From: an uncultured Lactobacillus sp.
Lineage (GTDB): Bacteria; Bacillota; Bacilli; Lactobacillales; Lactobacillaceae
Direction: 5' to 3'
Length of the DNA stretch: 62,960 nt
Assembly: GCF_944327175.1 (NCBI RefSeq)
Contig: NZ_CALVGT010000024.1
Span: 1-62,960, forward strand
Part shown: piece by piece, positions 1 to 62,960 of the stretch
How positions within the stretch are numbered: the first letter of the stretch is position 1
Layout: every line of letters begins with the position of its first letter
Translations under genes and position numbers: made by a program
Notes under the pieces: generated by a model
Databases searched by the model: none
Seen by the model: only the letters and a program-made list of their open reading frames with translations
Told to the model about the DNA's origin: nothing

Positions 1-213
1 CAAAAACGCCTGGAGTCTTCTGGAGTAAACGCCAGTAGCTTCAAAGATAATTTGCGGGTTGGTAACCTGTTTAAGATCATCTAGCAGCTGATTGAAGCCT
101 ACCATATCGTTGGAGATGGCATAGTCATTAACTTTTTGGCCATTGACCATAATGCATACGTTAGACTTCCGGCTGCTAACATCAATACCGAAAACAGTTT
201 TCAATAAATCCAT
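1..213 (-). CDS. IS110-family transposase, N-terminal part (cut by window edge)
   Basis: The reading frame starts at an ATG (complement of 211-213) and stays open to the window edge, giving 71 residues. The N-terminus has the DEDD-type RuvC-like motif FGIDVSSRKSNV (catalytic Asp at residue 11), and a second acidic motif FEATGVYSR (Glu near residue 59). Both are hallmarks of IS110-family recombinases, in which the N-terminal DEDD domain works with a C-terminal serine-containing Tnp_20 domain that lies outside this window. A purine-rich stretch GGAGGTTTATTCTT precedes the ATG. The long noncoding stretch upstream (214-408) is typical of the IS110 group. Confidence 0.9.
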   Translation of the reverse strand, partial: MDLLKTVFGIDVSSRKSNVCIMVNGQKVNDYAISNDMVGFNQLLDDLKQVTNPQIIFEATGVYSRRLQAFL

Positions 214-235
214 AAGAATAAACCTCCGCTTTGCT

Positions 236-397
236 TGGAGATGAGCTGCCTTCACCCAATTCAATCAGATCTAATTTTCTCAACAGGACTTTAGCAGCCA
301 ACATACTTAGACGAGATTCACAATTGAATGGTGAAGCTGCCCGTTTTGCTTACGACATCGAGTGTCCAAAAGACGCGCGGCATTGGCTTCATCTCCA
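236..397 (-). ncRNA. Candidate IS110 bridge RNA / structured left end
   Basis: This noncoding stretch upstream of the IS110 transposase is rich in nested inverted repeats. An outer stem pairs 236-244 with 389-397 (TGGAGATGA / TCATCTCCA). An inner stem pairs 250-265 with 323-336 (CTTCACC-ATTCAAT against ATTGAAT-GGTGAAG with a small bulge). About 57 nt lie inside the inner stem. In the IS110 group the noncoding left end upstream of the recombinase gene encodes a bridge RNA of roughly this size (about 177 nt in IS621). The position, length and fold match; function is inferred and the target- and donor-binding loops were not identified. Confidence 0.45.
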
Positions 398-408
398 CTT
401 TACATGGT

Positions 409-456
409 AAAAGAAAAAGTGTTGAACGACTACTCCGTCGAGTAATCATCCAACAC
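409..456 (-). terminator. Rho-independent terminator of pepO
   Basis: Read on the minus strand, 17-nt arms (440-456 and 419-435) around a GACG loop pair fully when G-U pairs are allowed, followed by TTTTTCTTTT. On the plus strand the same positions would be mismatches, so the hairpin works in the pepO direction. Confidence 0.85.
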
Positions 457-497
457 TAGATTAGTATGTTTTGTTGTTTATGAAATTTTATGAAAAA

Positions 498-2450
498 CTA
501 CCAGATCTTGACCCGGTCTTCCGGAGCCAGGTACATCCCGTCGCCCGGCTTGACGTCAAAGGTCTCGTAGAATTCGTCCTGGCACTGAGCCTGGACATTC
601 GCCCGCAGAGGGCCTGGCGCGTGCACGTCAACGGAAACGATCATCTTGATGGCTGCTTCCAGGGACTTTTCTGCCCAGACTCTAGCCCAGTTGACATAGA
701 AGTCTTCCAGGCTCTGCCCTTCTTCCTTGCAGGCGGTCATGGCCGCGGCCAAGCCGCCCTGGTCAGCGATGTTTTCAGACACGATCTGCTTGCCGTTCAA
801 AGTAGTCGGGCCGAACTTGAGCCCGTCAAAGAGGGTGATTTCCGCCTTGGTCCGGTCAGCAAATTCCTTGTAGTCAGCTTCGGTCCACCAGTTCTTCATA
901 TTGCCGAATTCATCGAACTGGGCCCCATTATTGTCGAAGGCGTGGGAAACTTCGTGGGCAATCACGGCCCCGATCCCGCCGTAGTTGGCTGCCCGGCTTT
1001 GGTCAGCACTATAGAACGGTGCCTGCAGGATGGCCGCTGGGAAAGTGATATCGTTTCTCTGCGGGTCGTAGCAGGCGTTAACCAGGTTGCCTGGCATCAG
1101 CCAAACAGTCCGGTCAACCGGCTGGTGGAGCTTCTCCAGGCTGTACTTGATGCTTTCCTGGCTGGCGGCCTGCAGGTTGCCGTAAAGGTTGCCGCCGGCT
1201 GAAGCTGGGGTAACCTGGAGGCGGTTGTAGATGTCTTCAATCTTGTCCGGGTAGCCAACCTTCAAGATCAAGGCCTGCAGCTTGGTGATGGCCTTGTCTT
1301 TAGTCGCCTGGGAGAGCCAGTCGTTCTTGGCCAGCCGGTCCTCGTAGACCTTCAGCATCCGCTTGATCATGCCCAAAACGTCTTCCTTGGCGGCGGCCCC
1401 GAAGTAGGTCTGCCCGTAGTAGACGCCGACAACTTCGCTGAAAGTGCTGTTGGCGATCCGGTAGGCCTGCTTGATCCCGCTGGCCAGTTGCGGCTGGCCG
1501 GTCAAAGCTTGGCTGAACGGGAAGGCGGCTTCTCTGAATTCTTGCGACAAGGAGGAGGCCGCGTCATTGATAAACTTAACCAGCATCCAGCCCTTGATTT
1601 CGCTGAAGCCTGCTTCGTTTAAAAGGCCTTCAGCCTGGTCCAGGTAGCGCGGTTCCGTGTTGATCAAAACTTCTGGTTCTTCGCCAAGGAAGCCTGCCAG
1701 GAACTGGCCCATGTCAAAGCTAGTGAACTTGCCCTTGAAGTCCGTCAATGAAATCGGGTTGTACATAGCCGGGTAGTCGGCCCATTCTTCGCTGGACTTG
1801 ACTACCTTAGCCAGGCGCTGGTCATAAGCCAGGGCCCCGTCCACGTATTCAGCGGCTTTTTCTTCACTGACTCCGGCCATTTGGAAGAGCTTGAGGGACT
1901 GTTCTTTCAAAACGCCCAGTAATTTTTCAGCGTCCGGGCTTTCGTAAGTGGTCGTGTCTGGCAAGAAGATGTGAGGACCGCCGAAGTAAACCGTGTTGAC
2001 CTTGGTATTCTTCATGTCCGCGTCAACGGAGAAGGAGAATGGGAGGTCAAAGCCTTCTTTGGCCAAGGCAGCTGCCGCGCCTTGCAGGTCAGCCCAGCTA
2101 TTCAATCCTTCCAGTTTATGCAAGTCAGCCTGGATTGGTTCTGCCCCGTCAGCGTTCCGCTTGTCAAAGTCCTTGGCCAGCTTGTAGAGTTCAACAGCCT
2201 TGGCCAGGTTCGGCAGGTTTGGCACTTCCTTTTCCCCGCTGGCAAAAGCCGCGAAGTCAGCCATCAAGCTCTTTTCCACGTTTTCAGCGATTTGGTCAAA
2301 GCTTCCCATGCGGGACCGGTCAGCTGGGATTTCCAGCTGGTCCAGGTAGTCAGAGTTAACGGCCAAATACAGGTTGTCCTGCGGGCGGGCAGTCTTGTCA
2401 ACGACAGTCGTGTCGCCGCTGCCGCCGCGGACGGCAAATTTATTGTTCAT
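498..2450 (-). CDS. pepO: Neutral endopeptidase PepO (M13, neprilysin family)
   Basis: A 650-residue zinc metallopeptidase that cleaves oligopeptides inside the cell, part of the casein-peptide breakdown route of dairy lactobacilli. The zinc motif HEVSH is at residues 499-503, followed by the ENIADQGG motif that supplies the third zinc ligand (Glu) and the stabilising Asp. The substrate-binding VNACYDP motif lies about 50 residues earlier. M13_N covers the first two thirds and the catalytic M13 domain the C-terminal third. There is no signal peptide, in keeping with lactic acid bacterial PepO. AAGGAGGA lies 8 nt before the ATG. A strong terminator follows, so the transcript ends here; the small thiol protein gene upstream is only 24 nt away and probably shares the transcript. 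Confidence 0.95.
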   Translation of the reverse strand: MNNKFAVRGGSGDTTVVDKTARPQDNLYLAVNSDYLDQLEIPADRSRMGSFDQIAENVEKSLMADFAAFASGEKEVPNLPNLAKAVELYKLAKDFDKRNADGAEPIQADLHKLEGLNSWADLQGAAAALAKEGFDLPFSFSVDADMKNTKVNTVYFGGPHIFLPDTTTYESPDAEKLLGVLKEQSLKLFQMAGVSEEKAAEYVDGALAYDQRLAKVVKSSEEWADYPAMYNPISLTDFKGKFTSFDMGQFLAGFLGEEPEVLINTEPRYLDQAEGLLNEAGFSEIKGWMLVKFINDAASSLSQEFREAAFPFSQALTGQPQLASGIKQAYRIANSTFSEVVGVYYGQTYFGAAAKEDVLGMIKRMLKVYEDRLAKNDWLSQATKDKAITKLQALILKVGYPDKIEDIYNRLQVTPASAGGNLYGNLQAASQESIKYSLEKLHQPVDRTVWLMPGNLVNACYDPQRNDITFPAAILQAPFYSADQSRAANYGGIGAVIAHEVSHAFDNNGAQFDEFGNMKNWWTEADYKEFADRTKAEITLFDGLKFGPTTLNGKQIVSENIADQGGLAAAMTACKEEGQSLEDFYVNWARVWAEKSLEAAIKMIVSVDVHAPGPLRANVQAQCQDEFYETFDVKPGDGMYLAPEDRVKIW

Positions 2451-2474
2451 TTTTTATTCCTCCTTGTTTTTCAG

Positions 2475-2813
2475 CTAGCAGTTGTGCTGGCGCAGGTCGC
2501 ACTGAGCTTCAATTTCAACCTTGGCCTGATCGGCAGCTTCCGGCCAGATTGGCTCTAAGCCCTGGTCCTTTAAGAAACCTTCCCAGTCGGTAAAAATTTC
2601 CCCATCTTCCTTGACGCAGGCTGGAATCCCCGCGTTGCCCTGCTCCTTAGCGTGAGCAAAGGCGGGACTGGCATCCCGCAAGCGCAAAAATTCCTTGAAA
2701 TCCGGCATATTCGCGAAAATATTGATAAATTCGTAGTCGATGCCATGCTTTTTAAAACTGGCCTCACAGGCGATGCAGTCCGGACAGATTTTTGTCCCGT
2801 AAACCTTAAGCAT
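2475..2813 (-). CDS. Glutaredoxin-like thiol protein
   Basis: A 112-residue protein starting MLKVYGTKICPDC, with a CxxC redox centre (CPDC) near residues 10-13 directly after the first beta strand, as in the thioredoxin fold. GIPACVKEDG resembles the cis-Pro region (Ile-Pro). A longer reading frame begins 21 nt upstream, but those codons contain the GGAGG ribosome binding site of the ATG used here, so the shorter start is preferred. Two further cysteines (QCDL and the very C-terminal NC) are present. It sits just upstream of pepO and is likely co-transcribed. It may reduce protein disulfides, but partner and reductant cannot be read from the sequence. Confidence 0.75.
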   Translation of the reverse strand: MLKVYGTKICPDCIACEASFKKHGIDYEFINIFANMPDFKEFLRLRDASPAFAHAKEQGNAGIPACVKEDGEIFTDWEGFLKDQGLEPIWPEAADQAKVEIEAQCDLRQHNC

Positions 2814-2940
2814 GTTTTTTCCTCCTTTTCTCACTATTTTCTTATTTTACCCGTTAACTGCTTCCCTTTCAATCAAAGTGCAAAAAAATAAGGCCGGAAT
2901 GAAAATCCAGTCTTACTTTTGCAAAAATGCTAAAAATGCT

Positions 2941-4161
2941 CTACTTGAAGAAATGCACCTGGTCCTTCAGCTTGGCTCTCAGCGGCAAGAGGGCCAAAAG
3001 GCAAAGGAAGATGCCGCAACTGGCGACCACGAACATGGCCTTGTAGCCGAAGAGGTCGATCAGGGTCCCGCCGAAAAGCGGCCCGAAGGCCCGGCCGACC
3101 CCGCTGGCCACCAGGGTCATCCCCTGGTATTTGCCCTTGCTGGAATACGGCGACATGTCATTGACATAGGCCGGAATGGCGGAAAAGGCCGTCGATTCAC
3201 CCAAGGTCAAGATCGACATGGACAAGACGAAGCCCGGGTAGGTCTTGGCAAAAATCAAGGTCAGCCAGGACACGGCAAACATGAAAATCCCGAAATAGAT
3301 CTGCTGGTAGATGCTCTTGAAGATCCGCGGGAAGCGGGCCAAAATCAGCTGCACGACCACGATGATGCCGGCATTGATCGTCCACAAAGTTGAGTAGAGG
3401 TGGAAAGGAATCCCCAGGCTGACCATGTAAACGGACAGGTTGGACTCCCAGTTCATGTACATCAGCCAGGTTACACCCAGGGTGATGAAGAAGCCCATGG
3501 TCATCCAGAAGTTGGCCTTCGGCATCTTTTCCGCCTTCAGTGGGCTTTGGCCAGTCTTCTTCTGCTCCTGCCGGCGGGCATGGTAGGCCACGATCGGCTT
3601 AAACTTGCAGAAGGCAACTAAAGTCCCGATCAAGAAAAGGCAGCTGGCTATGATAAAGAGCAGCTCAATTGAGTAGTCGTAAAGGTAGCCGACAATCAAG
3701 GTCCCGATTACCACCCCCAGGTTCTGGGAGAAGTAGAGAATATTGAAGACATACCGGCCCGGATACTTGCGCAGGCTGGTGGCAATGGAATTGACCAGGG
3801 CCCCGTTCCAGCCCCCTAAAAAGCCCGTACAGGCCAGCCAGACCCAGTAAACCGGCCAACCATGGAAGAAGGCCATGGCCAACAGAACCAGGGCATCCAG
3901 CAGCATCCCGCCCACAATCAAAGGATAAGGATTGAGCCGGTCAAAAAGCCGGCCGCTGATGGTCGACCCCAGCATATTGGCCGCGCAGTTGCAGAAGAGG
4001 ACGATCCCGATTACCGACAGGCTGATCCCCAACCGCTTGTTTAGGTAAACGGAAGTCAGTGGCCAAATGAAGCTGGCCCCGATCCAAGTAGCCAGTTCGG
4101 CCACGACCAGCCAGGGCAGCGCGATTTCCGGCAACTGGCTCTGTCCGTGTTTAGTTTTCAT
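2941..4161 (-). CDS. MFS transporter
   Basis: A 406-residue integral membrane protein with about 12 hydrophobic segments, of the major facilitator superfamily. The motif-A-like stretch GRLFDRLNPYP lies between the second and third segments (about residues 71-81), and the second half carries a related segment near GRAFGPLFGG. The family includes multidrug exporters and sugar/peptide efflux carriers; no substrate is indicated by sequence or neighbours. AAAGGAGG lies upstream of the ATG. It lies between genes of the same strand, with a terminator upstream (4211-4241), so it likely starts its own transcript, possibly running into the thiol protein and pepO. Confidence 0.8.
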   Translation of the reverse strand: MKTKHGQSQLPEIALPWLVVAELATWIGASFIWPLTSVYLNKRLGISLSVIGIVLFCNCAANMLGSTISGRLFDRLNPYPLIVGGMLLDALVLLAMAFFHGWPVYWVWLACTGFLGGWNGALVNSIATSLRKYPGRYVFNILYFSQNLGVVIGTLIVGYLYDYSIELLFIIASCLFLIGTLVAFCKFKPIVAYHARRQEQKKTGQSPLKAEKMPKANFWMTMGFFITLGVTWLMYMNWESNLSVYMVSLGIPFHLYSTLWTINAGIIVVVQLILARFPRIFKSIYQQIYFGIFMFAVSWLTLIFAKTYPGFVLSMSILTLGESTAFSAIPAYVNDMSPYSSKGKYQGMTLVASGVGRAFGPLFGGTLIDLFGYKAMFVVASCGIFLCLLALLPLRAKLKDQVHFFK

Positions 4162-4210
4162 TTCTCCATTCCTCCTTTTCTAAACTTAATTGCTAAAAAT
4201 ACTCCAGGCA

Positions 4211-4241
4211 ATAAGAAAACCACGACTCAGCAAGTCATGGC
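4211..4241 (-). terminator. Terminator after the DUF438 gene
   Basis: On the minus strand GCCATGACT-TGCTG-AGTCGTGGT forms a stem with G-U pairs, followed by TTTCTTATT, 20 nt after the DUF438 gene stop. Confidence 0.65.
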
Positions 4242-4260
4242 TTCTCTCTTTATTATAATT

Positions 4261-5577
4261 CTACAACTCTTTCTTCTTTCCTTGCAAGGCGCGCAGGTCG
4301 GTAATATCCTGCAGGACTTCCAAAACGCCCAGGTACTCCCCGGCCTTGTTTCTGACCGCCAGGTATTGGATATAGACGAAGCGGCCCCGAACTTCAAACC
4401 AGAAGGCATGCTTGTCTTTTCTCCCGCTTCTGAGGTCATTCACGATAGCCTTGACCTTAGGCACGCTTTTGGGCATGTGAATGCTAAACAGGTTCATGCC
4501 CAGGTCGTTTTTAGAATGGGGATAAAAGCCGCAGCTGCCGCCAAAGTAGCGGATGACGTCGTCCTTATCCACAAAGACCAGGTCCAGGGGCAGAAGGTCC
4601 AGGACAGCCGAAAGCTGCTCATAGCTGAGGCTGCCTTCCGCGAACTCAATAAAGGAGTCCGTCAGGGCCGGCCGGGCTTTTTCCTCCGTCTGCTCAACTT
4701 CCACCAGCTTTTGGTAGTTTTCGGCTTCATTTCCGCCCAGCTGGCCGGCAAAAGCCCCGATCTGGTCATTCCACTTGGCGATCGCTGCCGGGTCAGCTGC
4801 CTTTTTCTCAGCCAGTTCGGCCGCGGATGGCCGCCAGGCTGGCGGATTGGGAATCAAACAGTAGCCCACCCGGACCTCGTCTTCCTTGACCCTGAGCCAA
4901 TCAGCCGGAGTCGCCACTTCTGTCAAGAGCGGCAGCATGATCGCCTCTTCCTTGAAGATCATTTCGGTGACTTCCTTAGCCGCCCGCTTGACCTTTTTGG
5001 CCAAAAGTTCTGCCTCGCCCGTTTCAGCCGCCTGCCGGGACTCCTTGATCCAGCCCCGGATATCATCATCTACCCCCCACATGACCTGGGGCGGGGCCGT
5101 GATGCCGTACTTGGTCATCAAGGGAAACATGGAGATTTCTTTTCTGGTGTAGTGCTTGTCCACTTGGGCCAGGTCAGCCAGCTCCCGCTTGATCTTGGCC
5201 AGAAGGTCCGGGGCCGGATTGGCTTCATACTTGGCCAGGTCTGGCAAAAGGGCGTCGTTAACCAAAGAAGTCAAAACGACATTCTCCTGCTTTAAGGTCT
5301 GGACCGGGTGGCCGGGCCGGGCAAAAGCCTCCCCTGCTTCCTGCTCGCCGATCGATCCCCGGAAGACTTCCGCGTGGACCGTGCACAAGTTCTGGATTTC
5401 CTGGGGATTGAGGCCACCGGCGATCAAGGCCCGCTCAGCTTCCGTGATTTCCTTGACTGAGACTGAAGAAAAAGCCTCATTGAACATGGCCTTGGCCTGG
5501 TCAAAGTCTCCCTTGTCCCGCAAAAGGCGCAAGATCTCCAGCAGCTTCTCCTGCCGCTCTTTTAAAGACATGGTCAT
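4261..5577 (-). CDS. DUF438 / hemerythrin-like / PAS protein
   Basis: A 438-residue cytoplasmic protein. An N-terminal DUF438 region (to about residue 90) is followed by a helical HHE/hemerythrin-like region (about 110-240, with HYTRKE, FPLM and FKEEAIMLP) and a C-terminal PAS domain (about 315-430, containing VFVDKDDVIRYFGG and a YIQYLAVRNKAGEYLGVLEVLQDIT end). Hemerythrin domains bind O2 or NO through a di-iron site, and PAS domains sense small molecules; the combination suggests a gas or redox sensor but no output domain is visible. The ATG overlaps the stop of the DUF59-DUF1858 gene (TGATG), a sign of translational coupling; a GTG one codon upstream is an alternative start. DUF1858 and DUF438 commonly occur together. 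Confidence 0.8.
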   Translation of the reverse strand: MTMSLKERQEKLLEILRLLRDKGDFDQAKAMFNEAFSSVSVKEITEAERALIAGGLNPQEIQNLCTVHAEVFRGSIGEQEAGEAFARPGHPVQTLKQENVVLTSLVNDALLPDLAKYEANPAPDLLAKIKRELADLAQVDKHYTRKEISMFPLMTKYGITAPPQVMWGVDDDIRGWIKESRQAAETGEAELLAKKVKRAAKEVTEMIFKEEAIMLPLLTEVATPADWLRVKEDEVRVGYCLIPNPPAWRPSAAELAEKKAADPAAIAKWNDQIGAFAGQLGGNEAENYQKLVEVEQTEEKARPALTDSFIEFAEGSLSYEQLSAVLDLLPLDLVFVDKDDVIRYFGGSCGFYPHSKNDLGMNLFSIHMPKSVPKVKAIVNDLRSGRKDKHAFWFEVRGRFVYIQYLAVRNKAGEYLGVLEVLQDITDLRALQGKKKEL

Positions 5578-6134
5578 CACTCAGTCACCTCGTATCCCTT
5601 CAAGCGCAGCTTCTCCTTGACCTCTTCCAGGTCAAAGCCCATGGCCCGGCAGCCCATCGGCAGGGTCATCAGCCGGCCCACCGTGTCCAGCATCCCCGGA
5701 ATCTTAATCCGGTTGAAGCCGATCTCGGCCATATCTTCGGTAAATTCCGGATACTGGTCAGCGAAAGTCTTGATCGGCTGGTGGAGGTTGATCTCCTTAG
5801 CCGCCGGAGCCAGCTCTTCCTTGATGCCCAGCTGCTTTTTCGCCTGCTCGCTTAAGCGGTCCGGGGTCCAGACCGGGTACCAGACCAGCTTGATGTCCAC
5901 CTGCTTGATGGCGGCCAGCTGGCCCACCGCCTGGCGGATTTCCCGGTTGAGGTAGTCGTTTAAGGGGCAGCCGGCTGTGGTCAAGGTCATGGTCACCAGG
6001 CAGTTGCCCTCATCATCGATGTCGACTCCGTAGATGAGGCCCAGGTCGACCACATTGACCAGGAGCTCCGGGTCGATGACGGTCTGCAGCTGGCCGATAA
6101 TCTGGTTAACCAAGGCGCGTTTTTCTTCGTTCAT
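5577..6134 (-). CDS. MIP18/DUF59 Fe-S assembly-type domain fused to DUF1858
   Basis: A 185-residue protein with two modules. Residues 1-95 match the MIP18 (PaaD/SufT-like) family, with DPELLVNVVDLGLIYGV, then TTAGCPLNDYL containing the conserved Cys, and VWYPVWTPDRLSEQAKKQLG. Members of this family help insert or assemble iron-sulfur clusters. Residues 115-180 match DUF1858 (KTFADQYPEF, GF, and LEEVKEKLRLKGYEV). The start has GAGG 8 nt upstream. It lies 17 nt downstream of nrdG and overlaps the DUF438 gene, so the three likely form one transcript. This suggests a role in iron-sulfur or oxygen handling tied to anaerobic ribonucleotide reduction, which is inference. Confidence 0.8.
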   Translation of the reverse strand: MNEEKRALVNQIIGQLQTVIDPELLVNVVDLGLIYGVDIDDEGNCLVTMTLTTAGCPLNDYLNREIRQAVGQLAAIKQVDIKLVWYPVWTPDRLSEQAKKQLGIKEELAPAAKEINLHQPIKTFADQYPEFTEDMAEIGFNRIKIPGMLDTVGRLMTLPMGCRAMGFDLEEVKEKLRLKGYEVTE

Positions 6135-6151
6135 TTTTCCTCGCTAAAAAA

Positions 6152-6874
6152 CTATCTCTGCAGCTTGTCCCAGATGACTGGGTGCAGGTCCGGGCTCTTG
6201 AGGGACTTCTGCACGTCGATGATCCGCTGGTTGCTGGACCCTCTGAACTGCAGGGTCAGGTCCTTCAAGTTGTCCATGAAGCGGCCGTCAACCAGGATGT
6301 CCAGCTTCTTGAGCATTTCCACCTTGTCCGGGGTTTCCTTCAAAAGTTCTTCCCAGGTATAGCCGGACCAGGACCAGATGTCCTTGCTGTGGCCGTATTC
6401 GGCCCGGACCCGGTCGATGATCCGGTTGCAGACCCAGGTGTGCAAAAAGGGTTCCCCGCCAAGCAAAGTCAAGCCTTGAACATAAGACTGGCCGATGTCC
6501 GCAATGATCTGGTCTTCCAATTCCTGGGTGTAGGGACGGCCGTAGTTGAAGTTCTGGGCGGCCAGGTTGTAGCAGCCCGGGCAGTCAAAGAGGCAGCCGG
6601 ACACGTATAAGGAGCAGCGAACCCCTTCCCCGTCTACGAAGTTGAAGGGCTTGTAGTCGGCAATCTTATGCTTGCTGTAATCTTCTGAGATCCATTCGCC
6701 CGGCTTAGGGTTCTTGGGCTGGCGCTTCATCTTCCGGGGCTTGGCCGTCTGACCGGCATTTTTAGCCTTGTACTGGTTGGCGTCCACAAAGACCGTTTCC
6801 CCGCCGACGCTGATCCGGATCAGGTTGTCCCGGACGTCAGGGCCTTCTTGCTGATTCTTGTCTTTCTCTGGCAT
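6152..6874 (-). CDS. nrdG: Anaerobic ribonucleotide reductase activating protein NrdG
   Basis: A 240-residue radical SAM activase that makes the glycyl radical on NrdD under anaerobic conditions. The [4Fe-4S] motif is CLFDCPGC (C94, C98, C101), preceded by NFVDGEGVRCSLYVSGC and followed by the LLGGEPF SAM-binding motif. NrdG proteins are usually about 150-210 residues; here about 60 extra N-terminal residues precede the catalytic domain, including a short GGETVFVDANQY stretch and a Lys/Pro-rich linker. The start is supported by AAAGGAG 8 nt upstream. A terminator-like hairpin lies between nrdD and nrdG, so nrdG may be expressed at a lower level than nrdD or from a separate promoter. Confidence 0.93.
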   Translation of the reverse strand: MPEKDKNQQEGPDVRDNLIRISVGGETVFVDANQYKAKNAGQTAKPRKMKRQPKNPKPGEWISEDYSKHKIADYKPFNFVDGEGVRCSLYVSGCLFDCPGCYNLAAQNFNYGRPYTQELEDQIIADIGQSYVQGLTLLGGEPFLHTWVCNRIIDRVRAEYGHSKDIWSWSGYTWEELLKETPDKVEMLKKLDILVDGRFMDNLKDLTLQFRGSSNQRIIDVQKSLKSPDLHPVIWDKLQR

Positions 6875-6894
6875 CTCGCTTCTCCTTTGCTTTT

Positions 6895-6930
6895 GACTAA
6901 AAAATAGGCAGGAAAGCCTCCTGCCTATTA
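6895..6930 (-). terminator. Hairpin terminator between nrdD and nrdG
   Basis: On the minus strand AATAGGCAGG and CCTGCCTATT flank a short loop and are followed by a T6 run, 17 nt after the nrdD stop. It may act as a partial terminator, since nrdG lies directly downstream. Confidence 0.75.
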
Positions 6931-6946
6931 GTATAATTCTTTTCGT

Positions 6947-9157
6947 TTAGTATTGGCTGTTCTTCTGCTTTTCCAAGCTGGCTTCCTCGCTGACCATGCC
7001 CAAGCTCATGTGCTTGGCCCGGTGGGCGATTTCTTCATGCCGGCCGTGAACCATTGGCCGCTTCAGCGGGTTGCCCAAGTAGCCGCAGGTCCGCTTGACG
7101 CAGTCGCAGGTTTCCGGGTTGTGGTTGCCGCATTGCGGGCATTCAAAGCCCTTGGCGGTTGACTTGAACTCGCCGGCAAAGCCGCATTCGTAGCACTTGT
7201 CGATCGGGGTGTTGGTACCCAGGTAGCCGACTCTGTCGTAAGCCCAGTCCCAGACAGCTTCCAGGGCGGCCGGGTTTTGCTTCAGGTTCGGGTATTCGCA
7301 GTAGTGGATGAAACCACCGGCAGCGTAGTATGGGTAGTCCTTTTCAAAGTCCAGCTTTTCAAATGGGGTCGGGTGCTTGCGGACGTCATAGTGGAAGGAG
7401 TTGGTGTAGTATTCCTTGTCCGTGATGTCCTTGACCTTGCCGAACTTCTCCGTATCCAGGCGGCAGAAACGGTCAGTCAGACTTTCACTTGGGGTGGAGT
7501 AAACGCTGTAGTGGTAGTGGTTCGGGTCTTCCTTTTCCCACTTGGCGCAGGCATCATGCAGCTTCTTGACCACTTCCAAAGTGAAGGCCTTGGCTTCCGG
7601 GTTCTTTTCCCAGTCTGGCCCGTAGAAGACCGTGCCAACTTCGTAAAGGCCGATGTAGCCCAGGGAAACCGTAGCCCGGCCGTTCTTGAATAAGTCGTTG
7701 ACGTCACCATCATCGCCAACCCCTTGGCCAAAGGCGCCGTATTCGTACAGGGTTGGAGCGTTGACCGGCTTAGCTTCAGTGACCTTCTTAGCCTTGTATT
7801 CGCAGGCTTGCCGGCCCAGTTCCAAGCGGTCATTGAAGATTTCCCAGAAGTGGTCCATGTCGCCCTGGCTTTCCATGGCGATTCTTGGCAGGTTCAAAGT
7901 AACCACGCCCAGGTTCATCCGCCCGGAGTTGACTTCCTGGCCATTTTCATCCTTCCAGCCTTGCAGAAAGGACCGGCAGCCCATCGGGGCCTTGAATGAG
8001 CCAGTGATGTCGATGATCTTGTCGTAGCTTAAAACGTCTGGGTACATCCGCTTAGTAGCACATTCCAGAGCCAGCTTCTTAACATCGTAGTTCGGGTCGC
8101 CCGGGTGGAGGTTAAGCCCCTTCTTCAAAGTGAAGACCAGCTTCGGGAAGATGGCTGTCCGGTGTTCCCGACCCAGGCCTTCGATGCGGACCTTCAAGAT
8201 GTCCTTTTGGATTTCCTTTTCAATCCAGTTGGTCCCCAGACCGAAGCCCAAGGTGGTGAAAGGCGTCTGCCCCTGGCTGGAGAACATGGTGTTGATCTCG
8301 TATTCCAGGCTCTGCATAGCGTCGTAGATGTCCTTTTGGGTCCGCTTCTTAGCAAAAGCCTGCACCTTGTCTTCGTCGTCGATAAATTCACGCCCTTCTT
8401 CCAGGTGCTTTTTGTAGTTCTTTTCGGCAAAAGGCGCCAGGACTTCGTCGCAGCGGTCAAAGGAGCAGCCGCCGTATTGGCTGGAAGCCACGCTGGTGAT
8501 GATCTGGGCTACCTGGCTGGTGGCCACCCGGATGGAGTTCGGCACTTCCACGAAGGCGTTGCCGATCTTGAAACCGTGGTTGAGCATGTAGTCAAAGTCG
8601 ATCAAGCAGCAGTTGGACATTGGTGAAAGGGGCGTGTAGTCTAGGTCGTGCCAGTGGATGTCCCCGCGCAGGTGGGCCTTGGCGATGTGCTGAGGCATCA
8701 AGGTCAGGCCGACCGTCTTGCCCACCGTCCCGGCAGTCAAGTCCCGCTGGGTGGCAAAGACGTCAGAGTCCTTGTTGGCATTTTCGTGGACGATGCTTGG
8801 GTCCTTGTCGACCAGCTTGGCCAGGCGCTGCTTGGTGTCAGTTTCTGCCCGCCAGTCAGCTTCGTCTTCCTGCCGCTTGGCTTCGTATTCCCTGGCTTCA
8901 TTCAGATAGCCCAGTTCGTTCAAGCTGGCCTTAAAAGCATCGTGGACCTGAACGGCGTCAACCGTGTAGGCGGCCAGCTTGGCGTAAACCTTGCTCAAAA
9001 CGGCAGCCTTGATTTCGCTGTCTTCCAGGCCAAGTTCATCCAGAACCATTTCCAGCTTGAATTGTTCAAATTTAAATGGGGCGCCGTCGCGCTTGATGAA
9101 CTTCTTTGGCGCGTTAGCGAAATTCAAGCTCACAGTTTCTGCTGCTGGCTTTAACAT
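6947..9157 (-). CDS. nrdD: Anaerobic ribonucleoside-triphosphate reductase NrdD
   Basis: A 736-residue class III ribonucleotide reductase that makes dNTPs without oxygen, activated by NrdG. An N-terminal ATP-cone (KKFIKRDGAPFKFEQFKLEMVL onward) is followed by the catalytic barrel. The C-terminus has the zinc site CYECG...CPQCG and the glycyl-radical motif RTCGYLGNP, with the radical Gly near residue 692. The chosen ATG encodes MLKPAAETV and has AAGAGG 11 nt upstream; an in-frame TTG eight codons earlier overlaps that site and is rejected. The upstream region (9243-9331) holds candidate NrdR boxes. Confidence 0.95.
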   Translation of the reverse strand: MLKPAAETVSLNFANAPKKFIKRDGAPFKFEQFKLEMVLDELGLEDSEIKAAVLSKVYAKLAAYTVDAVQVHDAFKASLNELGYLNEAREYEAKRQEDEADWRAETDTKQRLAKLVDKDPSIVHENANKDSDVFATQRDLTAGTVGKTVGLTLMPQHIAKAHLRGDIHWHDLDYTPLSPMSNCCLIDFDYMLNHGFKIGNAFVEVPNSIRVATSQVAQIITSVASSQYGGCSFDRCDEVLAPFAEKNYKKHLEEGREFIDDEDKVQAFAKKRTQKDIYDAMQSLEYEINTMFSSQGQTPFTTLGFGLGTNWIEKEIQKDILKVRIEGLGREHRTAIFPKLVFTLKKGLNLHPGDPNYDVKKLALECATKRMYPDVLSYDKIIDITGSFKAPMGCRSFLQGWKDENGQEVNSGRMNLGVVTLNLPRIAMESQGDMDHFWEIFNDRLELGRQACEYKAKKVTEAKPVNAPTLYEYGAFGQGVGDDGDVNDLFKNGRATVSLGYIGLYEVGTVFYGPDWEKNPEAKAFTLEVVKKLHDACAKWEKEDPNHYHYSVYSTPSESLTDRFCRLDTEKFGKVKDITDKEYYTNSFHYDVRKHPTPFEKLDFEKDYPYYAAGGFIHYCEYPNLKQNPAALEAVWDWAYDRVGYLGTNTPIDKCYECGFAGEFKSTAKGFECPQCGNHNPETCDCVKRTCGYLGNPLKRPMVHGRHEEIAHRAKHMSLGMVSEEASLEKQKNSQY

Positions 9158-9242
9158 GACAATTAACCTCTTATCTCTCAAAAATACTTTACGTTTTTTA
9201 CATCCAGCCTCTGGGGCTGTTTAAGCGAGTTGACCACAAGCA

Positions 9243-9331
9243 GTAGACTATCTTGTAGATTAAGTGTGGATAACCACCACATCTTGTTTAGTTTATGAGA
9301 TAAGCATAGCACAAACTACCAGATATTGTGG
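9243..9331. promoter_or_regulatory. Candidate NrdR boxes upstream of nrdD; rest of 9182-9525 noncoding
   Basis: Three sites resemble the palindromic NrdR box acaCwAtATaTwGtgt: 9243-9258 (GTAGACTATCTTGTAG), 9274-9289 (CCACCACATCTTGTTT) and 9316-9331 (CTACCAGATATTGTGG). Centre-to-centre distances are 31 and 42 bp, close to whole helical turns, as seen for paired NrdR boxes. NrdR represses ribonucleotide reductase genes when dATP is high. Matches are imperfect (about 7 to 11 of 16). Elsewhere in this 344-nt gap only the upstream terminator (9479-9512) and a cre-like AAAGCGCTT at 9453-9461 were noticed. Confidence 0.45.
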
Positions 9332-9478
9332 TCTATACAAAGACGCGTTTGTGTTAAACAGCAGAGCAGAATTCAGTTGTCACGGGACTTGGAGCCCGTA
9401 TATTTTTAAAAAAAGAATATTTTGTTAGAGCAAATATTTTTATCCTTTTGGCAAAGCGCTTCGAAAATTTTAAAAAGG

Positions 9479-9512
9479 TGAAAAAAAAGCCCTTGATTTT
9501 CATCAAGGGCTT
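9479..9512 (-). terminator. Terminator after the ATP-grasp gene
   Basis: AAGCCCTTGAT and ATCAAGGGCTT form a perfect 11-bp stem with a 4-nt loop, followed on the minus strand by T8. It lies 13 nt past the ATP-grasp stop. Confidence 0.92.
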
Positions 9513-9525
9513 ATAAAAGTATTGG

Positions 9526-10785
9526 CTATTTATCGAAGTACTGGCCCTTGTTAACCTGGAAGTAGGTCTTGAAGCGCTTGTAGTAGTTGTGGAACATGTA
9601 CTTCATCAAGAGCCAGCGCTTAAAGGAGCCGTCCTGGTCGTAGAAGACGGTCGTCCCCACCTGGCCGGCATCGATCAGTTTCAAGGCCGCCTGCTTGGCC
9701 TCGTTGTCGACCGCATATTCCTTGAAGATCTTCTCCGGCACGCCCAGCCAGAGCATGTGGCTGCTCTCCAGCTTGTTGGCATAGACGGTCTCCTGGCCGG
9801 CCAAGGAGTCTTCAGCGTAATCTTCCACGTACCACTTGGCCAGGTTGTAGCCGTTCAAGGTCACGTAGAAGCTGGACCGGCCTTGGCGGAGGTTGATTTC
9901 AAAGAACTTGTACTGGCCGTCGCGGGCATCGTACTTGATGTCGAAGTTGGCCATGCCGACATAGTTGATCTTCTCCAGGAAGGTCTGGACAGTCTCGTAG
10001 AGCTTTTCGTCATAGGCCGGCAAAATAGCCATGTAGTTCCCAATTGACTGCGGAGTCGGGTCTTCCAAAAGCGGGTGGCCCAGGCACATCATCTTGACCT
10101 GGTGGTTCTTGTCCACGTAGGCATTCAAGACCCGCATGTTGGAGTCGTCGCCCGGGATGAAGTCCTGCAGGATCAAGTCTTCCTTGTAGCCATTGGTGTA
10201 GATCTTGCCCACAATGTCCTTGAATTCATCCAGATCCTTAATGACAAAAGCCTTCTTCCGCCCTTCAAACTGGACATCCAGCCAGGAAACCGGGTCTTCC
10301 GGCTTCAAGGCAACCGGGAAGGCAAAAGGCACATCGGCATATGACCCATCCTGGTAGTCAGCCAGCTTGATGATCTTGGTCTTCGGGTAAGGCAGGCCGT
10401 ATTCTTCACAGACCTCGTAGAAGCCTTCCTTAGAGATCAGCTTTTCCAAAAGCTGGTAGTCGATGTAAGGAACGACGAAGGTCCCTTCCAGTTCCTGCTT
10501 GTGCTTAGCCAAAAGTTCCGCATAGCCGTCCCCACAAGCGATCAGAATGACTAGCTCTTCATGATTCTGGTATTCCTTGATTTTTTCCTGCATGACTTCC
10601 ATGAAGCCCGGGTCTTCGGAAAAACCAGGGTGCACTTCAACGTCCACGATCTTGGAATAGCGGGTGGCCGCCAATTGCGCTGCCGCCCAAGCCTGGACCT
10701 TGATGCCATATGCTTCGTTAAAAGACCGCGCCATCCCGTAAACGTTGATGTCGCTGCCAAGCAAAATTGGTGTAAATTTAGCCAT
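9526..10785 (-). CDS. ATP-grasp ligase, probable D-aspartate ligase type
   Basis: A 419-residue ATP-grasp enzyme. The N-terminus PILLGSDINVYGMARSFNE resembles the carboxylate-amine ligases that attach D-Asp to peptidoglycan precursors (Aslfm family). Conserved ATP-grasp features are FPVALKPEDPVSW (Lys of the ATP site), the ILQDFIPGDDSNMRVL core and FFEINLRQGRSSFY (metal-binding Glu/Asn). There is no signal peptide or membrane segment, so it acts in the cytoplasm. It lies 33 nt downstream of the AsnB-like gene. L. delbrueckii is known to have an L-Lys/D-Asp cross-bridge, and in L. lactis an AsnB-like protein (AsnH) amidates D-Asp, so the two genes may make D-Asn cross-bridges. The exact substrate is inferred; other carboxylate-amine ligase roles are possible. 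Confidence 0.7.
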   Translation of the reverse strand: MAKFTPILLGSDINVYGMARSFNEAYGIKVQAWAAAQLAATRYSKIVDVEVHPGFSEDPGFMEVMQEKIKEYQNHEELVILIACGDGYAELLAKHKQELEGTFVVPYIDYQLLEKLISKEGFYEVCEEYGLPYPKTKIIKLADYQDGSYADVPFAFPVALKPEDPVSWLDVQFEGRKKAFVIKDLDEFKDIVGKIYTNGYKEDLILQDFIPGDDSNMRVLNAYVDKNHQVKMMCLGHPLLEDPTPQSIGNYMAILPAYDEKLYETVQTFLEKINYVGMANFDIKYDARDGQYKFFEINLRQGRSSFYVTLNGYNLAKWYVEDYAEDSLAGQETVYANKLESSHMLWLGVPEKIFKEYAVDNEAKQAALKLIDAGQVGTTVFYDQDGSFKRWLLMKYMFHNYYKRFKTYFQVNKGQYFDK

Positions 10786-10818
10786 TAGTAATTAAATTCT
10801 CTTTCTCTTCTTTTTGGA

Positions 10819-12768
10819 TTAGAGCAGCTTGCCCTGGGCGATCAAGCTGGCCACTTCCGGCTGCACGTGCTGGTACTTGCGCACGGTTTCCTCGTAGTCA
10901 ACGAAGAAGAGCTTGTACCAAACCAGGAAGGTGTAGATTGCCCAGATCTGCCGGCGGTGAGAACCGTCCCCATTGTAGTTCTCATCCAGCAGGTCCAGGA
11001 TCTTCTTTTGTTCAAAAATATCATTGACGAAGTCTTCGCTGAAGAGGTCTCTGACCTGCTTGTAGAAACGCTCTTCCTGCAGCCATTGCTTGATTGGCGT
11101 CGGGAAGCCCAGCTTCGGCCGCTTGGCCCATTCATCTGGCAGGACCTGTTCTGAAGCCTTGCGCAGGGCGTACTTGGTGTCATATTTGTTGACCAGGTAC
11201 TTGCTTGGAATAGAGTTGGCCAGTTCGGCGATCTTCACGTCCAGGTAAGGCACCCGAAGTTCCAGGGAGTGGGCCATGGAAATCTTGTCAGCCTTCTGCT
11301 CGATGTCGTTGAGCATGAAGTGGTGCAGGTCGATGTACTGCATCTGCTTGACATTGTCCAGGTCCTTGACCTTCTTGAAGTCTTCCTGGTAGTTGCCGTT
11401 AACCGTCAGCTTGTTCCGGTAGCTCGGCTGCAAGACAGCGTTAGCGTCCTTGGAAGTGAAGATGGTCGGGTAGTCCATGTCGTAGATGACTGACTGGCCC
11501 ACGTAGAATTCGCTTGGTTCAGCCAGGTTGGTGTAAAGGTGCACCTTGCCCGGGAAGTTTGGCATCTTCTTGATCTTATGAGCCAGCTTAACCCGCTTGC
11601 CCTTTGGCAGCTTCTTCAGCTTGTCAGTAAAGACCTTGATGACATTGTTGTGGGTGTGCATCCCGTAGTTGACATAGCCGGCAAAAAGCTCATCGGCCCC
11701 TTCCCCGGACAAGGCAACGGTCACGTGCTTTCTAGCCAATTTGCACAGGTACCACAAAGGAATGATTGACGGGTTGGCGTCTGGTTCGTCCATATGGTAC
11801 TGCATTTCCGGGAAGTCCCGCATGGCTTCTTCTGAGTAGACCTTGTCAGCGTAGAAGTGCCAGCCGTTGATGTCGGCCAGGGCCTTGGCCTTGGAAGCTT
11901 CATCGTAGGTATTGTCGTCAAAGCCGATGGAGAAGACTTCATCCGGGTCCAAAAGGGCCGTCAAGAAGCTGGAGTCAACCCCTTCACTAAGGAAGGACCC
12001 GACCTTAACGTCGGCGTTACGGTAAAGGTCAACCGTTTCCTTCAAGTCTTCGTTGATCTTCTTGACCGTTTCTTCAAAGGAAAGGTTGTTGTCCTTGTAT
12101 TCAGCATCCCAGTACTGGTGGGTCTTCATCTTGCCGTCCTTGTATTCGAACCAGTGGCCTGGCTGGAAGCGGTAGACGTCCTTGAAGAAGGTTTCCTTAA
12201 GGTCGTTGTACTGGTTCATCAGGTATGGCTTGACGGCTTCGGTATTCAGTTCCTTTTTAAAATGAGGGAAGGGCAAAAAGCTCTTCAATTCTGAGCCGAC
12301 CAAAAGGTGGCCGTCCACGTCCTGGTAGTACATCGGCTTGATCCCGAAGAAGTCCCGGGCCCCGTACATGGTCTGGGTATTGTCGTCCCAGATGATAAAG
12401 GCGAACATCCCCCGGAGCCGCTTGAGGATCCCGTCCATCCCCCATTCTTCATAGCCGTGCAGGATGACTTCAGTGTCGGCCTTGGTGGAAAAGGTGTGGC
12501 CCGCCTTGATCAGTTCCTCTCTTAAGGGCTTGAAGTTGTAGATTTCCCCGTTGAAAATGATTGCTCGGCTGCGGTCTTCGTTGTAGATTGGCTGACTACC
12601 GCCCCGCAGGTCGATAATCGACAGTCTTCTGAAACCCAGGGCTACCTTGTCGTTGGTATACATCCCGTCACTGTTTGGTCCCCGGTGCTGGATGGTAGCC
12701 ATCATCTTACCGATGGCCGCCTGCTTGTCATTGATTTCTGGATCGTAAAAGGCGACAATTCCGCACAT
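10819..12768 (-). CDS. asnB: Asparagine synthetase (glutamine-hydrolysing) / AsnH-like amidotransferase
   Basis: A 649-residue class II glutamine amidotransferase. Met is followed by the catalytic Cys2 (MCGIVAF), then RGPNSDG and FNGEIYNF of the glutaminase domain. The synthetase half has the pyrophosphate loop as VGSFLSEGVDSS (SEGVDSS instead of the common SGGxDSS) and ALSGEGADELFAGY. It would adenylate an Asp carboxylate and amidate it with ammonia from glutamine. AsnB-type proteins make free asparagine, or amidate aspartate residues in the cell wall as AsnH does; pairing with an ATP-grasp ligase favours the wall role, but asparagine synthesis cannot be excluded. AAGGGAGAG is upstream of the ATG. 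Both genes share the terminator at 9479-9512. Confidence 0.88.
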   Translation of the reverse strand: MCGIVAFYDPEINDKQAAIGKMMATIQHRGPNSDGMYTNDKVALGFRRLSIIDLRGGSQPIYNEDRSRAIIFNGEIYNFKPLREELIKAGHTFSTKADTEVILHGYEEWGMDGILKRLRGMFAFIIWDDNTQTMYGARDFFGIKPMYYQDVDGHLLVGSELKSFLPFPHFKKELNTEAVKPYLMNQYNDLKETFFKDVYRFQPGHWFEYKDGKMKTHQYWDAEYKDNNLSFEETVKKINEDLKETVDLYRNADVKVGSFLSEGVDSSFLTALLDPDEVFSIGFDDNTYDEASKAKALADINGWHFYADKVYSEEAMRDFPEMQYHMDEPDANPSIIPLWYLCKLARKHVTVALSGEGADELFAGYVNYGMHTHNNVIKVFTDKLKKLPKGKRVKLAHKIKKMPNFPGKVHLYTNLAEPSEFYVGQSVIYDMDYPTIFTSKDANAVLQPSYRNKLTVNGNYQEDFKKVKDLDNVKQMQYIDLHHFMLNDIEQKADKISMAHSLELRVPYLDVKIAELANSIPSKYLVNKYDTKYALRKASEQVLPDEWAKRPKLGFPTPIKQWLQEERFYKQVRDLFSEDFVNDIFEQKKILDLLDENYNGDGSHRRQIWAIYTFLVWYKLFFVDYEETVRKYQHVQPEVASLIAQGKLL

Positions 12769-12815
12769 ATTTTCTCTCCCTTAATTCTAGTTAGTTTCTA
12801 TAAAGTCAACTTCTT

Positions 12816-12854
12816 ATTATAAAACAAGGGCTCTAATGTTTACAGAGTCCTTGT
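12816..12854 (-). terminator. Terminator after the phosphoesterase gene
   Basis: ACAAGG-CTCT arms (12844-12854 and 12824-12834) form an 11-bp stem with one mismatch around a 9-nt loop, followed on the minus strand by TTTTATAA. Confidence 0.75.
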
Positions 12855-12864
12855 CAATCTTTAC

Positions 12865-14265
12865 CTAAATGAAAAAAATTCTCCGTCTGGTCGCGGCCCC
12901 ATAGCCAAAGACCTTGATCCGCCGCCGGAAAAGGTCCAGGTTGACGACATAGCCGGCAAATTCATTCTGGTGGTCCATCTTCCGGTTTAAGTTCCTGTTA
13001 TACTTGGTCGTCAGCTGGTGGCTTGGGCCCATCAAGGCTGAGCAGTTGAAGAGGACATACTGGATGCCGTTTATCCGGTACTGGTCTTCCACATGCCGGT
13101 GGCCGCAGAAGTAGGCGATGATCCGGGCGTCCTTGACCTTGGTGAAGTCAAAGTCGTTGCTTAAGCGGAATTCCGCTGGCACGTCCTTGCTGGAGTGCAT
13201 CCGGCCCTTTTCCTTCTGGTTGAAAGCTACCAAGAGTTCATGCAGGGACCGCCCGTTATACTTCAAGGCATTGCCGCCCTTCCGGTTGATCGGGTTGGCG
13301 TGGCTGAGCAGGATGACCTGCTTGCCGCTTGACTGCTGCAGGATTTCGATCAGTTCCTGCACCTGGTCTTCCCGTACCCCCAGGGTCAATTTAACATCGT
13401 ACTTTTTCTGCCCTTTTTCATCCAAAATGTAGGGAATATCTGACGTATTCAGACTGATCACCCGGACATGGCCCTGGTCAAACCAGGCCACCCCGTGCTG
13501 GCGGGAAATGTAGCCCAATTCCCGCTGCCGGTACATATCCGGCCACATAATCTTCTCAAACTCCCGCTCCGGGAAGCTGGCCTTCAGGTCATGGTGCTCG
13601 TCAAACTTGTCGTTTTCATCATGGTTGCCCTTGATCATGAGGTAAGGCACCTTGCTGGACTTAAAGGAGTCCCGCAACTTCATCAGTTCGCTTTCACTAA
13701 TGAGGCCGGCGTCAGAGCCGTCGATCCAGTCGCCCAGGTGGCATTTGAGGTCCAAAATATCCAGCTGGTCCAGGTAGGAAAACTCTTTGACATGCATTAA
13801 GCCGTTCCAGCCGTAGAAGTCCAGGCTGTCAACGTTCTTGAAGTGGGTGTCGGTAATGACCCCGATATTGACAGAGTCGTCCCCTTCCCGGATTTCCTTT
13901 TTCACGTCGCTGACAAAGCGGGCCAGGTAGTCTTCCACGACATAGCGCCGGCCTGTTTCCCGGCTGCGGAAAGCCTTGAAGCGGTTCAGTTCCGGCACGA
14001 ATTTCCGGTCATATTCAGCGGCCAGGCTGTCGGTGCTTTCCGGACTGAGCGCCTGGTGCAGGATGCCCTGGTCATCTTGGTAGACCGTCAAGGTAAACGG
14101 CCGGCCGTCAGGCGTGGCGTCGCGAGCATCGACATGGTACTCCCCTACCGTCAGATACTTCTGCATGGGATCCAGGAGCTCGCCGCCATTCTTTTGCACG
14201 GCGTGCAGCTTGGAAGCCCCAACTGCCTTGTCAATAATTCCCTTTGTGTATTTAAACAGGTCCAT
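12865..14265 (-). CDS. Calcineurin-like metallophosphoesterase
   Basis: A 466-residue protein. Residues from about 150 onward form a calcineurin-like phosphoesterase domain with the metal motifs GVITDTHF (DxH), HLGDWIDG (GDxxD), IKGNHDEND (GNHD), LLSHANP and FCGHRHVE (GHxH). Such enzymes hydrolyse phosphomonoesters, phosphodiesters or nucleotides with a two-metal centre. The first 140 residues are not recognised and may modulate the fold. The start MDLFKYTKG is preferred because GGAAGGG lies 6 nt upstream; a longer frame of 19 extra codons runs back through the upstream terminator hairpin. Substrate is unknown. It is flanked by terminators on both sides, so it is probably monocistronic. Confidence 0.8.
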   Translation of the reverse strand: MDLFKYTKGIIDKAVGASKLHAVQKNGGELLDPMQKYLTVGEYHVDARDATPDGRPFTLTVYQDDQGILHQALSPESTDSLAAEYDRKFVPELNRFKAFRSRETGRRYVVEDYLARFVSDVKKEIREGDDSVNIGVITDTHFKNVDSLDFYGWNGLMHVKEFSYLDQLDILDLKCHLGDWIDGSDAGLISESELMKLRDSFKSSKVPYLMIKGNHDENDKFDEHHDLKASFPEREFEKIMWPDMYRQRELGYISRQHGVAWFDQGHVRVISLNTSDIPYILDEKGQKKYDVKLTLGVREDQVQELIEILQQSSGKQVILLSHANPINRKGGNALKYNGRSLHELLVAFNQKEKGRMHSSKDVPAEFRLSNDFDFTKVKDARIIAYFCGHRHVEDQYRINGIQYVLFNCSALMGPSHQLTTKYNRNLNRKMDHQNEFAGYVVNLDLFRRRIKVFGYGAATRRRIFFI

Positions 14266-14289
14266 TTCTACCCTTCCAAAAAGCCTAAA

Positions 14290-14317
14290 ATCACAAAAAG
14301 CCGGGCCTCCCCCGGCT
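14290..14317 (-). terminator. Terminator after the 14323-14808 gene
   Basis: AGCCGGG-GGAGG-CCCGGCT followed by TTTTTGTGATTTT on the minus strand, just after the stop of the unknown gene and just before the phosphoesterase start. Confidence 0.88.
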
Positions 14318-14322
14318 CTCAA

Positions 14323-14808
14323 TTATAGATTTTCTGCTAAAGCGTGTGCCGCCAGGCCCAAGGAAAGCACGGCATCCTTGGACAAGACGTTGCGCAGGTC
14401 GGCAGCGGCGATGGCTTCAACCGCCCCGATTACCTTGAGCCCGTAGACCAAAACGTGCATGTCGGTTCTTGGCACATAGTTGCCTTCGACATAAACATCT
14501 TCGTGATTATAAGTCAAGTTGATTTCATCCTTGTCAACGAAACCGTCCACGTGGTTGGTCAAGATGCGGTCATGCAGGTCAGCCAGCTTACCAGTCAAAT
14601 TAGTCAAGGCCAGGTAGTGGTCACTTTCAGTTTCATAGTATTCGTCTTCGGTCCGGTCGAAGTAATTGCTGATGGGATCGTTCAAGACGCCCAAATCATC
14701 GATAGCCTGGTAAACCCGGCCGGTATCCAGCTTTGCTTCACCGTTAAGAATTTTGTCTTGAGCTTCAGCCAACTCGTCAGCCAGCTCCATGGTAGTTAAT
14801 TTTTCCAT
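14323..14808 (-). CDS. Conserved-looking cytoplasmic protein of unknown function
   Basis: A 161-residue protein not recognised by family. It is acidic and mostly helical in character, with no signal peptide, membrane segment or cysteine. An N-terminal Glu/Ala/Leu-rich stretch (MELADELAEAQDKILNGEA) is followed by a Tyr/Glu/Asp-rich middle (YFDRTEDEYYETESDHYLAL) and an Ala-rich hydrophobic end (GAVEAIAAADLRNVLSK). A near-perfect AAGGAGGA ribosome binding site 8 nt before the ATG and its own strong terminator show it is a real, well-expressed gene. It is transcribed away from oppA. No function is proposed. Confidence 0.75.
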   Translation of the reverse strand: MEKLTTMELADELAEAQDKILNGEAKLDTGRVYQAIDDLGVLNDPISNYFDRTEDEYYETESDHYLALTNLTGKLADLHDRILTNHVDGFVDKDEINLTYNHEDVYVEGNYVPRTDMHVLVYGLKVIGAVEAIAAADLRNVLSKDAVLSLGLAAHALAENL

Positions 14809-14960
14809 GTTGTCCTCCTTGCAATCTTACCCTAATTATAGCAAAAAGTTGGTCTGGAATAGCTTTTTTTACTTTGGCAAAGCGCTTTTTTAAGGATTAA
14901 AAGAGCTTCTTAAAAATAATGGCAAAAAAATTAAAGTACAACTAGCGCTTTTTAATTTAT

Positions 14961-14970
14961 TTGCTATAAT
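14961..14970 (+). promoter_or_regulatory. Extended -10 promoter of oppA
   Basis: TTGCTATAAT is a consensus -10 hexamer (14965-14970) with the TGn extension, about 90 nt upstream of the oppA start. A cre-like AGCGCTT sits at 14944-14950 where a -35 element would lie. Confidence 0.6.
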
Positions 14971-15060
14971 TAGTAATATCTCTTAGATCAGTAGTTTAGC
15001 TGCATCTATCTGCCCGTGTCATAATATATGAGTTTTACAAGAGAAAGAAGGCAACAAAAT

Positions 15061-16686
15061 ATGAGAAGCAAGAAACTTTTAGCCAGCTCAGCCGTAATCT
15101 TAGCCAGCGCGGCCACTTTAGCCGCCTGCGGGTCAAGCAGCTCCCAAAGCAGTACCAAGAAGCAGACCCTTACCTGGATGAACACCGCGGAAATGGCAAC
15201 TTTGGACGCCTCCAAGGCAACTGACCAGGCATCTTATGAACAGATCAACAACGTTGAAGAAGGACTTTACCTTTTAGGCAAGAACGCCAAGGTGCAAAAC
15301 GCCCTGGCTACTTCTACCAAGAACAGCGCTGACGGCAAGACCTGGACATTTACTTTGAGGAAGAACGCCAAGTGGTCCAACGGGGACCCGGTTACGGCCC
15401 AGGACTTCGTCTATTCCTGGCGCAGAACCATCGACCCGAAGACCGCGTCTGAATATTCCTATTTGTTCTCCGGCATCAAGAACGCTGACGCCATCGTTTC
15501 CGGCAAGAAGAAGCCAGCAGCTTTGGGGATCAAGGCTGACGGCAAGTACAAGCTGACGGTTACTCTGGAAAAGCGGATCCCTTACTTTAAGCTGCTGATG
15601 GCCTTTCCGCTCTTCTTCCCGCAGAACCAAAAGTTCATTGAAAAGATGGGTTCTAAGTACGCGACCTCATCCAAGTACATGATCTACAACGGTCCATATA
15701 AGCAAGTCGGCTGGACCGGGTCTAACTTGAGCTGGAAACTGGTCAAGAACGACAAGTACTGGGACAAGAAGAGCATCAAGCTCGATACGATCAAGTTCAG
15801 CGTGCAAAAGACGCCATCAACTGACTACAACCTTTACCAGTCAGGCAAGCTTGATGCCGCCTTCCTGGACGCCCAAGCCACTAAGTCTTTGAAGGGCAAG
15901 ACCGGCTACACCCAGCGGAAGATGTCCACGACCCAGTACCTGTCTTACAACATCAAGAAGCACCCAGAATTCAAGAACAAGAATCTCCGCTTGGCTATCT
16001 CCATGGCCATTAACCGGAAGGAACTGGCTTCAACTCTGGGCGGGGCAGCTACTCCAGCCACGACTTTTGACCCAGAAGGCATGACGACGGTTGGTAACAA
16101 GGACTACACTGACACGGTCAAGAACGCGGCTACTGAAAAGGCAACGACTTACAATGTCAAGGAAGCCAAGAAGCTCTACAAGCAAGCTTTGAAGGAAACC
16201 GGCAAGAAGAAGATCTCCTTCACTCTCCTTGGCGATGATGACGATACGGCCAAGAAGGCAGCGGAATTCGTCCAAAGCCAACTGGAAAACAACCTGGGCA
16301 TCGACGTTCAAGTTCAAAGCATCCCGAAGAAGACCCGGCTGACCAGAATGACGAGCGGCAACTTTGACGTTGTTTCAACTGGCTGGAACGCCGACTTCGC
16401 TGACCCAATTTCCTTCCTTGACCTGCAGACTACTGGTGCTTCATACAACTTCGGCAAGTGGTCCAACAAGGAATACGACAAGTACGTGGCTGCTTCCAAG
16501 ACGACCAGCTCAGATGCTGACCGCTTCAAGGACCTGGCCAAGGCTGAACAAATCCTGCTAGAAGAACAAGGGGTTACCCCACTCTACCACCCAATTGAAG
16601 CCTGGATGGTCAAGCCTAGCGTTAAGGGCGTGATCTACAACGGCGCCGGGGCAAACTACAGCTTCAAGTACGCTTACTTGAAATAA
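15061..16686 (+). CDS. oppA: Oligopeptide ABC transporter substrate-binding lipoprotein
   Basis: A 541-residue solute-binding protein of the SBP_bac_5 family that captures peptides at the cell surface for an Opp permease. The N-terminus is a lipoprotein signal with lipobox LAAC (acylated Cys23), then a Ser/Gln linker. Family features include the TWTFTLRKNAKWSNGDPVTA segment and DFVYSWRR. The chosen ATG (MRSKKLL) follows GAAAGAAGG; an upstream in-frame ATG 33 nt earlier gives a non-signal extension and is rejected. No oppBCDF genes are adjacent, so it is an orphan binding protein that must use a permease encoded elsewhere. It ends with a strong terminator. The binding specificity cannot be read from sequence. 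Confidence 0.92.
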   Translation: MRSKKLLASSAVILASAATLAACGSSSSQSSTKKQTLTWMNTAEMATLDASKATDQASYEQINNVEEGLYLLGKNAKVQNALATSTKNSADGKTWTFTLRKNAKWSNGDPVTAQDFVYSWRRTIDPKTASEYSYLFSGIKNADAIVSGKKKPAALGIKADGKYKLTVTLEKRIPYFKLLMAFPLFFPQNQKFIEKMGSKYATSSKYMIYNGPYKQVGWTGSNLSWKLVKNDKYWDKKSIKLDTIKFSVQKTPSTDYNLYQSGKLDAAFLDAQATKSLKGKTGYTQRKMSTTQYLSYNIKKHPEFKNKNLRLAISMAINRKELASTLGGAATPATTFDPEGMTTVGNKDYTDTVKNAATEKATTYNVKEAKKLYKQALKETGKKKISFTLLGDDDDTAKKAAEFVQSQLENNLGIDVQVQSIPKKTRLTRMTSGNFDVVSTGWNADFADPISFLDLQTTGASYNFGKWSNKEYDKYVAASKTTSSDADRFKDLAKAEQILLEEQGVTPLYHPIEAWMVKPSVKGVIYNGAGANYSFKYAYLK

Positions 16687-16730
16687 CAAGTCACAGTAGC
16701 GATACGATAGATAACAAACTAGAAATAAAG

Positions 16731-16768
16731 AAAAGAGGCTCGCGGCTTACGCGAGTCTCTTTTCTTTT
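16731..16768 (+). terminator. Terminator of oppA
   Basis: AAAAGAGGCTCGCG pairs with CGCGAGTCTCTTTT across a GCTTA loop (one G-U pair), followed by CTTTT. The remaining 16769-16943 shows no supported gene, only a 37-codon basic frame without a good ribosome binding site. Confidence 0.9.
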
Positions 16769-16943
16769 GCCTAAGGAAGGCAACAAAAGCAAGAAGCAAG
16801 TAATGATGATTGTCACTGTCAAATCAGCAAAAGCATGCCAAGCAAGGTCAAGAAATTAGCGGCAATTTTTTCACCCAGACCGGCCAAGCGGCTGCCTGGC
16901 AAAAGGCAACGGAAGAAGCAAAACAAATCTGAAAAAGTAATCT

Positions 16944-16975
16944 AAAAAAGCTAGATCACATAACGTGATCTAGCC
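16944..16975 (-). terminator. Terminator of the AlbA_2 gene
   Basis: GCTAGATCAC and GTGATCTAGC form a perfect 10-bp stem with a 5-nt loop, followed by T6 on the minus strand. Confidence 0.9.
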
Positions 16976-16982
16976 TTTAGCT

Positions 16983-18239
16983 TTATTTTTGTGCTCGGCA
17001 GTACTTAGTGCTGCGTCCGCGTCCTGATTTAACAGCGTAACCTTGTGCAATCAACTCGTTTAAGAGCTTAACAAGTTTGCTTCTACTAAAGCCAGTTACT
17101 TGCATTAGGTCAGAAGTTGCTAAGGGGATGCTTTGTAGAGAATCGTATACTAATTTCAAGTCACCAGTTAAGCTAGCTTCATTTTGAATTATCGGCAAAA
17201 TAATTTTGACCGAATTCTCAGAAACAGAGAACTGAGGCTGTATAGTACTATCACTGTAGCTAGTAATAATTCGCTGAATCCCAGTTCCAAACTGCTCAAT
17301 AATTTTTAGTCTAAAGAAAATATTGGCAATTATTGGATTTCGTAAAACTGAGATTTCGCCATTTAAGTAACTTTCTTTGCTTAGACCTTGAGGTAAATTA
17401 CCAGGAGAGGTAATTTCGATTCGATCGTCAAACATAGCTACTTTGATTTGAGCATTGATTTCCCAATTCCGGTGAACCAAGGCGTTGGCTAAGGCTTCAC
17501 GAAAGGCGTCTTCAGGAATCAGCTCAAACTTTTGCCGGTATGCGCCAACGACTTGCTCATACTGGTAGTATTGTTGATATTTGGTGATAGATTCTTCGTA
17601 TTCTCTTAGAATAGATTCCTTTTCATAGATGACGCGTTCTCGCATGGTATTAATGTCGCTCCCAAAGCGTACCATGTCAATCCCGCGAAAAGTATTTTGA
17701 TCAGCAAGGAGTTCCCCTGCAATTGTGTATCCTGAACCTTGTTCATAGAGGTTGAGCGTAATTAGGGTATCACGAGTAAGATCAGATATGCCTAAGTCTC
17801 GCTGAAAAGTTCTCTTCAAAAATTCAAAGCTCAAATCTTGGTTAGGCGCTGGTAGGCTATCATATGAACGGTTTTTACCCTTTAAAATTAATTCAGACAG
17901 TTCTAAAGGATCGACTTCAATTGAAGAACTATCATTGCGTTTGTAGGCCTTAGACTTGTAAAAATATGGGGGAAACTTACCTTGGTGGACGGTCAAAACA
18001 ACTAACTTCTTGTCTGAGTCAATATCCAAATCATATTTAGGATTAGGCTTAATAGCATCATTAATTGTATTTTCGATTTTTAGACAAGTAGCTACTGGAT
18101 CATTGATTCCCACAGCTTTTCCAGAGTCGGTTAGGCCAAAAATAATTTTGCCAGTTCCATAGTTGGCATAAGCACTAACGGTTTTGAGGAATTTATTAGA
18201 TACTTTTTCCTTAAATTCTAGGTTTTTAGTTTCACGCAT
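16983..18239 (-). CDS. AlbA_2 (Schlafen-type) ATP-binding regulator-like protein
   Basis: A 418-residue protein with an N-terminal AlbA_2/Schlafen domain (ETKNLEFKEKV, then NYGTGKIIFGLTDSGKAVGI, residues 1-110), a central region, and an HATPase_c_4 domain (EALANALVHRNWEINAQIKVAMFDDRIEI..GNLP, and later EQFGTGIQRI). The C-terminal 70 residues look like a winged helix (LATSDLMQVTGFSRSKLVKLLNELIAQGYAV). Proteins of this build occur as transcription regulators and near defence or mobile genes. Base and codon use are visibly more AT-rich than the neighbours, suggesting recent acquisition. The ATG at 18239 is preferred because AAGGAGA is 8 nt upstream; the ATG two codons earlier is too close. Two repeats upstream (18265-18387) are possible autoregulatory sites. 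Confidence 0.8.
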   Translation of the reverse strand: MRETKNLEFKEKVSNKFLKTVSAYANYGTGKIIFGLTDSGKAVGINDPVATCLKIENTINDAIKPNPKYDLDIDSDKKLVVLTVHQGKFPPYFYKSKAYKRNDSSSIEVDPLELSELILKGKNRSYDSLPAPNQDLSFEFLKRTFQRDLGISDLTRDTLITLNLYEQGSGYTIAGELLADQNTFRGIDMVRFGSDINTMRERVIYEKESILREYEESITKYQQYYQYEQVVGAYRQKFELIPEDAFREALANALVHRNWEINAQIKVAMFDDRIEITSPGNLPQGLSKESYLNGEISVLRNPIIANIFFRLKIIEQFGTGIQRIITSYSDSTIQPQFSVSENSVKIILPIIQNEASLTGDLKLVYDSLQSIPLATSDLMQVTGFSRSKLVKLLNELIAQGYAVKSGRGRSTKYCRAQK

Positions 18240-18264
18240 TTGCATCTTCTCCTTGCGTAACACG

Positions 18265-18387
18265 AAAAGCTAATTGTGTTTTTTGCGTATCAATTTTAAC
18301 ACATAATTAGCAAATTTGCGCGTTTTTTTCGCATGCAAAAAAGATAAAAAGCTAATTGTATTTTTTACGTATTTTATTAACACGTAA
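18265..18387. repeat. Two imperfect direct repeats upstream of the AlbA_2 gene
   Basis: A stretch of about 42 nt starting AAAAGCTAATTGTGTTTTTT at 18265-18306 recurs at 18347-18387 starting AAAAGCTAATTGTATTTTTT. Both share AACAC(A/G)TAA at their ends. The start-to-start distance is 82 bp. The first copy overlaps the 5' leader of the AlbA_2 gene, consistent with an operator pair; the second overlaps the end of a small reading frame. Confidence 0.7.
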
Positions 18388-18510
18388 ATCTTTGCGGAAA
18401 CGCCAGTAAGCGTCCCAAGCCGCATGAGTTGCCCTAAAGAAAAGTATCAACAAGAGCACGATCAGCAAAGTCGGAAACTTGTCACGGATGATTTTGGCAA
18501 TAAATTCCAT
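18352..18510 (-). CDS. Possible small membrane protein
   Basis: A 52-codon frame encoding MEFIAKIIRDKFPTLLIVLL onward, with one strong hydrophobic segment (TLLIVLLLILFF, residues 14-25) followed by a basic, aromatic cytoplasmic tail (WDAYWRFRKDLRVNKIRKKYN). In the same frame, an in-frame TAG separates it from an upstream ATG with MLRLLLLL, so it may be the rest of a decayed gene. There is no clear ribosome binding site. It ends in the second AlbA_2 leader repeat. It is an unrecognised sequence and may be untranslated. Confidence 0.3.
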   Translation of the reverse strand: MEFIAKIIRDKFPTLLIVLLLILFFRATHAAWDAYWRFRKDLRVNKIRKKYN

Positions 18511-18571
18511 CAAACTAGCCAGCTAGAGGAGCAGCAAGAGCCGGAGCATCTCTGCCAGTAATTAACAAAAT

Positions 18572-18602
18572 GAAAAAAGCCGTGGCAACCGCCACAGCTT
18601 TT
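18572..18602 (-). terminator. Terminator of the phn-type operon
   Basis: AGCTGTGGC-GGTT-GCCACGGCT with one G-U pair, followed by TTTTTTCATTTT on the minus strand, 25 nt after the last permease gene. Confidence 0.88.
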
Positions 18603-18627
18603 CAAAGAGTTATTATTCAGATAATTT

Positions 18628-19440
18628 TTAAACCAGCTTCTTCCGGATGGCACCAGAGATCCAGTCGATGATCACAACCATGACGATGATCCCCAAAAGG
18701 ATGATCCCGACCCGGCTCCATTGCCGGTAGTTCAAGGCGATGATCAAAGGATATCCGATACCACCGGCACCAACCAGACCCAAAACAGAAGCGGACCGGA
18801 CGGACACGTCAAAACGGTAAAGGGTATTGGAAACGATGGCTGGCATCAAGTCAGGCAGGGTCGCGAAAACTGCAACGTTGAACTTGGACCCGCCGACCGC
18901 CGTAATAGCTTCAGCTGGACCATCATCCAAGCTTTCAATCGCTTCTGAGAACAGCATGGCCAGCATCCCGACTGAGTGGAAACCCAAGGCCAGGGCACCG
19001 GCTGGAGCGCCTGGACCAACAGCCTTAATGAACATCAAGGCCAGAACGATTTCCGGGAAGGATCTGATGAAAGTCAAAACGATCTTCCCGCTTTCAGATA
19101 CCCAGAACTTCTTGTGTCGGGTGTTGGCAGCCCAGAAGGCAAAAGGTACGGAAATAACCGCGGAGATAAAAGTACCCAGGAAGGCAATACACAAGGTTTG
19201 CCACAATTGGGAAACCAGGTCTTCCCCGCTGCCGTTATAAACATAGGACCAGTCCGGGTGGAAAAGACCATTGAAGATCGCCCCGGTAATCTGACCGGCA
19301 GTTGGCTTGATCCCGCCGAAGTCGATGCCCGTGCAGGACCAGATGATGATGGCGATGGAAATGATCCAGCCGCCCCACTCAATTGCTCTGGTCTTGGCCG
19401 TCATTGGTTTTGGTGGTAATTTCTTCATTGTCGTATCCAT
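18628..19440 (-). CDS. phnE: PhnE-type ABC permease (second)
   Basis: A 270-residue inner-membrane permease with about six hydrophobic segments and the EAA loop as EAIESLDDGPAEAITAVGGSK (around residues 177-197), characteristic of phosphonate-type permeases. The conserved SVLGLVGAGGIGYPL follows. It would pair with the upstream permease to form the translocation pore energised by PhnC. The ATG overlaps the stop of the other permease gene (TAATG), showing tight coupling. Longer N-terminal arm (about 50 residues before the first transport helix) than its partner. A terminator follows. Confidence 0.88.
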   Translation of the reverse strand: MDTTMKKLPPKPMTAKTRAIEWGGWIISIAIIIWSCTGIDFGGIKPTAGQITGAIFNGLFHPDWSYVYNGSGEDLVSQLWQTLCIAFLGTFISAVISVPFAFWAANTRHKKFWVSESGKIVLTFIRSFPEIVLALMFIKAVGPGAPAGALALGFHSVGMLAMLFSEAIESLDDGPAEAITAVGGSKFNVAVFATLPDLMPAIVSNTLYRFDVSVRSASVLGLVGAGGIGYPLIIALNYRQWSRVGIILLGIIVMVVIIDWISGAIRKKLV

Positions 19441-20240
19441 TAGCGCATCAAAGCCTCCCTTGCTTTAGTTGAAACAAAGTCGATGACCAAAACAACCAGG
19501 AAGACAACCAGGATGATCATCCCCGTTTGGTTGTAGCTGAACATGTCCAAAGTGTTCTTCAATTGCAGACCGATACCACCGGCACCGATGTAACCGAGGA
19601 TCGTGGATGCCCGGACGTTGATTTCAAAAGCGTACAGGGCGTAGCTGATGAAGTAAGGCAAAATCTGCGGCATAACGGCAAACATGATGTTGTTCATCCC
19701 GTTGCCCCCGACAGCCTTGATGGCTTCACTTGGACCTGGATCAATAGTTTCGATGGCTTCGTAGAAGAGCTTGACAACAACACCAAAGGTGAAGACGATC
19801 AAGGCCAGGATACCGGCAACCGGGCCGATACCAACGATGGCAACGAAGATTGAACCCAAGAGCAGGTCTGGGATAGTTCTGATGATGTTCATGATGAAAC
19901 GCAGAACACCAGTAACTGCCCGGTTGTGGACGATGTTTCTGGCAATCAAGAGTGAGTAAACGAAGGCCAGAAGAGACCCGATAACCGTACTGATGATGGC
20001 CATCTTGATCGTTTCCACCAGATAAGGGATAGCCGTCCCGGCGTAAGACAAGTCCGGCTGAGCCATCTGCACGAAGATTTCCGCGAACTGGTCAAAGTTG
20101 GCAAAAAATTCCGGCAGACTGGTCTGCGTGTTGTTAACAGATAAAACCAGACCCAGGATCATTAAGATGAGCCAGACCCAGTTCCACATCTTAAACTTCT
20201 TTTTTGGAAGTTTTAACATGTCGCGGTCAGTTGCTGACAT
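19440..20240 (-). CDS. phnE: PhnE-type ABC permease (first)
   Basis: A 266-residue permease with about six hydrophobic segments. The EAA loop is EAIETIDPGPSEAIKAVGGNG and is followed by STILGYIGAGGIGLQL, the same signature as its partner, so the transporter is probably a PhnE1-PhnE2 heterodimer. The start is supported by AAGGAGGAAG within the end of phnC, 2 nt spacing between genes. Family members import phosphonates, phosphite or related anions; no C-P lyase or phosphonatase genes are in this window, so the actual substrate is uncertain. Confidence 0.88.
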   Translation of the reverse strand: MSATDRDMLKLPKKKFKMWNWVWLILMILGLVLSVNNTQTSLPEFFANFDQFAEIFVQMAQPDLSYAGTAIPYLVETIKMAIISTVIGSLLAFVYSLLIARNIVHNRAVTGVLRFIMNIIRTIPDLLLGSIFVAIVGIGPVAGILALIVFTFGVVVKLFYEAIETIDPGPSEAIKAVGGNGMNNIMFAVMPQILPYFISYALYAFEINVRASTILGYIGAGGIGLQLKNTLDMFSYNQTGMIILVVFLVVLVIDFVSTKAREALMR

Positions 20241-20242
20241 TG

Positions 20243-21013
20243 TTAGTCTTCCTCCTTACCCTTGCCGCCATTGTAGATGTTGTCGAAGACGCTTTGCGGC
20301 GTGTCTTCCATCTTGCCGTCGTATACGATTTCCCCGGCCCGGACACCGATGACCCGGTGGCCGAATTCCTTAGCCAATTCAATTGAGTGCAGGTTGGCCA
20401 CGACCGTCATGTCATACTTTTCGTTCAACATCTTCAAGTCTTCCATAACCTGCCGGGAAGTCTTCGGGTCCAAAGAAGCAGTTGGTTCGTCGGCCAGGAT
20501 GATTTCCGGTCTTTGGGTCAGAACCCGGGCGATAGCCACCCGCTGTTGCTGACCACCGGACAACTCGTCAGCCCGAGAGTAAACCTTTTCAGCCATGCCA
20601 ACGCTTTGCAGGGCTTCATAAGCTCTTTGCTTGTCTTTGTCAGTAAACAGGTTGAAAGTAGTCTTCCAGGTTGGGTAATAAGCCAGACGGCCAGCTAAGA
20701 CGTTCCGTAAAACGCTGGAACGCTTAACCAGGTTGAAGCTTTGGAAGATCATCCCGATCTTGCGCCGCATGAGGCGCAGGTTCTTACCCTTGGCCTTGGT
20801 GATTGACTCACCGTCAATCAAGATGTCTCCTTCAGAAATGTCGTGCAGGCGGTTGATGGCCCGGAGCAGAGTGGACTTGCCGGCACCGGAAAGACCAACG
20901 ATTACCACGAACTCACCCTTGTTGATTTTCAGGTTGATGTTCTTCAAACCAACGGTACCATTGTCGTAGACCTTGGTAACGTTCTTCATTTCGATCATCG
21001 GCTGTTCTGCCAT
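20243..21013 (-). CDS. phnC: PhnC-type ABC ATPase
   Basis: A 256-residue ABC ATPase. Walker A is GLSGAGKST (about residues 39-47), the signature is LSGGQQQR, and Walker B is IILADEP, followed by the H-loop [26 protein letters not shown] is typical of the PhnC subfamily. It energises the two adjacent PhnE permeases. A hairpin between phnD and phnC may lower expression of the ATPase and permeases compared with the binding protein. Confidence 0.9.
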
Positions 21014-21049
21014 GAATAATAACTCCTTAAATAACTAAATTTGCTTTTT

Positions 21050-21090
21050 CATTGAAAATCGTGTCCTACGTTAAAGCGGGGCACGATTTC
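21050..21090 (-). terminator. Intercistronic hairpin between phnD and phnC
   Basis: On the minus strand AAATCGTG and CACGATTT form an 8-bp stem with a loop of about 18 nt, followed by TTCAATGAAAAA. The U-run is weak, so it is better seen as a partial terminator or a mRNA-stabilising end for phnD. Confidence 0.55.
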
Positions 21091-21130
21091 ACTATTAGTA
21101 TTCAGTTGATAGTCTTTGTGATATCAATGA

Positions 21131-22072
21131 CTACTTCGTAGCAGCCATCTTGTCGTACTTGCGGACGATGTTGAAGTCTGAGTCCTTTGAAGGGGTGTAG
21201 CCTTCGTGGCTGTAGATGCTTTCGATAATCTTCAAGCTCTTCTTGTCATCGCGCAGAGATTCGAAGGCCTTGGACAGCTTCTTGCGGAAGGAGCTGCTCA
21301 TGTCTGAACGAACTGAGATAGTGTCGTTAGGGATGCCCTTAGTGAAGTAGATCGGAACAACCTTCTTCATAATGTTTGGTTGGTCAGCCAAAACAGTGTT
21401 ACGTGCGTCTTCGAAAGTGAAGGCAGCGTCAACGTCCCCGTTAAGAACATCAAGCACGGCTTGGTCGTGGCCAGTTACAGTTACCAGGTTGGCGTTGCCC
21501 TTCTTAGTCAAGTCCAGGCCCTTTTCCTTCAATTCAGCGATTGGGAAAATGTAGCCGGCTGAAGAAGTAGCGTTTTGAACGGCAATCTTCTTGCCCTTCA
21601 AGTCCTTCCAGCTCTTGATCTTTGACCCCTTCTTAACCAGGATTTCTGCCCGGTAGAACTTAACCAGCTTGTTGGTTGCCTTACCGCCTGGCTGCTTTAC
21701 ACCGTAACGGAGAGATTGCAACAGAACGTCAGCAGCCTTTTGCTTGTGGGCCAGAACGTAACCATCCGGTGGCAGGAAGCCGACGTCAACCTTCTTTGAC
21801 TTCATGGCTTCGACAACCGTGTTGTAGTCGGTTGACATTGAGATCTTAACCGGAACGCCGAGCTCCTTGGAAAGGATCTTTTCAAGCGGCTTAGCCTTGG
21901 CTTCCAAAGTGGAAGCAGCTTGACTAGGAACAAATTGGATCGTCAAAGGGTGTGACTTTGATGGAGTGTAGCCCTTTGATGAAGAAGATGACTTGCTTGA
22001 AGAGCAAGCAGTTGCCAGCACGGCAGCAGCAACAGTTAAAGCACCAAACAATGCTTTCTTGAACTTTTTCAT
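21131..22072 (-). CDS. phnD: PhnD-type substrate-binding lipoprotein
   Basis: A 313-residue binding protein of the phosphate/phosphite/phosphonate-binding family. The N-terminus is a lipoprotein signal with lipobox ATAC (Cys23), followed by a Ser/Lys linker. Family features include HPLTIQFVPSQ, DVGFLPPDGYVLA, SSAGYIFP and AAFTFEDARN. It sits on the outer face of the membrane and delivers ligand to the PhnE pore. GGGGGAAATA precedes the ATG. The gene has its own promoter and a 5' leader of about 170 nt that can fold (22161-22241), suggesting RNA-level control. Confidence 0.9.
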   Translation of the reverse strand: MKKFKKALFGALTVAAAVLATACSSSKSSSSSKGYTPSKSHPLTIQFVPSQAASTLEAKAKPLEKILSKELGVPVKISMSTDYNTVVEAMKSKKVDVGFLPPDGYVLAHKQKAADVLLQSLRYGVKQPGGKATNKLVKFYRAEILVKKGSKIKSWKDLKGKKIAVQNATSSAGYIFPIAELKEKGLDLTKKGNANLVTVTGHDQAVLDVLNGDVDAAFTFEDARNTVLADQPNIMKKVVPIYFTKGIPNDTISVRSDMSSSFRKKLSKAFESLRDDKKSLKIIESIYSHEGYTPSKDSDFNIVRKYDKMAATK

Positions 22073-22160
22073 TATTTCCCCCTGAAAAATGGTTAATGAA
22101 AGTTAAAACAGTACAACAGCAGCATAAGGGATGAACTTGAAAGCAGCCAGAGAGAGGCAC

Positions 22161-22241
22161 ACACAAAAGCTTCCTCCATCGGCGGCTCTCACGCTCATGA
22201 ATCTCATCGGAACGACAGCTAGGCGAATCTCGCTTCTGTGT
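22161..22241 (-). ncRNA. Candidate structured leader (riboswitch-like) of the phn-type operon
   Basis: Read on the minus strand, ACACAGAAGC (22241-22232) pairs with GCUUUUGUGU (22170-22161) as a 10-bp closing stem with one G-U pair. Inside are a GCGA-GAU-UCGC hairpin (its GC competes with the closing stem) and a CGUUC...GAGCG hairpin with an AUGA-GAU-UCAU tip. The predicted transcription start lies only a few bases upstream, so the RNA would begin with this element. No known riboswitch class was recognised. The rest of 22073-22491 holds the promoter and the usp terminator. Confidence 0.4.
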
Positions 22242-22250
22242 TCTGGAACA

Positions 22251-22280
22251 ATTTTACCAGAAATATTCGGGTTTTAGCAA
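22251..22280 (-). promoter_or_regulatory. Promoter of the phnD operon
   Basis: On the minus strand a -35 TTGCTA (22280-22275) and a -10 TAAAAT (22256-22251) are separated by 18 bp; TG precedes the -10. Confidence 0.6.
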
Positions 22281-22424
22281 GCTTTTTTCGGCTTTTTTAC
22301 CCAAACTAATTGATACGGTCCAATTTTGTCAGCAAAAAGTTAATGAAATAGCGAAAAATTACACAAACTACTAACTTAATTGGCTGAAATCCGAACGAAA
22401 GTAAAATTTTAGTTAAATAAACAG

Positions 22425-22462
22425 GAAATAAAAGAACGTTTGGAAATTGTTCCAAACGTCCC
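22425..22462 (-). terminator. Terminator of the UspA gene
   Basis: ACGTTTGGAA and TTCCAAACGT form a perfect 10-bp stem with a 4-nt loop, followed by TCTTTTATTT on the minus strand. Confidence 0.9.
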
Positions 22463-22491
22463 CTTTTTAAGATATACTTTTATCAGCCAGC

Positions 22492-22965
22492 TTACTTGGC
22501 AGGCATGTTGTTGACGTCAGTTCTGACAATCAAGACATCGGCCATGGCGTGCTGGTTGACGTATTCGGTAACTGACCCCATCAGCATCCGTTCAACGGCG
22601 TTCAAACCGGTGGCGCCCATCACGATCAGGTTGTTGCCGTGGTCCTTGACGAAGTCGTAAGAGATGATTCTCTTCGGGCTGCCGTAACGGATGTGGTAGT
22701 CAATGTCGTCAAAGGCCAGGTTGTCGTGGGCCCATTGCTTGAGGCTCTTGAGGTATTCCTCTGAGTCTTGGGTCATTTGGTAGATCGTGTCGCCTGAGAT
22801 CAAGGTGTCCTGCATTTCGCCCATGAACTGCCGGGTGTCGATCACGTTCAAAACATCAACGTGGTAGCCGTTGTTGGCGGCAATCTTCACGGCCTTATCA
22901 AAAGCACGTTCAGCAGATTCAGATCCATCGACAGGTACCAAAATTTTGATTTTTTCTTCAGTCAT
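22492..22965 (-). CDS. Universal stress protein (UspA family)
   Basis: A 157-residue cytoplasmic UspA protein with the Rossmann-like fold. KILVPVDGSESAERAFDKAV is the N-terminal strand with the nucleotide-contacting Asp, and the C-terminal ATP-binding signature is GATGLNAVERMLMGSVTEYV (G-2x-G-9x-G-S/T type). ATP-binding Usp proteins help survival under starvation, acid or oxidative stress, but specific targets are rarely known. The ATG at 22965 is chosen because GGGAG lies 9 nt upstream; an ATG three codons earlier touches it. It is monocistronic with its own terminator and is divergent from the tyrosine phosphatase gene. Confidence 0.9.
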   Translation of the reverse strand: MTEEKIKILVPVDGSESAERAFDKAVKIAANNGYHVDVLNVIDTRQFMGEMQDTLISGDTIYQMTQDSEEYLKSLKQWAHDNLAFDDIDYHIRYGSPKRIISYDFVKDHGNNLIVMGATGLNAVERMLMGSVTEYVNQHAMADVLIVRTDVNNMPAK

Positions 22966-23162
22966 AGTGCTCATCTCCCGTACTATCTACGTATTTCGCT
23001 TATCTATATTTTAACATAAGTCACAGTTTAGTAATGCGCTTTCGCAAAATTGTTACATCTTAAACTTGCAGGGGAGCATTTTTTAAGCAGGATGAAAAAA
23101 TCAACCGCTAGAAAACAATAAAAAGAAAATACAGATATAAAAATTAAGAAAGGATTCGAAAA

Positions 23163-23960
23163 ATGACTTCATTAAAGCAGCAATTGCTGGCCGTTAAAGG
23201 CGGCCGGAACTTCCGTGAACTGGGCGGCTACCAGACCGTTTCCGGCAAAAAGATCAAAATGCACAAGCTGATCCGGAGCGGGCATTTAGCCGACCTGCTC
23301 AAGGAAGACCAGGAATACCTGCGCCGCTACGGCCTTAAATACGACATCGACCTCCGGACCAGTTTTGAAAGAAACAAGCAGCCGGACCGGAAGATCGCGG
23401 GCGTTGAGTACTTTGCCGACCCGGTTTTCGATGAGGACTTGACCAACTCCACCATGAGCATTTCCGACATGGCGAGAGAAAGCCAGGATCCAGGCTGGGG
23501 CTACCAGCGGATGCTGTGGGCCTACAAGAACATGGCAACCGGGAAGAACGCCAACAAGGCCTACCAGCACCTGTTTGAAGTTCTCCTGGCTAATGAAAAA
23601 GACGGCGAGAGCGTTCTTTTCCACTGCACGGCTGGGAAAGACCGGACCGGTTTCGGGGCAATCCTGATCTTGACGGCCTTGGGCGTACCGATGAAAACCA
23701 TTGAAAAAGACTACCTCTTCACTAATGAAGTAATCAAGGACTTCGTCAGCCAGCTTTTGGCCAAGGAAAAGGCCGCCGGAGCTGATGACAGCCTCCTAGC
23801 GACCTTCCGCGATTTGCAGACTGTGCAGCCGGACTACTTCAAGTACCTGCTGAATGTCATCAACCGGGACTACGGCAGCATCAATGCCTACCTTCACCAG
23901 CAGATCGGTCTCTCTAATGCTGACCTATTGGATTTGCGAACGATATACTTGGAGAAATAA
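23163..23960 (+). CDS. Tyrosine-protein phosphatase (PTP, Tyr_phosphatase3 type)
   Basis: A 265-residue protein with the P-loop HCTAGKDRTG (nucleophile Cys155, Arg161). The N-terminus GGRNFRELGGYQT and LIRSGHLADL and the DLRTSFER segment are the typical family features. Such enzymes dephosphorylate phosphotyrosine, and in some bacteria phosphoinositides. No signal peptide, so likely cytoplasmic. AAAGGATTC lies upstream of the ATG. It is convergent with the EIIA gene (8 nt apart) and no tyrosine kinase or polysaccharide genes are beside it, so the target is unknown. Confidence 0.9.
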   Translation: MTSLKQQLLAVKGGRNFRELGGYQTVSGKKIKMHKLIRSGHLADLLKEDQEYLRRYGLKYDIDLRTSFERNKQPDRKIAGVEYFADPVFDEDLTNSTMSISDMARESQDPGWGYQRMLWAYKNMATGKNANKAYQHLFEVLLANEKDGESVLFHCTAGKDRTGFGAILILTALGVPMKTIEKDYLFTNEVIKDFVSQLLAKEKAAGADDSLLATFRDLQTVQPDYFKYLLNVINRDYGSINAYLHQQIGLSNADLLDLRTIYLEK

Positions 23961-23969
23961 GCGCCAGAA

Positions 23970-24449
23970 TTAAAAGCCCTCTTCCCGCAGGGCAGAGTAC
24001 AAGCCGGCAGGATCAGTCTGGGCAAAAATCCAACTGAGGGCTGCTGGTTCAGCCTGGCTGAGGAAGGTCATGGTTCTGGCTAAAAGTTCAGCCTGGCCGT
24101 CTGCCTTTTGGTCCAGCAGCATGAAGCAAAAGCCAACTGGCAATTCGCGGCTGGGATCGACCATGCTCTTGAAGCTGACCGGGGCCAGCAGCTTAATGGG
24201 AACGACCCGCTGCTGCTTGACGAAGCAGCCTTCCGTGTGCGGAAAAGCCAAGTTGGGGAGACCCGGGGCCAGATTGCAGCTGGCCAGGCCGGTCGGAAAG
24301 TCCTCTTCTCTGTCCACCACCTGGTCTAAAAAGCCGGCCGCTACCAGCCCCTGCTCTAGCAGCTTTTTGTAGACTTGGGCAAACATGTCAGCCCGGTCTT
24401 CGGCGCGCAAAACAAAACAGCTTTCCGCTTTTAAGAGTTCTTCAGTCAC
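23970..24449 (-). CDS. Orphan PTS EIIA protein (fructose/galactitol type)
   Basis: A 159-residue EIIA domain of the PTS_EIIA_2 family. The phosphorylated histidine is in LAFPHTEGC (residue about 71), with GLVAAGFLDQVVDREEDFPTGL before it, the usual layout. EIIA accepts phosphate from HPr and passes it to EIIB; no EIIB or EIIC gene is nearby, so it must serve a permease elsewhere or act in regulation. The start is GTG with AGGGGTGG about 8 nt upstream. The sequence is richer in Cys than usual (four). Confidence 0.82.
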   Translation of the reverse strand: MTEELLKAESCFVLRAEDRADMFAQVYKKLLEQGLVAAGFLDQVVDREEDFPTGLASCNLAPGLPNLAFPHTEGCFVKQQRVVPIKLLAPVSFKSMVDPSRELPVGFCFMLLDQKADGQAELLARTMTFLSQAEPAALSWIFAQTDPAGLYSALREEGF

Positions 24450-24622
24450 TTTTAGTCCACCCCTTTTTTCAAAAATACAACTACTTTTATTATAAGCTTT
24501 CTAGCCCCTCTCGACTTCGCCAAGGCTTAATTTTTGACTAGTCAGCCGGGGCGGAAAATGGTAAAGTTATTCTAGAAAAAGAAACACAATATCTCGCCGC
24601 GGACATGAAAGGAATACAAGAT

Positions 24623-25096
24623 ATGCCAAAAAAGACGATCTACTTCGGTGCCGGCTGGTTCACTGACCGCCAAAACAAAGCCTACAAGGAAGCCATGGAA
24701 GCCCTCAAGGAAAACCCAACCATTGACCTGGAAAACAGCTACGTGCCTTTGGAAAACCAATATAAGGGCATCCGGGTTGATGAACACCCGGAATACCTGC
24801 ATGACAAGGTTTGGGCTACGGCCACCTACAACAACGACTTGAACGGGATCAAGACCAACGACGTCATGCTGGGTGTCTACATCCCTGACGAAGAAGACGT
24901 CGGCCTGGGCATGGAACTGGGTTACGCCTTGAGCCAAGGCAAGTACGTCCTTTTGGTCATCCCGGATGAAGACTACGGCAAGCCGATCAACCTCATGAGC
25001 TGGGGCGTCAGCGACAACGTGATCAAGATGAGCCAGCTGAAGGACTTCAACTTCAACAAGCCGCGCTTCGACTTCTACGAAGGTGCCGTATACTAA
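24623..25096 (+). CDS. ntd: Nucleoside 2-deoxyribosyltransferase
   Basis: A 157-residue enzyme that moves 2'-deoxyribose between purine and pyrimidine bases, part of deoxynucleoside salvage. From memory it is nearly identical to the structurally known L. leichmannii enzyme: MPKKTIYFGAGWFTD start, GLGMELGYAL with catalytic Glu98, and the FDFYEGAVY C-terminus that completes the neighbouring active site in the hexamer. The ATG is at the MPKK start with AAAGGA upstream, as in the known protein; a six-codon longer frame is rejected. It has its own terminator and is divergent from the EIIA gene. This gene is the best species marker in the window. Confidence 0.97.
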   Translation: MPKKTIYFGAGWFTDRQNKAYKEAMEALKENPTIDLENSYVPLENQYKGIRVDEHPEYLHDKVWATATYNNDLNGIKTNDVMLGVYIPDEEDVGLGMELGYALSQGKYVLLVIPDEDYGKPINLMSWGVSDNVIKMSQLKDFNFNKPRFDFYEGAVY

Positions 25097-25114
25097 AAAC
25101 AACTATATCTAACA

Positions 25115-25157
25115 AAAAGCCTGCCTTCCGCAATTTTGGAAGATAGGCTTTTTTCTT
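25115..25157. terminator. Bidirectional terminator between ntd and nagA
   Basis: AAAGCCT-CTTCC and GGAAG-AGGCTT form an interrupted stem around a GCAATTTT loop. T runs follow in both directions (TTTTTTCTTT on plus, TTTTTGTT on minus). Confidence 0.85.
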
Positions 25158-25165
25158 TATACTTA

Positions 25166-26314
25166 TTATTCTTCCCAGCGGATTTCCCCGTTCAAGTAGG
25201 TCTTCGCTAGGGACATATCATCCTTCAGAATCAAGAAGTCAGCTGGCAGGCCCGGACGAATTGCCCCGCACTTGTCCAAGAGGCCTTGGCTGCGGGCCGG
25301 GTTATAGCTGGCCATCAACACAGCCTCTTCCTTGCCAGCCAAGCCCCAGTCAACCAGGTTCTTTACCCCATCCTTCAGCTGCAAGACGCTGCCAGCCAGG
25401 TTGTCGCCATCCTTCAAGCGCGCCATCCCGTCCTTAACGTATACTGGCAGTTCACCCAGCATGTAGTCGCCATCCGGCATCATCCCAGCTTCCATGCAGT
25501 CAGTGATCAAAACGATATGGTCCTTGCCTTTAGCCGCCAGCAGGGCCTTGATGGCGCTAGGCGTGACATGGTGGCCATCGGCAATCAGTTCGTTGTCCAT
25601 ATTCTCCAGGGCCATGGCCGCGTTAGCGATGTTTGGCTGGTTGTGGGAGAAGTCCGGCATCCCGTTAAAGGTGTGGGTAAAAATCGTCGCCCCAGCCTGC
25701 GCGGCTGCCTTAGTCTGGTCGTAGCTGGCGCTAGAGTGGCCCAGGGCTACCTTGACTCCCCGGCTGACAGCATAGCTTACAAAAGCTGGCGTTCCAGGAC
25801 GTTCTGGCGCAAGAGAGATTTTCTTCAGCATCCCCTTTGACGCTTCCAGCCACTTGTCTAGTTCTGCCGGACTTGGGTCCATCATGTATTTTGGATTTTC
25901 CGCCCCCGCGTGTTCTTCCGTGAAAAATGGGCCTTCAAAATGGATCCCTTGAATCTTAGCCCCGCTCTCTTCTCCTTGGTGAGCAGCAAACATCCGGCAG
26001 ACTTCTGACAATTGCTCGCTCGACGCGGTCACTGTCGTTGGCAGCCAGCTGGTTACCCCGGCACTCAGCAAGGCTTCAGACAAGCGGTTGATCCCCTCCC
26101 AGTCGCTCTTCATCACGTCTTCCTTGACAGAGCCGTGGATGTGGGTATCGACATAGCCCGGAGCCACACTGAAACCAGTATAGTCCACCGCGTCCGGCAC
26201 TTGGCTACCTTCTGGCAGGTAGGCCCCGAATTTACCATCAACAATCTCTAAATAGCCGCCTTTTTCCCGGCCGTTTGGCAGGTAAAACTGATCAGCATGA
26301 ATGTAATAGCGCAT
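25166..26314 (-). CDS. nagA: N-acetylglucosamine-6-phosphate deacetylase
   Basis: A 382-residue amidohydrolase that removes acetate from GlcNAc-6-phosphate, feeding amino sugars from wall turnover into glycolysis or wall synthesis. Metal and catalytic motifs are PGYVDTHIHGS, GIHFEGPFF (metal Glu), LGHSSA, FTHTFNGM, ADGHHV and LITDCMEA (catalytic Asp). AAGGAG precedes the ATG by 7 nt. Its promoter at 26351-26379 is close to consensus. No nagB is adjacent. Confidence 0.94.
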   Translation of the reverse strand: MRYYIHADQFYLPNGREKGGYLEIVDGKFGAYLPEGSQVPDAVDYTGFSVAPGYVDTHIHGSVKEDVMKSDWEGINRLSEALLSAGVTSWLPTTVTASSEQLSEVCRMFAAHQGEESGAKIQGIHFEGPFFTEEHAGAENPKYMMDPSPAELDKWLEASKGMLKKISLAPERPGTPAFVSYAVSRGVKVALGHSSASYDQTKAAAQAGATIFTHTFNGMPDFSHNQPNIANAAMALENMDNELIADGHHVTPSAIKALLAAKGKDHIVLITDCMEAGMMPDGDYMLGELPVYVKDGMARLKDGDNLAGSVLQLKDGVKNLVDWGLAGKEEAVLMASYNPARSQGLLDKCGAIRPGLPADFLILKDDMSLAKTYLNGEIRWEE

Positions 26315-26350
26315 TTTTTCTCCTTAGTAAAACAATCTTTTTCTCTTACT

Positions 26351-26379
26351 ATTCTTAACTCTGTAAGTGCTTTAGTCAA
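26351..26379 (-). promoter_or_regulatory. Promoter of nagA
   Basis: On the minus strand TTGACT (26379-26374) and AAGAAT (26356-26351) are 17 bp apart, about 37 nt upstream of the nagA start. Confidence 0.65.
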
Positions 26380-26402
26380 TGCTTTGCTAAAAAATGAGCA
26401 AA

Positions 26403-26429
26403 AATAAAACTGTCCATTTCAGGCAGTTA
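26403..26429 (-). terminator. Weak terminator of the 26434-26943 gene
   Basis: On the minus strand AACTGCC-TGAAAT-GGACAGTT forms a bulged stem followed by TTATTTTT. Confidence 0.5.
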
Positions 26430-26433
26430 AAGA

Positions 26434-26943
26434 TCAGCTATTGGATTCTTTGAAGAAAAAGCCCTGCGACCGGGTCAGGTCTTCAGCAACTTTCTTCTGT
26501 TCATCCGTCAAATTGTAAAAACTTAGCCGCAAGCCGCCCTCAAAGAGCATCAATGCCAAATTGTCATGATCCTGCAAGGCAATTTTTAAACCAAGCGTTT
26601 CGCTCACGCAAAAGTGCTTGATGAGCTTGCTCAAGTCCGGGTATTCTAATTGCCTTAAAAGATCTTGATGACACAAGGAGTTCAGCCAGTCATCACCGTA
26701 ATCCACATCATACAAATAGACTTCCGCGTCATAGTAGCTGACCAGGCCCAAAATGATGAAAGAAAGCTTTTTAGAAAAAGATTTATAGTACTTTTCTTGG
26801 ATAAATGACTCAAACTCATCAAATTTATCATTTCCAGCTTGAAAGGTTACAGGAAAGAAATCAAGGTAATACCACTTACCTTCATTCTCTTCGTCATCTT
26901 TCGCCAGAATATCGTCTAGTTTATTTTCCAACAATTCTACCAT
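26434..26943 (-). CDS. Unknown acidic protein
   Basis: A 169-residue protein not recognised. It is acidic and aromatic-rich with no signal peptide; a mildly hydrophobic stretch (KLSFIILGLVSYYDAEVYLYDVDYGDDW) lies near residues 60-87. Codon use is more AT-rich than the sugar genes around it. No clear ribosome binding site was seen before the ATG, so the true start could be internal. It resembles the type of protein found as an immunity partner or solitary cytoplasmic protein in Firmicutes, but no toxin gene is beside it and this is only an impression. Confidence 0.6.
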   Translation of the reverse strand: MVELLENKLDDILAKDDEENEGKWYYLDFFPVTFQAGNDKFDEFESFIQEKYYKSFSKKLSFIILGLVSYYDAEVYLYDVDYGDDWLNSLCHQDLLRQLEYPDLSKLIKHFCVSETLGLKIALQDHDNLALMLFEGGLRLSFYNLTDEQKKVAEDLTRSQGFFFKESNS

Positions 26944-27093
26944 TCATCTAACCCAAAAATAAACACAGGCATATAAATTAGATATGCTTTATAAATTATC
27001 AATTAAACTGGGCAACCTGTTTCCAACTCCTGTCAATTATAATCCTCATCACCCAAACTGGTATAGGCTATTTTTTCCAATTTACCGGCTTTT

Positions 27094-27103
27094 TGGCTAT
27101 AAT
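27094..27103 (+). promoter_or_regulatory. -10 promoter element of the GH31 gene
   Basis: TGGCTATAAT has a perfect TATAAT (27098-27103), 36 nt upstream of the start codon; no convincing -35 hexamer was found. Confidence 0.5.
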
Positions 27104-27139
27104 TAGATTAGATATTTCATGATATAAAGGAAAAAGATT

Positions 27140-30100
27140 ATGACTGCAGACCTGCAAAATTCAAGACATCAATTAGGAAGACTGGTTGGCGTCAATAAGC
27201 GTGAAAATTACTATGAGCTTCATTACGCGACCGGCGAGATCGCCCGCGTCTACTTGATCGCAAGCGGCATCTTCCGCTACTGGCTGGATCCAAGTCAAGA
27301 ATTTGCCGAAACTGACGACATGCTGGTCAAAGGCATTGAGCCCGACCCGCAATGTTTCGCCCGGGCCACGGCCCACGCGACCAGCGACATGTTCATCATC
27401 ACCACTGGCAGCTGCAAGCTGATCTTCCAGCAAAAAACCGGCAGCTTCAGTATCTTTGACGAGTCTGTCCACCGGCCGCGGATGGTCCAGGCTTCCGCCC
27501 TCGAACTGAGCGGCAAGCACAGCATCGAAATCCTGAAGCAAGGGCAAAACGAATACTACTACGGCGGCGGGGTCCAAAACGGCCACTTCAGCCACAAGGG
27601 TGAAAAAATCACCATCAAGACCGACGGTATCACCGGGGCTGACGGCGTTCTAGCAGCTGTCCCCTTCTTCTGGACCAATGCCGGCTTTGCTGAACTACGC
27701 AACACGACCGCGACTGGCCACTATGATTTCGGCCGACAAAATTCCCAGCTCACCATCCTCAGCCACCGGACCCCGGTCTTTGACAGCTACTATATAATAG
27801 GAAACTCTCCGCAAGAATTGCTGTCCAGCTTCTATTATTTGACCGGTAAACCCTTCATGCTGCCAAGCTACGCCCTCTCCTTTGGCCACCTCGGCAACTT
27901 CATGGACGGCTCCTGGCAAGAAGCTGACGGCAAGGGCCATGAAGCTGTCCGTTTTGAAGACAACCGCTACTATTCAAGAAAGAAGGAAAGCAGCGGCCGC
28001 CTGCCTAGCTTAAACGGGGACAAGGACTACCAGTTCTCAGCCCGGGCCATGCTGGACCGCTACCAGCGCTGGGGCTTCCCATTATCCTGGATCGTTCCTA
28101 ACTACGAAAGCCAAACTGCTGCCAAGCCCGATGACTTCGCGGCCTTTGCCAGCTATGCCCAAAGCCGCGGCTGCCACCCCGGCTTCTGGAGTGAAAAGGG
28201 CCAGCCCTTAGCCCACCACAGCGAATTTGCCGCGGTCGACGACCCAAGCAGCGACTTGACCGCCGTCAATTCCGACCTGGCTAAGGAAAATCCAAAAGCC
28301 AAGCCCCTCAGCCTGGTCCGCGACAGCCTCCTACCTTACCAAAGCAAGGCTGCCCTGGCCTTCGGCGATGTCAGCGGCGACTGGTCCAGCATTAAAACGC
28401 AAATCTCTACCTTATTAGGTGCCGGTTTGTCCGGTCTGCCCTTCATCGGAGCAGCGGCTGGCGGCAAACATGGTCAGGAAAATGCCCAAGTTGCCGTCCG
28501 GGACCTGGAGTGGAAGACCTTCACCCCACTTTTCTTCGTTATCGACGACCAAAGCCCTCTCAGCAAGACGCCTTTTGCCTTCAACAACAAGGTCTCCCGG
28601 ATCATGAAGGCCTACCTTGGCTTGCGCGAACAGCTGAAGCCTTACCTTTATGCCCTCAACCGCCAGGCCCAGGACGGCCTGCCCCTGGTCCGGCCTCTGC
28701 TTATGGCATTTCCACATGAACAGGTTGGCTACGGCCGGGATTTTGCCGATGAATTCATGCTGGGTGACCAATTGCTTGTCGCCCCAATCGTCAACGGGAA
28801 GTCTGATAACCAAGGCATGAGCGTCCGCGACCGGATCTACCTGCCTGACAAGCAGACCGTCTGGATCGACCTCTTTACCGGTGACCGGCTAATGGGCGGC
28901 CGGGTCTACAACCGGCGCAAATACCCCCTTTGGCAGTTGCCCGTCTTCGTCAGAGGCGGCAGCATCTTCGACCTGGGCAACCGGCGCTTCGTCCTCTACC
29001 CGCAAGGCGACTCCACCATCAGCACCTACAGCGACAACGACCAAAGCGACTACAAGCACAACAGCGCCCAAACCGTTATCCGCACCCATGTGGCCGACAG
29101 CAAGCTGCGCGTAATCATCGAACCAACCACCGGCTACTACCCGAACATGGCCATTAAAGAGCAAACCTTCCTTTATATATACTGTGACCAGCACCCAGAT
29201 GAAATCCAGCTCCGGGCTGGTGACGAGGAAGTCATCACTTTGACTGAATACGGCACGCCGGAAACCCTGCAAAGAGCTAAGGAAGGCTTCTACTACGACA
29301 ACAAGTTCTGCTGGCCGGAAGGCTTCAAGGATCTGGGGGCAACTCCCCGCCCGGCTTTGATCATCAAGCTGCAAGAGCGGGACATCAAGCAGGAAAAGCT
29401 GGAAATCCTGGTCAACAACTTCCGCTTCGCTAATGAGCAGCTGGTTCACCAGATCACCGACGCCGCCCTGCCCCTGCCGGGCAAGGTCGAAGTCGACCGG
29501 GATAAGATCAGTGCCCACTCTCTTACGATCAAATGGGCCCAGCGGACGCCTAGCGTCCAGATCGAATTGAACGGCCTGCTCTACACCGGGATCAGCGGGA
29601 ACATCTTTACCTTTACCGACCTAGCCGCTGACACTGGCTACCGGTTGCGCCTGCGCTATAAAGCCGGCTATAAGGTATCCGAATGGTCCGACTTCTTGCA
29701 GGTCAAGACCAAGCAGAACCCACGGGACTTTATCATCTCCAATGTCAAAGTCACTTCTAGCCAGGAAAGCGCAAGTGGCCACCAACTGAAAAATCTCCTG
29801 GACCGGAGACTGGCAACCGACTGGCAAAGCGTTAGCAAGCCAAGTGAAGACCAGCCGCTGACTTTGACCTTCAGCTTCCCGGACCAAACGGAATTAAACA
29901 AGCTGATCTACCTGCCAAGAGCCAGCAGCCGGGATGGACGGCCTTTAAAGATGCGGGTGGAAATCTCCACCGATGGGGAAAACTTCACCAGCTACGGATC
30001 TGACTACCAGTTCAACAGTGACTACAAGAACAAGGTCATTGGCCTCAGAGGGGTCAGCGCCAAGGCTGTCCGCCTTATCATCCTGGAAACGACCGGCGAT

Positions 30101-30145
30101 TACGCGGCCGCCAGCCGCATCGACTTCTACCGGCCCCTTAAATAA
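27140..30145 (+). CDS. Large GH31-family glycosidase/transglycosidase with C-terminal FN3 and F5/8-type domains
   Basis: A 1001-residue protein without signal peptide, so intracellular. An N-terminal beta domain (to about 240) is followed by the GH31 barrel (about 245-560), a DUF5110-like region, an FN3-like region (about 780-855) and a C-terminal F5/8 type C (CBM32-like) domain (about 865-1001). The acid/base motif is recognisable (FGDVSGDW, Asp410, followed by GAGLSGLPFIGA). The nucleophile region does not carry the usual WxDMNE; the best candidate is Asp372 in SSDLTAVN, which could align with the TDVAWVG nucleophile of 6-alpha-glucosyltransferase-like GH31 enzymes. It lies beside the maltose cluster but is transcribed toward it, with its own promoter and terminator. 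Activity on alpha-glucans is plausible but unproven. Confidence 0.78.
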   Translation: MTADLQNSRHQLGRLVGVNKRENYYELHYATGEIARVYLIASGIFRYWLDPSQEFAETDDMLVKGIEPDPQCFARATAHATSDMFIITTGSCKLIFQQKTGSFSIFDESVHRPRMVQASALELSGKHSIEILKQGQNEYYYGGGVQNGHFSHKGEKITIKTDGITGADGVLAAVPFFWTNAGFAELRNTTATGHYDFGRQNSQLTILSHRTPVFDSYYIIGNSPQELLSSFYYLTGKPFMLPSYALSFGHLGNFMDGSWQEADGKGHEAVRFEDNRYYSRKKESSGRLPSLNGDKDYQFSARAMLDRYQRWGFPLSWIVPNYESQTAAKPDDFAAFASYAQSRGCHPGFWSEKGQPLAHHSEFAAVDDPSSDLTAVNSDLAKENPKAKPLSLVRDSLLPYQSKAALAFGDVSGDWSSIKTQISTLLGAGLSGLPFIGAAAGGKHGQENAQVAVRDLEWKTFTPLFFVIDDQSPLSKTPFAFNNKVSRIMKAYLGLREQLKPYLYALNRQAQDGLPLVRPLLMAFPHEQVGYGRDFADEFMLGDQLLVAPIVNGKSDNQGMSVRDRIYLPDKQTVWIDLFTGDRLMGGRVYNRRKYPLWQLPVFVRGGSIFDLGNRRFVLYPQGDSTISTYSDNDQSDYKHNSAQTVIRTHVADSKLRVIIEPTTGYYPNMAIKEQTFLYIYCDQHPDEIQLRAGDEEVITLTEYGTPETLQRAKEGFYYDNKFCWPEGFKDLGATPRPALIIKLQERDIKQEKLEILVNNFRFANEQLVHQITDAALPLPGKVEVDRDKISAHSLTIKWAQRTPSVQIELNGLLYTGISGNIFTFTDLAADTGYRLRLRYKAGYKVSEWSDFLQVKTKQNPRDFIISNVKVTSSQESASGHQLKNLLDRRLATDWQSVSKPSEDQPLTLTFSFPDQTELNKLIYLPRASSRDGRPLKMRVEISTDGENFTSYGSDYQFNSDYKNKVIGLRGVSAKAVRLIILETTGDYAAASRIDFYRPLK

Positions 30146-30176
30146 ACAGTAAATTTCGATATTTTTAGACAAAAAA

Positions 30177-30218
30177 ACAGTGGAAAGCTTCGTAAGGAAG
30201 CTTCCACTGTTTTTCTTT
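30177..30218. terminator. Bidirectional terminator between the GH31 gene and malG
   Basis: ACAGTGGA-AGCTTC and GAAGCT-TCCACTGT form a long stem with a one-base bulge and 5-nt loop, flanked by TTTTTCTTT (plus) and T7 (minus), so it can stop both converging transcripts. Confidence 0.9.
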
Positions 30219-30295
30219 AATTGAATCCGAGATATTCTCAGATTCTTTTCGCTGAGAAGGCAAGGATTGAATGAAATGTTGTTTGGGTTTGTGTG

Positions 30296-31153
30296 TTAAC
30301 CCTTGTCAGCACCTGCAGTAATCCCACTGACGTAGAACTTCTGCATGATGACGAAGAGGATCGTGATTGGGATAGCGATGATGACACAGCCAGCCACGAA
30401 TTGGGCGAAGTAGGCCGTCGCGCTCCCCTTTGAAGAAGAAAGCATGTTGTACAGACCATACGCGATCGTGTAGGTCTTTGGGTCACCTGAAGTTGAGAGG
30501 ATGATCCCGGAGAAGATGAAGTCTACCCATGGTGCCATGAAAGTCGTTAAAGCTGTGTAGACGATCATTGGCTTGGAGAGCGGCAGGCCGATCTTAGTGA
30601 AGACCTGCCATTTGGTTGCCCCATCCAGTTCAGCTGCTTCATCCAGTGACCGCGGGATAGTGTCGAAGAAACCCTTGGCAACGTAGAAGCCAAGGCCGGC
30701 ACCACCGACGTAGACCAGGATCAAGCCGCCCAGGTTCAGCATGTTCAGCCCCTTCAAGATGTAGTAAAGGGCGATCATGGACATGAAGCCAGGGAACATA
30801 CCCAAAACCAGGGCAATCTGCAGGAATGGCTTGCGGAGTTTGAAGCGTAAGCGGGACAGGACGTAAGCAACCGAGATTTGGAAGAAGGTTGACAGAGTGG
30901 CGGAAATGATGGCCACGAGCAAAGTGTTGATAATCCAGTGCAGGTATGGGAACTGGGAGTTGGTAAAGATCCCGATATAGTTCTGTAAGCTCCATTTTTC
31001 AGGGAAGAAAGTTGAGATAAAGCCAGTGTCGTTGTATGAGAAGCTGGCCAAAACGATCCAGAGGATGGGGATCAGCCACAAAATTGCTAAAATCGTCAGC
31101 AATAAATATCTGAAGAAAAGGGATACTTTTCTCTGGTTAGAGTAAGACTTCAA
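30296..31153 (-). CDS. malG: Maltose/maltodextrin ABC permease MalG
   Basis: A 285-residue permease with six hydrophobic segments. The EAA loop is EAAELDGATKWQVFTKIGLPL, which docks on the ATPase MsmK. The C-terminus FYVSGITAGADKG is the usual MalG end. It pairs with MalF to pass maltodextrins delivered by MalE. The start lies 2 nt after malF, so the two are translationally linked. It is the last gene of the mapA-pgmB-msmK-malEFG transcript. Confidence 0.93.
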   Translation of the reverse strand: MKSYSNQRKVSLFFRYLLLTILAILWLIPILWIVLASFSYNDTGFISTFFPEKWSLQNYIGIFTNSQFPYLHWIINTLLVAIISATLSTFFQISVAYVLSRLRFKLRKPFLQIALVLGMFPGFMSMIALYYILKGLNMLNLGGLILVYVGGAGLGFYVAKGFFDTIPRSLDEAAELDGATKWQVFTKIGLPLSKPMIVYTALTTFMAPWVDFIFSGIILSTSGDPKTYTIAYGLYNMLSSSKGSATAYFAQFVAGCVIIAIPITILFVIMQKFYVSGITAGADKG

Positions 31154-31155
31154 TT

Positions 31156-32514
31156 TTATCCCTCCTTAAACGCAGTGGTGTGACGGTAAGCGATCAAGGA
31201 AATCGTCGCACTCAAGATGAAGATCAAGATGCCCAGAACGGCTGAGGCGTTGTAGCGCTGCTGCTGACCGAAGGTCAGGTTGTAGAGCCAGTTGACCAGA
31301 AGGTCAGTTGAGCCGGCACCGTTGTAGTTGTTGTTCATTGGCTTACCACCAGTCAACAGGAAGATAACGTTGAAGTTGTTGATATTGCCGATGAATTGCT
31401 GGATCAAGGACGGACCCATGACAAAGAGGATCTGCGGGAAGGTAATGTTGTGGAAAATCTGGAAGGCGTTAGCCCCGTCGATTCTCGCGGCTTCAATCTG
31501 GTCTTGTGGCAGGTTTTGGATAATCGCCATGGAAACCAGCATGGAAACCGGAATACCAATCCACATGTTGACGATGATAACCGTCAGCCGGGCTACCCAA
31601 GGGGCAGCTTCATTGTCGATAAAGTGAATCGGCCCTGAGATCCAGCCCCAATTTTGCAACAGGCTGTTCAAAGGCCCCTGCGCGTCCAGGAATTGCGCGA
31701 TCAGCAGCAAGGAAACGAATTGCGGTACGGCGTAAGCCACGATGAAGATCGTCCGCCATACTTTCCGGTGCTTGATCCCCTTGGATTCAATCAAGAGGGC
31801 CAGGAGCACCCCACCTAAGAAGGTGGTTGCCGTGGCAGCTACGGCCCAGATTAAGGTCCAGCCCAGAACAGGGAAGAAAGTTCCGGCCAGGTCCCCGCTC
31901 AAAACATTACCGAAGGCCTGGAAACCAGTCCAGGAGAAGCCGATCGGGTGTTGGCGGTCGTAGTTGGTAAAGGCCATCGAAATCATGAAGACAGTTGGCA
32001 AAACAGTGAAAAGGAGAATCCCCAGCACAGGAATGAACATTAAGGTCGCGTGCAGGCGGGAGTCCAACAGGCTGGCCAGTTCTTCCTTGTTTGTGGCAAT
32101 GTGCTTGCCATCACGCTTCTTGATGTAGTTGGCCCGGGTTGAGCGCAAGTTGGCGACATAGAGGCAGATAAAACCGATGACCAGAAAGAGGGCCATGACC
32201 CCGAAGAGGAGGATCAAGACTGAGTTGTCTGGCTGTTTGGTCACGTAAACGCCTTGTGCTTGGTCAAAGACAACCTTCTTAGTCTTGTTTTCCCCAAGGT
32301 TGCTCAACATGCTGAGGGCACTGACCCCGCTAAAGATAAGCCAGACCAGGAAAACAATTTCACTGATCAGCAGGCTGAGGCCCTTGGCCCACTGCTTTTT
32401 CTTCAGGGCGCTGGCGCCCATGAAGAAGAAGGACAGCTTATCAGCCGCGTCCCCCTTGGACCAGACTTCTTTGTAGCTGGCTTTCGGAGGAACATGTCCT
32501 TTTCTTTTAAACAT
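31156..32514 (-). CDS. malF: Maltose/maltodextrin ABC permease MalF
   Basis: A 452-residue permease with an N-terminal extension of about 140 residues containing two hydrophobic segments, as usual for Gram-positive MalF, followed by the six-helix core. The EAA loop is EAARIDGANAFQIFHNITFPQI. LFTVLPTVFMISMAFTNYD opens the core domain. AAGGAGAG is 10 nt before the ATG. It sits between malE (53 nt upstream) and malG. Confidence 0.93.
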   Translation of the reverse strand: MFKRKGHVPPKASYKEVWSKGDAADKLSFFFMGASALKKKQWAKGLSLLISEIVFLVWLIFSGVSALSMLSNLGENKTKKVVFDQAQGVYVTKQPDNSVLILLFGVMALFLVIGFICLYVANLRSTRANYIKKRDGKHIATNKEELASLLDSRLHATLMFIPVLGILLFTVLPTVFMISMAFTNYDRQHPIGFSWTGFQAFGNVLSGDLAGTFFPVLGWTLIWAVAATATTFLGGVLLALLIESKGIKHRKVWRTIFIVAYAVPQFVSLLLIAQFLDAQGPLNSLLQNWGWISGPIHFIDNEAAPWVARLTVIIVNMWIGIPVSMLVSMAIIQNLPQDQIEAARIDGANAFQIFHNITFPQILFVMGPSLIQQFIGNINNFNVIFLLTGGKPMNNNYNGAGSTDLLVNWLYNLTFGQQQRYNASAVLGILIFILSATISLIAYRHTTAFKEG

Positions 32515-32567
32515 TTTTCATTACTCTCCTTCTCAAGCTTAATTAAAGTTGTTGCTGCTTAATTAAA

Positions 32568-33785
32568 TTACTTTTGAGAAATCTTCTTTGAGAACTTGGC
32601 AAGTTGTGCCTTGTATTGGCTAGCCTTGATCTTGCCGTCGTAAGTACCACTGATCAGAGGAGCTGCACCGTCCCAGAAGGTTGCCATTTGTGGCAACTTT
32701 GGTTGCAGAACTGAGTTGCCTGGTTGTGACATTTCGATAACGGACTTAGCAACTGGGTCATTTTGCACGTCACTTGAGTTAACAGCGCTCTTCAAAACTG
32801 GGATTTGACCAGCCTTTTCGTGAGCGATCAATTGTGACTTCTCGTTGGTGATGTAAGAAGCCAGTTGTGAAGCGGCCTTGGCGTTTGAAGTGTGGGAGTT
32901 AACCGCGAAACCTTCGATACCCAGGAAGGCTTCCAATTGCTTCTTCTTGCCGCCAACAGTTACAGTTGGGTACTTGGCAACAGCGAAGTTCTTGCCCAAG
33001 ATCTTCTTGATGTTGGCAGCGTTCCATGGACCGTCCATGATGGCATCAGCATTACCCTTCTTCAATTGGTTCAAAGCGTTTGAAGTTTGCATTACGCCCT
33101 TGTTGCTCTTTTGCTTGGCAATCCAAGTCAAAGCGTTGACACCGTTTTGGCTGTTGAAGGTTGACCCCTTCAAGCTTTCACCGTTTTCCCCGTACAGGCT
33201 AGTGCCAGCTGAGAAGAAGATTGGCCACATGGTGTAAGCGTTGGTGAAGTCAGTAGCCAGAACACCCTTGGAAGTCAAAGTGTCCCAGTCCTTAACGTCA
33301 TTAGCTGACAGCTTGGACTTGTTGTAGTAGATCGTGTCGGCTTGTTGAGCGTATGGGTAAGCGTAAACCTTGCCCTTCCAGGTAACACCCTTGGAAGCCT
33401 GGCTGACATAGTTCTTCTTGATGTTGGCAGTGTCACTTGGTGACAGCGGGTTGATGTAACCAGCGTTTGCCATTTGGCCTAATTGGTCGTTTGGAACTTC
33501 AAAGACATCGGCTGCTTTGGAAGCATCCTTACCAACGTCAGTCTTGGCGTTAGCGGAACCATTAGGACTTTGGGTAACCTTAACGGTAATGTTTGGATAC
33601 TTCTTGTGGAAGTCCTTAACAATATCCTTGTAGTAAGATACTTGTTCAGTATCTACCCACAAAGTCAATGATGCCTTCTTGTCGGCAGTTGATGATGAAC
33701 TATTGCTGCTCTTGGAGCATGCTGACAAACTCAAGGCAGCTAATACTGCCGCGCTGCTCAAAGCAGCCTTTTTAAAGAAACTCAT
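32568..33785 (-). CDS. malE: Maltose/maltodextrin-binding lipoprotein MalE
   Basis: A 405-residue solute-binding protein with a lipoprotein signal and lipobox LSAC (acylated Cys23), then a Ser/Asn linker. Typical family features are SLTLWVDTEQ, DVFEVPNDQLGQMANAGYI, YAYPYAQQADTIYYNKSKL and DAIMDGPWN. It captures maltose and maltodextrins at the cell surface. AGGAGGAAAAA precedes the ATG. A stem-loop in the 109-nt gap upstream (33827-33847) may set mRNA stability so that MalE is made in excess over the ATPase. Confidence 0.94.
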   Translation of the reverse strand: MSFFKKAALSSAAVLAALSLSACSKSSNSSSSTADKKASLTLWVDTEQVSYYKDIVKDFHKKYPNITVKVTQSPNGSANAKTDVGKDASKAADVFEVPNDQLGQMANAGYINPLSPSDTANIKKNYVSQASKGVTWKGKVYAYPYAQQADTIYYNKSKLSANDVKDWDTLTSKGVLATDFTNAYTMWPIFFSAGTSLYGENGESLKGSTFNSQNGVNALTWIAKQKSNKGVMQTSNALNQLKKGNADAIMDGPWNAANIKKILGKNFAVAKYPTVTVGGKKKQLEAFLGIEGFAVNSHTSNAKAASQLASYITNEKSQLIAHEKAGQIPVLKSAVNSSDVQNDPVAKSVIEMSQPGNSVLQPKLPQMATFWDGAAPLISGTYDGKIKASQYKAQLAKFSKKISQK

Positions 33786-33826
33786 TTTTTCCTCCTAAAC
33801 AAATAATGTTTATTTTTTTATATCAC

Positions 33827-33847
33827 CTTGCAGCCTTTAGCTGCAAG
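33827..33847 (-). other. Stem-loop between msmK and malE
   Basis: CTTGCAGC and GCTGCAAG form a perfect 8-bp stem with a 5-nt loop. No T-run follows in the transcribed direction, so it is not a classical terminator; it may be a processing or stabilising element at the 5' side of malE mRNA. Confidence 0.6.
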
Positions 33848-33894
33848 TTGATTAGCTGAATTAATTTTTCTTAAGCGTCCGATATTTGATGGAA

Positions 33895-35001
33895 TTAATC
33901 GGTAATCGTTACTTGCGTTTCCTTGTCAAAGAAGTGAGCGTTGTTCAGGTTAAAGCCCGCCTTGACGCTGTCACCCGGCTTGTGGAAGTCACGGGCGTTG
34001 ACAACGCCGACGAATTCAGTCTTGTCAACGTTCATGTAGAGCTGGCTGGTTGCACCTAGCAATTCGGAAACGACAACCTTGGCGGAAACGACCGCTTCCG
34101 GCCAGGTTTCCAGGAAGGCTTCTTCCATGTGGATGTCTTCCGGCCGCAGGCCCATCACAATGGCCTTGCCGTTATAGCCCTTGGCATCCAGGACCTTGGT
34201 CCGGCCTTCCGGCACCTTGAGCTTGATGCCCTGGCCGTCGTCGATGTAGCCGTCCTTGTAGGTCACATTAAAGAAGTTCATCTGCGGTGACCCGATGAAG
34301 CCGGCAACGAATTGGTTAGCAGGCTTGTTGTAGACTTCCTTAGGCGTCCCGATCTGCTGGATCCGGCCGGCGTTCATGACAACGATCCGGTCAGCCAGAG
34401 TCATGGCTTCAGTTTGGTCGTGGGTAACGTAGATGGTGGTCGTCTTCAAGTTCTGGTGCAACTTGGCGATTTCCGCCCGCATGGAGACACGGAGCTTGGC
34501 GTCAAGGTTGGACAGAGGTTCGTCCATCAGGAAGATCGGAGCGTCACGCACGATCGCTCTCCCCAAGGCAACCCGCTGTCTTTGACCACCAGACAGGTCG
34601 GCTGGCCGCCGCTCCAAAAGGTGGGCCAGGCCCAGGACTTCAGCGGCATTCTTGACCCGCTTGTCGATTTCGGCCTTGTCATAGTGGCGCAGCTTCAAGC
34701 TGAAGGCCATGTTGTCGTAAACCGTCATGTGCGGATAAAGAGCGTAGTTCTGGAAAACCATGGCGATGTGGCGGTCGCGGGGAGCCACGTCGTTCATGAC
34801 CTTGCCGCCGATTTCCAAAGTCCCTTCAGTGATGTCTTCCAAGCCGGCAATCATCCGCAAAGTCGTTGACTTACCACAGCCAGACGGGCCAACAAAGACG
34901 ATGAATTCATGGTCGCCAATGTGCAGGTCAAAGTCTGAAACTGAGTAGTCATCCGCGTTTGGATACTTCTTGTAGATATGATTTAAGTTGATTTTTACCA
35001 T
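33895..35001 (-). CDS. msmK: Sugar ABC transporter ATPase MsmK/MalK
   Basis: A 368-residue ABC ATPase of the MalK/MsmK/UgpC group. Walker A is GPSGCGKST (about residues 37-45), the signature LSGGQRQRVALGRA, and Walker B FLMDEPLSNLD, with H-loop VTHDQTEA. The C-terminal 130 residues form the TOBE/MOP regulatory domain (GLRPEDIH). It powers MalFG. The order mapA, pgmB, msmK, malE, malF, malG with short gaps indicates one operon. Confidence 0.94.
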   Translation of the reverse strand: MVKINLNHIYKKYPNADDYSVSDFDLHIGDHEFIVFVGPSGCGKSTTLRMIAGLEDITEGTLEIGGKVMNDVAPRDRHIAMVFQNYALYPHMTVYDNMAFSLKLRHYDKAEIDKRVKNAAEVLGLAHLLERRPADLSGGQRQRVALGRAIVRDAPIFLMDEPLSNLDAKLRVSMRAEIAKLHQNLKTTTIYVTHDQTEAMTLADRIVVMNAGRIQQIGTPKEVYNKPANQFVAGFIGSPQMNFFNVTYKDGYIDDGQGIKLKVPEGRTKVLDAKGYNGKAIVMGLRPEDIHMEEAFLETWPEAVVSAKVVVSELLGATSQLYMNVDKTEFVGVVNARDFHKPGDSVKAGFNLNNAHFFDKETQVTITD

Positions 35002-35010
35002 TTTTCTTAC

Positions 35011-35676
35011 CTAATTCCCTGCTTCAAAAACTTTCTCAATCTCGGTCAAATCCAAGGCGCTGGTTGAACCAACGATGTAGTCGGCCCCCTTCAAAACGAT
35101 CGGATCGCCAATCCCGACCGCGAACTGGCCGGCCGCCTTGATGGCTGCTACGCCTGCTGGCGCGTCTTCGAAAGAAATTACTTCATCCTTCTCCAAACTA
35201 AGCAGTTCCTGGGCCCGGATGTAGATTTCCGGATCCGGCTTGCCGTGCTTGAGGGTAGCCGGGTCAACCCGGGCATCAAACATGTCTGTAAGTCCCAGCT
35301 GCTTCAAGATCAAAGGAGCGTTCTTGGAAGCTGAGGCCAGGGCCATCTTCAGCCCTTGGGCCTTGGCCTGCTTGAGCAGGTCATCCATCTTTGGCAGGAT
35401 GTCGGCCCGGGTCATGTCCTTGACCGCGTTCACGTAAGCCGCGTTCTTCTTGGCTGCCAGGGCTTCTTTTTCTTCCTGGCTGTAGTCATTTTCCTTATGC
35501 CCGTATTCCAGGATGATTTCCAGGGAATCCATTCTGGACAAGCCGCGCAGCTTGTCGCCGAATTCTTCCGGCAGTTCGATCCCGATGCCGCGGGCCAGGT
35601 CTTGCCAAGCCTTGAGGTGGTAGACTGCTGAGTCAGTGATGACCCCGTCCAGGTCAAAAATTAATCCTTTAAGCAT
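35011..35676 (-). CDS. pgmB: Beta-phosphoglucomutase
   Basis: A 221-residue HAD-family enzyme that converts beta-glucose-1-phosphate, released by maltose phosphorylase, to glucose-6-phosphate. The HAD motif is [10 protein letters not shown] (nucleophile Asp and acid/base Asp), with LASASKN (motif II), [10 protein letters not shown] (Lys) and [11 protein letters not shown] (acidic motif). The ATG encoding [11 protein letters not shown] is chosen because AAGGA lies 8 nt upstream. It overlaps the end of mapA by 16 nt, a clear functional pairing. A longer frame of 13 codons is rejected. Confidence 0.94.
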
Positions 35677-37937
35677 TGGCTTTGTCCTTCTTTCAGAGTT
35701 ACTTCTTGGTCCCAAACCTTGACTGGCAAGTCTTCACCAGAGAGCAGGGTCAGCTTGACTTCCTTGTCCTTTTCAACTGCCAAGGCCAAGATGCGGCCAC
35801 GGTAGTTGATCTTGAAGCTGTAGCTGGACCACTTCTTTGGCAGGAATGGGGCAAAGCTGATGCCGTCTTCGTTGTAGCGCATGCCGGCAAAACCTTGCAC
35901 GATGGCCAGCCAGCTCCCGCTCATGGAAGTGATGTGCAAACCGTCAACCGTGTCGTTGTTGTAGTTGTCCAGGTCCAGGCGGGCAGTCCGTTCGTAGAAT
36001 TCAACCGCCTTGTCCTGCTTGCCCAGTTCAGCAGCCAGGATGGCGTGAATTGACGGGCTCAAGGAACTTTCGTGAACCGTCATTGGTTCGTAGAAGTCGT
36101 AGTTTCTTTCCTTTTCTTCCTTGGTGTAGTGGTCGTTCAGGAAGTAGATCCCTTGCAAAACGTCGGCTTGCTTGATGAACGGTGACCGCAGGATCTTGTC
36201 CCAGGACCAGTGCTGGTTCAGCGGCAATTGGTCAGCCGGGATGGTGTCCTTGCTTCTGAGGTCCTTGTCCAGGTAAGTGTCGTGTTGGACGAAGATGCCC
36301 AGTTCCTTGTCTTCCGGCAAGTACATCCGGTCGACGATGTCTTGCCACTTGGCCAGTTCTTCATCAGTTACCTGCAGGCGCTTCTTGGCTGCTTCAGTTG
36401 CCAGTGGCCAGCGTTCCAAGGTGTAGCCCAGAAGCCACTTGGCCATGGTGTTGGTGAACCAGTTGTTGTTAACGTTGTTTTCGTATTCGTTAGGACCAGT
36501 TACCCCGTGGATCATGTACTGGCCCTTGCGCTTGGAGAAGTGGACCCGGTCAGCCCAGAAGCGGGCAGTTGAAACCAGGACGTCCATGCCTTCATCCTTG
36601 ACGTAGGAGTCGTCGCCCGTGTAGCGGGTGTATTGGTAGATAGCGAATGGAATGTCCGCGTTCCGGTGGATTTCTTCAAAAGTGATTTCCCACTCGTTGT
36701 GGCATTCAATCCCGTTGAAGGTAACCATTGGGAAGAGGGCACCCTTAAGGCCTTGCTGGCGGGCGTTGTGGAAGGCACCTGGCAATTGTTCATGCCGGTA
36801 TTCCAAGAGGGACTTGGTAACTTCCTTAGGCGCTACGGCCAAGTACATTGGCACGATGAAGGCTTCAGTGTCCCAGTAAGTGGCACCGCCGTACTTTTCA
36901 CCGGTAAAGCCCTTCGGCCCGATGTTAAGGCGCGGGTCTTGGCCGTAGTAGGTCATGAAGAGCTGGAGGATGTTGAAGCGGATCCCCTGCTGAGCGGCCG
37001 GGTCACCGTCAATCGTCACGTCACAGCTTGCCCAGCGCTTTTCCCAGACAGCTTCATGGTCGGCCAGGTTCTCGGCAAAAGTCTTGCTGGTCAATTTGGC
37101 CATCAATTCGTCAGCCTTGGCGGCTTGTTCTTCATCAGCCACGTCCCGGCTGGTGATGACGATGACGTCCTTTTCCAGTTCCCAGCTTTGGCTGCTGGTC
37201 AAAGTCTTGGCGAAGCTTTCGCTGACTTCGCCGCTGGCGGTTGTCACGTCGCCGGAAATGACCTGGCCGTCTTCCCGGGTAACTTCCTTCAAGAGAACCG
37301 TGAATTGCGGGGTACCGAAGTTGTTTGTCTTGGTCCGCAGCTGGATGCTGCGGCCGTTAGGATCTTCGTTTAAGGCATCCCAGAAGCCTTCTTCGTAGTT
37401 GCTGTCTTCGTTTACCACATTCCCGTTCAGGCGGCTGGCAATTTGCAGGTCAGCCTTACCACTCAAGACAGTGGCCTTAACCTTGATCAAGGCAGCTTCC
37501 TTGATGACGGAACTAAGGAAGCGGGTGAAAGTAAATTGAACCCGGCAGTCCTTACCTTCATAAATAAAGCTTCTGGTAAGCAGGCCTTGGTGCATGTCCA
37601 GGCTCAAGCTGAAGTCACTGATTTCATCAGTTGCCAGGTCCAGCTTGTGGCCGTTGATGGTCACTGGCAGGTCAATGAAGCTTGGGGCGTTCAAGGTCTT
37701 GCCGAAGTAGTCCGGGTAACCGTTCTTCCACCAGCCGACCCGGGTCTTGTCCGGGAACCAGACACCGGCGTAGTAGGTACCCTTCAAACTGTCGCCGCTG
37801 TAGCCTTCTTCAAAGTTGCCGCGCAGGCCCATGTATTCGTTGCCGATTGAAGTCATGCTTTCTTGAAGACGCTTATCTTCTTTTGAAAAGGTGTGACTGG
37901 TCAATTTCCAGGGATCAATTTCAAAAATTCTTTTCAT
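35661..37937 (-). CDS. mapA: Maltose phosphorylase (GH65)
   Basis: A 758-residue GH65 enzyme that splits maltose with inorganic phosphate into glucose and beta-glucose-1-phosphate, saving ATP. The general acid is Glu484 in [16 protein letters not shown]. Other family features are GTYYAGVW near the N-terminus, [11 protein letters not shown] and the C-terminal [17 protein letters not shown] precedes the ATG. Trehalose or kojibiose phosphorylases are relatives, but the neighbours (MalEFG, PgmB) favour maltose. Its promoter at 37972-38000 carries an operator overlapping the -35, and a second operator lies just upstream. Confidence 0.95.
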
Positions 37938-37971
37938 CGCTATTCTTCCTCGCTCAAATCATTCTGTAATC

Positions 37972-38027
37972 ATTATCAGCTAACATGCAAACGCTAACAA
38001 GAGTTGTTTTTATGTTACCGCTAACAG
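37972..38027 (-). promoter_or_regulatory. mapA promoter with cre/MalR-like operators
   Basis: On the minus strand TTGTTA (38000-37995) and GATAAT (37977-37972) are 17 bp apart. The site 37985-38000 (ATGCAAACGCTAACAA) fits the CcpA cre consensus at every fixed position and overlaps the -35. A second near-palindrome, 38012-38027 (ATGTTACCGCTAACAG), starts 27 bp upstream and resembles the sites before the two GH13_31 genes. Confidence 0.75.
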
Positions 38028-38030
38028 CTT

Positions 38031-39734
38031 CTATTTCACGCTCAGAACATAGCCCTTGTTTGCCAGCTGGCCGGCTTCATAGCCCCGGCTCAAAGCGGCT
38101 TTCGCGCTTAAGCTGATGGCTTGCTCGGTCGTGTTGAACCAGCCTTCGATCGTTTCCTTACCGGTCCGCTTAACATGGATCAAACCGTTTTCTTCAACTT
38201 CCAGCCAGGTCTGCCCCTTGCTCAGGCTCTCCCAGTGCTGGCGGCGGAAGGCGATGATCGCTTTAACTGCCTGCCAGACCGGACTGCCTGCCTGGCTCCA
38301 GTTCATTGGCTTGCGGCAGTCAGGGTCGTTGTCCCCGCTCATACCCATTTCCGTCCCGTAGTATATGCACGGGGAACCGGTTTGCATGAAGGTGAAGGCC
38401 AGAGCCTGCAGGGCCTTGTCTTCATCTTCACCGGCCACCGTCTTGATCCGGGCAGTGTCATGGGAGTCCAAAACGTTCAGCATGGCTGAATTGCTCTGCT
38501 CTCTGTATAAGAAGAGCTGGTCAGTCAATAATTCGGTCATGGTCTTGGCATCCTGCGTCTCCTTAAGGAAGTGGTCAGCAATCTGGCCAGTGAATGGGTA
38601 GTTCATGGTACCGGAGAATTCATCCCCGTTCAGCCAGGACTGGCTAGAGTGCCAGGACTCGCCCAGGACGTAGAAGTCCGGCTTAATGGCCGTAACAGCG
38701 GCCTTGAACTTCTTCCAGAATTGGTGGTCAACTTCGTCAGCCACATCAAGCCGCCAGGCATCGATATCGAATTCCTTAACCCAGTAGGTCGCGATTGTCA
38801 AAAGGTAGTCCACGACTTCCGGGTTGGCAGTGTTCAATTTCGGCATGTGCTTTTCAAAGGCAAAAGTCTCGTAGCTTGGATTGGCCGGGTCATATGGTTC
38901 AACCGGGAAGCGGTTGATGTGGAACCAGTTGGCAAAGCGGGAATCAGGGCCATTTTTCACGACATCCTGCCACTGCATGGAGGAGTCGCCCATGTGGTTG
39001 AAGACGGCATCCAGCATAACCTTCATCCCTCGGGCGTGGGCTTCATTGACCAAGCGGGCAAAAAGCTGCTTGTCCCCAAAGTCCGGATCGATTTCCAGGT
39101 AGTCGATCGTGTCGTACTTGTGGTTGGAGCTGGCCTTGAAGATCGGACAGAAGTACAGGCCATTAATTCCCAAGTCCTGCAAGTAGTCCAAGTGGTCCAG
39201 CACCCCTTGCAGGTCACCGCCATAGTAGTCTTCCCGGCCAGGGTGGTCGCTTGGATTCCAGTCCTTAACTCCCTCCGGGTCATTGCTCTTGTCCCCGTTG
39301 GCAAAGCGTTCCGGGAAGATCTGGTACCAAACCGTTTCCTTGACCCAGTCCGGGCTCTTGGTCATGTCAACCGCGTGGAAGTAAGGGAGCTTGAAGTAGT
39401 TGTTCGGGTCTTCGTAAGTTTCCTTTTCGTTCTTTCTGAAGCCCCGGTCACCGTAAACCCATTTCTCACCGTCTTCACCGTGGATTTCAAAGACGTACTG
39501 GGCCCGGTGCAAAGGCAAAGTCACCGTCGTTTCCCAGTAGTCGTTTACTTGGCCGTGGCCGGCCAGGTCCATGACCTGCTTCTTCAAGTTGGTCAAGGGT
39601 TCGTGGACGTCACAATAGTGAACGTAAACTTCCTTGACGTCGCGGCCCGTGTGCAGGCGCAGCTTCATGGTCTCCGTCGTCACCAGATAGCAATCTTCGC
39701 TTTCAGGTCTGTGTCTAACTGCTGCTGTTTGCAT
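38031..39734 (-). CDS. Neopullulanase/cyclomaltodextrinase-type GH13 (GH13_20)
   Basis: A 567-residue intracellular enzyme. Residues 1-120 look like the CBM34 dimerisation domain of the neopullulanase/maltogenic amylase group, followed by the GH13 barrel. Region I is DAVFNH, region II DAWRLDVADE (nucleophile Asp330), region III VLGES (acid/base Glu359), and region IV VLDSHD (Asp426). It would cut maltodextrins, cyclodextrins or pullulan to maltose and small products for mapA and the glucosidases. It lies 59 nt downstream of the first GH13_31 gene and probably shares its transcript; no signal peptide is seen. GAGGAAA is 11 nt before the ATG. Confidence 0.9.
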   Translation of the reverse strand: MQTAAVRHRPESEDCYLVTTETMKLRLHTGRDVKEVYVHYCDVHEPLTNLKKQVMDLAGHGQVNDYWETTVTLPLHRAQYVFEIHGEDGEKWVYGDRGFRKNEKETYEDPNNYFKLPYFHAVDMTKSPDWVKETVWYQIFPERFANGDKSNDPEGVKDWNPSDHPGREDYYGGDLQGVLDHLDYLQDLGINGLYFCPIFKASSNHKYDTIDYLEIDPDFGDKQLFARLVNEAHARGMKVMLDAVFNHMGDSSMQWQDVVKNGPDSRFANWFHINRFPVEPYDPANPSYETFAFEKHMPKLNTANPEVVDYLLTIATYWVKEFDIDAWRLDVADEVDHQFWKKFKAAVTAIKPDFYVLGESWHSSQSWLNGDEFSGTMNYPFTGQIADHFLKETQDAKTMTELLTDQLFLYREQSNSAMLNVLDSHDTARIKTVAGEDEDKALQALAFTFMQTGSPCIYYGTEMGMSGDNDPDCRKPMNWSQAGSPVWQAVKAIIAFRRQHWESLSKGQTWLEVEENGLIHVKRTGKETIEGWFNTTEQAISLSAKAALSRGYEAGQLANKGYVLSVK

Positions 39735-39793
39735 TTTTTCTGTTTCCTCGCTAAAAAATCATCACGTTGGTTATTTGCTGCTTGTTTTATTGC

Positions 39794-41449
39794 TTATTTT
39801 TTCTTTTGTAAAACTGCTCCGGCAAAAGGCATCAGGGTCAGTTCCTTGCCCTGCAGGTTGATGCTGCCGGCAGTTAAGACCGGAGTCAGTTCTTCTGGCA
39901 GGGTCAGATGCTCCTTCTTGGCGCTGAGGGAAACGACCACTAAAGCACGCTCATCCCCTAAATCCCGCTGGTAGACCAGAAGGTCGGGCTTAGTATCCAG
40001 CAGGTAGTAGCTGCCCTTGGTAAACAAAGGCGTCTGCTTCAATTTCAAAAGCTGCCGGTAGAAGTTGAGCATGCTGGTTGGGTCCGCGTCTTCGCTGGCC
40101 ACGCTGACCTTGTCCCGGCTTCTGCCCGTCAGCCAAGGCTCAGCAGTGCTAAAGCCGCCATACTGGCTTTCGTCCCAAGGCATTGGCCCCCGGGCCGGCA
40201 ATTTGTGGGTCTGGCTGGCCATTTCCAAGGCCGTCTTTTCGTCTACCCCGGCCTCGCCGGCTTCCTTGACGAAGTCAGCCACCGTCTCATCAGCAAACTG
40301 GTCTGCATTATCAAATTCCAGGTTGTGCAGGCCTAATTCTTCCCCATAGTAAATCACCGGGATCCCCCGCTCCAGGTACATGGCCATGGCCAAAGACCGC
40401 TGCTGGACCGGGGTCTTGGCGACCCGGGTGGCCAGGCGGGCCATGTCATGGTTGCTCCAGTACAGGGTCGGCGCGGCTGACAGGGTCTGCTGCCAGACAG
40501 TCTGGGTTTGCTTGAAGGCCAGCCAGTCAAACTCTTTTGGCTGGTATTGGCCGCTGAAGTCCGGGTTAACTGAATCTTCTTTTTCCGTAAAGTAGCGGAA
40601 GGTAATGACTGAGTCCATCAAATTCCGCTTAGGATCAGTGTAGTCTGCCGCCAGGTTGATGCTGGCGCTGGCTGCTTCCCCTAAAAGCAGGAGGTCTGGA
40701 AATTCTTCCCGCAGGCGGGCGCAGAAAGGTGCCAGCCATTCCTGCACTTCCGGCCGGTTGGCGAAAAAGTCTTCCGCGATGACCGGCTTGTCGTCCTCAC
40801 TTGGGTAGGACTGGCGCAGGTCGGCCTTGGCGATGTGGATGAAGGCATCCAGGCGCAGGCCGTCGACCCCCTTCTTGAGCCAGAATTCAGCCGCCTTGAA
40901 CATTTCCTCGCGGACAGCTGGATTCTTCCAGTTCAAATCCGGCATTTCCTTGGCAAAAAGGTGGAAGTAGGACTGGCCCGTCCCGGCCGGGTCAGCTGCC
41001 CAGCAACTGCCGCCAAAGAAGCTGCCCCAGTTGTTCGGCCGGACCCCGTTTTTACCGGCAAAAATGTAGTAGTCCCGGTAAGGGCTGGCCAGGTCACTGA
41101 CCGCGGCCTTGAACCAAGGGTGCTGGTCAGACGTGTGGTTCAAAACGAAGTCCATGATCAGCTTGATCCCGGCCTGGTGCAGGTCGTTAACAAGTGCTTC
41201 AAAGTCTGCCATGGTCCCCATGATCGGGTCGATCTTGTAGTAGTCGCTGACGTCATAGCCGTTGTCAACGCCCGGTGACTGGTAGATCGGGTTCAGCCAA
41301 ACGGCGGTGATGCCCAGCTGCTTTAAGTAAGGAATCCGCTGGCGGACGCCGTTTAAGTCGCCGATGCCGTCACCGTTGCTGTCTTGAAATGATTTCGGGT
41401 AAATTTGGTAAATAATGGCATTCTTTTGCCATGCATCCTGCTTAGTCAT
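39794..41449 (-). CDS. GH13_31 alpha-glucosidase with Ala next to the nucleophile
   Basis: A 551-residue intracellular alpha-glucosidase. Conserved regions are DFVLNH (I), DGLRLDAFIHIAK (II, nucleophile Asp201), LLGEAA (III, Glu258) and WSNHD (IV, Asp335), and GVDNGYDVSDY near residue 60. In this subfamily Val after the nucleophile goes with alpha-1,6 specificity and Thr/Ala with alpha-1,4; here it is Ala, so alpha-1,4-linked maltooligosaccharides are the favoured substrate, an inference. CTGGAGGAAAA precedes the ATG. It is the first gene after the operators at 41472-41528 and is followed by the neopullulanase gene. Confidence 0.9.
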   Translation of the reverse strand: MTKQDAWQKNAIIYQIYPKSFQDSNGDGIGDLNGVRQRIPYLKQLGITAVWLNPIYQSPGVDNGYDVSDYYKIDPIMGTMADFEALVNDLHQAGIKLIMDFVLNHTSDQHPWFKAAVSDLASPYRDYYIFAGKNGVRPNNWGSFFGGSCWAADPAGTGQSYFHLFAKEMPDLNWKNPAVREEMFKAAEFWLKKGVDGLRLDAFIHIAKADLRQSYPSEDDKPVIAEDFFANRPEVQEWLAPFCARLREEFPDLLLLGEAASASINLAADYTDPKRNLMDSVITFRYFTEKEDSVNPDFSGQYQPKEFDWLAFKQTQTVWQQTLSAAPTLYWSNHDMARLATRVAKTPVQQRSLAMAMYLERGIPVIYYGEELGLHNLEFDNADQFADETVADFVKEAGEAGVDEKTALEMASQTHKLPARGPMPWDESQYGGFSTAEPWLTGRSRDKVSVASEDADPTSMLNFYRQLLKLKQTPLFTKGSYYLLDTKPDLLVYQRDLGDERALVVVSLSAKKEHLTLPEELTPVLTAGSINLQGKELTLMPFAGAVLQKKK

Positions 41450-41471
41450 GTTTCTTTTTCCTCCAGTAGAA

Positions 41472-41528
41472 ATTTAACCAAATAACAGTTAGCGCTTACA
41501 AGCCTGACCTGTCTGTTATCGGTAACAA
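41472..41528 (-). promoter_or_regulatory. Promoter and two operators of the GH13_31-neopullulanase unit
   Basis: TTGTAA (41501-41496) and TTAAAT (41477-41472) on the minus strand are 18 bp apart. The site 41486-41501 (CAGTTAGCGCTTACAA, reverse TTGTAAGCGCTAACTG) matches cre at all fixed positions but the last base and covers the -35. A second palindrome, 41513-41528 (CTGTTATCGGTAACAA), lies just upstream. Confidence 0.65.
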
Positions 41529-41533
41529 AAGGC

Positions 41534-41562
41534 AATGAAAAAAGCATCCCTTAGGATGCTTC
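41534..41562 (-). terminator. Terminator of the LacI-family gene
   Basis: AAGCATCC and GGATGCTT form an 8-bp stem with a 4-nt loop, followed by T6 on the minus strand, directly after the regulator stop and upstream of the next promoter. Confidence 0.9.
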
Positions 41563-41567
41563 AGTCA

Positions 41568-42527
41568 CTATTTGGTTGATTCGGCCTCGCTCAAGGTCGG
41601 TTCGATAAAGACCTCCCCTTGCGGCGCGCCGTTTTGGGCAATTTTTCTTAAAATGAGTTCCGCCAGCTTCTCGCCGATCAGCCAGAGGTTCTGCTTGACG
41701 GTCGTGATCGTCGGCGATGACAGCCGGTCCAAAAGGACCCCGTCATAGCCGATCACGCCAAAGTCTTCCGGAATCTTGGCTTCCGCCTCCACCAGGGCCT
41801 GGATGACCCCCATGGCAATCCGGTCACTGCCGCAGACAAAGCAGGTGTTCTTGGGAAATTCGCCCAAGTGTTCCTGGATGAACTCGCGGGCCGCGGCTAA
41901 GCTGTTTTCCACCCGGAAGACGCTGGGAATCTTCTTGTTTTGCTGCATGGTGTTGACATAACCAGCTTCTCTGGAAAATTCAAAAGCCTCACGGACATCG
42001 ATACCGATAAAAACCACGCTCCGGTAGCCAGCCTTCAAGGCATACTTGGTCGCCATGGTCTCACCCAGCAAGTTGTTGGTGTCGACAAAGTCGTAGCCGC
42101 CCCGGTTCTCGCCAAACAGGACGAAAGGCTGCTTAAGCTCGTTCAATTGGGGGTAATCATCAGTCCTAGCTCCGGTGATCACGTAGCCGTCAGCTGCCCC
42201 CTGGTCTAGCTGGCTCCCCTTCAAGAGCAGCTGGAGGGAATAGTTCTGCTTCTTCAACTCTGTCGCCATGCCAAACAAGACATTGGTAAAGTAAGGGTCT
42301 GTATCGTCAACGTCTTCTAAAATCACGAACTTCACCACGCTGGTCTGGTTCTTGGCCAAGGCCCGGGCCGCGTTGTTGGGGTGGTAGTTCAATTTGTGCA
42401 TGGCGTCTTCAACGACCACCTGCAGTTCCGGAGCAACCAGTTCGGGGTGGTTGATCACTCTTGAAACGGTCATCTTCGACACATGGGCCTTGCGAGCCAC
42501 ATCTTCTAAAGTAGCGGTTCTCTTCAA
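41568..42527 (-). CDS. malR: LacI-family regulator, probable MalR
   Basis: A 319-residue repressor. The N-terminal helix-turn-helix is ATLEDVARKAHVSKMTVSRVIN with the hinge PNNAARALA, then a periplasmic-binding-protein-like ligand domain. It probably senses maltose or a maltodextrin and controls the operators at 37985-38027, 41486-41528 and 44391-44406. The start codon is TTG with GGGAGG 8 nt upstream, and no other start fits the helix-turn-helix. It is separated by a terminator from the GH13_31 operon downstream. A role as global CcpA is less likely given its position and length. Confidence 0.88.
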   Translation of the reverse strand: MKRTATLEDVARKAHVSKMTVSRVINHPELVAPELQVVVEDAMHKLNYHPNNAARALAKNQTSVVKFVILEDVDDTDPYFTNVLFGMATELKKQNYSLQLLLKGSQLDQGAADGYVITGARTDDYPQLNELKQPFVLFGENRGGYDFVDTNNLLGETMATKYALKAGYRSVVFIGIDVREAFEFSREAGYVNTMQQNKKIPSVFRVENSLAAAREFIQEHLGEFPKNTCFVCGSDRIAMGVIQALVEAEAKIPEDFGVIGYDGVLLDRLSSPTITTVKQNLWLIGEKLAELILRKIAQNGAPQGEVFIEPTLSEAESTK

Positions 42528-42676
42528 GCAAATTTCCTCCCATCAAGGACTCTAGTCTAACTTTTTCTTCTTCACTTCCTATGCTAGATTCTAACACAAA
42601 ATAGTATATTTTTTGTAAGTAAAAAAATTCGCTTTCAAAAAATTAGATTATCGATTAAAGCCTTTAGATAAAGGAC

Positions 42677-44299
42677 TTATTTTTCCACCCGGCAAAGAAA
42701 GGCCGCGTAAGGGGGTAAAAGAGCCTTAGACAGGTCTTCCGGGACAGGCCCGTTAGCCAGAATGACTTCCTTGACCTTATCTGGCAGGGAAACTTCTTGC
42801 TCCTCGCCAGTCAAGTTGCAGACTACCAGCCACTTGTCTTCCGCGTTTTCCCGGTGGTAGGCCATGACGGCATCTGCCGTGTCCAAGAGTTCAAAGGACC
42901 CATCGGTCAAAATCCGTTCCTGGTGGCGGAGGGCAATCAGCTTCTTATAGAAATAATAAATTGAATCTGGATCATTCAATGCATTTTTTACGTTTATTTC
43001 CTGGCAGTTGGAGTTAACCGCCAGCCATGGCCGGCCGCTGGTAAAGCCGGCGGAAGCTGAAGCATCCCACTGCATTGGGGTCCGGGCATTGTCCCGGCCC
43101 CGGGCATTGATGGCCTTGATCAAGTCCTCCTTCTTCCAGCCCTCTGCCAGCCGTTCCTGGTACATCCGCCGGGCTTCGATGTCTTCTACCTCGTCGATAG
43201 CCGAAACCGGACAGTTGGTCATCCCGATTTCCTCACCCTGGTAGATATAAGGGGTCCCCCGCAAACCGTGCAGGAGAAGGGCCAGCATCTTAGCGCTGCG
43301 CTCGCGGTACTGCTGGTCATTGCCAAAGCGGGACACGATCCGGGGCAGGTCGTGGTTGTTCCAAAAGAGGCTGTTCCAGCTGTGGTTAAAGTCCAGCTTT
43401 TGCCACTTGGCCAGGACATTCTTCAAGTCGCCGTAGTCAAGGGGCTTGGTGTCCCACTTTTCCTTGCCGGCCTGCTTGTCCAATTCCGTGAATTCAAACT
43501 GGAAGACCATGGACAGTTCTTTTCTGTCCGGGTCGCTATACAGGGGAGCGTTGTCTAAAGTTGCCCCCCAGGTTTCCCCGACTGTCAAAAAGTCCCGGTC
43601 GCCAAAAGTCTCCCGGTGCATCTCCTGCAGGTAGTCGTGCAGCTTGGGGCCGTTAGCGGTAATCTCTTCTTCCGGGACCTTGCCGATCAGTTCAATCACG
43701 TCCATCCGGAAGCCCCCAATCCCCTTGTCGATCCAGAAGTTCATCAAGTCATAGACCTTCTGCCTTAGGGCCGGGTTCTTCCAGTTCAAATCCGGCTGCT
43801 CTTTGGCAAAAAGGTGGAGGTAGTACTGGCCGACCTGGCCATCATATTCCCAGGCGCTGCCGGAAAAAGCTGACTTGAGTTCATTGGCCTTGTCCGCCCA
43901 GACATAGTAGTCGTGTTCCGAAGAGGATGGATTTTTCCGGGCCTCGATAAACCAAGGGTGCTGGTTGGAGGTGTGGTTGACCACCAGGTCCATCACGATC
44001 CGGATCCCCCGCTTCTTGGCCTCACTGATTAATTCTTCCATGTCCGCCATGGTCCCGTACTGGGGGTCGATGGCTTCGTAGTCAGCGATGTCATAGCCGT
44101 TGTCCACGCCTGGCGACTTGTAGACCGGGCAGAGCCAGATGGCGTCGATGCCCAAGTCTTGCAGGTAATCCAGCCGCTTGATGATCCCCCGCAGGTCGCC
44201 GACCCCGTCGCCGTTAGTGTCCTGGAAGGACTTGGGATAGATCTGGTAGATCACGGCCTGCTTCCACCATGGTTCTTGCTTTTGCTTTTCTGCTGTCAT
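42677..44299 (-). CDS. GH13_31 oligo-1,6-glucosidase/dextran glucosidase type
   Basis: A 540-residue intracellular glucosidase. Regions are DLVVNH (I), GGFRMDVIELIGKV (II, nucleophile Asp200), TVGETW (III, Glu241) and WNNHD (IV, Asp316). Val201 next to the nucleophile is the residue tied to alpha-1,6 specificity, so isomaltose, isomaltooligosaccharides or panose are likely substrates, complementing the Ala-type paralogue. It precedes the LacI-family gene by about 150 nt. TTTGAGGAAATAAA is upstream of the ATG. Its promoter carries an operator at 44391-44406, right next to the IS200/IS605 insertion. Confidence 0.92.
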   Translation of the reverse strand: MTAEKQKQEPWWKQAVIYQIYPKSFQDTNGDGVGDLRGIIKRLDYLQDLGIDAIWLCPVYKSPGVDNGYDIADYEAIDPQYGTMADMEELISEAKKRGIRIVMDLVVNHTSNQHPWFIEARKNPSSSEHDYYVWADKANELKSAFSGSAWEYDGQVGQYYLHLFAKEQPDLNWKNPALRQKVYDLMNFWIDKGIGGFRMDVIELIGKVPEEEITANGPKLHDYLQEMHRETFGDRDFLTVGETWGATLDNAPLYSDPDRKELSMVFQFEFTELDKQAGKEKWDTKPLDYGDLKNVLAKWQKLDFNHSWNSLFWNNHDLPRIVSRFGNDQQYRERSAKMLALLLHGLRGTPYIYQGEEIGMTNCPVSAIDEVEDIEARRMYQERLAEGWKKEDLIKAINARGRDNARTPMQWDASASAGFTSGRPWLAVNSNCQEINVKNALNDPDSIYYFYKKLIALRHQERILTDGSFELLDTADAVMAYHRENAEDKWLVVCNLTGEEQEVSLPDKVKEVILANGPVPEDLSKALLPPYAAFLCRVEK

Positions 44300-44361
44300 T
44301 TTATTTCCTCAAACTCTCATCTAAATTCAGCTGAAGCGCTGTCATTTTTTTCTACAAGTTT

Positions 44362-44406
44362 AGTATAGGGAAAACAGGTACGGATGCAAGCAGTTACCGC
44401 TAACCA
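44362..44406 (-). promoter_or_regulatory. Promoter and operator of the oligo-1,6-glucosidase gene
   Basis: On the minus strand TTGCAT (44389-44384) and TATACT (44367-44362) are 16 bp apart. The operator CAGTTACCGCTAACCA (44391-44406) sits just upstream of the -35 and shares GTTACCGCTAAC with the mapA site. The IS end begins one base further at 44408. Confidence 0.75.
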
Positions 44407-44407
44407 A

Positions 44408-44667
44408 TTGAACCTCCTACGACTAAAGTCGCAGGAATCTGGGGGCCACCCAACACATTACACGTAAGATCGACAACTCTTAGAAGTACTCAGAGTGTTT
44501 AGGTTAGTTTCACAACTGCCCAATGTCATCTCGTCTTCGTTTTGACTCGCTCAGAAGATTACGCAGATAACACCGTCTAGTGCTAAGGACGATTGTTCCG
44601 TTTCGCCCGGGCTGTTTTTAGTGCTTTAATCTTAGACTTCCGTCACCAGTGACGAAGGGCTAAGATT
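44408..44667 (-). ncRNA. Candidate omega RNA (TnpB guide RNA scaffold)
   Basis: The 3' end of tnpB and the downstream IS end on the minus strand form the region that encodes the TnpB guide RNA in this family. Visible structure includes AATCTTAG...CTAAGATT (44667-44660 with 44635-44628) with an inner GTCAC/GTGAC, and the terminal CCTGCGAC-GTCGTAGG hairpin ending GGTTCAA. The RNA would read on into the flank TTGGTTAGCGGTAACTG as its guide. This accounts for the 332-nt gap between the glucosidase and tnpB. Confidence 0.65.
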
Positions 44668-46044
44668 TTTTCCTTCTTCGGCCGTTTTCTTCAGCTTTGC
44701 GTGATGCTCTGGATGAATCCCCCAATCTAATATGTTTCTTGCTGCGTTTAAATCCCTGTCTACCGTCTTCTTGCAACTTGGACACTGCCATTCTTTCTGA
44801 CCAACTTTGAGATCTTTGTTGATGTATCCGCAGTCGTGGCATGCCTTGCTTGTCCAAAATGAATCCACTTTGACAAACCTTTTGTTCTGCTTCTTTACAA
44901 GCGACTCTAAAATAGTCATCAGCTCATATGGCTTGAGGACCGCCAGTCTGCGATTGATGCCTTTTCTTTGAGCAGAGCCTTTCCCACGCTTGCGCATCTC
45001 ATAGGCATCCAATTTCTCAACGACGATCGTGTCGCAGTCATCGACTACTTCGTGTACCAGATGGCGGTATTCGTTGGTAAGCATGTTCGAGCGCTTTGCA
45101 TTGATCTTCTGCTGTCTGCGGTCAAGCTTGCGATACAGCTTGCTTTGCCCGTGGGCATTTCCTTCCAGATCACGCGCTGACTTAATTGCATTGATCTTCT
45201 GCTCATATTCGTCAGCTCGCTTGATTGCGGCGTCTGATACCTTGATCCGCTTGCCGTCTGATGAGCAAAAAGCCTCATTGCCAGCCATGTTCCAGTCAAA
45301 GCCTTGAATAGTTTTTGACTTCTGCTTCTTGCGGGGCAGAGAAAAGGTCAGCTGCAGTCTGTAAGAACCATCTGGAAGCTTCTTTATCTTTGTCAAAGCA
45401 ATGTCCTTCAAGTTTAATTCGGACAAGTCTTCAATGACTTCGACAGTACCAAAGTCGGCTACTGTTAAGAAGGTGTGGTTGTCTGTATGCTTGTCCTCAA
45501 TTCTGATGCCTCCTTTAGAATCTTCTGGAAGCTTTTGTGAGGTGATGGTTCTAAAGCTTGCGCTGTTTCTCAAAAAGTTGATCGATCCCTTGCGGTACCA
45601 AGATTTGTGGAGCTGGTTCTTGTGCTTGCCGTACTTATCTTTAGTTACGTTCATCTTGAAGTTATAGCGAGCCTTCTCGTCCATGCTCTTGTCTGCTTTC
45701 ACCAAGCGCTTGCGATACTGTGAGAAGTTGGTGTAGACGGTCTTGAGAAACTCATCGGCTGAATGAGACGACAAAAACAGCACTGACTTCTTCCAACGTG
45801 CCAAGCCGTACTTGTCCTTGATAAAGCCAGTTTTAATTTTGTTAAGTACGTACTGAATGGGCTTTTGGCTAAATGGCATAGGGCGTCCGATATGCTTAAC
45901 GCCATAAGTCTTAAAGAGATACTTTAAAGCGTACTGAAACAAAGCATTCTGAGTTTTCAACGCTTTCTCATGCTGGATTTTTTGCTTGTCAGTCAGCAAC
46001 ACATGGTATTGTCTGGTAAATCCATACTTTTCTTCATTAGACAC
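44632..46044 (-). CDS. tnpB: TnpB RNA-guided nuclease (IS200/IS605)
   Basis: A 470-residue TnpB (OrfB, Cas12 ancestor). The RuvC-like acidic triad is complete: Asp250 (QGFDWNMAGN), Glu343 (VVEKLDAYEM) and Asp431 (DRDLNAARNIL). The zinc ribbon is CHDC (402-405) and CPSC (421-424). TnpB proteins cut DNA that matches the guide of the omega RNA next to a target motif, helping the element persist. The protein is longer than the roughly 400 residues of ISDra2 TnpB, mainly in the N-terminal half. The catalytic set suggests an active nuclease. It ends inside the omega RNA scaffold. Confidence 0.93.
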   Translation of the reverse strand: MSNEEKYGFTRQYHVLLTDKQKIQHEKALKTQNALFQYALKYLFKTYGVKHIGRPMPFSQKPIQYVLNKIKTGFIKDKYGLARWKKSVLFLSSHSADEFLKTVYTNFSQYRKRLVKADKSMDEKARYNFKMNVTKDKYGKHKNQLHKSWYRKGSINFLRNSASFRTITSQKLPEDSKGGIRIEDKHTDNHTFLTVADFGTVEVIEDLSELNLKDIALTKIKKLPDGSYRLQLTFSLPRKKQKSKTIQGFDWNMAGNEAFCSSDGKRIKVSDAAIKRADEYEQKINAIKSARDLEGNAHGQSKLYRKLDRRQQKINAKRSNMLTNEYRHLVHEVVDDCDTIVVEKLDAYEMRKRGKGSAQRKGINRRLAVLKPYELMTILESLVKKQNKRFVKVDSFWTSKACHDCGYINKDLKVGQKEWQCPSCKKTVDRDLNAARNILDWGIHPEHHAKLKKTAEEGKNLSPSSLVTEV

Positions 46045-46110
46045 AGATGCACACCTTCTTTCGTCCTACTTTATGCTATAATTATACCACAAAGAAAGGT
46101 GGCATACACT

Positions 46111-46572
46111 ATGATCGTCCATGAAAGAGGCTGCGTTTATAACTTCAATTTCCATCTAGTTTTCGTGACCAAGTACCGGAAAGAAGTCTTTGATAGCCCA
46201 GAAAAGGTTGAAGAAATGAAAGGGCTGCTCCAAAAAAGAGCGGATATGTCGGACATCCAGATCCAGGAAATGGAAGTAATGCCCGATCACGTTCACATGC
46301 TTATTTCATTTTCGCCAAAACAGAGGCCCGTAGACGTAGTTAAAGGGCTGAAAGGCTGGACAGCCCGGAAATGGTTCGAGCTGCACCCGGAAACTAAGCA
46401 GATGCTGTGGGGCGGCCACCTCTGGTCACCAAGCTATTTTATGAGCACCTTAGGTGACATGAGCAAAGAAGTCGTTAAAAATTACATTGCATCTCAGTAC
46501 ACGGCAGCCATGAAAAAACAGCAGAATGGCAAGTATGGCGAGTTGGAAAGAAAGAGAAGAAAGAGAAACTAA
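46111..46572 (+). CDS. tnpA: IS200/IS605 Y1 transposase TnpA
   Basis: A 153-residue HUH single-strand transposase. The HUH motif is HVH (residues 60-62) in MPDHVHMLISF, and the catalytic Tyr125 is in VVKNYIASQY with the helper Gln129. It cuts and joins the single-stranded ends at subterminal hairpins. The ATG encoding MIVHERGCVYN is chosen because AAAGGTGG lies 8 nt upstream; a longer frame reaches into the tnpB start region and is rejected. All catalytic residues are present, so the element may be mobile on its own. A strong terminator follows. Confidence 0.93.
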   Translation: MIVHERGCVYNFNFHLVFVTKYRKEVFDSPEKVEEMKGLLQKRADMSDIQIQEMEVMPDHVHMLISFSPKQRPVDVVKGLKGWTARKWFELHPETKQMLWGGHLWSPSYFMSTLGDMSKEVVKNYIASQYTAAMKKQQNGKYGELERKRRKRN

Positions 46573-46597
46573 AAAACGCCCCAATGGGGCGTTTTTG
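46571..46597 (+). terminator. Terminator of tnpA
   Basis: AAACGCCCC and GGGGCGTTT form a 9-bp stem with a 3-nt loop and a T run. Confidence 0.9.
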
Positions 46598-46604
46598 CGT
46601 GCTT

Positions 46605-46628
46605 AACTCATGTCTAAAGACACGAGTT
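46605..46628. repeat. Subterminal hairpin of the IS200/IS605 left end
   Basis: AACTCATGTC and GACACGAGTT pair with one mismatch around a TAAA loop; this is the expected TnpA recognition hairpin near the TTGAT border. Confidence 0.7.
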
Positions 46629-46645
46629 TGAGCACACCTTTTAAT

Positions 46646-46672
46646 CAAAAAAGAGCTGCCAGGGCAGCTCTC
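46646..46672 (-). terminator. Terminator after the esterase pseudogene
   Basis: GAGCTGCC-CT-GGCAGCTC followed by T6G on the minus strand. The IS begins directly at the end of the T run. Confidence 0.9.
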
Positions 46673-46696
46673 GTAAATAATAAATTCATTTTTCGT

Positions 46697-47249
46697 CTAT
46701 TGGTAAATCTGGGTCAGCTTGTCCTTGTTTTCATCATAGTTGATCCCGGAGAAAAGATGTTCCAGCCACTCCAGGCTCAAATTGAACCAGCGGGCCGTAT
46801 GGGGGTTGCCCTGCCAGAAGATGTCTTCCGTGGACAATTCCGGGGTGGCCAAAGAGTAGCCGTGGTAGCCGATGTCAAACATGTGGGCCTCGCACTTGAC
46901 TTTGTTTTTGAACAAGGCTTCTTCATAGGCCATGGCATTGGTTGGCAGGCAGATCGCGTCGTTCCAGGACTGGAAGATGAAGGTCGGCGGCGTCTTAGGA
47001 GTTACCCCCAGGGCCGTGTCGACCAGCTTTCGGTTAGGCGGCAAGGCCCCGGCTGACATAGGCCAGGGCCACCGGCTCCCCTTCCTTGACGGAGAGATGG
47101 GTGAAGGAGCCGCCCGGCACCACGATGGCTAGGGAGCGGAGCTGGTTTAAGGGGGCATGGTTACTTTTAACCGTATAGGTCTGCAGCTGGTAGGTCCGGC
47201 CGTTAAAGTTCTTGATCTCTAGTTTTTTCGTTTCTATTTTTTGCCTCAC
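46697..47249 (-). pseudogene. Alpha/beta-hydrolase (esterase) pseudogene with internal deletion
   Basis: Two out-of-frame pieces remain. 47249-47034 encodes an N-terminus (MRQKIETKKLEIKNF onward, with VVPGGSFTHLSVKEGEPVALAYVSRG, the oxyanion-side strand of esterase-type hydrolases). 47059-46697 encodes the C-terminal end (TPPTFIFQSWNDAICLP with the catalytic Asp region, FDIGYHGYSLA with the catalytic His). The middle that should hold the GxSxG nucleophile is missing and the frames do not join, so the protein would be inactive. Intact relatives are around 270-300 residues. The 5' end overlaps the last 47 nt of the YibE/F-type gene upstream. Confidence 0.82.
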
Positions 47250-47997
47250 TTTGCCGGCTCATCCCCTTGGCCAGCAAAAAGGTCGCCAAAGGAACCGTCA
47301 GCAGGACACCGAGCAGAGAATACATGATGATCAGTGCTTCGTTTACAAAAAGTTTATCATTAATTACCTCACTAAAGGAATAGTGGAGGCGGTAATACCA
47401 TAAAAAGAGGGACAAAAAGCTGCCAAACATCCCGTAAATGATGGTGTTCATGGCCGTGCCCAAAACGTCGTAGCCGATAGCTGCCCCGCTCTTCATCAGC
47501 TGCTCTTCCGTAATATCCGGTTTGGCCTTCTTCAGTTCCAAAATCCCCGAACTCATCGACACGGCGGCTTCCGCCACCGCCCCAAGGGCGGAGAAAATAG
47601 CCACGGTAACGGCGATCTGCCCGTAGCTGATCCCCGGCATCTGGGAGTGGCCCAGGAGGATTTCCCCGGCTTCCGGTCCCAGACCGGCAGCTTGGGCCAG
47701 GTATTGGATGCCCAAGATCAAGACGCTGACGAGGGCTAAAACGATCAAAGAGGCGTAGAATGAATTTTTGGCCACGGTATAGTCATGGGTGCCCAGGAAG
47801 ATGATCGTGACCAGCTTGAGGGGCACGAAAATCGCGGTAATAATTGGAATACTCAAGCCCCAGGAGATGAGCATGGCCACCAGGACCAGCAAGAGGCTGT
47901 TGATCAAGACGCTGAAGAAGCTGCGAATCCCGGTTTCCCCGCCGATGATGGTCATCAAGATAGCTAAAACAATGATTAATGCGCCAAGGCTGCTCAT
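47203..47997 (-). CDS. YibE/F-like multitransmembrane protein (second)
   Basis: A 264-residue membrane protein with about seven hydrophobic segments, matching the YibE/F family. GALGAVAEAAVSMSSGILELKKAKPDIT (around residues 137-164) and the IGYDVLGTAMNTIIYGMFGS region are conserved between this protein and its partner. The family has no firmly established biochemical role. The start overlaps the upstream YibE/F gene by 4 nt (ATGA type), so the two proteins are probably made together. The C-terminus is very polar (SRQSEAKNRNEKTRDQEL). Confidence 0.82.
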   Translation of the reverse strand: MSSLGALIIVLAILMTIIGGETGIRSFFSVLINSLLLVLVAMLISWGLSIPIITAIFVPLKLVTIIFLGTHDYTVAKNSFYASLIVLALVSVLILGIQYLAQAAGLGPEAGEILLGHSQMPGISYGQIAVTVAIFSALGAVAEAAVSMSSGILELKKAKPDITEEQLMKSGAAIGYDVLGTAMNTIIYGMFGSFLSLFLWYYRLHYSFSEVINDKLFVNEALIIMYSLLGVLLTVPLATFLLAKGMSRQSEAKNRNEKTRDQEL

Positions 47998-49103
47998 TCT
48001 TGCTTACCCCCTTTCTCCGGCTTTTTTAAAAAGAGGAGGCTGCAGAGACTGGCAAAAACGATGGTCAGAACGATCCCGATCGCTGAAACTGCGCTCTGCG
48101 TCGCCCCTAAGGACATGGTGAAGTTAAAAGTCGTCGCGACAGTGTTGTTGTCCCGGAAGTACAGGATGCTTTCCGGCAGGGCTTCAGAAATGAAGATCAA
48201 GACCAAAACATTGATCAAAGGCCCCATGATCTCCTGCCCCATCGTCCGTCCGCTGGCTAAAAGCTCCTTAACGGTAATCTCGGGCTTGTGCTGGGTCAGT
48301 TCATAAAGGCTGGAAACGATGTCCGTCGCCTCGTCCATAACTGCCCCAAGTACCCCCAGCAGGGCCTGGGCCATGAAGATCCCCCGCGTGTCCTGGGTGG
48401 CGTAGTCGCCCATTTCATAGTTGAGGTAGGTCTCCCCAGTCAGTTTAATAACGGCGTAGCAGAGGGCAAAAGAGACAAAGACCCCGAGTAAGGTCGCCAG
48501 CCAGGTAACCAGCATCTTTTTGTTAACCCCCTGCACGATAGCCAGACTGAAGAAGGAGAAGACGATGTCGGCCAGGGAGAACATCCAGATGATTCCGGCC
48601 CCGTTGACCGCCACGTCCCACAGGATCAAGCAGTAAAACAAGATCCAGCTGATGGCCATGGAAACGATCAAGTGCCAGCTCCGCCGGCCAACTACGGCCA
48701 CCATCAAGGACAAAGTAATGGCCAAGGTCATGACCAGGATCCAGTCTCTTTTTGGCGAAACAAGGGCCAGGCTGCCGTCAGTCACCGTGACGAAGACCCG
48801 CTCGCCGGCCCGGTACTTCTGGGTGACCAGCTGGGAAGGGTAGTAGGTGTTGACCGTTTCAAAAGTCTGCCCCTTGTACTTGCCGGTCAAGACCTGAACG
48901 TGCAAGTACTGCCGGCGCTCTTCATCCTTGTTGCCGTAAATATCAGTTTCTTTTTTCAGCAGGCGGTCCTTGATCTTCGTGTCCGTGATCACCGCCACCG
49001 GGTTCTTGTAGCCGCTCGTCTTAAAATAGGTCAGCGCGGCCAGGCCCAGACCCAGGACCAGCAGAACCAGGGCGGCCAGGAAGCGCTGCTTTTTCGTTTC
49101 CAT
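47994..49103 (-). CDS. YibE/F-like multitransmembrane protein (first)
   Basis: About 369 residues from the ATG encoding METKKQRFL. An N-terminal membrane anchor is followed by an extracytoplasmic domain (about residues 40-105, ITDTKIKDRLLKKETDIYG and later RAGERVFVTV) and then about seven membrane segments carrying GVLGAVMDEATDIVSSLYEL and GRTMGQEIMGPLINVLVLI, the signature shared with the partner. A GTG 15 codons upstream would give a 384-residue protein, but no ribosome binding site is visible before it; neither start is strongly supported. Function unknown. Confidence 0.78.
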   Translation of the reverse strand: METKKQRFLAALVLLVLGLGLAALTYFKTSGYKNPVAVITDTKIKDRLLKKETDIYGNKDEERRQYLHVQVLTGKYKGQTFETVNTYYPSQLVTQKYRAGERVFVTVTDGSLALVSPKRDWILVMTLAITLSLMVAVVGRRSWHLIVSMAISWILFYCLILWDVAVNGAGIIWMFSLADIVFSFFSLAIVQGVNKKMLVTWLATLLGVFVSFALCYAVIKLTGETYLNYEMGDYATQDTRGIFMAQALLGVLGAVMDEATDIVSSLYELTQHKPEITVKELLASGRTMGQEIMGPLINVLVLIFISEALPESILYFRDNNTVATTFNFTMSLGATQSAVSAIGIVLTIVFASLCSLLFLKKPEKGGKQE

Positions 49104-49162
49104 CCTCTTTGTATTTGCCTTTCTGTTTTTTGTTTTAGTTTTCAGCACTTTTTATTTTAGTG

Positions 49163-49190
49163 CAAAAAAAGGACCGCTTTCGCGGTCCCC
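49163..49190 (-). terminator. Terminator of the RacA-like gene
   Basis: GGACCGC-GAAA-GCGGTCC with T7 on the minus strand. Confidence 0.92.
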
Positions 49191-49225
49191 TTTGATTTTT
49201 AAGTATAATTTAGCAATTTGCGTTA

Positions 49226-49870
49226 TTATTTGAAAATTTTCTTCCACCAGGGAGTCTTCTTGGGTGCCAGCTGCATGTCAGCCAGGGTCCGGTAGGTTGG
49301 CGCCCCCTTGGCCGCGTTTTCCTGGACCCGGCTGAGCAGTTCCCTGTGGACCTCCTCATCACTCTTGGCCATGTCAGCCACGACCTGGGCCCTTTTCTGC
49401 TCCGGGGTGACCGGCTTATCTTCCAAAAAGCCGTCATCAAAATCCGGTAGGTCCAAGACATCATCAGCTAGCTCAAGGGAATCAATCTGCTTTTCAGCAG
49501 CTTTTTCTGCCTTAGCCGCTGTCAGCCGGGACAGCTGCTCTTTCAGCTCAGCAATTTCCTGGTCCTTAGCGGCCAGGGCGGCTTCCAGCTGGTCTTCCCG
49601 GGCGGTTTTTACTGGTGCTTCTTCCTTTTCACTGGCAAAAAGTTTCCGGGCAGCCTGGTCAACCTTCTGGCCTTCCTTGACCAAGTCCTGCATTTGCTTC
49701 AGCTTGTCCAAGTCTTCCGGCCGGTAGCGGCGGGCATTCTTGACCCGGGGAAAGTAAGCGGGTGATGTGGCCTTTTCCACCGCCTGCGAATACTTGCGCA
49801 GGGTGTTTTCGCTGACCCCAAGGGCCTGAGCGGCTTCACTGGTCTTCATCTGCTCACTTATCTCACTCAT
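49226..49870 (-). CDS. MerR-type HTH / coiled-coil protein with a basic aromatic tail (RacA-like)
   Basis: A 214-residue protein. Residues 8-60 form a MerR-type winged helix (MKTSEAAQALGVSENTLRKYSQAVE, then ARRYRPEDLDKLKQMQDLV). A coiled coil covers about 90-130 (LEAALAAKDQEIAELKEQLSRLTAAKAEKAAEK). The last residues PWWKKIFK are basic and aromatic, like an amphipathic membrane-binding tip. The layout (DNA-binding head, coiled coil, membrane-seeking end) resembles RacA-type chromosome anchoring proteins, though lactobacilli do not sporulate. The ribosome binding site is weak (GAAAGAAAG). Monocistronic with a strong terminator. Confidence 0.7.
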   Translation of the reverse strand: MSEISEQMKTSEAAQALGVSENTLRKYSQAVEKATSPAYFPRVKNARRYRPEDLDKLKQMQDLVKEGQKVDQAARKLFASEKEEAPVKTAREDQLEAALAAKDQEIAELKEQLSRLTAAKAEKAAEKQIDSLELADDVLDLPDFDDGFLEDKPVTPEQKRAQVVADMAKSDEEVHRELLSRVQENAAKGAPTYRTLADMQLAPKKTPWWKKIFK

Positions 49871-49917
49871 GTTCTGACTTTCTTTCGCAAAAAACTAAAC
49901 TTTCAAAGTACTTTTTC

Positions 49918-51006
49918 TTAGTCGTGCTTGTGCAGGAGGGTCTTCTTGTGGGCGTAGCGCTCTTCAGCCAGCTCGATCAAGCGGGTAATCAAGTCTGGGT
50001 AAGAAATCCCGGCTTCTTCAAACAGCTTCGGGTACATGCTGATGTTGGTAAAGCCTGGCAGGGCGTTCAATTCGTTGAAGATAACTTCCCCGTCGCTTTC
50101 TCTAAGCATGGAGTCAACCCGGGCCATGCCGCTGCATTCAGTGATCTGGTAGATCTTCAAGGCGTTTTCCCGGACCTTCTTGGCAGTTTCTTCTGGAATC
50201 TGGGCTGGGATCTGCAGGGTCGTGGTTGATTCTTCGCTGTACTTGTTTTCGTAGCTGTACCAAGTGTTGTCGGCGTTGATGATTCGGCCGACCCCGGAAA
50301 CTACCGGGTGGTCATTGCCCAAAACGGCAGTTTCAACTTCAGTGCCGACGATCCCTTCTTCAACCAAAACCTTGTCATCGTACTTGAAGGCTTCAGCCAA
50401 AGCTTCAGCGTAATTGCTGTCATCGGTCACGTGGGTGATGCCGACAGACGAACCCTGGTTGGACGGCTTGACGAAGAGGTTGCTGGTGCCCAGCTGGCCG
50501 CTGACCCAGTCATAGCTGAGCTTTTGGTTCTTGGCGTCTTCGTATTCGTAGCGCTTGATGGATACCCACTTGGCTACCGGCACGCCGGCTCTTTGGGCCA
50601 GGATCTTGGTAAATTCCTTGTCCATGGTTACGGCTGCCGCCAAAACGTCAACCCCGACGAAAGGCTTGTCGATCAGGCGGAAGAGCCCCTGCAGGACCCC
50701 GTCTTCACCCAGGTTGCCGTGGACGATTGGGAAGAGCACGTCCAGTTCCGGCCGGGAAGCCAGCTCGATCAAGTTGGAAAGGTTGGCTGTCTTGTCAGCC
50801 TTTTCCACCATGTAGCCTGGCTCTTCCAGAACCTTGTATGAATCAGCTTCACTGGCCACGTAGCCGGAGTTCGTGATCCAGATCGGGTGGACGTCAAACT
50901 TGTCCTTGTCGATTGCCTTGTAGATGTTGCCGGCTGAAGTGATTGAAACTTCGTATTCGGAGGAGTTCCCACCAAAAATCAAACCAACTTGTGTTTTTTT
51001 CGTCAT
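49918..51006 (-). CDS. ddl: D-alanine--D-alanine ligase
   Basis: A 362-residue ATP-grasp ligase that makes the D-Ala-D-Ala end of peptidoglycan precursors. Motifs are GGNSSEYEVS, PIVHGNLGEDG, FVKPSNQGSSVGI, YSYENKYSEES and NELNALPGFT. The Tyr in ENKY is the residue of true D-Ala-D-Ala ligases (Phe in D-Ala-D-Lac enzymes of vancomycin-resistant lactobacilli), so vancomycin sensitivity is predicted. The ATG (MTKKTQVGL) has AAAAGGAGA upstream; a 23-codon longer frame is rejected. Confidence 0.95.
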   Translation of the reverse strand: MTKKTQVGLIFGGNSSEYEVSITSAGNIYKAIDKDKFDVHPIWITNSGYVASEADSYKVLEEPGYMVEKADKTANLSNLIELASRPELDVLFPIVHGNLGEDGVLQGLFRLIDKPFVGVDVLAAAVTMDKEFTKILAQRAGVPVAKWVSIKRYEYEDAKNQKLSYDWVSGQLGTSNLFVKPSNQGSSVGITHVTDDSNYAEALAEAFKYDDKVLVEEGIVGTEVETAVLGNDHPVVSGVGRIINADNTWYSYENKYSEESTTTLQIPAQIPEETAKKVRENALKIYQITECSGMARVDSMLRESDGEVIFNELNALPGFTNISMYPKLFEEAGISYPDLITRLIELAEERYAHKKTLLHKHD

Positions 51007-51160
51007 TGTTTCGTCTCCTTTTATCAACTCTGTATTATACCGAAAACTCGGTCTTTTGGCGCACTTTCCGGGCAAATTTTAAGCTTTTTTAGCGAAAGCG
51101 CTTAATAGCGAAAAAAGCAAAAAATCAGCTATAATATAAACTAGAAAGGGGTTGAGGAAG

Positions 51161-52510
51161 ATGCGTCATAAACTAGTACTGCTTTTACTGCCGGCAATCT
51201 TTCTGGTAGTAGGGCCTACGGCTGTCCAGGCGGCGGAATTCACGCCACAGGAACAGGCAGAGCTGCTCCGTTTTCAAAGAGAATACCAGGCCTTGAGCAA
51301 GGCCGTCTACACCCAACAGAATATCTATGCCAGCAAGCCTTCCTTGAAGAAGAAGTTCAAGGCGGGCAGCTTAAAGTCCAGCTACATCAACGAGCAAGTC
51401 GCCTACATCAACTACTACCGTGACCTCTTCGGCTTAACCGCCGTCAAGACGACCAGCCAGGGCAACAAGAATGCCCAGATGACAGCCGCTGTCATGGCTG
51501 CCATCAATGCCAACCCGTTCGTCAACCAGCACGGGCTGCCGAATGAGAAGCGGCCAAGCTACATTTCCAAGAAGAACTGGCTTTTGGCCCAGGACGTCTC
51601 CAACTCAGCCAACCTCAATTTCAATGCCAGCCCGCAGACAGCCGGGGACGTCGTGACTGACCTTTTGACCGACCGCTACAACCTGTCAGGGTCTGACACA
51701 GGCCACCGGGCCTGGCTGCTCTCCACCCGCTTAAGCAAGATTTCAGTCGGGGCAGCTTACGGGACCAACGGCTACCGCTACTCAGTCAACCAGGTTTTAA
51801 ATGTAGGCGACAGCGCGAGAACTGCCAGCCGGGAAATGGTGGCCTATCCAAACGCTGGGGTCTTCCCCCTGGAACTTTTAAATGGACAAAACATCGCCTG
51901 GTCTTTATACTTTTCAAACAAGGTCGTGACCTCAACCCCAAAGATCACCGTTACTGACGATGACACCGGCAAGACAGTCACCGCCAGCCAGGTGGCCAAC
52001 TACAGCGAGTACGGCTTTGGCAACTTCCAGACCGTGATCACCTACTACCCAAGCAAGTTGCAGCTGACGGCCGGCCACAAGTACACGGTCAGAGCCGGCA
52101 ACCTGGCCACTTACAGCTTCAAGCTCTTCAAGCAGAGCAGCAGCCAGACCTACTCAAGCAAGGTCTCCTCTTCCAGCACCCAGAGCAAGAACAAGGTCAG
52201 CCAGAAGGACCTGCAAAACAAGGGCCTGGCCAAGTACCTCTACAAGGTTGGCAAGAACATCTCCACCGTCAAGAGCAGGAAGATCACCAATGCCAAGGCA
52301 GTCAAGAAGACCGGCAAGACTAAGAAAACTAGCAAGGCTAAGAAGACTAGTAAGAAGTCTAGTAAGAAAACTAAGGCTAAGGCTAAGGCTAAATCGAAAA
52401 AGTCTAGTAAAAAGTCTAAGGCTAAGGCTAAATCGAAAAAGTCCAGTAAAAAGTCTAAGGCTAAGAAGACCAGTAAGAAAGCTGCCAAAAAGTCTAGTAA
52501 GAAGAAGTAA
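51161..52510 (+). CDS. Secreted CAP/SCP-like protein with Lys-rich C-terminal tail
   Basis: A 449-residue exported protein. A signal peptide (MRHKLVLLLLPAIFLVVGPTAVQA) ends near residue 24. Residues about 75-200 resemble a CAP/SCP domain (NYYRDLFGLTAV, AAVMAAINANPFVNQHGLP, DTGHRAWLLSTRL), followed by a beta-rich domain (about 210-330). The last about 80 residues are almost only Lys, Ser, Ala and Thr in repeated blocks (KAKAKSKKSSKKS), a strongly basic tail that could bind anionic wall polymers. There is no LPxTG motif. AAAGGGG is 9 nt upstream of the ATG; a TTG three codons earlier is unlikely. It is divergent from ddl. Confidence 0.8.
   Translation: MRHKLVLLLLPAIFLVVGPTAVQAAEFTPQEQAELLRFQREYQALSKAVYTQQNIYASKPSLKKKFKAGSLKSSYINEQVAYINYYRDLFGLTAVKTTSQGNKNAQMTAAVMAAINANPFVNQHGLPNEKRPSYISKKNWLLAQDVSNSANLNFNASPQTAGDVVTDLLTDRYNLSGSDTGHRAWLLSTRLSKISVGAAYGTNGYRYSVNQVLNVGDSARTASREMVAYPNAGVFPLELLNGQNIAWSLYFSNKVVTSTPKITVTDDDTGKTVTASQVANYSEYGFGNFQTVITYYPSKLQLTAGHKYTVRAGNLATYSFKLFKQSSSQTYSSKVSSSSTQSKNKVSQKDLQNKGLAKYLYKVGKNISTVKSRKITNAKAVKKTGKTKKTSKAKKTSKKSSKKTKAKAKAKSKKSSKKSKAKAKSKKSSKKSKAKKTSKKAAKKSSKKK
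52345..52509 (+). repeat. Lys/Ser/Ala codon repeat in the secreted CAP protein
   Basis: Degenerate short repeats such as AAGTCTAGTAA and AAGGCTAAGGCTAA recur. A 51-nt block starting with GGCTAAGGCTAAATCG is present twice in tandem (about 52377-52470). Codon choice (TCT, AGT, GCT, ACT) differs from the rest of the gene, suggesting recent repeat expansion. Confidence 0.8.
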
Positions 52511-52547
52511 ACAAGTAAGAGTATAAGTTAAAGCAAAACAGACAACT

Positions 52548-53198
52548 ATGCACCAACACGACGAGTTAAATTGTATCAGCCACGTGCCGATTTTTAAGAG
52601 CCTCCCCCTGGACCTGCGCCAGGACTTGGTTCATATTTCGACCCACCAACATTTTTTTAAAAAAGGGAGCTTGATCCATGCCCCGGGCGACGGCCGCTTA
52701 TCGGTCATCTCCCTGGATTCAGGCCGGGCCAAGGTTTACAGCCTCAGCCCCGATGGCCATGAGCAGGTCCTCAGCCTGATGCAGGAAGGTGATATCAACG
52801 GGGAAGAAAACCTCTTTGACACGGAAAACGACGACCTCTTCATCGAAGCCCTGGAAGACAGCACGGCCTGTTCCATCGACTATTCCGACTTCCAAGACCT
52901 CCTTCTCAAGTCCCCAGAGCTTTCCCTGCACCTCTTAAATGAGTTCGGCAAGCGCCTGGTCAGCGCGCAAAAGAACGCCATGCGCCGCAACAGCCTGGAA
53001 GCTGGTCCCCGCCTCTACGCCAGCTTGAAAGACTACGCTGACGAAGCCGGCTCCGACACCTTCACTCTCCCCTTGAAGAAGAAGGACCTGGCCAGCCTGC
53101 TGGGCATCACCCCTGAAACTCTCAGCCGGGAGTTCTCCAAATTAAAAAAGGATGGCTACATCGCCGCTAAAGGCAAGCAGATCACCATCCTTAAATAG
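52548..53198 (+). CDS. Crp/FNR-family transcription regulator (FLP-like)
   Basis: A 216-residue regulator with an N-terminal cNMP-binding-type beta barrel (about 15-120, with PGDGRLSVISLDSGRAKVYSL) and a C-terminal winged helix (LPLKKKDLASLLGITPETLSREFSKLKKDGYI). Two cysteines, Cys9 and Cys108, lie where Lactobacillus FLP proteins have a redox-reversible pair; no iron-sulfur Cys set is present. It may sense oxygen or oxidative stress through disulfide formation, an inference. No ribosome binding site is obvious before the ATG. A bidirectional terminator follows. Confidence 0.85.
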   Translation: MHQHDELNCISHVPIFKSLPLDLRQDLVHISTHQHFFKKGSLIHAPGDGRLSVISLDSGRAKVYSLSPDGHEQVLSLMQEGDINGEENLFDTENDDLFIEALEDSTACSIDYSDFQDLLLKSPELSLHLLNEFGKRLVSAQKNAMRRNSLEAGPRLYASLKDYADEAGSDTFTLPLKKKDLASLLGITPETLSREFSKLKKDGYIAAKGKQITILK

Positions 53199-53204
53199 CA
53201 AACT

Positions 53205-53236
53205 AAAAAGGCAAAGCCCAACGGCTTTGCCTTTTT
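53205..53236. terminator. Bidirectional terminator after the Crp/FNR gene
   Basis: AAAGGCAAAGCC-CAAC-GGCTTTGCCTTT is a perfect 12-bp stem with T run on the plus strand and TTTTTAG on the minus strand, serving both converging genes. Confidence 0.93.
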
Positions 53237-53237
53237 G

Positions 53238-54071
53238 CTATCTTGAAGTCGCCTGCCATGGAATGGCGCTGACAACGTATAAAATGACGCCGGCGATCAC
53301 GAAGTCCAGGAAGACTCCGCTGGCAATTTCCAGCCAGTAGCCCAGGTCCGCCACGGTAATGACCGAAGTGTCCATAAAGATCGGCAGCATGGCCAAGAGC
53401 CCGTAGACCAGGATGAACCAAAAGGCGGTCCACATCAGCCCGGCTGTCATGTCATGAATCACTGCCTGCTTGGTGTGGCTGGCAAAAGCCTCCCGCAAAA
53501 TCGAGACTACGGCCACCAGGCAGAGCAGGATCACCAGCAGGTTGACGATCCGGATGATCGTGATCAAGTTGGCTTCTAACATGACCGTGGCCAGGTCAAA
53601 GGCGTTGCTGACGATGTAGACTGAAGAATTGCTCTGCTTTTTCAGTTTCTTGCGGATGGCGGTCACCTGGTCGGTGTCCGTCTGCTCCTTCTTCAAGATC
53701 ACGGCCTTGATGTCTTTGGCCAGGTCCAGATTGCTGGTATGGATAAAGTGCCAGCCGTACTTGTAGTCAATGATCAAGTCGGCAACTTCCCTGGCCTGGT
53801 CATCAGAGATCAGGTTCTTTTCATCGCTGGACCCGTTGACGATCGTGGCCAGGCGGTTGAAGTGGCTGTTGACCTGCTGGCTGACCACGACCGTGTTGCT
53901 GTCGGTCTTGATGGTCTCCTTCATAAAAGCGGGATTCAGAAAAGTTCCCGTGGCCAGCAGCAAGCTGAGCAATAAGAAAGCTATAAAGGCCAAGGGACGC
54001 TTGTATTCTAACGCGTTGTCCACGATTTCATAGTTGTTCCTTCGTCTGTGCGTTCCGGAACTTTCTGCCAT
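53238..54071 (-). CDS. Unknown membrane protein paired with a TetR regulator
   Basis: A 277-residue protein with about four hydrophobic segments: one at 30-48, then an extracytoplasmic part (about 50-160) rich in Asp/Lys/Gln, and three more in the C-terminal third. No catalytic motif was recognised. AGGAGC precedes the ATG, 10 nt after the TetR gene. Such TetR-plus-membrane-protein pairs often encode a drug or stress-inducible exporter subunit or membrane integrity protein, but no transporter family is recognised here. Confidence 0.7.
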   Translation of the reverse strand: MAESSGTHRRRNNYEIVDNALEYKRPLAFIAFLLLSLLLATGTFLNPAFMKETIKTDSNTVVVSQQVNSHFNRLATIVNGSSDEKNLISDDQAREVADLIIDYKYGWHFIHTSNLDLAKDIKAVILKKEQTDTDQVTAIRKKLKKQSNSSVYIVSNAFDLATVMLEANLITIIRIVNLLVILLCLVAVVSILREAFASHTKQAVIHDMTAGLMWTAFWFILVYGLLAMLPIFMDTSVITVADLGYWLEIASGVFLDFVIAGVILYVVSAIPWQATSR

Positions 54072-54081
54072 GCGCTTGCTC

Positions 54082-54762
54082 CTAACTGTAAATTACCTTG
54101 CCTTCGTCAAACATGGTGTCGATCGCGTGGTGGACCTCACCGATGTTGCTGTCGTCAATAATCCCGTGGCCTTCTTCCAGCACGGCGTTGATTTCTTCCG
54201 GGTCCGCGTGCAAAAAGCTGTACATCAGGGAACTGGTTGAGTAGTCCGCCATTTGTTCGGCGTTAAGGCCGTGCTTTTCCCGGTCACGATACAAACGGCC
54301 AACCCCCGTAACGATAAAGGCAATCCCGGTCCGGATTTCCTGGTAGTTGCTGTATTCGGAAAAAGCATGGTGGGACTTCATCCATTCGTTCAGCATCCGG
54401 CTCCAGTTGTCCAAAGAAGTCTGGTCAGTAAAGGCCTCTGTAATTACCCGGTCCAGGCCCTTGTCCGTCATCCCCAAAGTCACGATCGTGTAGATCAAAG
54501 CGTCCACCCGGGTGAAGGGGTTCTTCTTTGGCGCGTGATAGTTTACTTCTACCTGGTCCCACATGGTATTGAACAGATTTCTGACAATGTCAGTCATCAG
54601 TCTTGCCTTGTGAGGGTAGTAAGACTGCAGCAGAGACTTGGAAATTCCTGAGTTCTCCGCGATCATCTGCAAGGAAACATGATCAAAGCCATTGGCTCTG
54701 ATCAAGCGGAAGGTGTTGTCCAAGATCTCCCGCCGTCTCTGCATGTTCTTTCTTCTTGCCAT
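54082..54762 (-). CDS. TetR-family regulator
   Basis: A 226-residue regulator. The N-terminal helix-turn-helix is RREILDNTFRLIRANGFDHVSLQMIAENSGISKSLLQSYYPHKARLM (about 10-55). The C-terminal ligand and dimer domain is unrecognised. It is the first gene of a two-gene unit with the membrane protein and likely represses it. GAGAGGA lies about 12 nt upstream of the ATG. Confidence 0.88.
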   Translation of the reverse strand: MARRKNMQRRREILDNTFRLIRANGFDHVSLQMIAENSGISKSLLQSYYPHKARLMTDIVRNLFNTMWDQVEVNYHAPKKNPFTRVDALIYTIVTLGMTDKGLDRVITEAFTDQTSLDNWSRMLNEWMKSHHAFSEYSNYQEIRTGIAFIVTGVGRLYRDREKHGLNAEQMADYSTSSLMYSFLHADPEEINAVLEEGHGIIDDSNIGEVHHAIDTMFDEGKVIYS

Positions 54763-54912
54763 CGATCATCTCATCCTCTCTGTAAAAGTTAATAAAATTA
54801 TAACAAGATTTCCTTGCCCAATCACTGCAATAACGCTTGATTTTACCCAAATCTGTTATTTTTCTTGTTTAATTAAGTCACATTCCAAAAATAAGCAATA
54901 GAAATAATATAA

Positions 54913-54941
54913 GCAAAAAGGGAGACCGCTAGCGGTCTCCC
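54913..54941 (-). terminator. Terminator of prs
   Basis: GGGAGACCGC-TA-GCGGTCTCCC with T5 on the minus strand. Confidence 0.93.
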
Positions 54942-54954
54942 TGTTGATCGCGCC

Positions 54955-55956
54955 TTAGTCTTTGGTGAAGCGGTTTTGTTCATCAAAAATGTCGTGAATT
55001 GAGCGATCGTTGTAAATATGGTCAATCCCCTTGGCCAGCAGGCGGTCAACTGAGATCCGGACCATCCGGTCAGGATACTTCTCATGCTTAACGGTATCCG
55101 TAACCACGATTTGTTCCAGCGGCAAGCCATTCAAGATCTTGATCGCGTCTTGTGAAAGCAAGGCGTGGGTCGCAGCCGCGTAAACCTTGGTCGCGCCGGC
55201 AGCGAAGACTGACCGGGTTGATGAAGCCAGGCGGGTGCCAGTGTCGATCAAGTCGTCAACGATGATGCACTTCTTGCCCTTAACGTCACCGATCATGTCG
55301 TGGACGCTGTCGTCGTAGCGGGCCCCGCGCTGGTCAACGATGGCGATCGGCGCGTTGAAGTACTGGCCGAAGACCCGGGCCAGCTTGGTGCCGCTGTGGT
55401 CTGGTGAAACAACGACCACGTCGTCGTCATCCTTGGCCGCGATCCCGTTGTCCAGGAAGTATTGAGCCAAAAGCGGCATCGCGTGCAGGTGATCAACCGG
55501 CACGTTGTAGAAGCCCTGGATTTGGGAAGCGTGCAAGTCGATGGTCAATACCCGGTCGATCCCGGTCAGCTGGAGCAGGTTGGCAATCAGCTTGGCCGTG
55601 ATTGGTTCCCGGGACCGGGTCTTGGTATCGGAACGAGAGTAGGCCAGGTACGGGATCACGCAGTTGACCGTGTGGGCTGAAGCCCGGTGGAGGGCATCCA
55701 GGACAATTTCCAGTTCCATGAAGTTTTCATTGACCGGATCTTGAATTGACTGGATGACGAAGACGTCACAGCCCCGGACACTTTCCGCGATGTTGACCTG
55801 GATTTCACCGTCGCTGAAGTGGTGAACCGTCGTTTCGATCAAAGGAACGCCCAGCGTGCTGGCTACCTTTTCGTTCAATTGCGGATTGCCGCCGAGCCCG
55901 ATCACCTTCATCGGGTTGAGCAACTTATGAATTTCTTCTTTTGTAATTGATGTCAT
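54955..55956 (-). CDS. prs: Ribose-phosphate pyrophosphokinase (divergent paralogue)
   Basis: A 333-residue enzyme that makes PRPP from ribose-5-phosphate and ATP. Overall length and the motifs FSDGEIQVNI, SIQDPVNENFMELEI and SPDHSGTKLARVFG match the family. Two key regions differ from the usual enzyme: the ATP-contacting flexible loop reads YSRSDTKTRSREPI instead of YARQDRK-RSREPI, and the PRPP loop is VDDLIDTGTRLASS instead of VDDMIDTAGTL. It may be the second, alternative Prs seen in lactobacilli rather than the housekeeping enzyme. Tandem ATGs occur at the start; the second is better placed after AAGGGG. Confidence 0.88.
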   Translation of the reverse strand: MTSITKEEIHKLLNPMKVIGLGGNPQLNEKVASTLGVPLIETTVHHFSDGEIQVNIAESVRGCDVFVIQSIQDPVNENFMELEIVLDALHRASAHTVNCVIPYLAYSRSDTKTRSREPITAKLIANLLQLTGIDRVLTIDLHASQIQGFYNVPVDHLHAMPLLAQYFLDNGIAAKDDDDVVVVSPDHSGTKLARVFGQYFNAPIAIVDQRGARYDDSVHDMIGDVKGKKCIIVDDLIDTGTRLASSTRSVFAAGATKVYAAATHALLSQDAIKILNGLPLEQIVVTDTVKHEKYPDRMVRISVDRLLAKGIDHIYNDRSIHDIFDEQNRFTKD

Positions 55957-56049
55957 CATGAGCCCCTTAGAAACACTCTCATTAACAGAATCTATTGTAT
56001 CTACAGTAACATTATAGCAAAGGTTCGGCTTTGATCGGCCTTTTTCTCT

Positions 56050-56709
56050 TTATTCCTTGTAAAAATCTTTGATCAAGTCCAAAATCTTCAAGCTGCCTAC
56101 CACGTAGGAATCGTGGGTCTGCCGCGGCATCAAGGCCAGACGGCCATTTGGAATCAAACTGCTGTACCAGCGGACATGTTCGACTTTGACCCAGTCATTT
56201 TCCCCAACCACGCAGAGAACAGGAATCTTGATCTGCTCCAGGCTTTCCGGCTCCATGTAGGATTCGGTAAGTTCTACCCGGCTGTCGCGGTCAAAGCGGA
56301 GAAAGCGCCGGACCCCTTCAGTCAAGTAGTGGTACTTGTGGATCCCCCGGCCGTCGATAAAGACCCCGGCCACGATTGCCTTGCCTAAAATATCGGGCTG
56401 CTGGCTGGCCAGCATCAAGGTCACCAGACCGCCGGAATCATAGCCAAAGACGTATGGTTTCTCCAGGCCCAGCTCCTTGATAAAGACGGCCAAATCTTCC
56501 ACTTCAGTCTGGTAGTGCTCAGCCCCGTCACCGCCGCTTAAGCCGTGCCCCCTCATGTCCAGGGTGTAGACCGTGTAGTACAGTGACAAAGGCGCGATCA
56601 CCTTGCTGTACATTCCACCGTCCAAGTGGTGGCCGTGCAGCAGGATCAAGGGCTTGCCCTGACCGAGCTTTTGGTAGTAAAGATCGACTCCATTAACTTT
56701 GATGATCAT
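56050..56709 (-). CDS. Alpha/beta hydrolase
   Basis: A 219-residue hydrolase. The oxyanion motif is LLHGHHLDGGMY, the nucleophile elbow GYDSGG (Ser near residue 95), the acid GENDW and the base PRQTHDSYV. It is on the small side of the family and lacks a signal peptide. It could be an esterase, haloperoxidase-like or lipase-like enzyme; no substrate is indicated. It overlaps the glycosyltransferase gene by 17 nt and is probably co-translated with it. Confidence 0.85.
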   Translation of the reverse strand: MIIKVNGVDLYYQKLGQGKPLILLHGHHLDGGMYSKVIAPLSLYYTVYTLDMRGHGLSGGDGAEHYQTEVEDLAVFIKELGLEKPYVFGYDSGGLVTLMLASQQPDILGKAIVAGVFIDGRGIHKYHYLTEGVRRFLRFDRDSRVELTESYMEPESLEQIKIPVLCVVGENDWVKVEHVRWYSSLIPNGRLALMPRQTHDSYVVGSLKILDLIKDFYKE

Positions 56710-57529
56710 CTTTGATCCTTTCCCTTACATAACTGCCTTGGTATTCCTGGGTTTGCGGCCGCTTGCTGAGCAGCTTCTGCCACAAGTGGGAAAAAATGCT
56801 CTTGTAAATCGAAATATTGGCTCCCACGATGCTCCAAAAGTGGTCCCAGCTGACCGTGTGCACCGCGCTGTCGGCTCTTTGCCAGTAGTGGTAGAGCGGC
56901 ACGGAGCTGTAGTAGCAGCCCTCCGTCTGCATCAGATAGTCAATATTGAAAACCTGGTCTTCCATCAAGTCCAGGTCCTCGTTAAAGCGCAGGTGCAGGC
57001 GGCGGACCAGCTGGGTCTTGTAGCACTTGTTCCAGGTGTAGCCCTTAACTGGCGAGTGGGCACTGCCTAAAACCTTTAAAACAGCCTCAATCCGGGTCAA
57101 CTCGCCTTCGACTGGCTTAGTAATCGGCACGGACGGCTTCCCTGCCTGGTCGACATAATAACCGCAGGTTACCATGTCATCGTCCGGGTGGCGGTCAAAA
57201 GCCTTGATAAAGTAATCCGTGTAGTCTGGCTCAACCCAGTCGTCTCCATCGTGAAAAATAAAATACGGCGTGTCAACCATATCCAGGCCTAAGTTCCGGG
57301 CGGCGGCCACCCCTTCATTGGTCTTGCTGACCAGGTCGAAAGCCTGGAAGCGGTCCTGGTAGCTGGCCGCGATTTCCGCGGTTGAGTCAGTCGAGCCGTC
57401 ATCAATAACCAGCAGCTTGAACTGCTGGTTATTCTGCTCAAGCAAGTAATCCAAGGCCCGGGCCAGGTATTTCTCTTGGTTGTAAACAGTCATGATGACC
57501 GTCAGCTTCAAGTCGGCATTTGCTCGCAA
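56693..57529 (-). CDS. Glycosyltransferase family 2
   Basis: A 278-residue GT-A enzyme. The N-terminus LTVIMTVYNQEKYLARALDYLLEQ is followed by VIDDGSTDSTAEI and the metal-binding DGDDWVEPDY, then TWNKCYK typical of WcaA/cell-wall GT2 proteins. No membrane segment, so it is cytoplasmic and uses a nucleotide sugar. The start is TTG with AGAGGGGG 8 nt upstream; no ATG fits the frame before the first strand. It may act on cell-surface polysaccharide or glycolipid. The hydrolase overlaps its 3' end. Confidence 0.85.
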   Translation of the reverse strand: MRANADLKLTVIMTVYNQEKYLARALDYLLEQNNQQFKLLVIDDGSTDSTAEIAASYQDRFQAFDLVSKTNEGVAAARNLGLDMVDTPYFIFHDGDDWVEPDYTDYFIKAFDRHPDDDMVTCGYYVDQAGKPSVPITKPVEGELTRIEAVLKVLGSAHSPVKGYTWNKCYKTQLVRRLHLRFNEDLDLMEDQVFNIDYLMQTEGCYYSSVPLYHYWQRADSAVHTVSWDHFWSIVGANISIYKSIFSHLWQKLLSKRPQTQEYQGSYVRERIKDDHQS

Positions 57530-57698
57530 AGCCGCATCCCCCTCTCCAAATCTATCCTTTACATTATATCATCTTCCTCAAAAGTCTGCCCCTGGCCGGC
57601 AACCTGCTTAAATTTTTGCTAAGAGAGATATCCCTAAAACAAACTCTAGTATAATTGGAGGTGGAGCATGAAAACAGAAAGCAAGGAGACTTATAAAA

Positions 57699-58655
57699 AT
57701 GAACATAAGAATCAAGAAAATCATCACGGCCTGCGCCCTCTTTTTGGGCCTGGGCCTAGTAGCCGGCAGGGTCTCTGCCGCTGAAGACACCACCCCGGTC
57801 ATTACCCTGGGGACGTCATTAACTGCCAGCCAAAAACAGGGCACCCTGGACGTTTTAAAGGGGGCGCTTAGCGACTCCAGCAGCTACAACACCTTAACGG
57901 TAACGGGCAGCGACCTGGTTACCTACTTGAACCCGTCTGGCAGCACCTTTACCTCCTCTTCCGGGGTCTGGTCCAGTGCCGCCATTGAAAAAACCAGCTC
58001 CGGCAGCGGGATCAATGTCCGCATCCTTAACTACAAGGGGCAAAACAACATCACGACCATTACCGCCAACCAGTACAGAAACGCGGCGGTAACGGCCGGG
58101 ATCACTGACGCCAACATCTACGTCACTTCCGCCATCCCGATCGACGGTTCCGGCGCCCTGGCCGGGATTTACAAGGCCTACGCCAAGAGTGGGGAGAAGC
58201 TGAACCAGAAGCAAATCACCGCGGCCCAGGACGAATTGAACACCCTGAGCGGGATCACCAAGGAAAACAAGGGCAAGGACGGCTACTCCGACGCCCAGCT
58301 GAACAATGCCGTGGCCGGGGCCAAGAAGGAAATGTCCCAAAAAGGCCCCAGCATCACTAAGAACCAGATCATCACGATCGTCAACAATCAGATCGAAAAT
58401 AACAATCTGACCAATGTGATCAGCAATGAGCAGAAGCAGCAGATCGTCAACATCCTGGTTGAAATCCGCGACTCCGGCGCCCTCAACTCCTCTTCTTTCA
58501 AGCAGCAGGCCAGCCAGGCCATGAGCGCCATCCAGAAGAGCGCCAAGGGGATCTTTGCCAAGCTGAACACCAGCGAAAACCGCAACGCCCTGCAGAAGCT
58601 CTGGGACGCCATCGTTAACTTCTTTACCAGCCTCTTCTCTAGTTTTAGCAAGTAA
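57699..58655 (+). CDS. DUF1002 family secreted protein
   Basis: A 318-residue exported protein with a signal peptide (MNIRIKKIITACALFLGLGLVAGRVSA, cleaved near residue 27). The DUF1002 domain follows (ITLGTSLTASQKQGTLDVLKG, then SGINVRILNYKGQNNITTITANQYRNAAVTAGITDANIYVTSA). The C-terminal part is helical and Gln/Asn-rich, ending with an aromatic amphipathic stretch (LWDAIVNFFTSLFSSFSK). The family is secreted in Gram-positives and of unknown function. AAGGAGA precedes the ATG. It is divergent from the GT2 gene. Confidence 0.85.
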   Translation: MNIRIKKIITACALFLGLGLVAGRVSAAEDTTPVITLGTSLTASQKQGTLDVLKGALSDSSSYNTLTVTGSDLVTYLNPSGSTFTSSSGVWSSAAIEKTSSGSGINVRILNYKGQNNITTITANQYRNAAVTAGITDANIYVTSAIPIDGSGALAGIYKAYAKSGEKLNQKQITAAQDELNTLSGITKENKGKDGYSDAQLNNAVAGAKKEMSQKGPSITKNQIITIVNNQIENNNLTNVISNEQKQQIVNILVEIRDSGALNSSSFKQQASQAMSAIQKSAKGIFAKLNTSENRNALQKLWDAIVNFFTSLFSSFSK

Positions 58656-58709
58656 AACATGACCCTGATTATTCAACCGGGGTCATTAAGTTAAGGGATT
58701 GACATTAAG

Positions 58710-58756
58710 AAAGAACTGTATTATCCAAAATTTGGGTAGTACAGTTCTTTTGACTT
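58710..58756 (+). terminator. Long hairpin after the DUF1002 gene
   Basis: AAAGAACTGTA (58710-58720) pairs perfectly with TACAGTTCTTT (58740-58750), with an inner CCAAA/TTTGG stem, followed by TGACTTTT. It may be the DUF1002 terminator or an end of a lost insertion sequence. Confidence 0.5.
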
Positions 58757-58928
58757 TTGTAGGATTCGGAATAAAAATAAACGCGGAAGTGCTGGATGGC
58801 TAAAGAAGGATTATGAGGAGTTTGTCGTGCGCGGAAATAAAAAACTTGTTCAAGAATTATACCCAAACGGTGTGATATTGAACAAGTTTTTATTTAGAAC
58901 CACTTTATGGTCAATGGCAATCACTTAA
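58740..58928 (+). pseudogene. Gene remnant without start codon
   Basis: A frame of 62 sense codons bounded by an upstream in-frame TAG and ending TAA at 58926-58928. It reads like real protein (AGWLKKDYEEFVVRGNKK, then LYPNGVILNKFLFRTTLW) but has no start codon. It is not recognised; it could be the 3' end of a transposase or phage gene. An internal hairpin with perfect 13-bp arms (58841-58853 with 58878-58890, AAAACTTGTTCAA) sits inside. The surroundings 58656-59310 otherwise hold only repeats. Confidence 0.3.
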
Positions 58929-59000
58929 TGACATTGTTATTCAACCGGGGAATTTTTTCGTCCTGGCTTAATGTGTAAAGTTGAACTGTTTCGTCAACAA

Positions 59001-59249
59001 GCAAAATTCTGCCCCGTAGTTTACGTAACCAAGCCGTAAATCGCAAAATCCAGCCCCGTAGTCTACGTAGCCAAACCGTAAATCGCAAAATTCTGCCCCA
59101 TAGTTTACGTAACCAAACCGTAAATCGCAAAATCCGGCCCTGTAGTTTACGTAACCAAACCGTAAATCGCAAAATCCGGCCCCGTAGTTTACGTAGCCAA
59201 ACCGTAAATTGTGAAATCTGGCCCCGTAGTTTACGTAGCCAAACCATAA
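59001..59249. repeat. Tandem array of about six 42-bp repeats
   Basis: Units start at 59011, 59053, 59095, 59137, 59179 and 59221 (last one partial, and a 10-nt partial copy before the first). Each reads GCCCCGTAGTTTACGTA(A/G)CC, then AAACCGTAAATCGCAAAAT plus three variable bases. Every unit holds the inverted repeat TTTACG-N9-CGTAAA and the palindrome TTACGTAA. The unit is 14 codons long and is open in several frames; on the minus strand one frame would give repeated VWLRKLRGRILRFT, but no ribosome binding site supports translation. Confidence 0.92.
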
Positions 59250-59310
59250 TAGTTGCTGTTTGCATCTGCTGGTCTTTTGTGCATTAAGTCATCACAGATT
59301 TTTTCTATTT

Positions 59311-60057
59311 CTACATCTGATCCATGTACTTGTTGAGCAGGCCGTCGACAAAGTTGTTGCCGGCACTGTTGGCGTGCCCCTTGACCCATTCAAATTCCGG
59401 CTGGGCAAAATTGGCCATTTCCTTGGCAATCTCCTGCCAGAGCTGGCGGTTGGCAACGGGTGACCCGTCCGCCTTCTTCCAGCCCCGTCTCTGCCAGCCC
59501 TTGATCCAGGCCGGCCCCTGGTCGTTGTCGCTGACGGCCTTTATGACGTATTGGGAGTCTAAAGAGAACAAGAGGGGCTGGTCATTTAAGCCCAGTTCTT
59601 CCAGCTTCTTCAGGCTTTCCAAAAAAGCAGTCATTTCCATTTCGTTGTTGGTGGCCCCAAAACGGCCGCCGCTGGCGGACAGCTTCTGGCCACTGTATTC
59701 GATCAAATAAGCCCAGGCCGCCTTGTCGTCTGCCTGCACGTGCCCACCCTTGTGGGTCCCGTTGTTCCGGCAGCCCCCATCGGTAAAAATATGGGCGGCG
59801 TACTTCGAACTTGCCGCAAATTCTTTTTTGCTTCCGCCCTGTCTGACCTTGGCGATCGCGGCCTGCAGCTTGTCCTCTGCGCCCTGCAAGGCCTTGAGGG
59901 CGTCTTCCGGGTCCAGCTGCTGGTAGTCCAGGGCCTCCATTATATTGCTAAAGGACTTGTATTCTGCCCCGGGAAAGCCTTTAACCTGCGCTTCGGCTTC
60001 AGGCCAGCTGTGGTAGATTCCTGGTCGGTAGCCTTTTTTAACAACATAAACTTTCAT
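59311..60057 (-). CDS. rnhA: Ribonuclease HI with N-terminal hybrid-binding domain
   Basis: A 248-residue RNase H that removes RNA from RNA-DNA hybrids. The N-terminal 45 residues are the viroplasmin-like hybrid-binding domain (KVYVVKKGYRPGIYHSWPEAEAQVKGFPGAEYKSF). The catalytic acids are in IFTDGGCRNNG (Asp), NNEMEMTAF (Glu), SLDSQYV (Asp) and NFVDGLLN (Asp). The ATG encoding MKVYVVKKG is preferred with GAGGGAGC upstream; a 15-codon longer frame is rejected. It is divergent from the DUF915-like gene. Confidence 0.92.
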   Translation of the reverse strand: MKVYVVKKGYRPGIYHSWPEAEAQVKGFPGAEYKSFSNIMEALDYQQLDPEDALKALQGAEDKLQAAIAKVRQGGSKKEFAASSKYAAHIFTDGGCRNNGTHKGGHVQADDKAAWAYLIEYSGQKLSASGGRFGATNNEMEMTAFLESLKKLEELGLNDQPLLFSLDSQYVIKAVSDNDQGPAWIKGWQRRGWKKADGSPVANRQLWQEIAKEMANFAQPEFEWVKGHANSAGNNFVDGLLNKYMDQM

Positions 60058-60128
60058 CTGCTCCCTCTCTTTTGCTAAAATGGTATGATGTTTACAAAGC
60101 AATTGTATCAGAGAAAGGAGGGGCGACT

Positions 60129-61073
60129 GTGCTCTTTTTTAATTCTAAAAAGTATGCTGAAGAAACTGAAAAAAAGCGCGGCAAAAATCCCGACCCCCGG
60201 GACCACTCCCTGGCCATGATGTTCTTCTTGGGCATCCTGGCAAGCTTTCCGCCTTTCCGGCTCTTTCTGAAGCTGTGGGGCAAGCGGGTCAGCGACCTGG
60301 CTGAAAACCAGGCCAGCGGCTCTGACCAGGTCCCGATCATCTACGTCCACGGCTTCCGCGGCGGGGACTACACCACCAAAGTAATGGTCGAAGACGCCCT
60401 CAAGCAAAAAGGGGACTACCGCTTTTTGAAGGTCGAGGCTGACTTGACCGGCCGGATCAAGCTGACCGGCTGCTATACCGGCGACAAGCAGCCCATCATC
60501 CAATTAGCCTTTAAGGACCGGATCGCCGGTTACCAGGCTATCAACTACTATCTCAGCTTCATCCTGCCTTTTCTGAGCAAAAAATACGGCTTTACCCGCT
60601 ACAGCGCCGTGGCCCACTCCCTGGGCTCGCCCTGCGTGGTCGCTACGGAAATGCGCTATGCCAAGCGGAAAAACTTCCCCCACCTGGCCAGCTGCGCTTT
60701 GATCGCCGGCCCCTTCAACGGAGTCATGTACCTGGGCGACATCCCCAATGTCAACCGTCTGACGGAAAGTGGCCGGCCCAGCATGATGACCCCGCACTAT
60801 TCCTACATGCTCCGCCACCGGCGGGACTTCAGCCCCAGCATCCGGGTTTTGAACATCTACGGCAACGTCCTGGACGCGACCAATTCCGACCGCTTCATCT
60901 CCGTGGTTTCCGCCAAAAGCATCCGCTATATCCTGGCCTCGGACGCGGTCTACTACCAGGAAGTCGAGGTCCGCGGCGAAAATGCCGAGCACTCGCAGAT
61001 GCATGACGAGCCCTTCGTCATCGGCATCCTGGACCGTTTTTTAGGCTTAGACAAAATCAAGAAAGGACTTTAA
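60129..61073 (+). CDS. DUF915-like alpha/beta hydrolase
   Basis: A 314-residue protein. An N-terminal hydrophobic stretch (HSLAMMFFLGILASFPPFRLFLKLW, about 27-51) may anchor it in the membrane. The hydrolase part has the oxyanion HGFRGGDYT, the elbow AVAHSLGS (nucleophile Ser) and the C-terminal HSQMHDEPFV (His). This fits DUF915-type lipase-like proteins. The start is GTG with AAAGGAGG 10 nt upstream; no ATG fits. It lies 1 nt before cardiolipin synthase, so a link with membrane lipids is likely but unproven. Confidence 0.85.
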   Translation: MLFFNSKKYAEETEKKRGKNPDPRDHSLAMMFFLGILASFPPFRLFLKLWGKRVSDLAENQASGSDQVPIIYVHGFRGGDYTTKVMVEDALKQKGDYRFLKVEADLTGRIKLTGCYTGDKQPIIQLAFKDRIAGYQAINYYLSFILPFLSKKYGFTRYSAVAHSLGSPCVVATEMRYAKRKNFPHLASCALIAGPFNGVMYLGDIPNVNRLTESGRPSMMTPHYSYMLRHRRDFSPSIRVLNIYGNVLDATNSDRFISVVSAKSIRYILASDAVYYQEVEVRGENAEHSQMHDEPFVIGILDRFLGLDKIKKGL

Positions 61074-61074
61074 A

Positions 61075-62538
61075 GTGACTGCCATCTCTTGGATCGATAT
61101 TTGGCACATCATCTTCTTCGCCAACGCCATCCTGGCCCTCTGGACCGTCTTCCACAGAAAGCGGTCTGTGGCCACCTCCTGGGCCTGGCTGATCGTCTTG
61201 ATCATCCTGCCCGTGCTTGGCTTCATCATCTATGGCTTCGTCGGCCGGGGGATTTCCCAGGAAAACCTTTTTGCCATCAACCGGCAAAAGCACATTGGCC
61301 TCTCCAACGTGCAAAAAATGATCACCGAGGCCCCGGCGAAAATTGACCAAAGCGACACTTCTCCCAGCGCCCACATTTTGATCAAGTACCTGGACAAGGA
61401 CCAGGAGTCGCCGATTACCAAAAACAACAAGCTTAAACTTTACACTGACGGGCATGCCAAGTTCCGGGACCTTTTCGCCGACATCCGCCAGGCCAAGTCC
61501 AGCATCAACGTTGAATACTACACCATCTATAACGACGCCATCGGCAACGAATTCCTCAAGCTTTTGATCCAAAAAGCCAAGCAGGGAGTCCAGGTCCGGG
61601 TCCTCTACGATGCCTGGGGGTCATTCGGGGCCTCCAAGAGCTGGTTCAACCAGCTGACTGAAGCCGGCGGGGACGTTTTGCCCTTCATCACCTCGAGAAA
61701 CATGATTTCCCGGAACCGGATCAACTACCACCTTCACCGGAAGATCGTGGTTATCGACGGGGTTACCTCCTGGACCGGGGGCTTCAATGTCGGCGACCAG
61801 TACCTGGGCAGGAAGAAAAAATTCGGCTACTGGCGGGACACCCACCTCCGCCTGGTCGGGTCAGCCTCCCTGCTTTTGCAGGAAAGATTCGTGATGGACT
61901 GGAACGCTTCCGCCGTCAAGGAAGAAGAGCTGATCAGCTTTGACGAAAAGCTCTTCCCTGACCTGGATGAAAATAACATCTCTAAAGGTGACATGGCCGT
62001 CCAGGTTGTTTCTGACGGCCCCGACAACGACGAGCCTTACATGCGAAACGGCCTGGTCCGCTTGATGATGCTGGCCAGAAAGCGGGTCTGGATCCAGACT
62101 CCTTACTTGATTCCGGATGAGGCCATGATTGCCGCCTGGCAGATCCTGGCCAGCTCAGGGGTTGACCTGCGGATCATGATCCCCTGCATGCCGGACCACC
62201 CATTCATCTACCGGGCAACCCAGTGGTACGCCAATCAGCTGGTCAAGATCGGGGTCAAGGTCTACACCTACAACAACGGCTTCATGCACGCCAAGACCAT
62301 CATCATCGACGACAAGTACGCGACTGTCGGCAGCGTCAACCAGGACTACCGCTCTTATGACTTGAACTTTGAAGACAATGTCTTCGTTTACGACCGGGTC
62401 TTTAACAAGGAGATGTCCGGCCAGTTTGAAAAGGACATGGAGCAGTCAACCCTTCTCACGCCGGAGATGATCAAGAAGCAGTCCCGCTGGCTGCGGGCCT
62501 TGCAGAACTTCTCCCGCCTCTTATCCCCGATTTTGTAA
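61075..62538 (+). CDS. cls: Cardiolipin synthase
   Basis: A 487-residue membrane-bound phospholipase D family enzyme that joins two phosphatidylglycerols to cardiolipin and glycerol. Two N-terminal membrane segments (about 8-25 and 35-55) precede two HKD motifs, HLHRKIVVID near residue 220 and HAKTIIIDDKYATVGSVNQD near residue 405. The start is GTG with GAAAGGA upstream, one base after the stop of the DUF915-like gene, so they form one operon. It ends near the IS66 left end. Confidence 0.95.
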   Translation: MTAISWIDIWHIIFFANAILALWTVFHRKRSVATSWAWLIVLIILPVLGFIIYGFVGRGISQENLFAINRQKHIGLSNVQKMITEAPAKIDQSDTSPSAHILIKYLDKDQESPITKNNKLKLYTDGHAKFRDLFADIRQAKSSINVEYYTIYNDAIGNEFLKLLIQKAKQGVQVRVLYDAWGSFGASKSWFNQLTEAGGDVLPFITSRNMISRNRINYHLHRKIVVIDGVTSWTGGFNVGDQYLGRKKKFGYWRDTHLRLVGSASLLLQERFVMDWNASAVKEEELISFDEKLFPDLDENNISKGDMAVQVVSDGPDNDEPYMRNGLVRLMMLARKRVWIQTPYLIPDEAMIAAWQILASSGVDLRIMIPCMPDHPFIYRATQWYANQLVKIGVKVYTYNNGFMHAKTIIIDDKYATVGSVNQDYRSYDLNFEDNVFVYDRVFNKEMSGQFEKDMEQSTLLTPEMIKKQSRWLRALQNFSRLLSPIL

Positions 62539-62666
62539 AAAAGAGTAAGAAAACAAGAGAGAATAAAACAAGAAAACAGTAAGCACCCAATAGCGCGGTA
62601 TCTATCAACCCCCAGTCAATAGTCATATACTGTTCTTAACAATTGAATACGGAGGAACATGATATT

Positions 62667-62849
62667 ATGACTGAACATCCAATCGTACCGCTCGAGCTGC
62701 CGAAGGGCAAACTCAGACCTAGGAATAAGCTTCCAAAGAACAGGCTCGTTCTCAATCTGAAGTCCAATGGAGTTGAGCTGTCATTTTACAGTGATGCCAC
62801 TAGCGAGCTTATGCTCGAAGTCGTAGACAGGGTCTTTAGCCATGATTAA
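62667..62849 (+). CDS. IS66-family small accessory ORF
   Basis: A 60-residue basic protein (MTEHPIVPLELPKGKLRPRN) directly before the IS66 TnpB gene, which it overlaps by 8 nt. GGAGGAAC lies upstream of the ATG. It matches the position of the small accessory frames of IS66 elements in lactobacilli; its role is unknown. Confidence 0.7.
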   Translation: MTEHPIVPLELPKGKLRPRNKLPKNRLVLNLKSNGVELSFYSDATSELMLEVVDRVFSHD

Positions 62850-62960
62850 TCTGGCTGAGTTAGGTCGAGTGTTCATTGTTTGTGGTAAGACCGATATGCG
62901 TCGGGGAATCGATTCGCTTGCTTACATAGTTAAGAAGAGCTTCAATCTCGATCCCTTCTC
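62842..62960 (+). CDS. IS66 Orf2-type protein TnpB (partial)
   Basis: Thirty-nine codons are visible, starting MINLAELGRVFIVCGKTDMR and continuing RGIDSLAYIVKKSFNLDPF. The VCGKTDMRRGIDSLA and F-x-LDPF motifs are the signature of the IS66 Orf2/TnpB accessory protein. The frame runs off the window end. Confidence 0.9.
   Translation, partial: MINLAELGRVFIVCGKTDMRRGIDSLAYIVKKSFNLDPF

Follow-up and report, generated by a model that had tools for sequence, protein, structure and literature searches.

An ISDra2-type IS200/IS605 element in a Lactobacillus genome with a predicted TnpB guide that covers an operator-like site

Results

The window (the whole 62,960-nucleotide stretch analysed here, from an uncultured Lactobacillus sp.) carries an IS200/IS605 element of 2236 bp at 44408-46643 on the minus strand, flanked by the terminator of an esterase gene and by an operator-like site belonging to an oligo-1,6-glucosidase gene. 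The arrangement noticed in the first-pass annotation was confirmed. The element is very probably an intact-looking "peel and paste" element of the ISDra2 type which inserted 3' of a TTGAT, whose guide would be the adjoining host flank and whose predicted target is its own empty site. Its borders, the empty site, the TTGAT rule, the covariation of its RNA and its retained protein motifs were all established by comparison with related sequences, as described below. Coordinates and support for each feature are provided in Table 1.

Table 1. Features of the element and of the neighbouring glucosidase region, in window coordinates.
Feature	Coordinates	Strand	Support
IS200/IS605-type element	44408 (right end)..46643 (left end)	-	DSM 20074 locus without the element; end of homology to sister copies
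TTGAT target motif 5' of left end	46644..46648	-	sequence; in T-run after esterase gene
Left end with subterminal hairpin	46580..46643	-	folding of 46580-46660
tnpA, Y1 transposase, 153 aa	46111..46572	+	Pfam Y1_Tnp 5.4e-38, profile 1-121 of 121
tnpB, 470 aa, GTG start	44632..46044	-	Pfam Cas12f1-like_TNB 2.3e-18; RuvC D250, E343, D431
Inferred omega RNA scaffold, tnpB end to right end	44408..44600	-	alignment A2 of 9 sequences
Right-end hairpin TCCTGCGAC-TTTA-GTCGTAGGA	44415..44436	-	z -3.42 folded as DNA; covaries in alignment A2
Predicted 16-nt guide TTGGTTAGCGGTAACT, host flank past right end	44392..44407	-	right-end border; ISDra2 guide length
Operator-like palindrome GTTAGCGGTAAC upstream of glucosidase gene	44393..44404	-	exact match
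Alpha-amylase family gene of oligo-1,6-glucosidase type, co-directional with tnpB	42677..44299	-	Pfam Alpha-amylase 1e-164
LacI-family regulator to which the operator may belong	41568..42527	-	Pfam LacI 8.5e-18, Peripla_BP_3 2.8e-22
Second exact GTTAGCGGTAAC	38014..38025	-	TAGAA at guide offset; 4 mismatches in 16 of guide

Borders and empty site

Read along the minus strand, the element opens with a left end beginning TAAAAGG, followed by a divergent tnpA (plus strand), tnpB (minus strand) and a non-coding right end of approximately 220 bp that finishes in GGAGGTTCAA. At the right border the minus strand reads GTCGTAGGAGGTTCAA and passes directly into TTGGTTAGCGGTAACTG at 44407-44391. At the left border, TTGAT (46648-46644) sits in the T-run behind a stem at 46672-46651, which agrees with the first-pass annotation's placement of this motif within the esterase terminator; terminator-like sites as a class were not above chance in the scanned region (3 found versus 2.6 expected). 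The minus strand of the window has 133 occurrences of TTGAT, about one per 470 positions. Subterminal hairpins are present at both ends, with a z of -3.42 on the right and -3.36 on the left, where the stretch 46580-46660 folds at -15.4 kcal/mol. The interval originally given for the element, 44391-46648, exceeds it by 17 bp of flank at one side and by the five bases of TTGAT at the other.

The nearest orthologous locus, that of L. delbrueckii DSM 20074 (locus L011; flank DNA 94.4-94.6% identical), is without the element and has the sequence CTCTTTTTTGATTTGGTTAGCGGTAACTGC. The orthologous site there is empty and reads TTGAT|TTGGTTAGCGGTAACTGC, and both flanks of the window are contiguous as TTTTTTGAT|TTGGTTAGCGG; across the joint 5 of 70 bases differ, none of them between the T-run and TTGGTTAGCGGTAACTGCTTGCATCCG. 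The BLAST pieces share a single base, window positions 46643 and 44407 both falling on position 5894 of the DSM 20074 locus, and because the pieces meet at one base, 2236 bp were inserted with no target duplication. This placement 3' of TTGAT, with the target left unduplicated, is as in ISDra2-type elements. We count the single ambiguous T to the element since the left ends of its Ligilactobacillus salivarius relatives start TTGAT|TAGAAAA, the window's own starting TTGAT|TAAAAGG.

The site is also without the element in L. nasalidis (L012) and L. equicursoris (L013), and as the element is missing there and in DSM 20074, the insertion is by parsimony the derived state. The first-pass annotation had predicted borders of TTGAT and GGTTCAA and an empty site made up of TTGAT followed by the operator, and had pointed to strains lacking the insertion for comparison; DSM 20074 has exactly this arrangement, with the flanks joined at one base, and the two further species are empty as well. 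Among 75 Lactobacillus genomes, one has an exact match to TTGAT plus the first 11 guide nucleotides, located at the orthologous empty site (genome G011, contig C123, with a sequence matching DSM 20074), and 7 more have matches with one mismatch.

Related copies

The right ends of the window copy and 20 relatives all stop at GTTCAA (21/21), beyond which there are 18 distinct flanks. A sister copy on contig C10 of the same genome (TnpB 88% identical) and a copy in another Lactobacillus genome (G001; 89%) match the window's right end as far as TTCAA, where the homology breaks off, and the window's left end is absent from both. Because the only sister copy in its own genome is 88% identical and lacks this left end, the comparison gives no sign of recent movement in the strain. 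In L. delbrueckii subsp. indicus JCM 15610, a plasmid holds a tnpB truncated at its 5' end with the same right end. Genome G288 and plasmids of L. salivarius contain more distantly related copies, with a TnpB 53% identical in alignment.

The L. salivarius sample consisted of 16 stretches, one each from 16 of the 19 records that matched a right-end query (24 places in all). All 16 finish in GTTCAA and carry 13 distinct flanks; as these copies were retrieved by their right ends, the common right end is partly due to selection, and the differing flanks are not. Left ends were located in 11 of the 16: ten of these follow TTGAT (9 distinct flanks) and one follows TTTAT. In the other five (L140, L141, L151, L152 and L153) the left-end pattern was not found; the L140 and L141 stretches stop at the end of their records. 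This TnpB is sparsely distributed at the thresholds applied, being found, own genome included, in 2 of 75 Lactobacillus genomes at E<=1e-60 and in 6 of 397 family genomes drawn at E<=1e-80. No stretch in IMG/VR fitted the patterns for this TnpB, and a phage search returned one 92-bp match at 75% identity, annotated as a transposase.

TnpA and TnpB

TnpA contains H60-V-H62 and Y125 with Q129, which we take to be its catalytic residues. TnpB falls just below the cut-off of Pfam OrfB_IS605 (5e-7; 30.4 bits versus 30.5) and has the zinc-finger cysteines. Its solved relatives by sequence are the TnpB-like L79, ISDra2 TnpB, Cas12f and Cas12m, which match through the C-terminal half. The DRD-NAA motif lies opposite ISDra2 residues 359-365, such that D431 corresponds to D361 of ISDra2 TnpB, and E343 lies opposite Glu in two of the three listed PDB matches that cover the position (8iaz and 23vu) and opposite Gly in the best match, L79. 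The listed PDB matches begin after D250, which was assigned from the GFDWN family motif alone. All three RuvC columns (D/E/D) are kept in 6 of 6 aligned TnpBs, and the RuvC motifs of the window TnpB look intact. No tnpB promoter was among the sites of the promoter scan, in which the number of promoter-like sites (3) equals the 3.0 expected.

Omega RNA and guide

Alignment A2, with 9 sequences from both clades, contains conserved blocks that include GAAACGGAAC, TGCGTA and TGAGCGAGTCAAAA. RNAalifold applied to A2 gave 44 pairs, 21 of them changed on both sides, counts that exceed the number of independent events because the structure was derived from A2 itself and most changes separate the 4 Lactobacillus rows from the 5 others. 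Over the 8 distinct rows, 98.0% of cells are paired, and sliding the partners along the alignment brings pairing down to 31-41%. None of 500 shuffles reached the values observed for paired cells, for two-sided changes counted by pair or by cell, or for the covariation score. Further pair types lay below the shuffles (31 observed versus a mean of 39.0, with 500 of 500 shuffles equal or higher). A search of 44000-47200 against Rfam returned no family at gathering score and five sub-threshold matches, all to implausible families.

Within the scaffold, GAAC (44598-44595) pairs with GTTC (44413-44410; scaffold positions -6G to -3C) in four invariant pairs. In ISDra2, -5U to -3C pair with -103A to -105G in a pseudoknot (PMC10097598), and the GAAC/GTTC pairs occupy the place of this pseudoknot. 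ISDra2 guides are formed by about 16 nt of flank (PMC8612924), of which ISDra2 TnpB uses only about 12 (PMC10278001). Given the right-end border, the conserved omega RNA and the intact-looking RuvC domain, the predicted guide covers the operator-like site.

The operator-like site and its neighbours

Sequences within two mismatches of GTTAGCGGTAAC gave 13 matches at 9 places in the window, palindromic sites being counted on both strands, versus 2.6 expected and a maximum of 8 in 100 shuffles. The palindrome was compared at 10 of 80 fetched glucosidase loci: it is present upstream of the gene with 0-1 mismatches in L. delbrueckii, L. nasalidis, L. equicursoris and L. gigeriorum and with 2 in L. 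kalixensis, and at the other five loci it has 3-4 mismatches, no better than a reversed control (best 3-5). A search with the promoter stretch in 21 genomes, a set to which DSM 20074 does not belong, gave two short matches outside its own genome and was uninformative. The first-pass annotation had called this site a MalR operator. A LacI-family gene lies nearby and the palindrome is conserved at this gene in several lactobacilli, but GTTAGCGGTAAC is unlike the MalR operators tabulated in PMC2329647, and the name MalR for the regulator is unproven. Five maltose/maltodextrin regulons have been described in lactic acid bacteria (PMC3616900), and the literature examined does not settle which LacI-family protein would bind GTTAGCGGTAAC.

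The position of the element raises the question of whether its main effect is instead a promoter effect in cis, the glucosidase promoter having been cut off from its old upstream sequence and perhaps having gained read-through from tnpB. The two genes share an orientation with no terminator-like site between them in the scan, and the insertion left intact both the operator and a promoter identified by eye (TTGCAT-16-TATACT). Nevertheless, the upstream terminator had already insulated the glucosidase promoter, and the scan recovered neither the by-eye promoter nor one for tnpB. Such an effect would moreover be compatible with our preferred explanation rather than exclusive of it, and we regard it as unlikely to be the main consequence of the insertion.

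A second possibility, which we judge improbable, is that a LacI-family protein bound at the operator blocks RNA polymerase coming out of tnpB, such that the sugar state would set the amount of full-length guide RNA. The operator begins at the fourth nucleotide past the right end, and the shared direction of tnpB and the glucosidase gene, with no minus-strand terminator-like site from one to the other in the scan, suits this reading as well. However, the short guide that suffices for ISDra2 TnpB (PMC10278001) argues against it, leaky read-through might be enough, and the arrangement of an operator beside the right end was seen in one genome only. A wider version, in which a guide made of the regulator's operator couples retention of the element to the sugar state, the LacI-family protein both limiting full-length guide RNA and shielding the empty-site DNA from TnpB and purifying selection on the operator keeping the empty site of relatives cleavable, is slightly less probable again.

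Targets of the guide

In the own assembly (66 contigs, 96.05% complete), TTGAT plus 11 guide nucleotides was not found as an exact match. The nearest match there with an exact TTGAT is TTGATTTGGTTAACCG (C4:24160), with 2 mismatches in the 11 guide nucleotides, and with up to 3 mismatches to the target there are 23 matches versus 12 for a reversed control. In the window, TTGAT precedes none of the 36 sites that resemble the 16-nt guide with 5 mismatches or fewer; the second exact operator copy is likewise without TTGAT at the matching offset, as the first-pass annotation had stated, and the filled site beside the element has TTCAA there. An IMG/VR search for TTGATTTGGTTAGCGG matched 17 contigs; in a collection of this size, a 16-mer match is expected by chance.

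Least credible of the readings considered, and very remote in our judgement, is the suggestion of the first-pass annotation that TnpB plays a role in maltose-gene regulation, binding operator copies through its guide without cutting as an incipient TldR-like repressor: a complete operator-like site does lie inside the guide and TnpB homologues are known as RNA-guided repressors (PMC13418256), but no exact TTGAT-plus-guide match was found in the 96% complete assembly, none of the 36 guide-like sites in the window has TTGAT, the relatives carry flanks of their own that are unrelated to the operator, and TnpB retains its RuvC motifs in an element that still has tnpA and both ends.

Discussion

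The preferred explanation is that of an ISDra2-type element guided to its own empty site, as the first-pass annotation had proposed, and it is supported by the borders, the TTGAT, the conserved RNA and the presence of the operator in the guide position. The element would have inserted 3' of TTGAT, three bases upstream of the operator-like site, with TnpA mobilising it as a single strand. TnpB would process its own tnpB transcript into an omega RNA whose last 16 or so nucleotides are adjoining host DNA, here the operator, and together they would cut the empty site TTGAT|TTGGTTAGCGGTAAC, either on the sister chromosome after excision or on incoming DNA; repair after the cut would then restore the element. 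The filled site would escape cutting, since the guide sequence there follows TTCAA instead of TTGAT. Of these steps, we infer transcription, guide length, cleavage and repair. Precedents are available for several of them: ISDra2 TnpB works with a right-end RNA that includes about 16 nt of flank, its cuts fall beside TTGAT, and the donor joint left by excision has been proposed as its target (Karvelis et al., PMC8612924), TnpB makes its RNA from its own mRNA (Nety et al., PMC10278001), and gene drive by such elements has been described in plasmids (Mears et al., PMC11870625). No paper on a TnpB guide in L. delbrueckii was among the matches listed, which marks a limit of the literature search and is not proof of absence.

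The operator would lie within the guide because of where the element happened to land, and its presence there is most likely incidental, judging from the sequence comparisons. Elements of this kind generally carry guides copied from their flank, and this one would work as they normally do. Conservation of the operator may nonetheless make the empty site a long-lived target. The element thus offers a natural lactobacillus TnpB case in which empty site, borders, target motif and covarying omega RNA agree, and a defined native target and RNA with which to test a TTGAT TnpB of this group. If occupancy of the operator affected guide production or cleavage, a host regulator would be gating an RNA-guided transposon nuclease.

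Among known systems, TldR proteins, TnpB relatives whose nuclease is dead, act as repressors of host genes (PMC13418256), and they resemble the window element in having an RNA guide that matches a promoter region. Unlike them, the window element keeps the RuvC D/E/D residues, is transposon-like and had no TTGAT-adjacent target found in its assembly.

The window element shares with ISDra2 of Deinococcus radiodurans the TTGAT target and adjacent motif, a Y1 TnpA, hairpins at the ends, the lack of target duplication and the RuvC motifs, as well as a right-end flank in the guide position and a scaffold whose 3' end forms a pseudoknot by pairing with a GAA further upstream. It differs in its longer TnpB (470 versus 408 aa), which phmmer aligns to that of ISDra2 in the C-terminal part only, and in a longer scaffold that places the pseudoknot partner about 190 nt upstream rather than about 105. 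The divergent order of tnpA and tnpB is a further difference from ISDra2. The L. salivarius plasmid elements are annotated as encoding an RNA-guided endonuclease TnpB: their TnpB has lost the zinc-finger cysteines and they exist as many near-identical copies at different sites, but they have in common with the window element a TnpB that is 53% identical, the divergent gene order, the core of the omega RNA, the ends and TTGAT.

Loss of the TnpB zinc finger in L. salivarius relatives

Of the 16 L. salivarius stretches, 14 copies of the TnpB relative were translated (L128, L140, L142-L151, L153 and L154; nine distinct proteins), and none of them contains a cysteine in its last 120 residues. These proteins have thus lost the TNB-domain zinc finger, while both the RuvC motifs and the omega RNA have been retained. 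Near-identical copies of these L. salivarius elements occupy many different sites, which suggests that these elements are still mobile. The plasmid copies L145 and L154 have a common right flank and different left flanks, both of which end in TTGAT.

Sister copies and neighboring genes

The sister copies on contig C10 of the same genome (L008) and in genome G001, another Lactobacillus (L091), share the right end of the window element. Unrelated sequence was found at the position of its left end in both, and these copies may therefore be immobile.

The esterase-like gene beside the window element looks broken in sequence. Approximately 326 bp are missing relative to L. delbrueckii DSM 20074, and a few bases are shared at the joint. 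The interval that separates the LacI-family regulator gene from the next alpha-glucosidase-like gene holds two more operator-like palindromes.

Features of the window discussed in this section
Feature	Window position	Basis
Operator-like palindromes GTTAGCGCTTAC and GTTATCGGTAAC	41488-41526	Sequence match
Esterase-like gene	46697-47200	
Joint of the missing stretch in esterase-like gene	47046-47051	Comparison with DSM 20074
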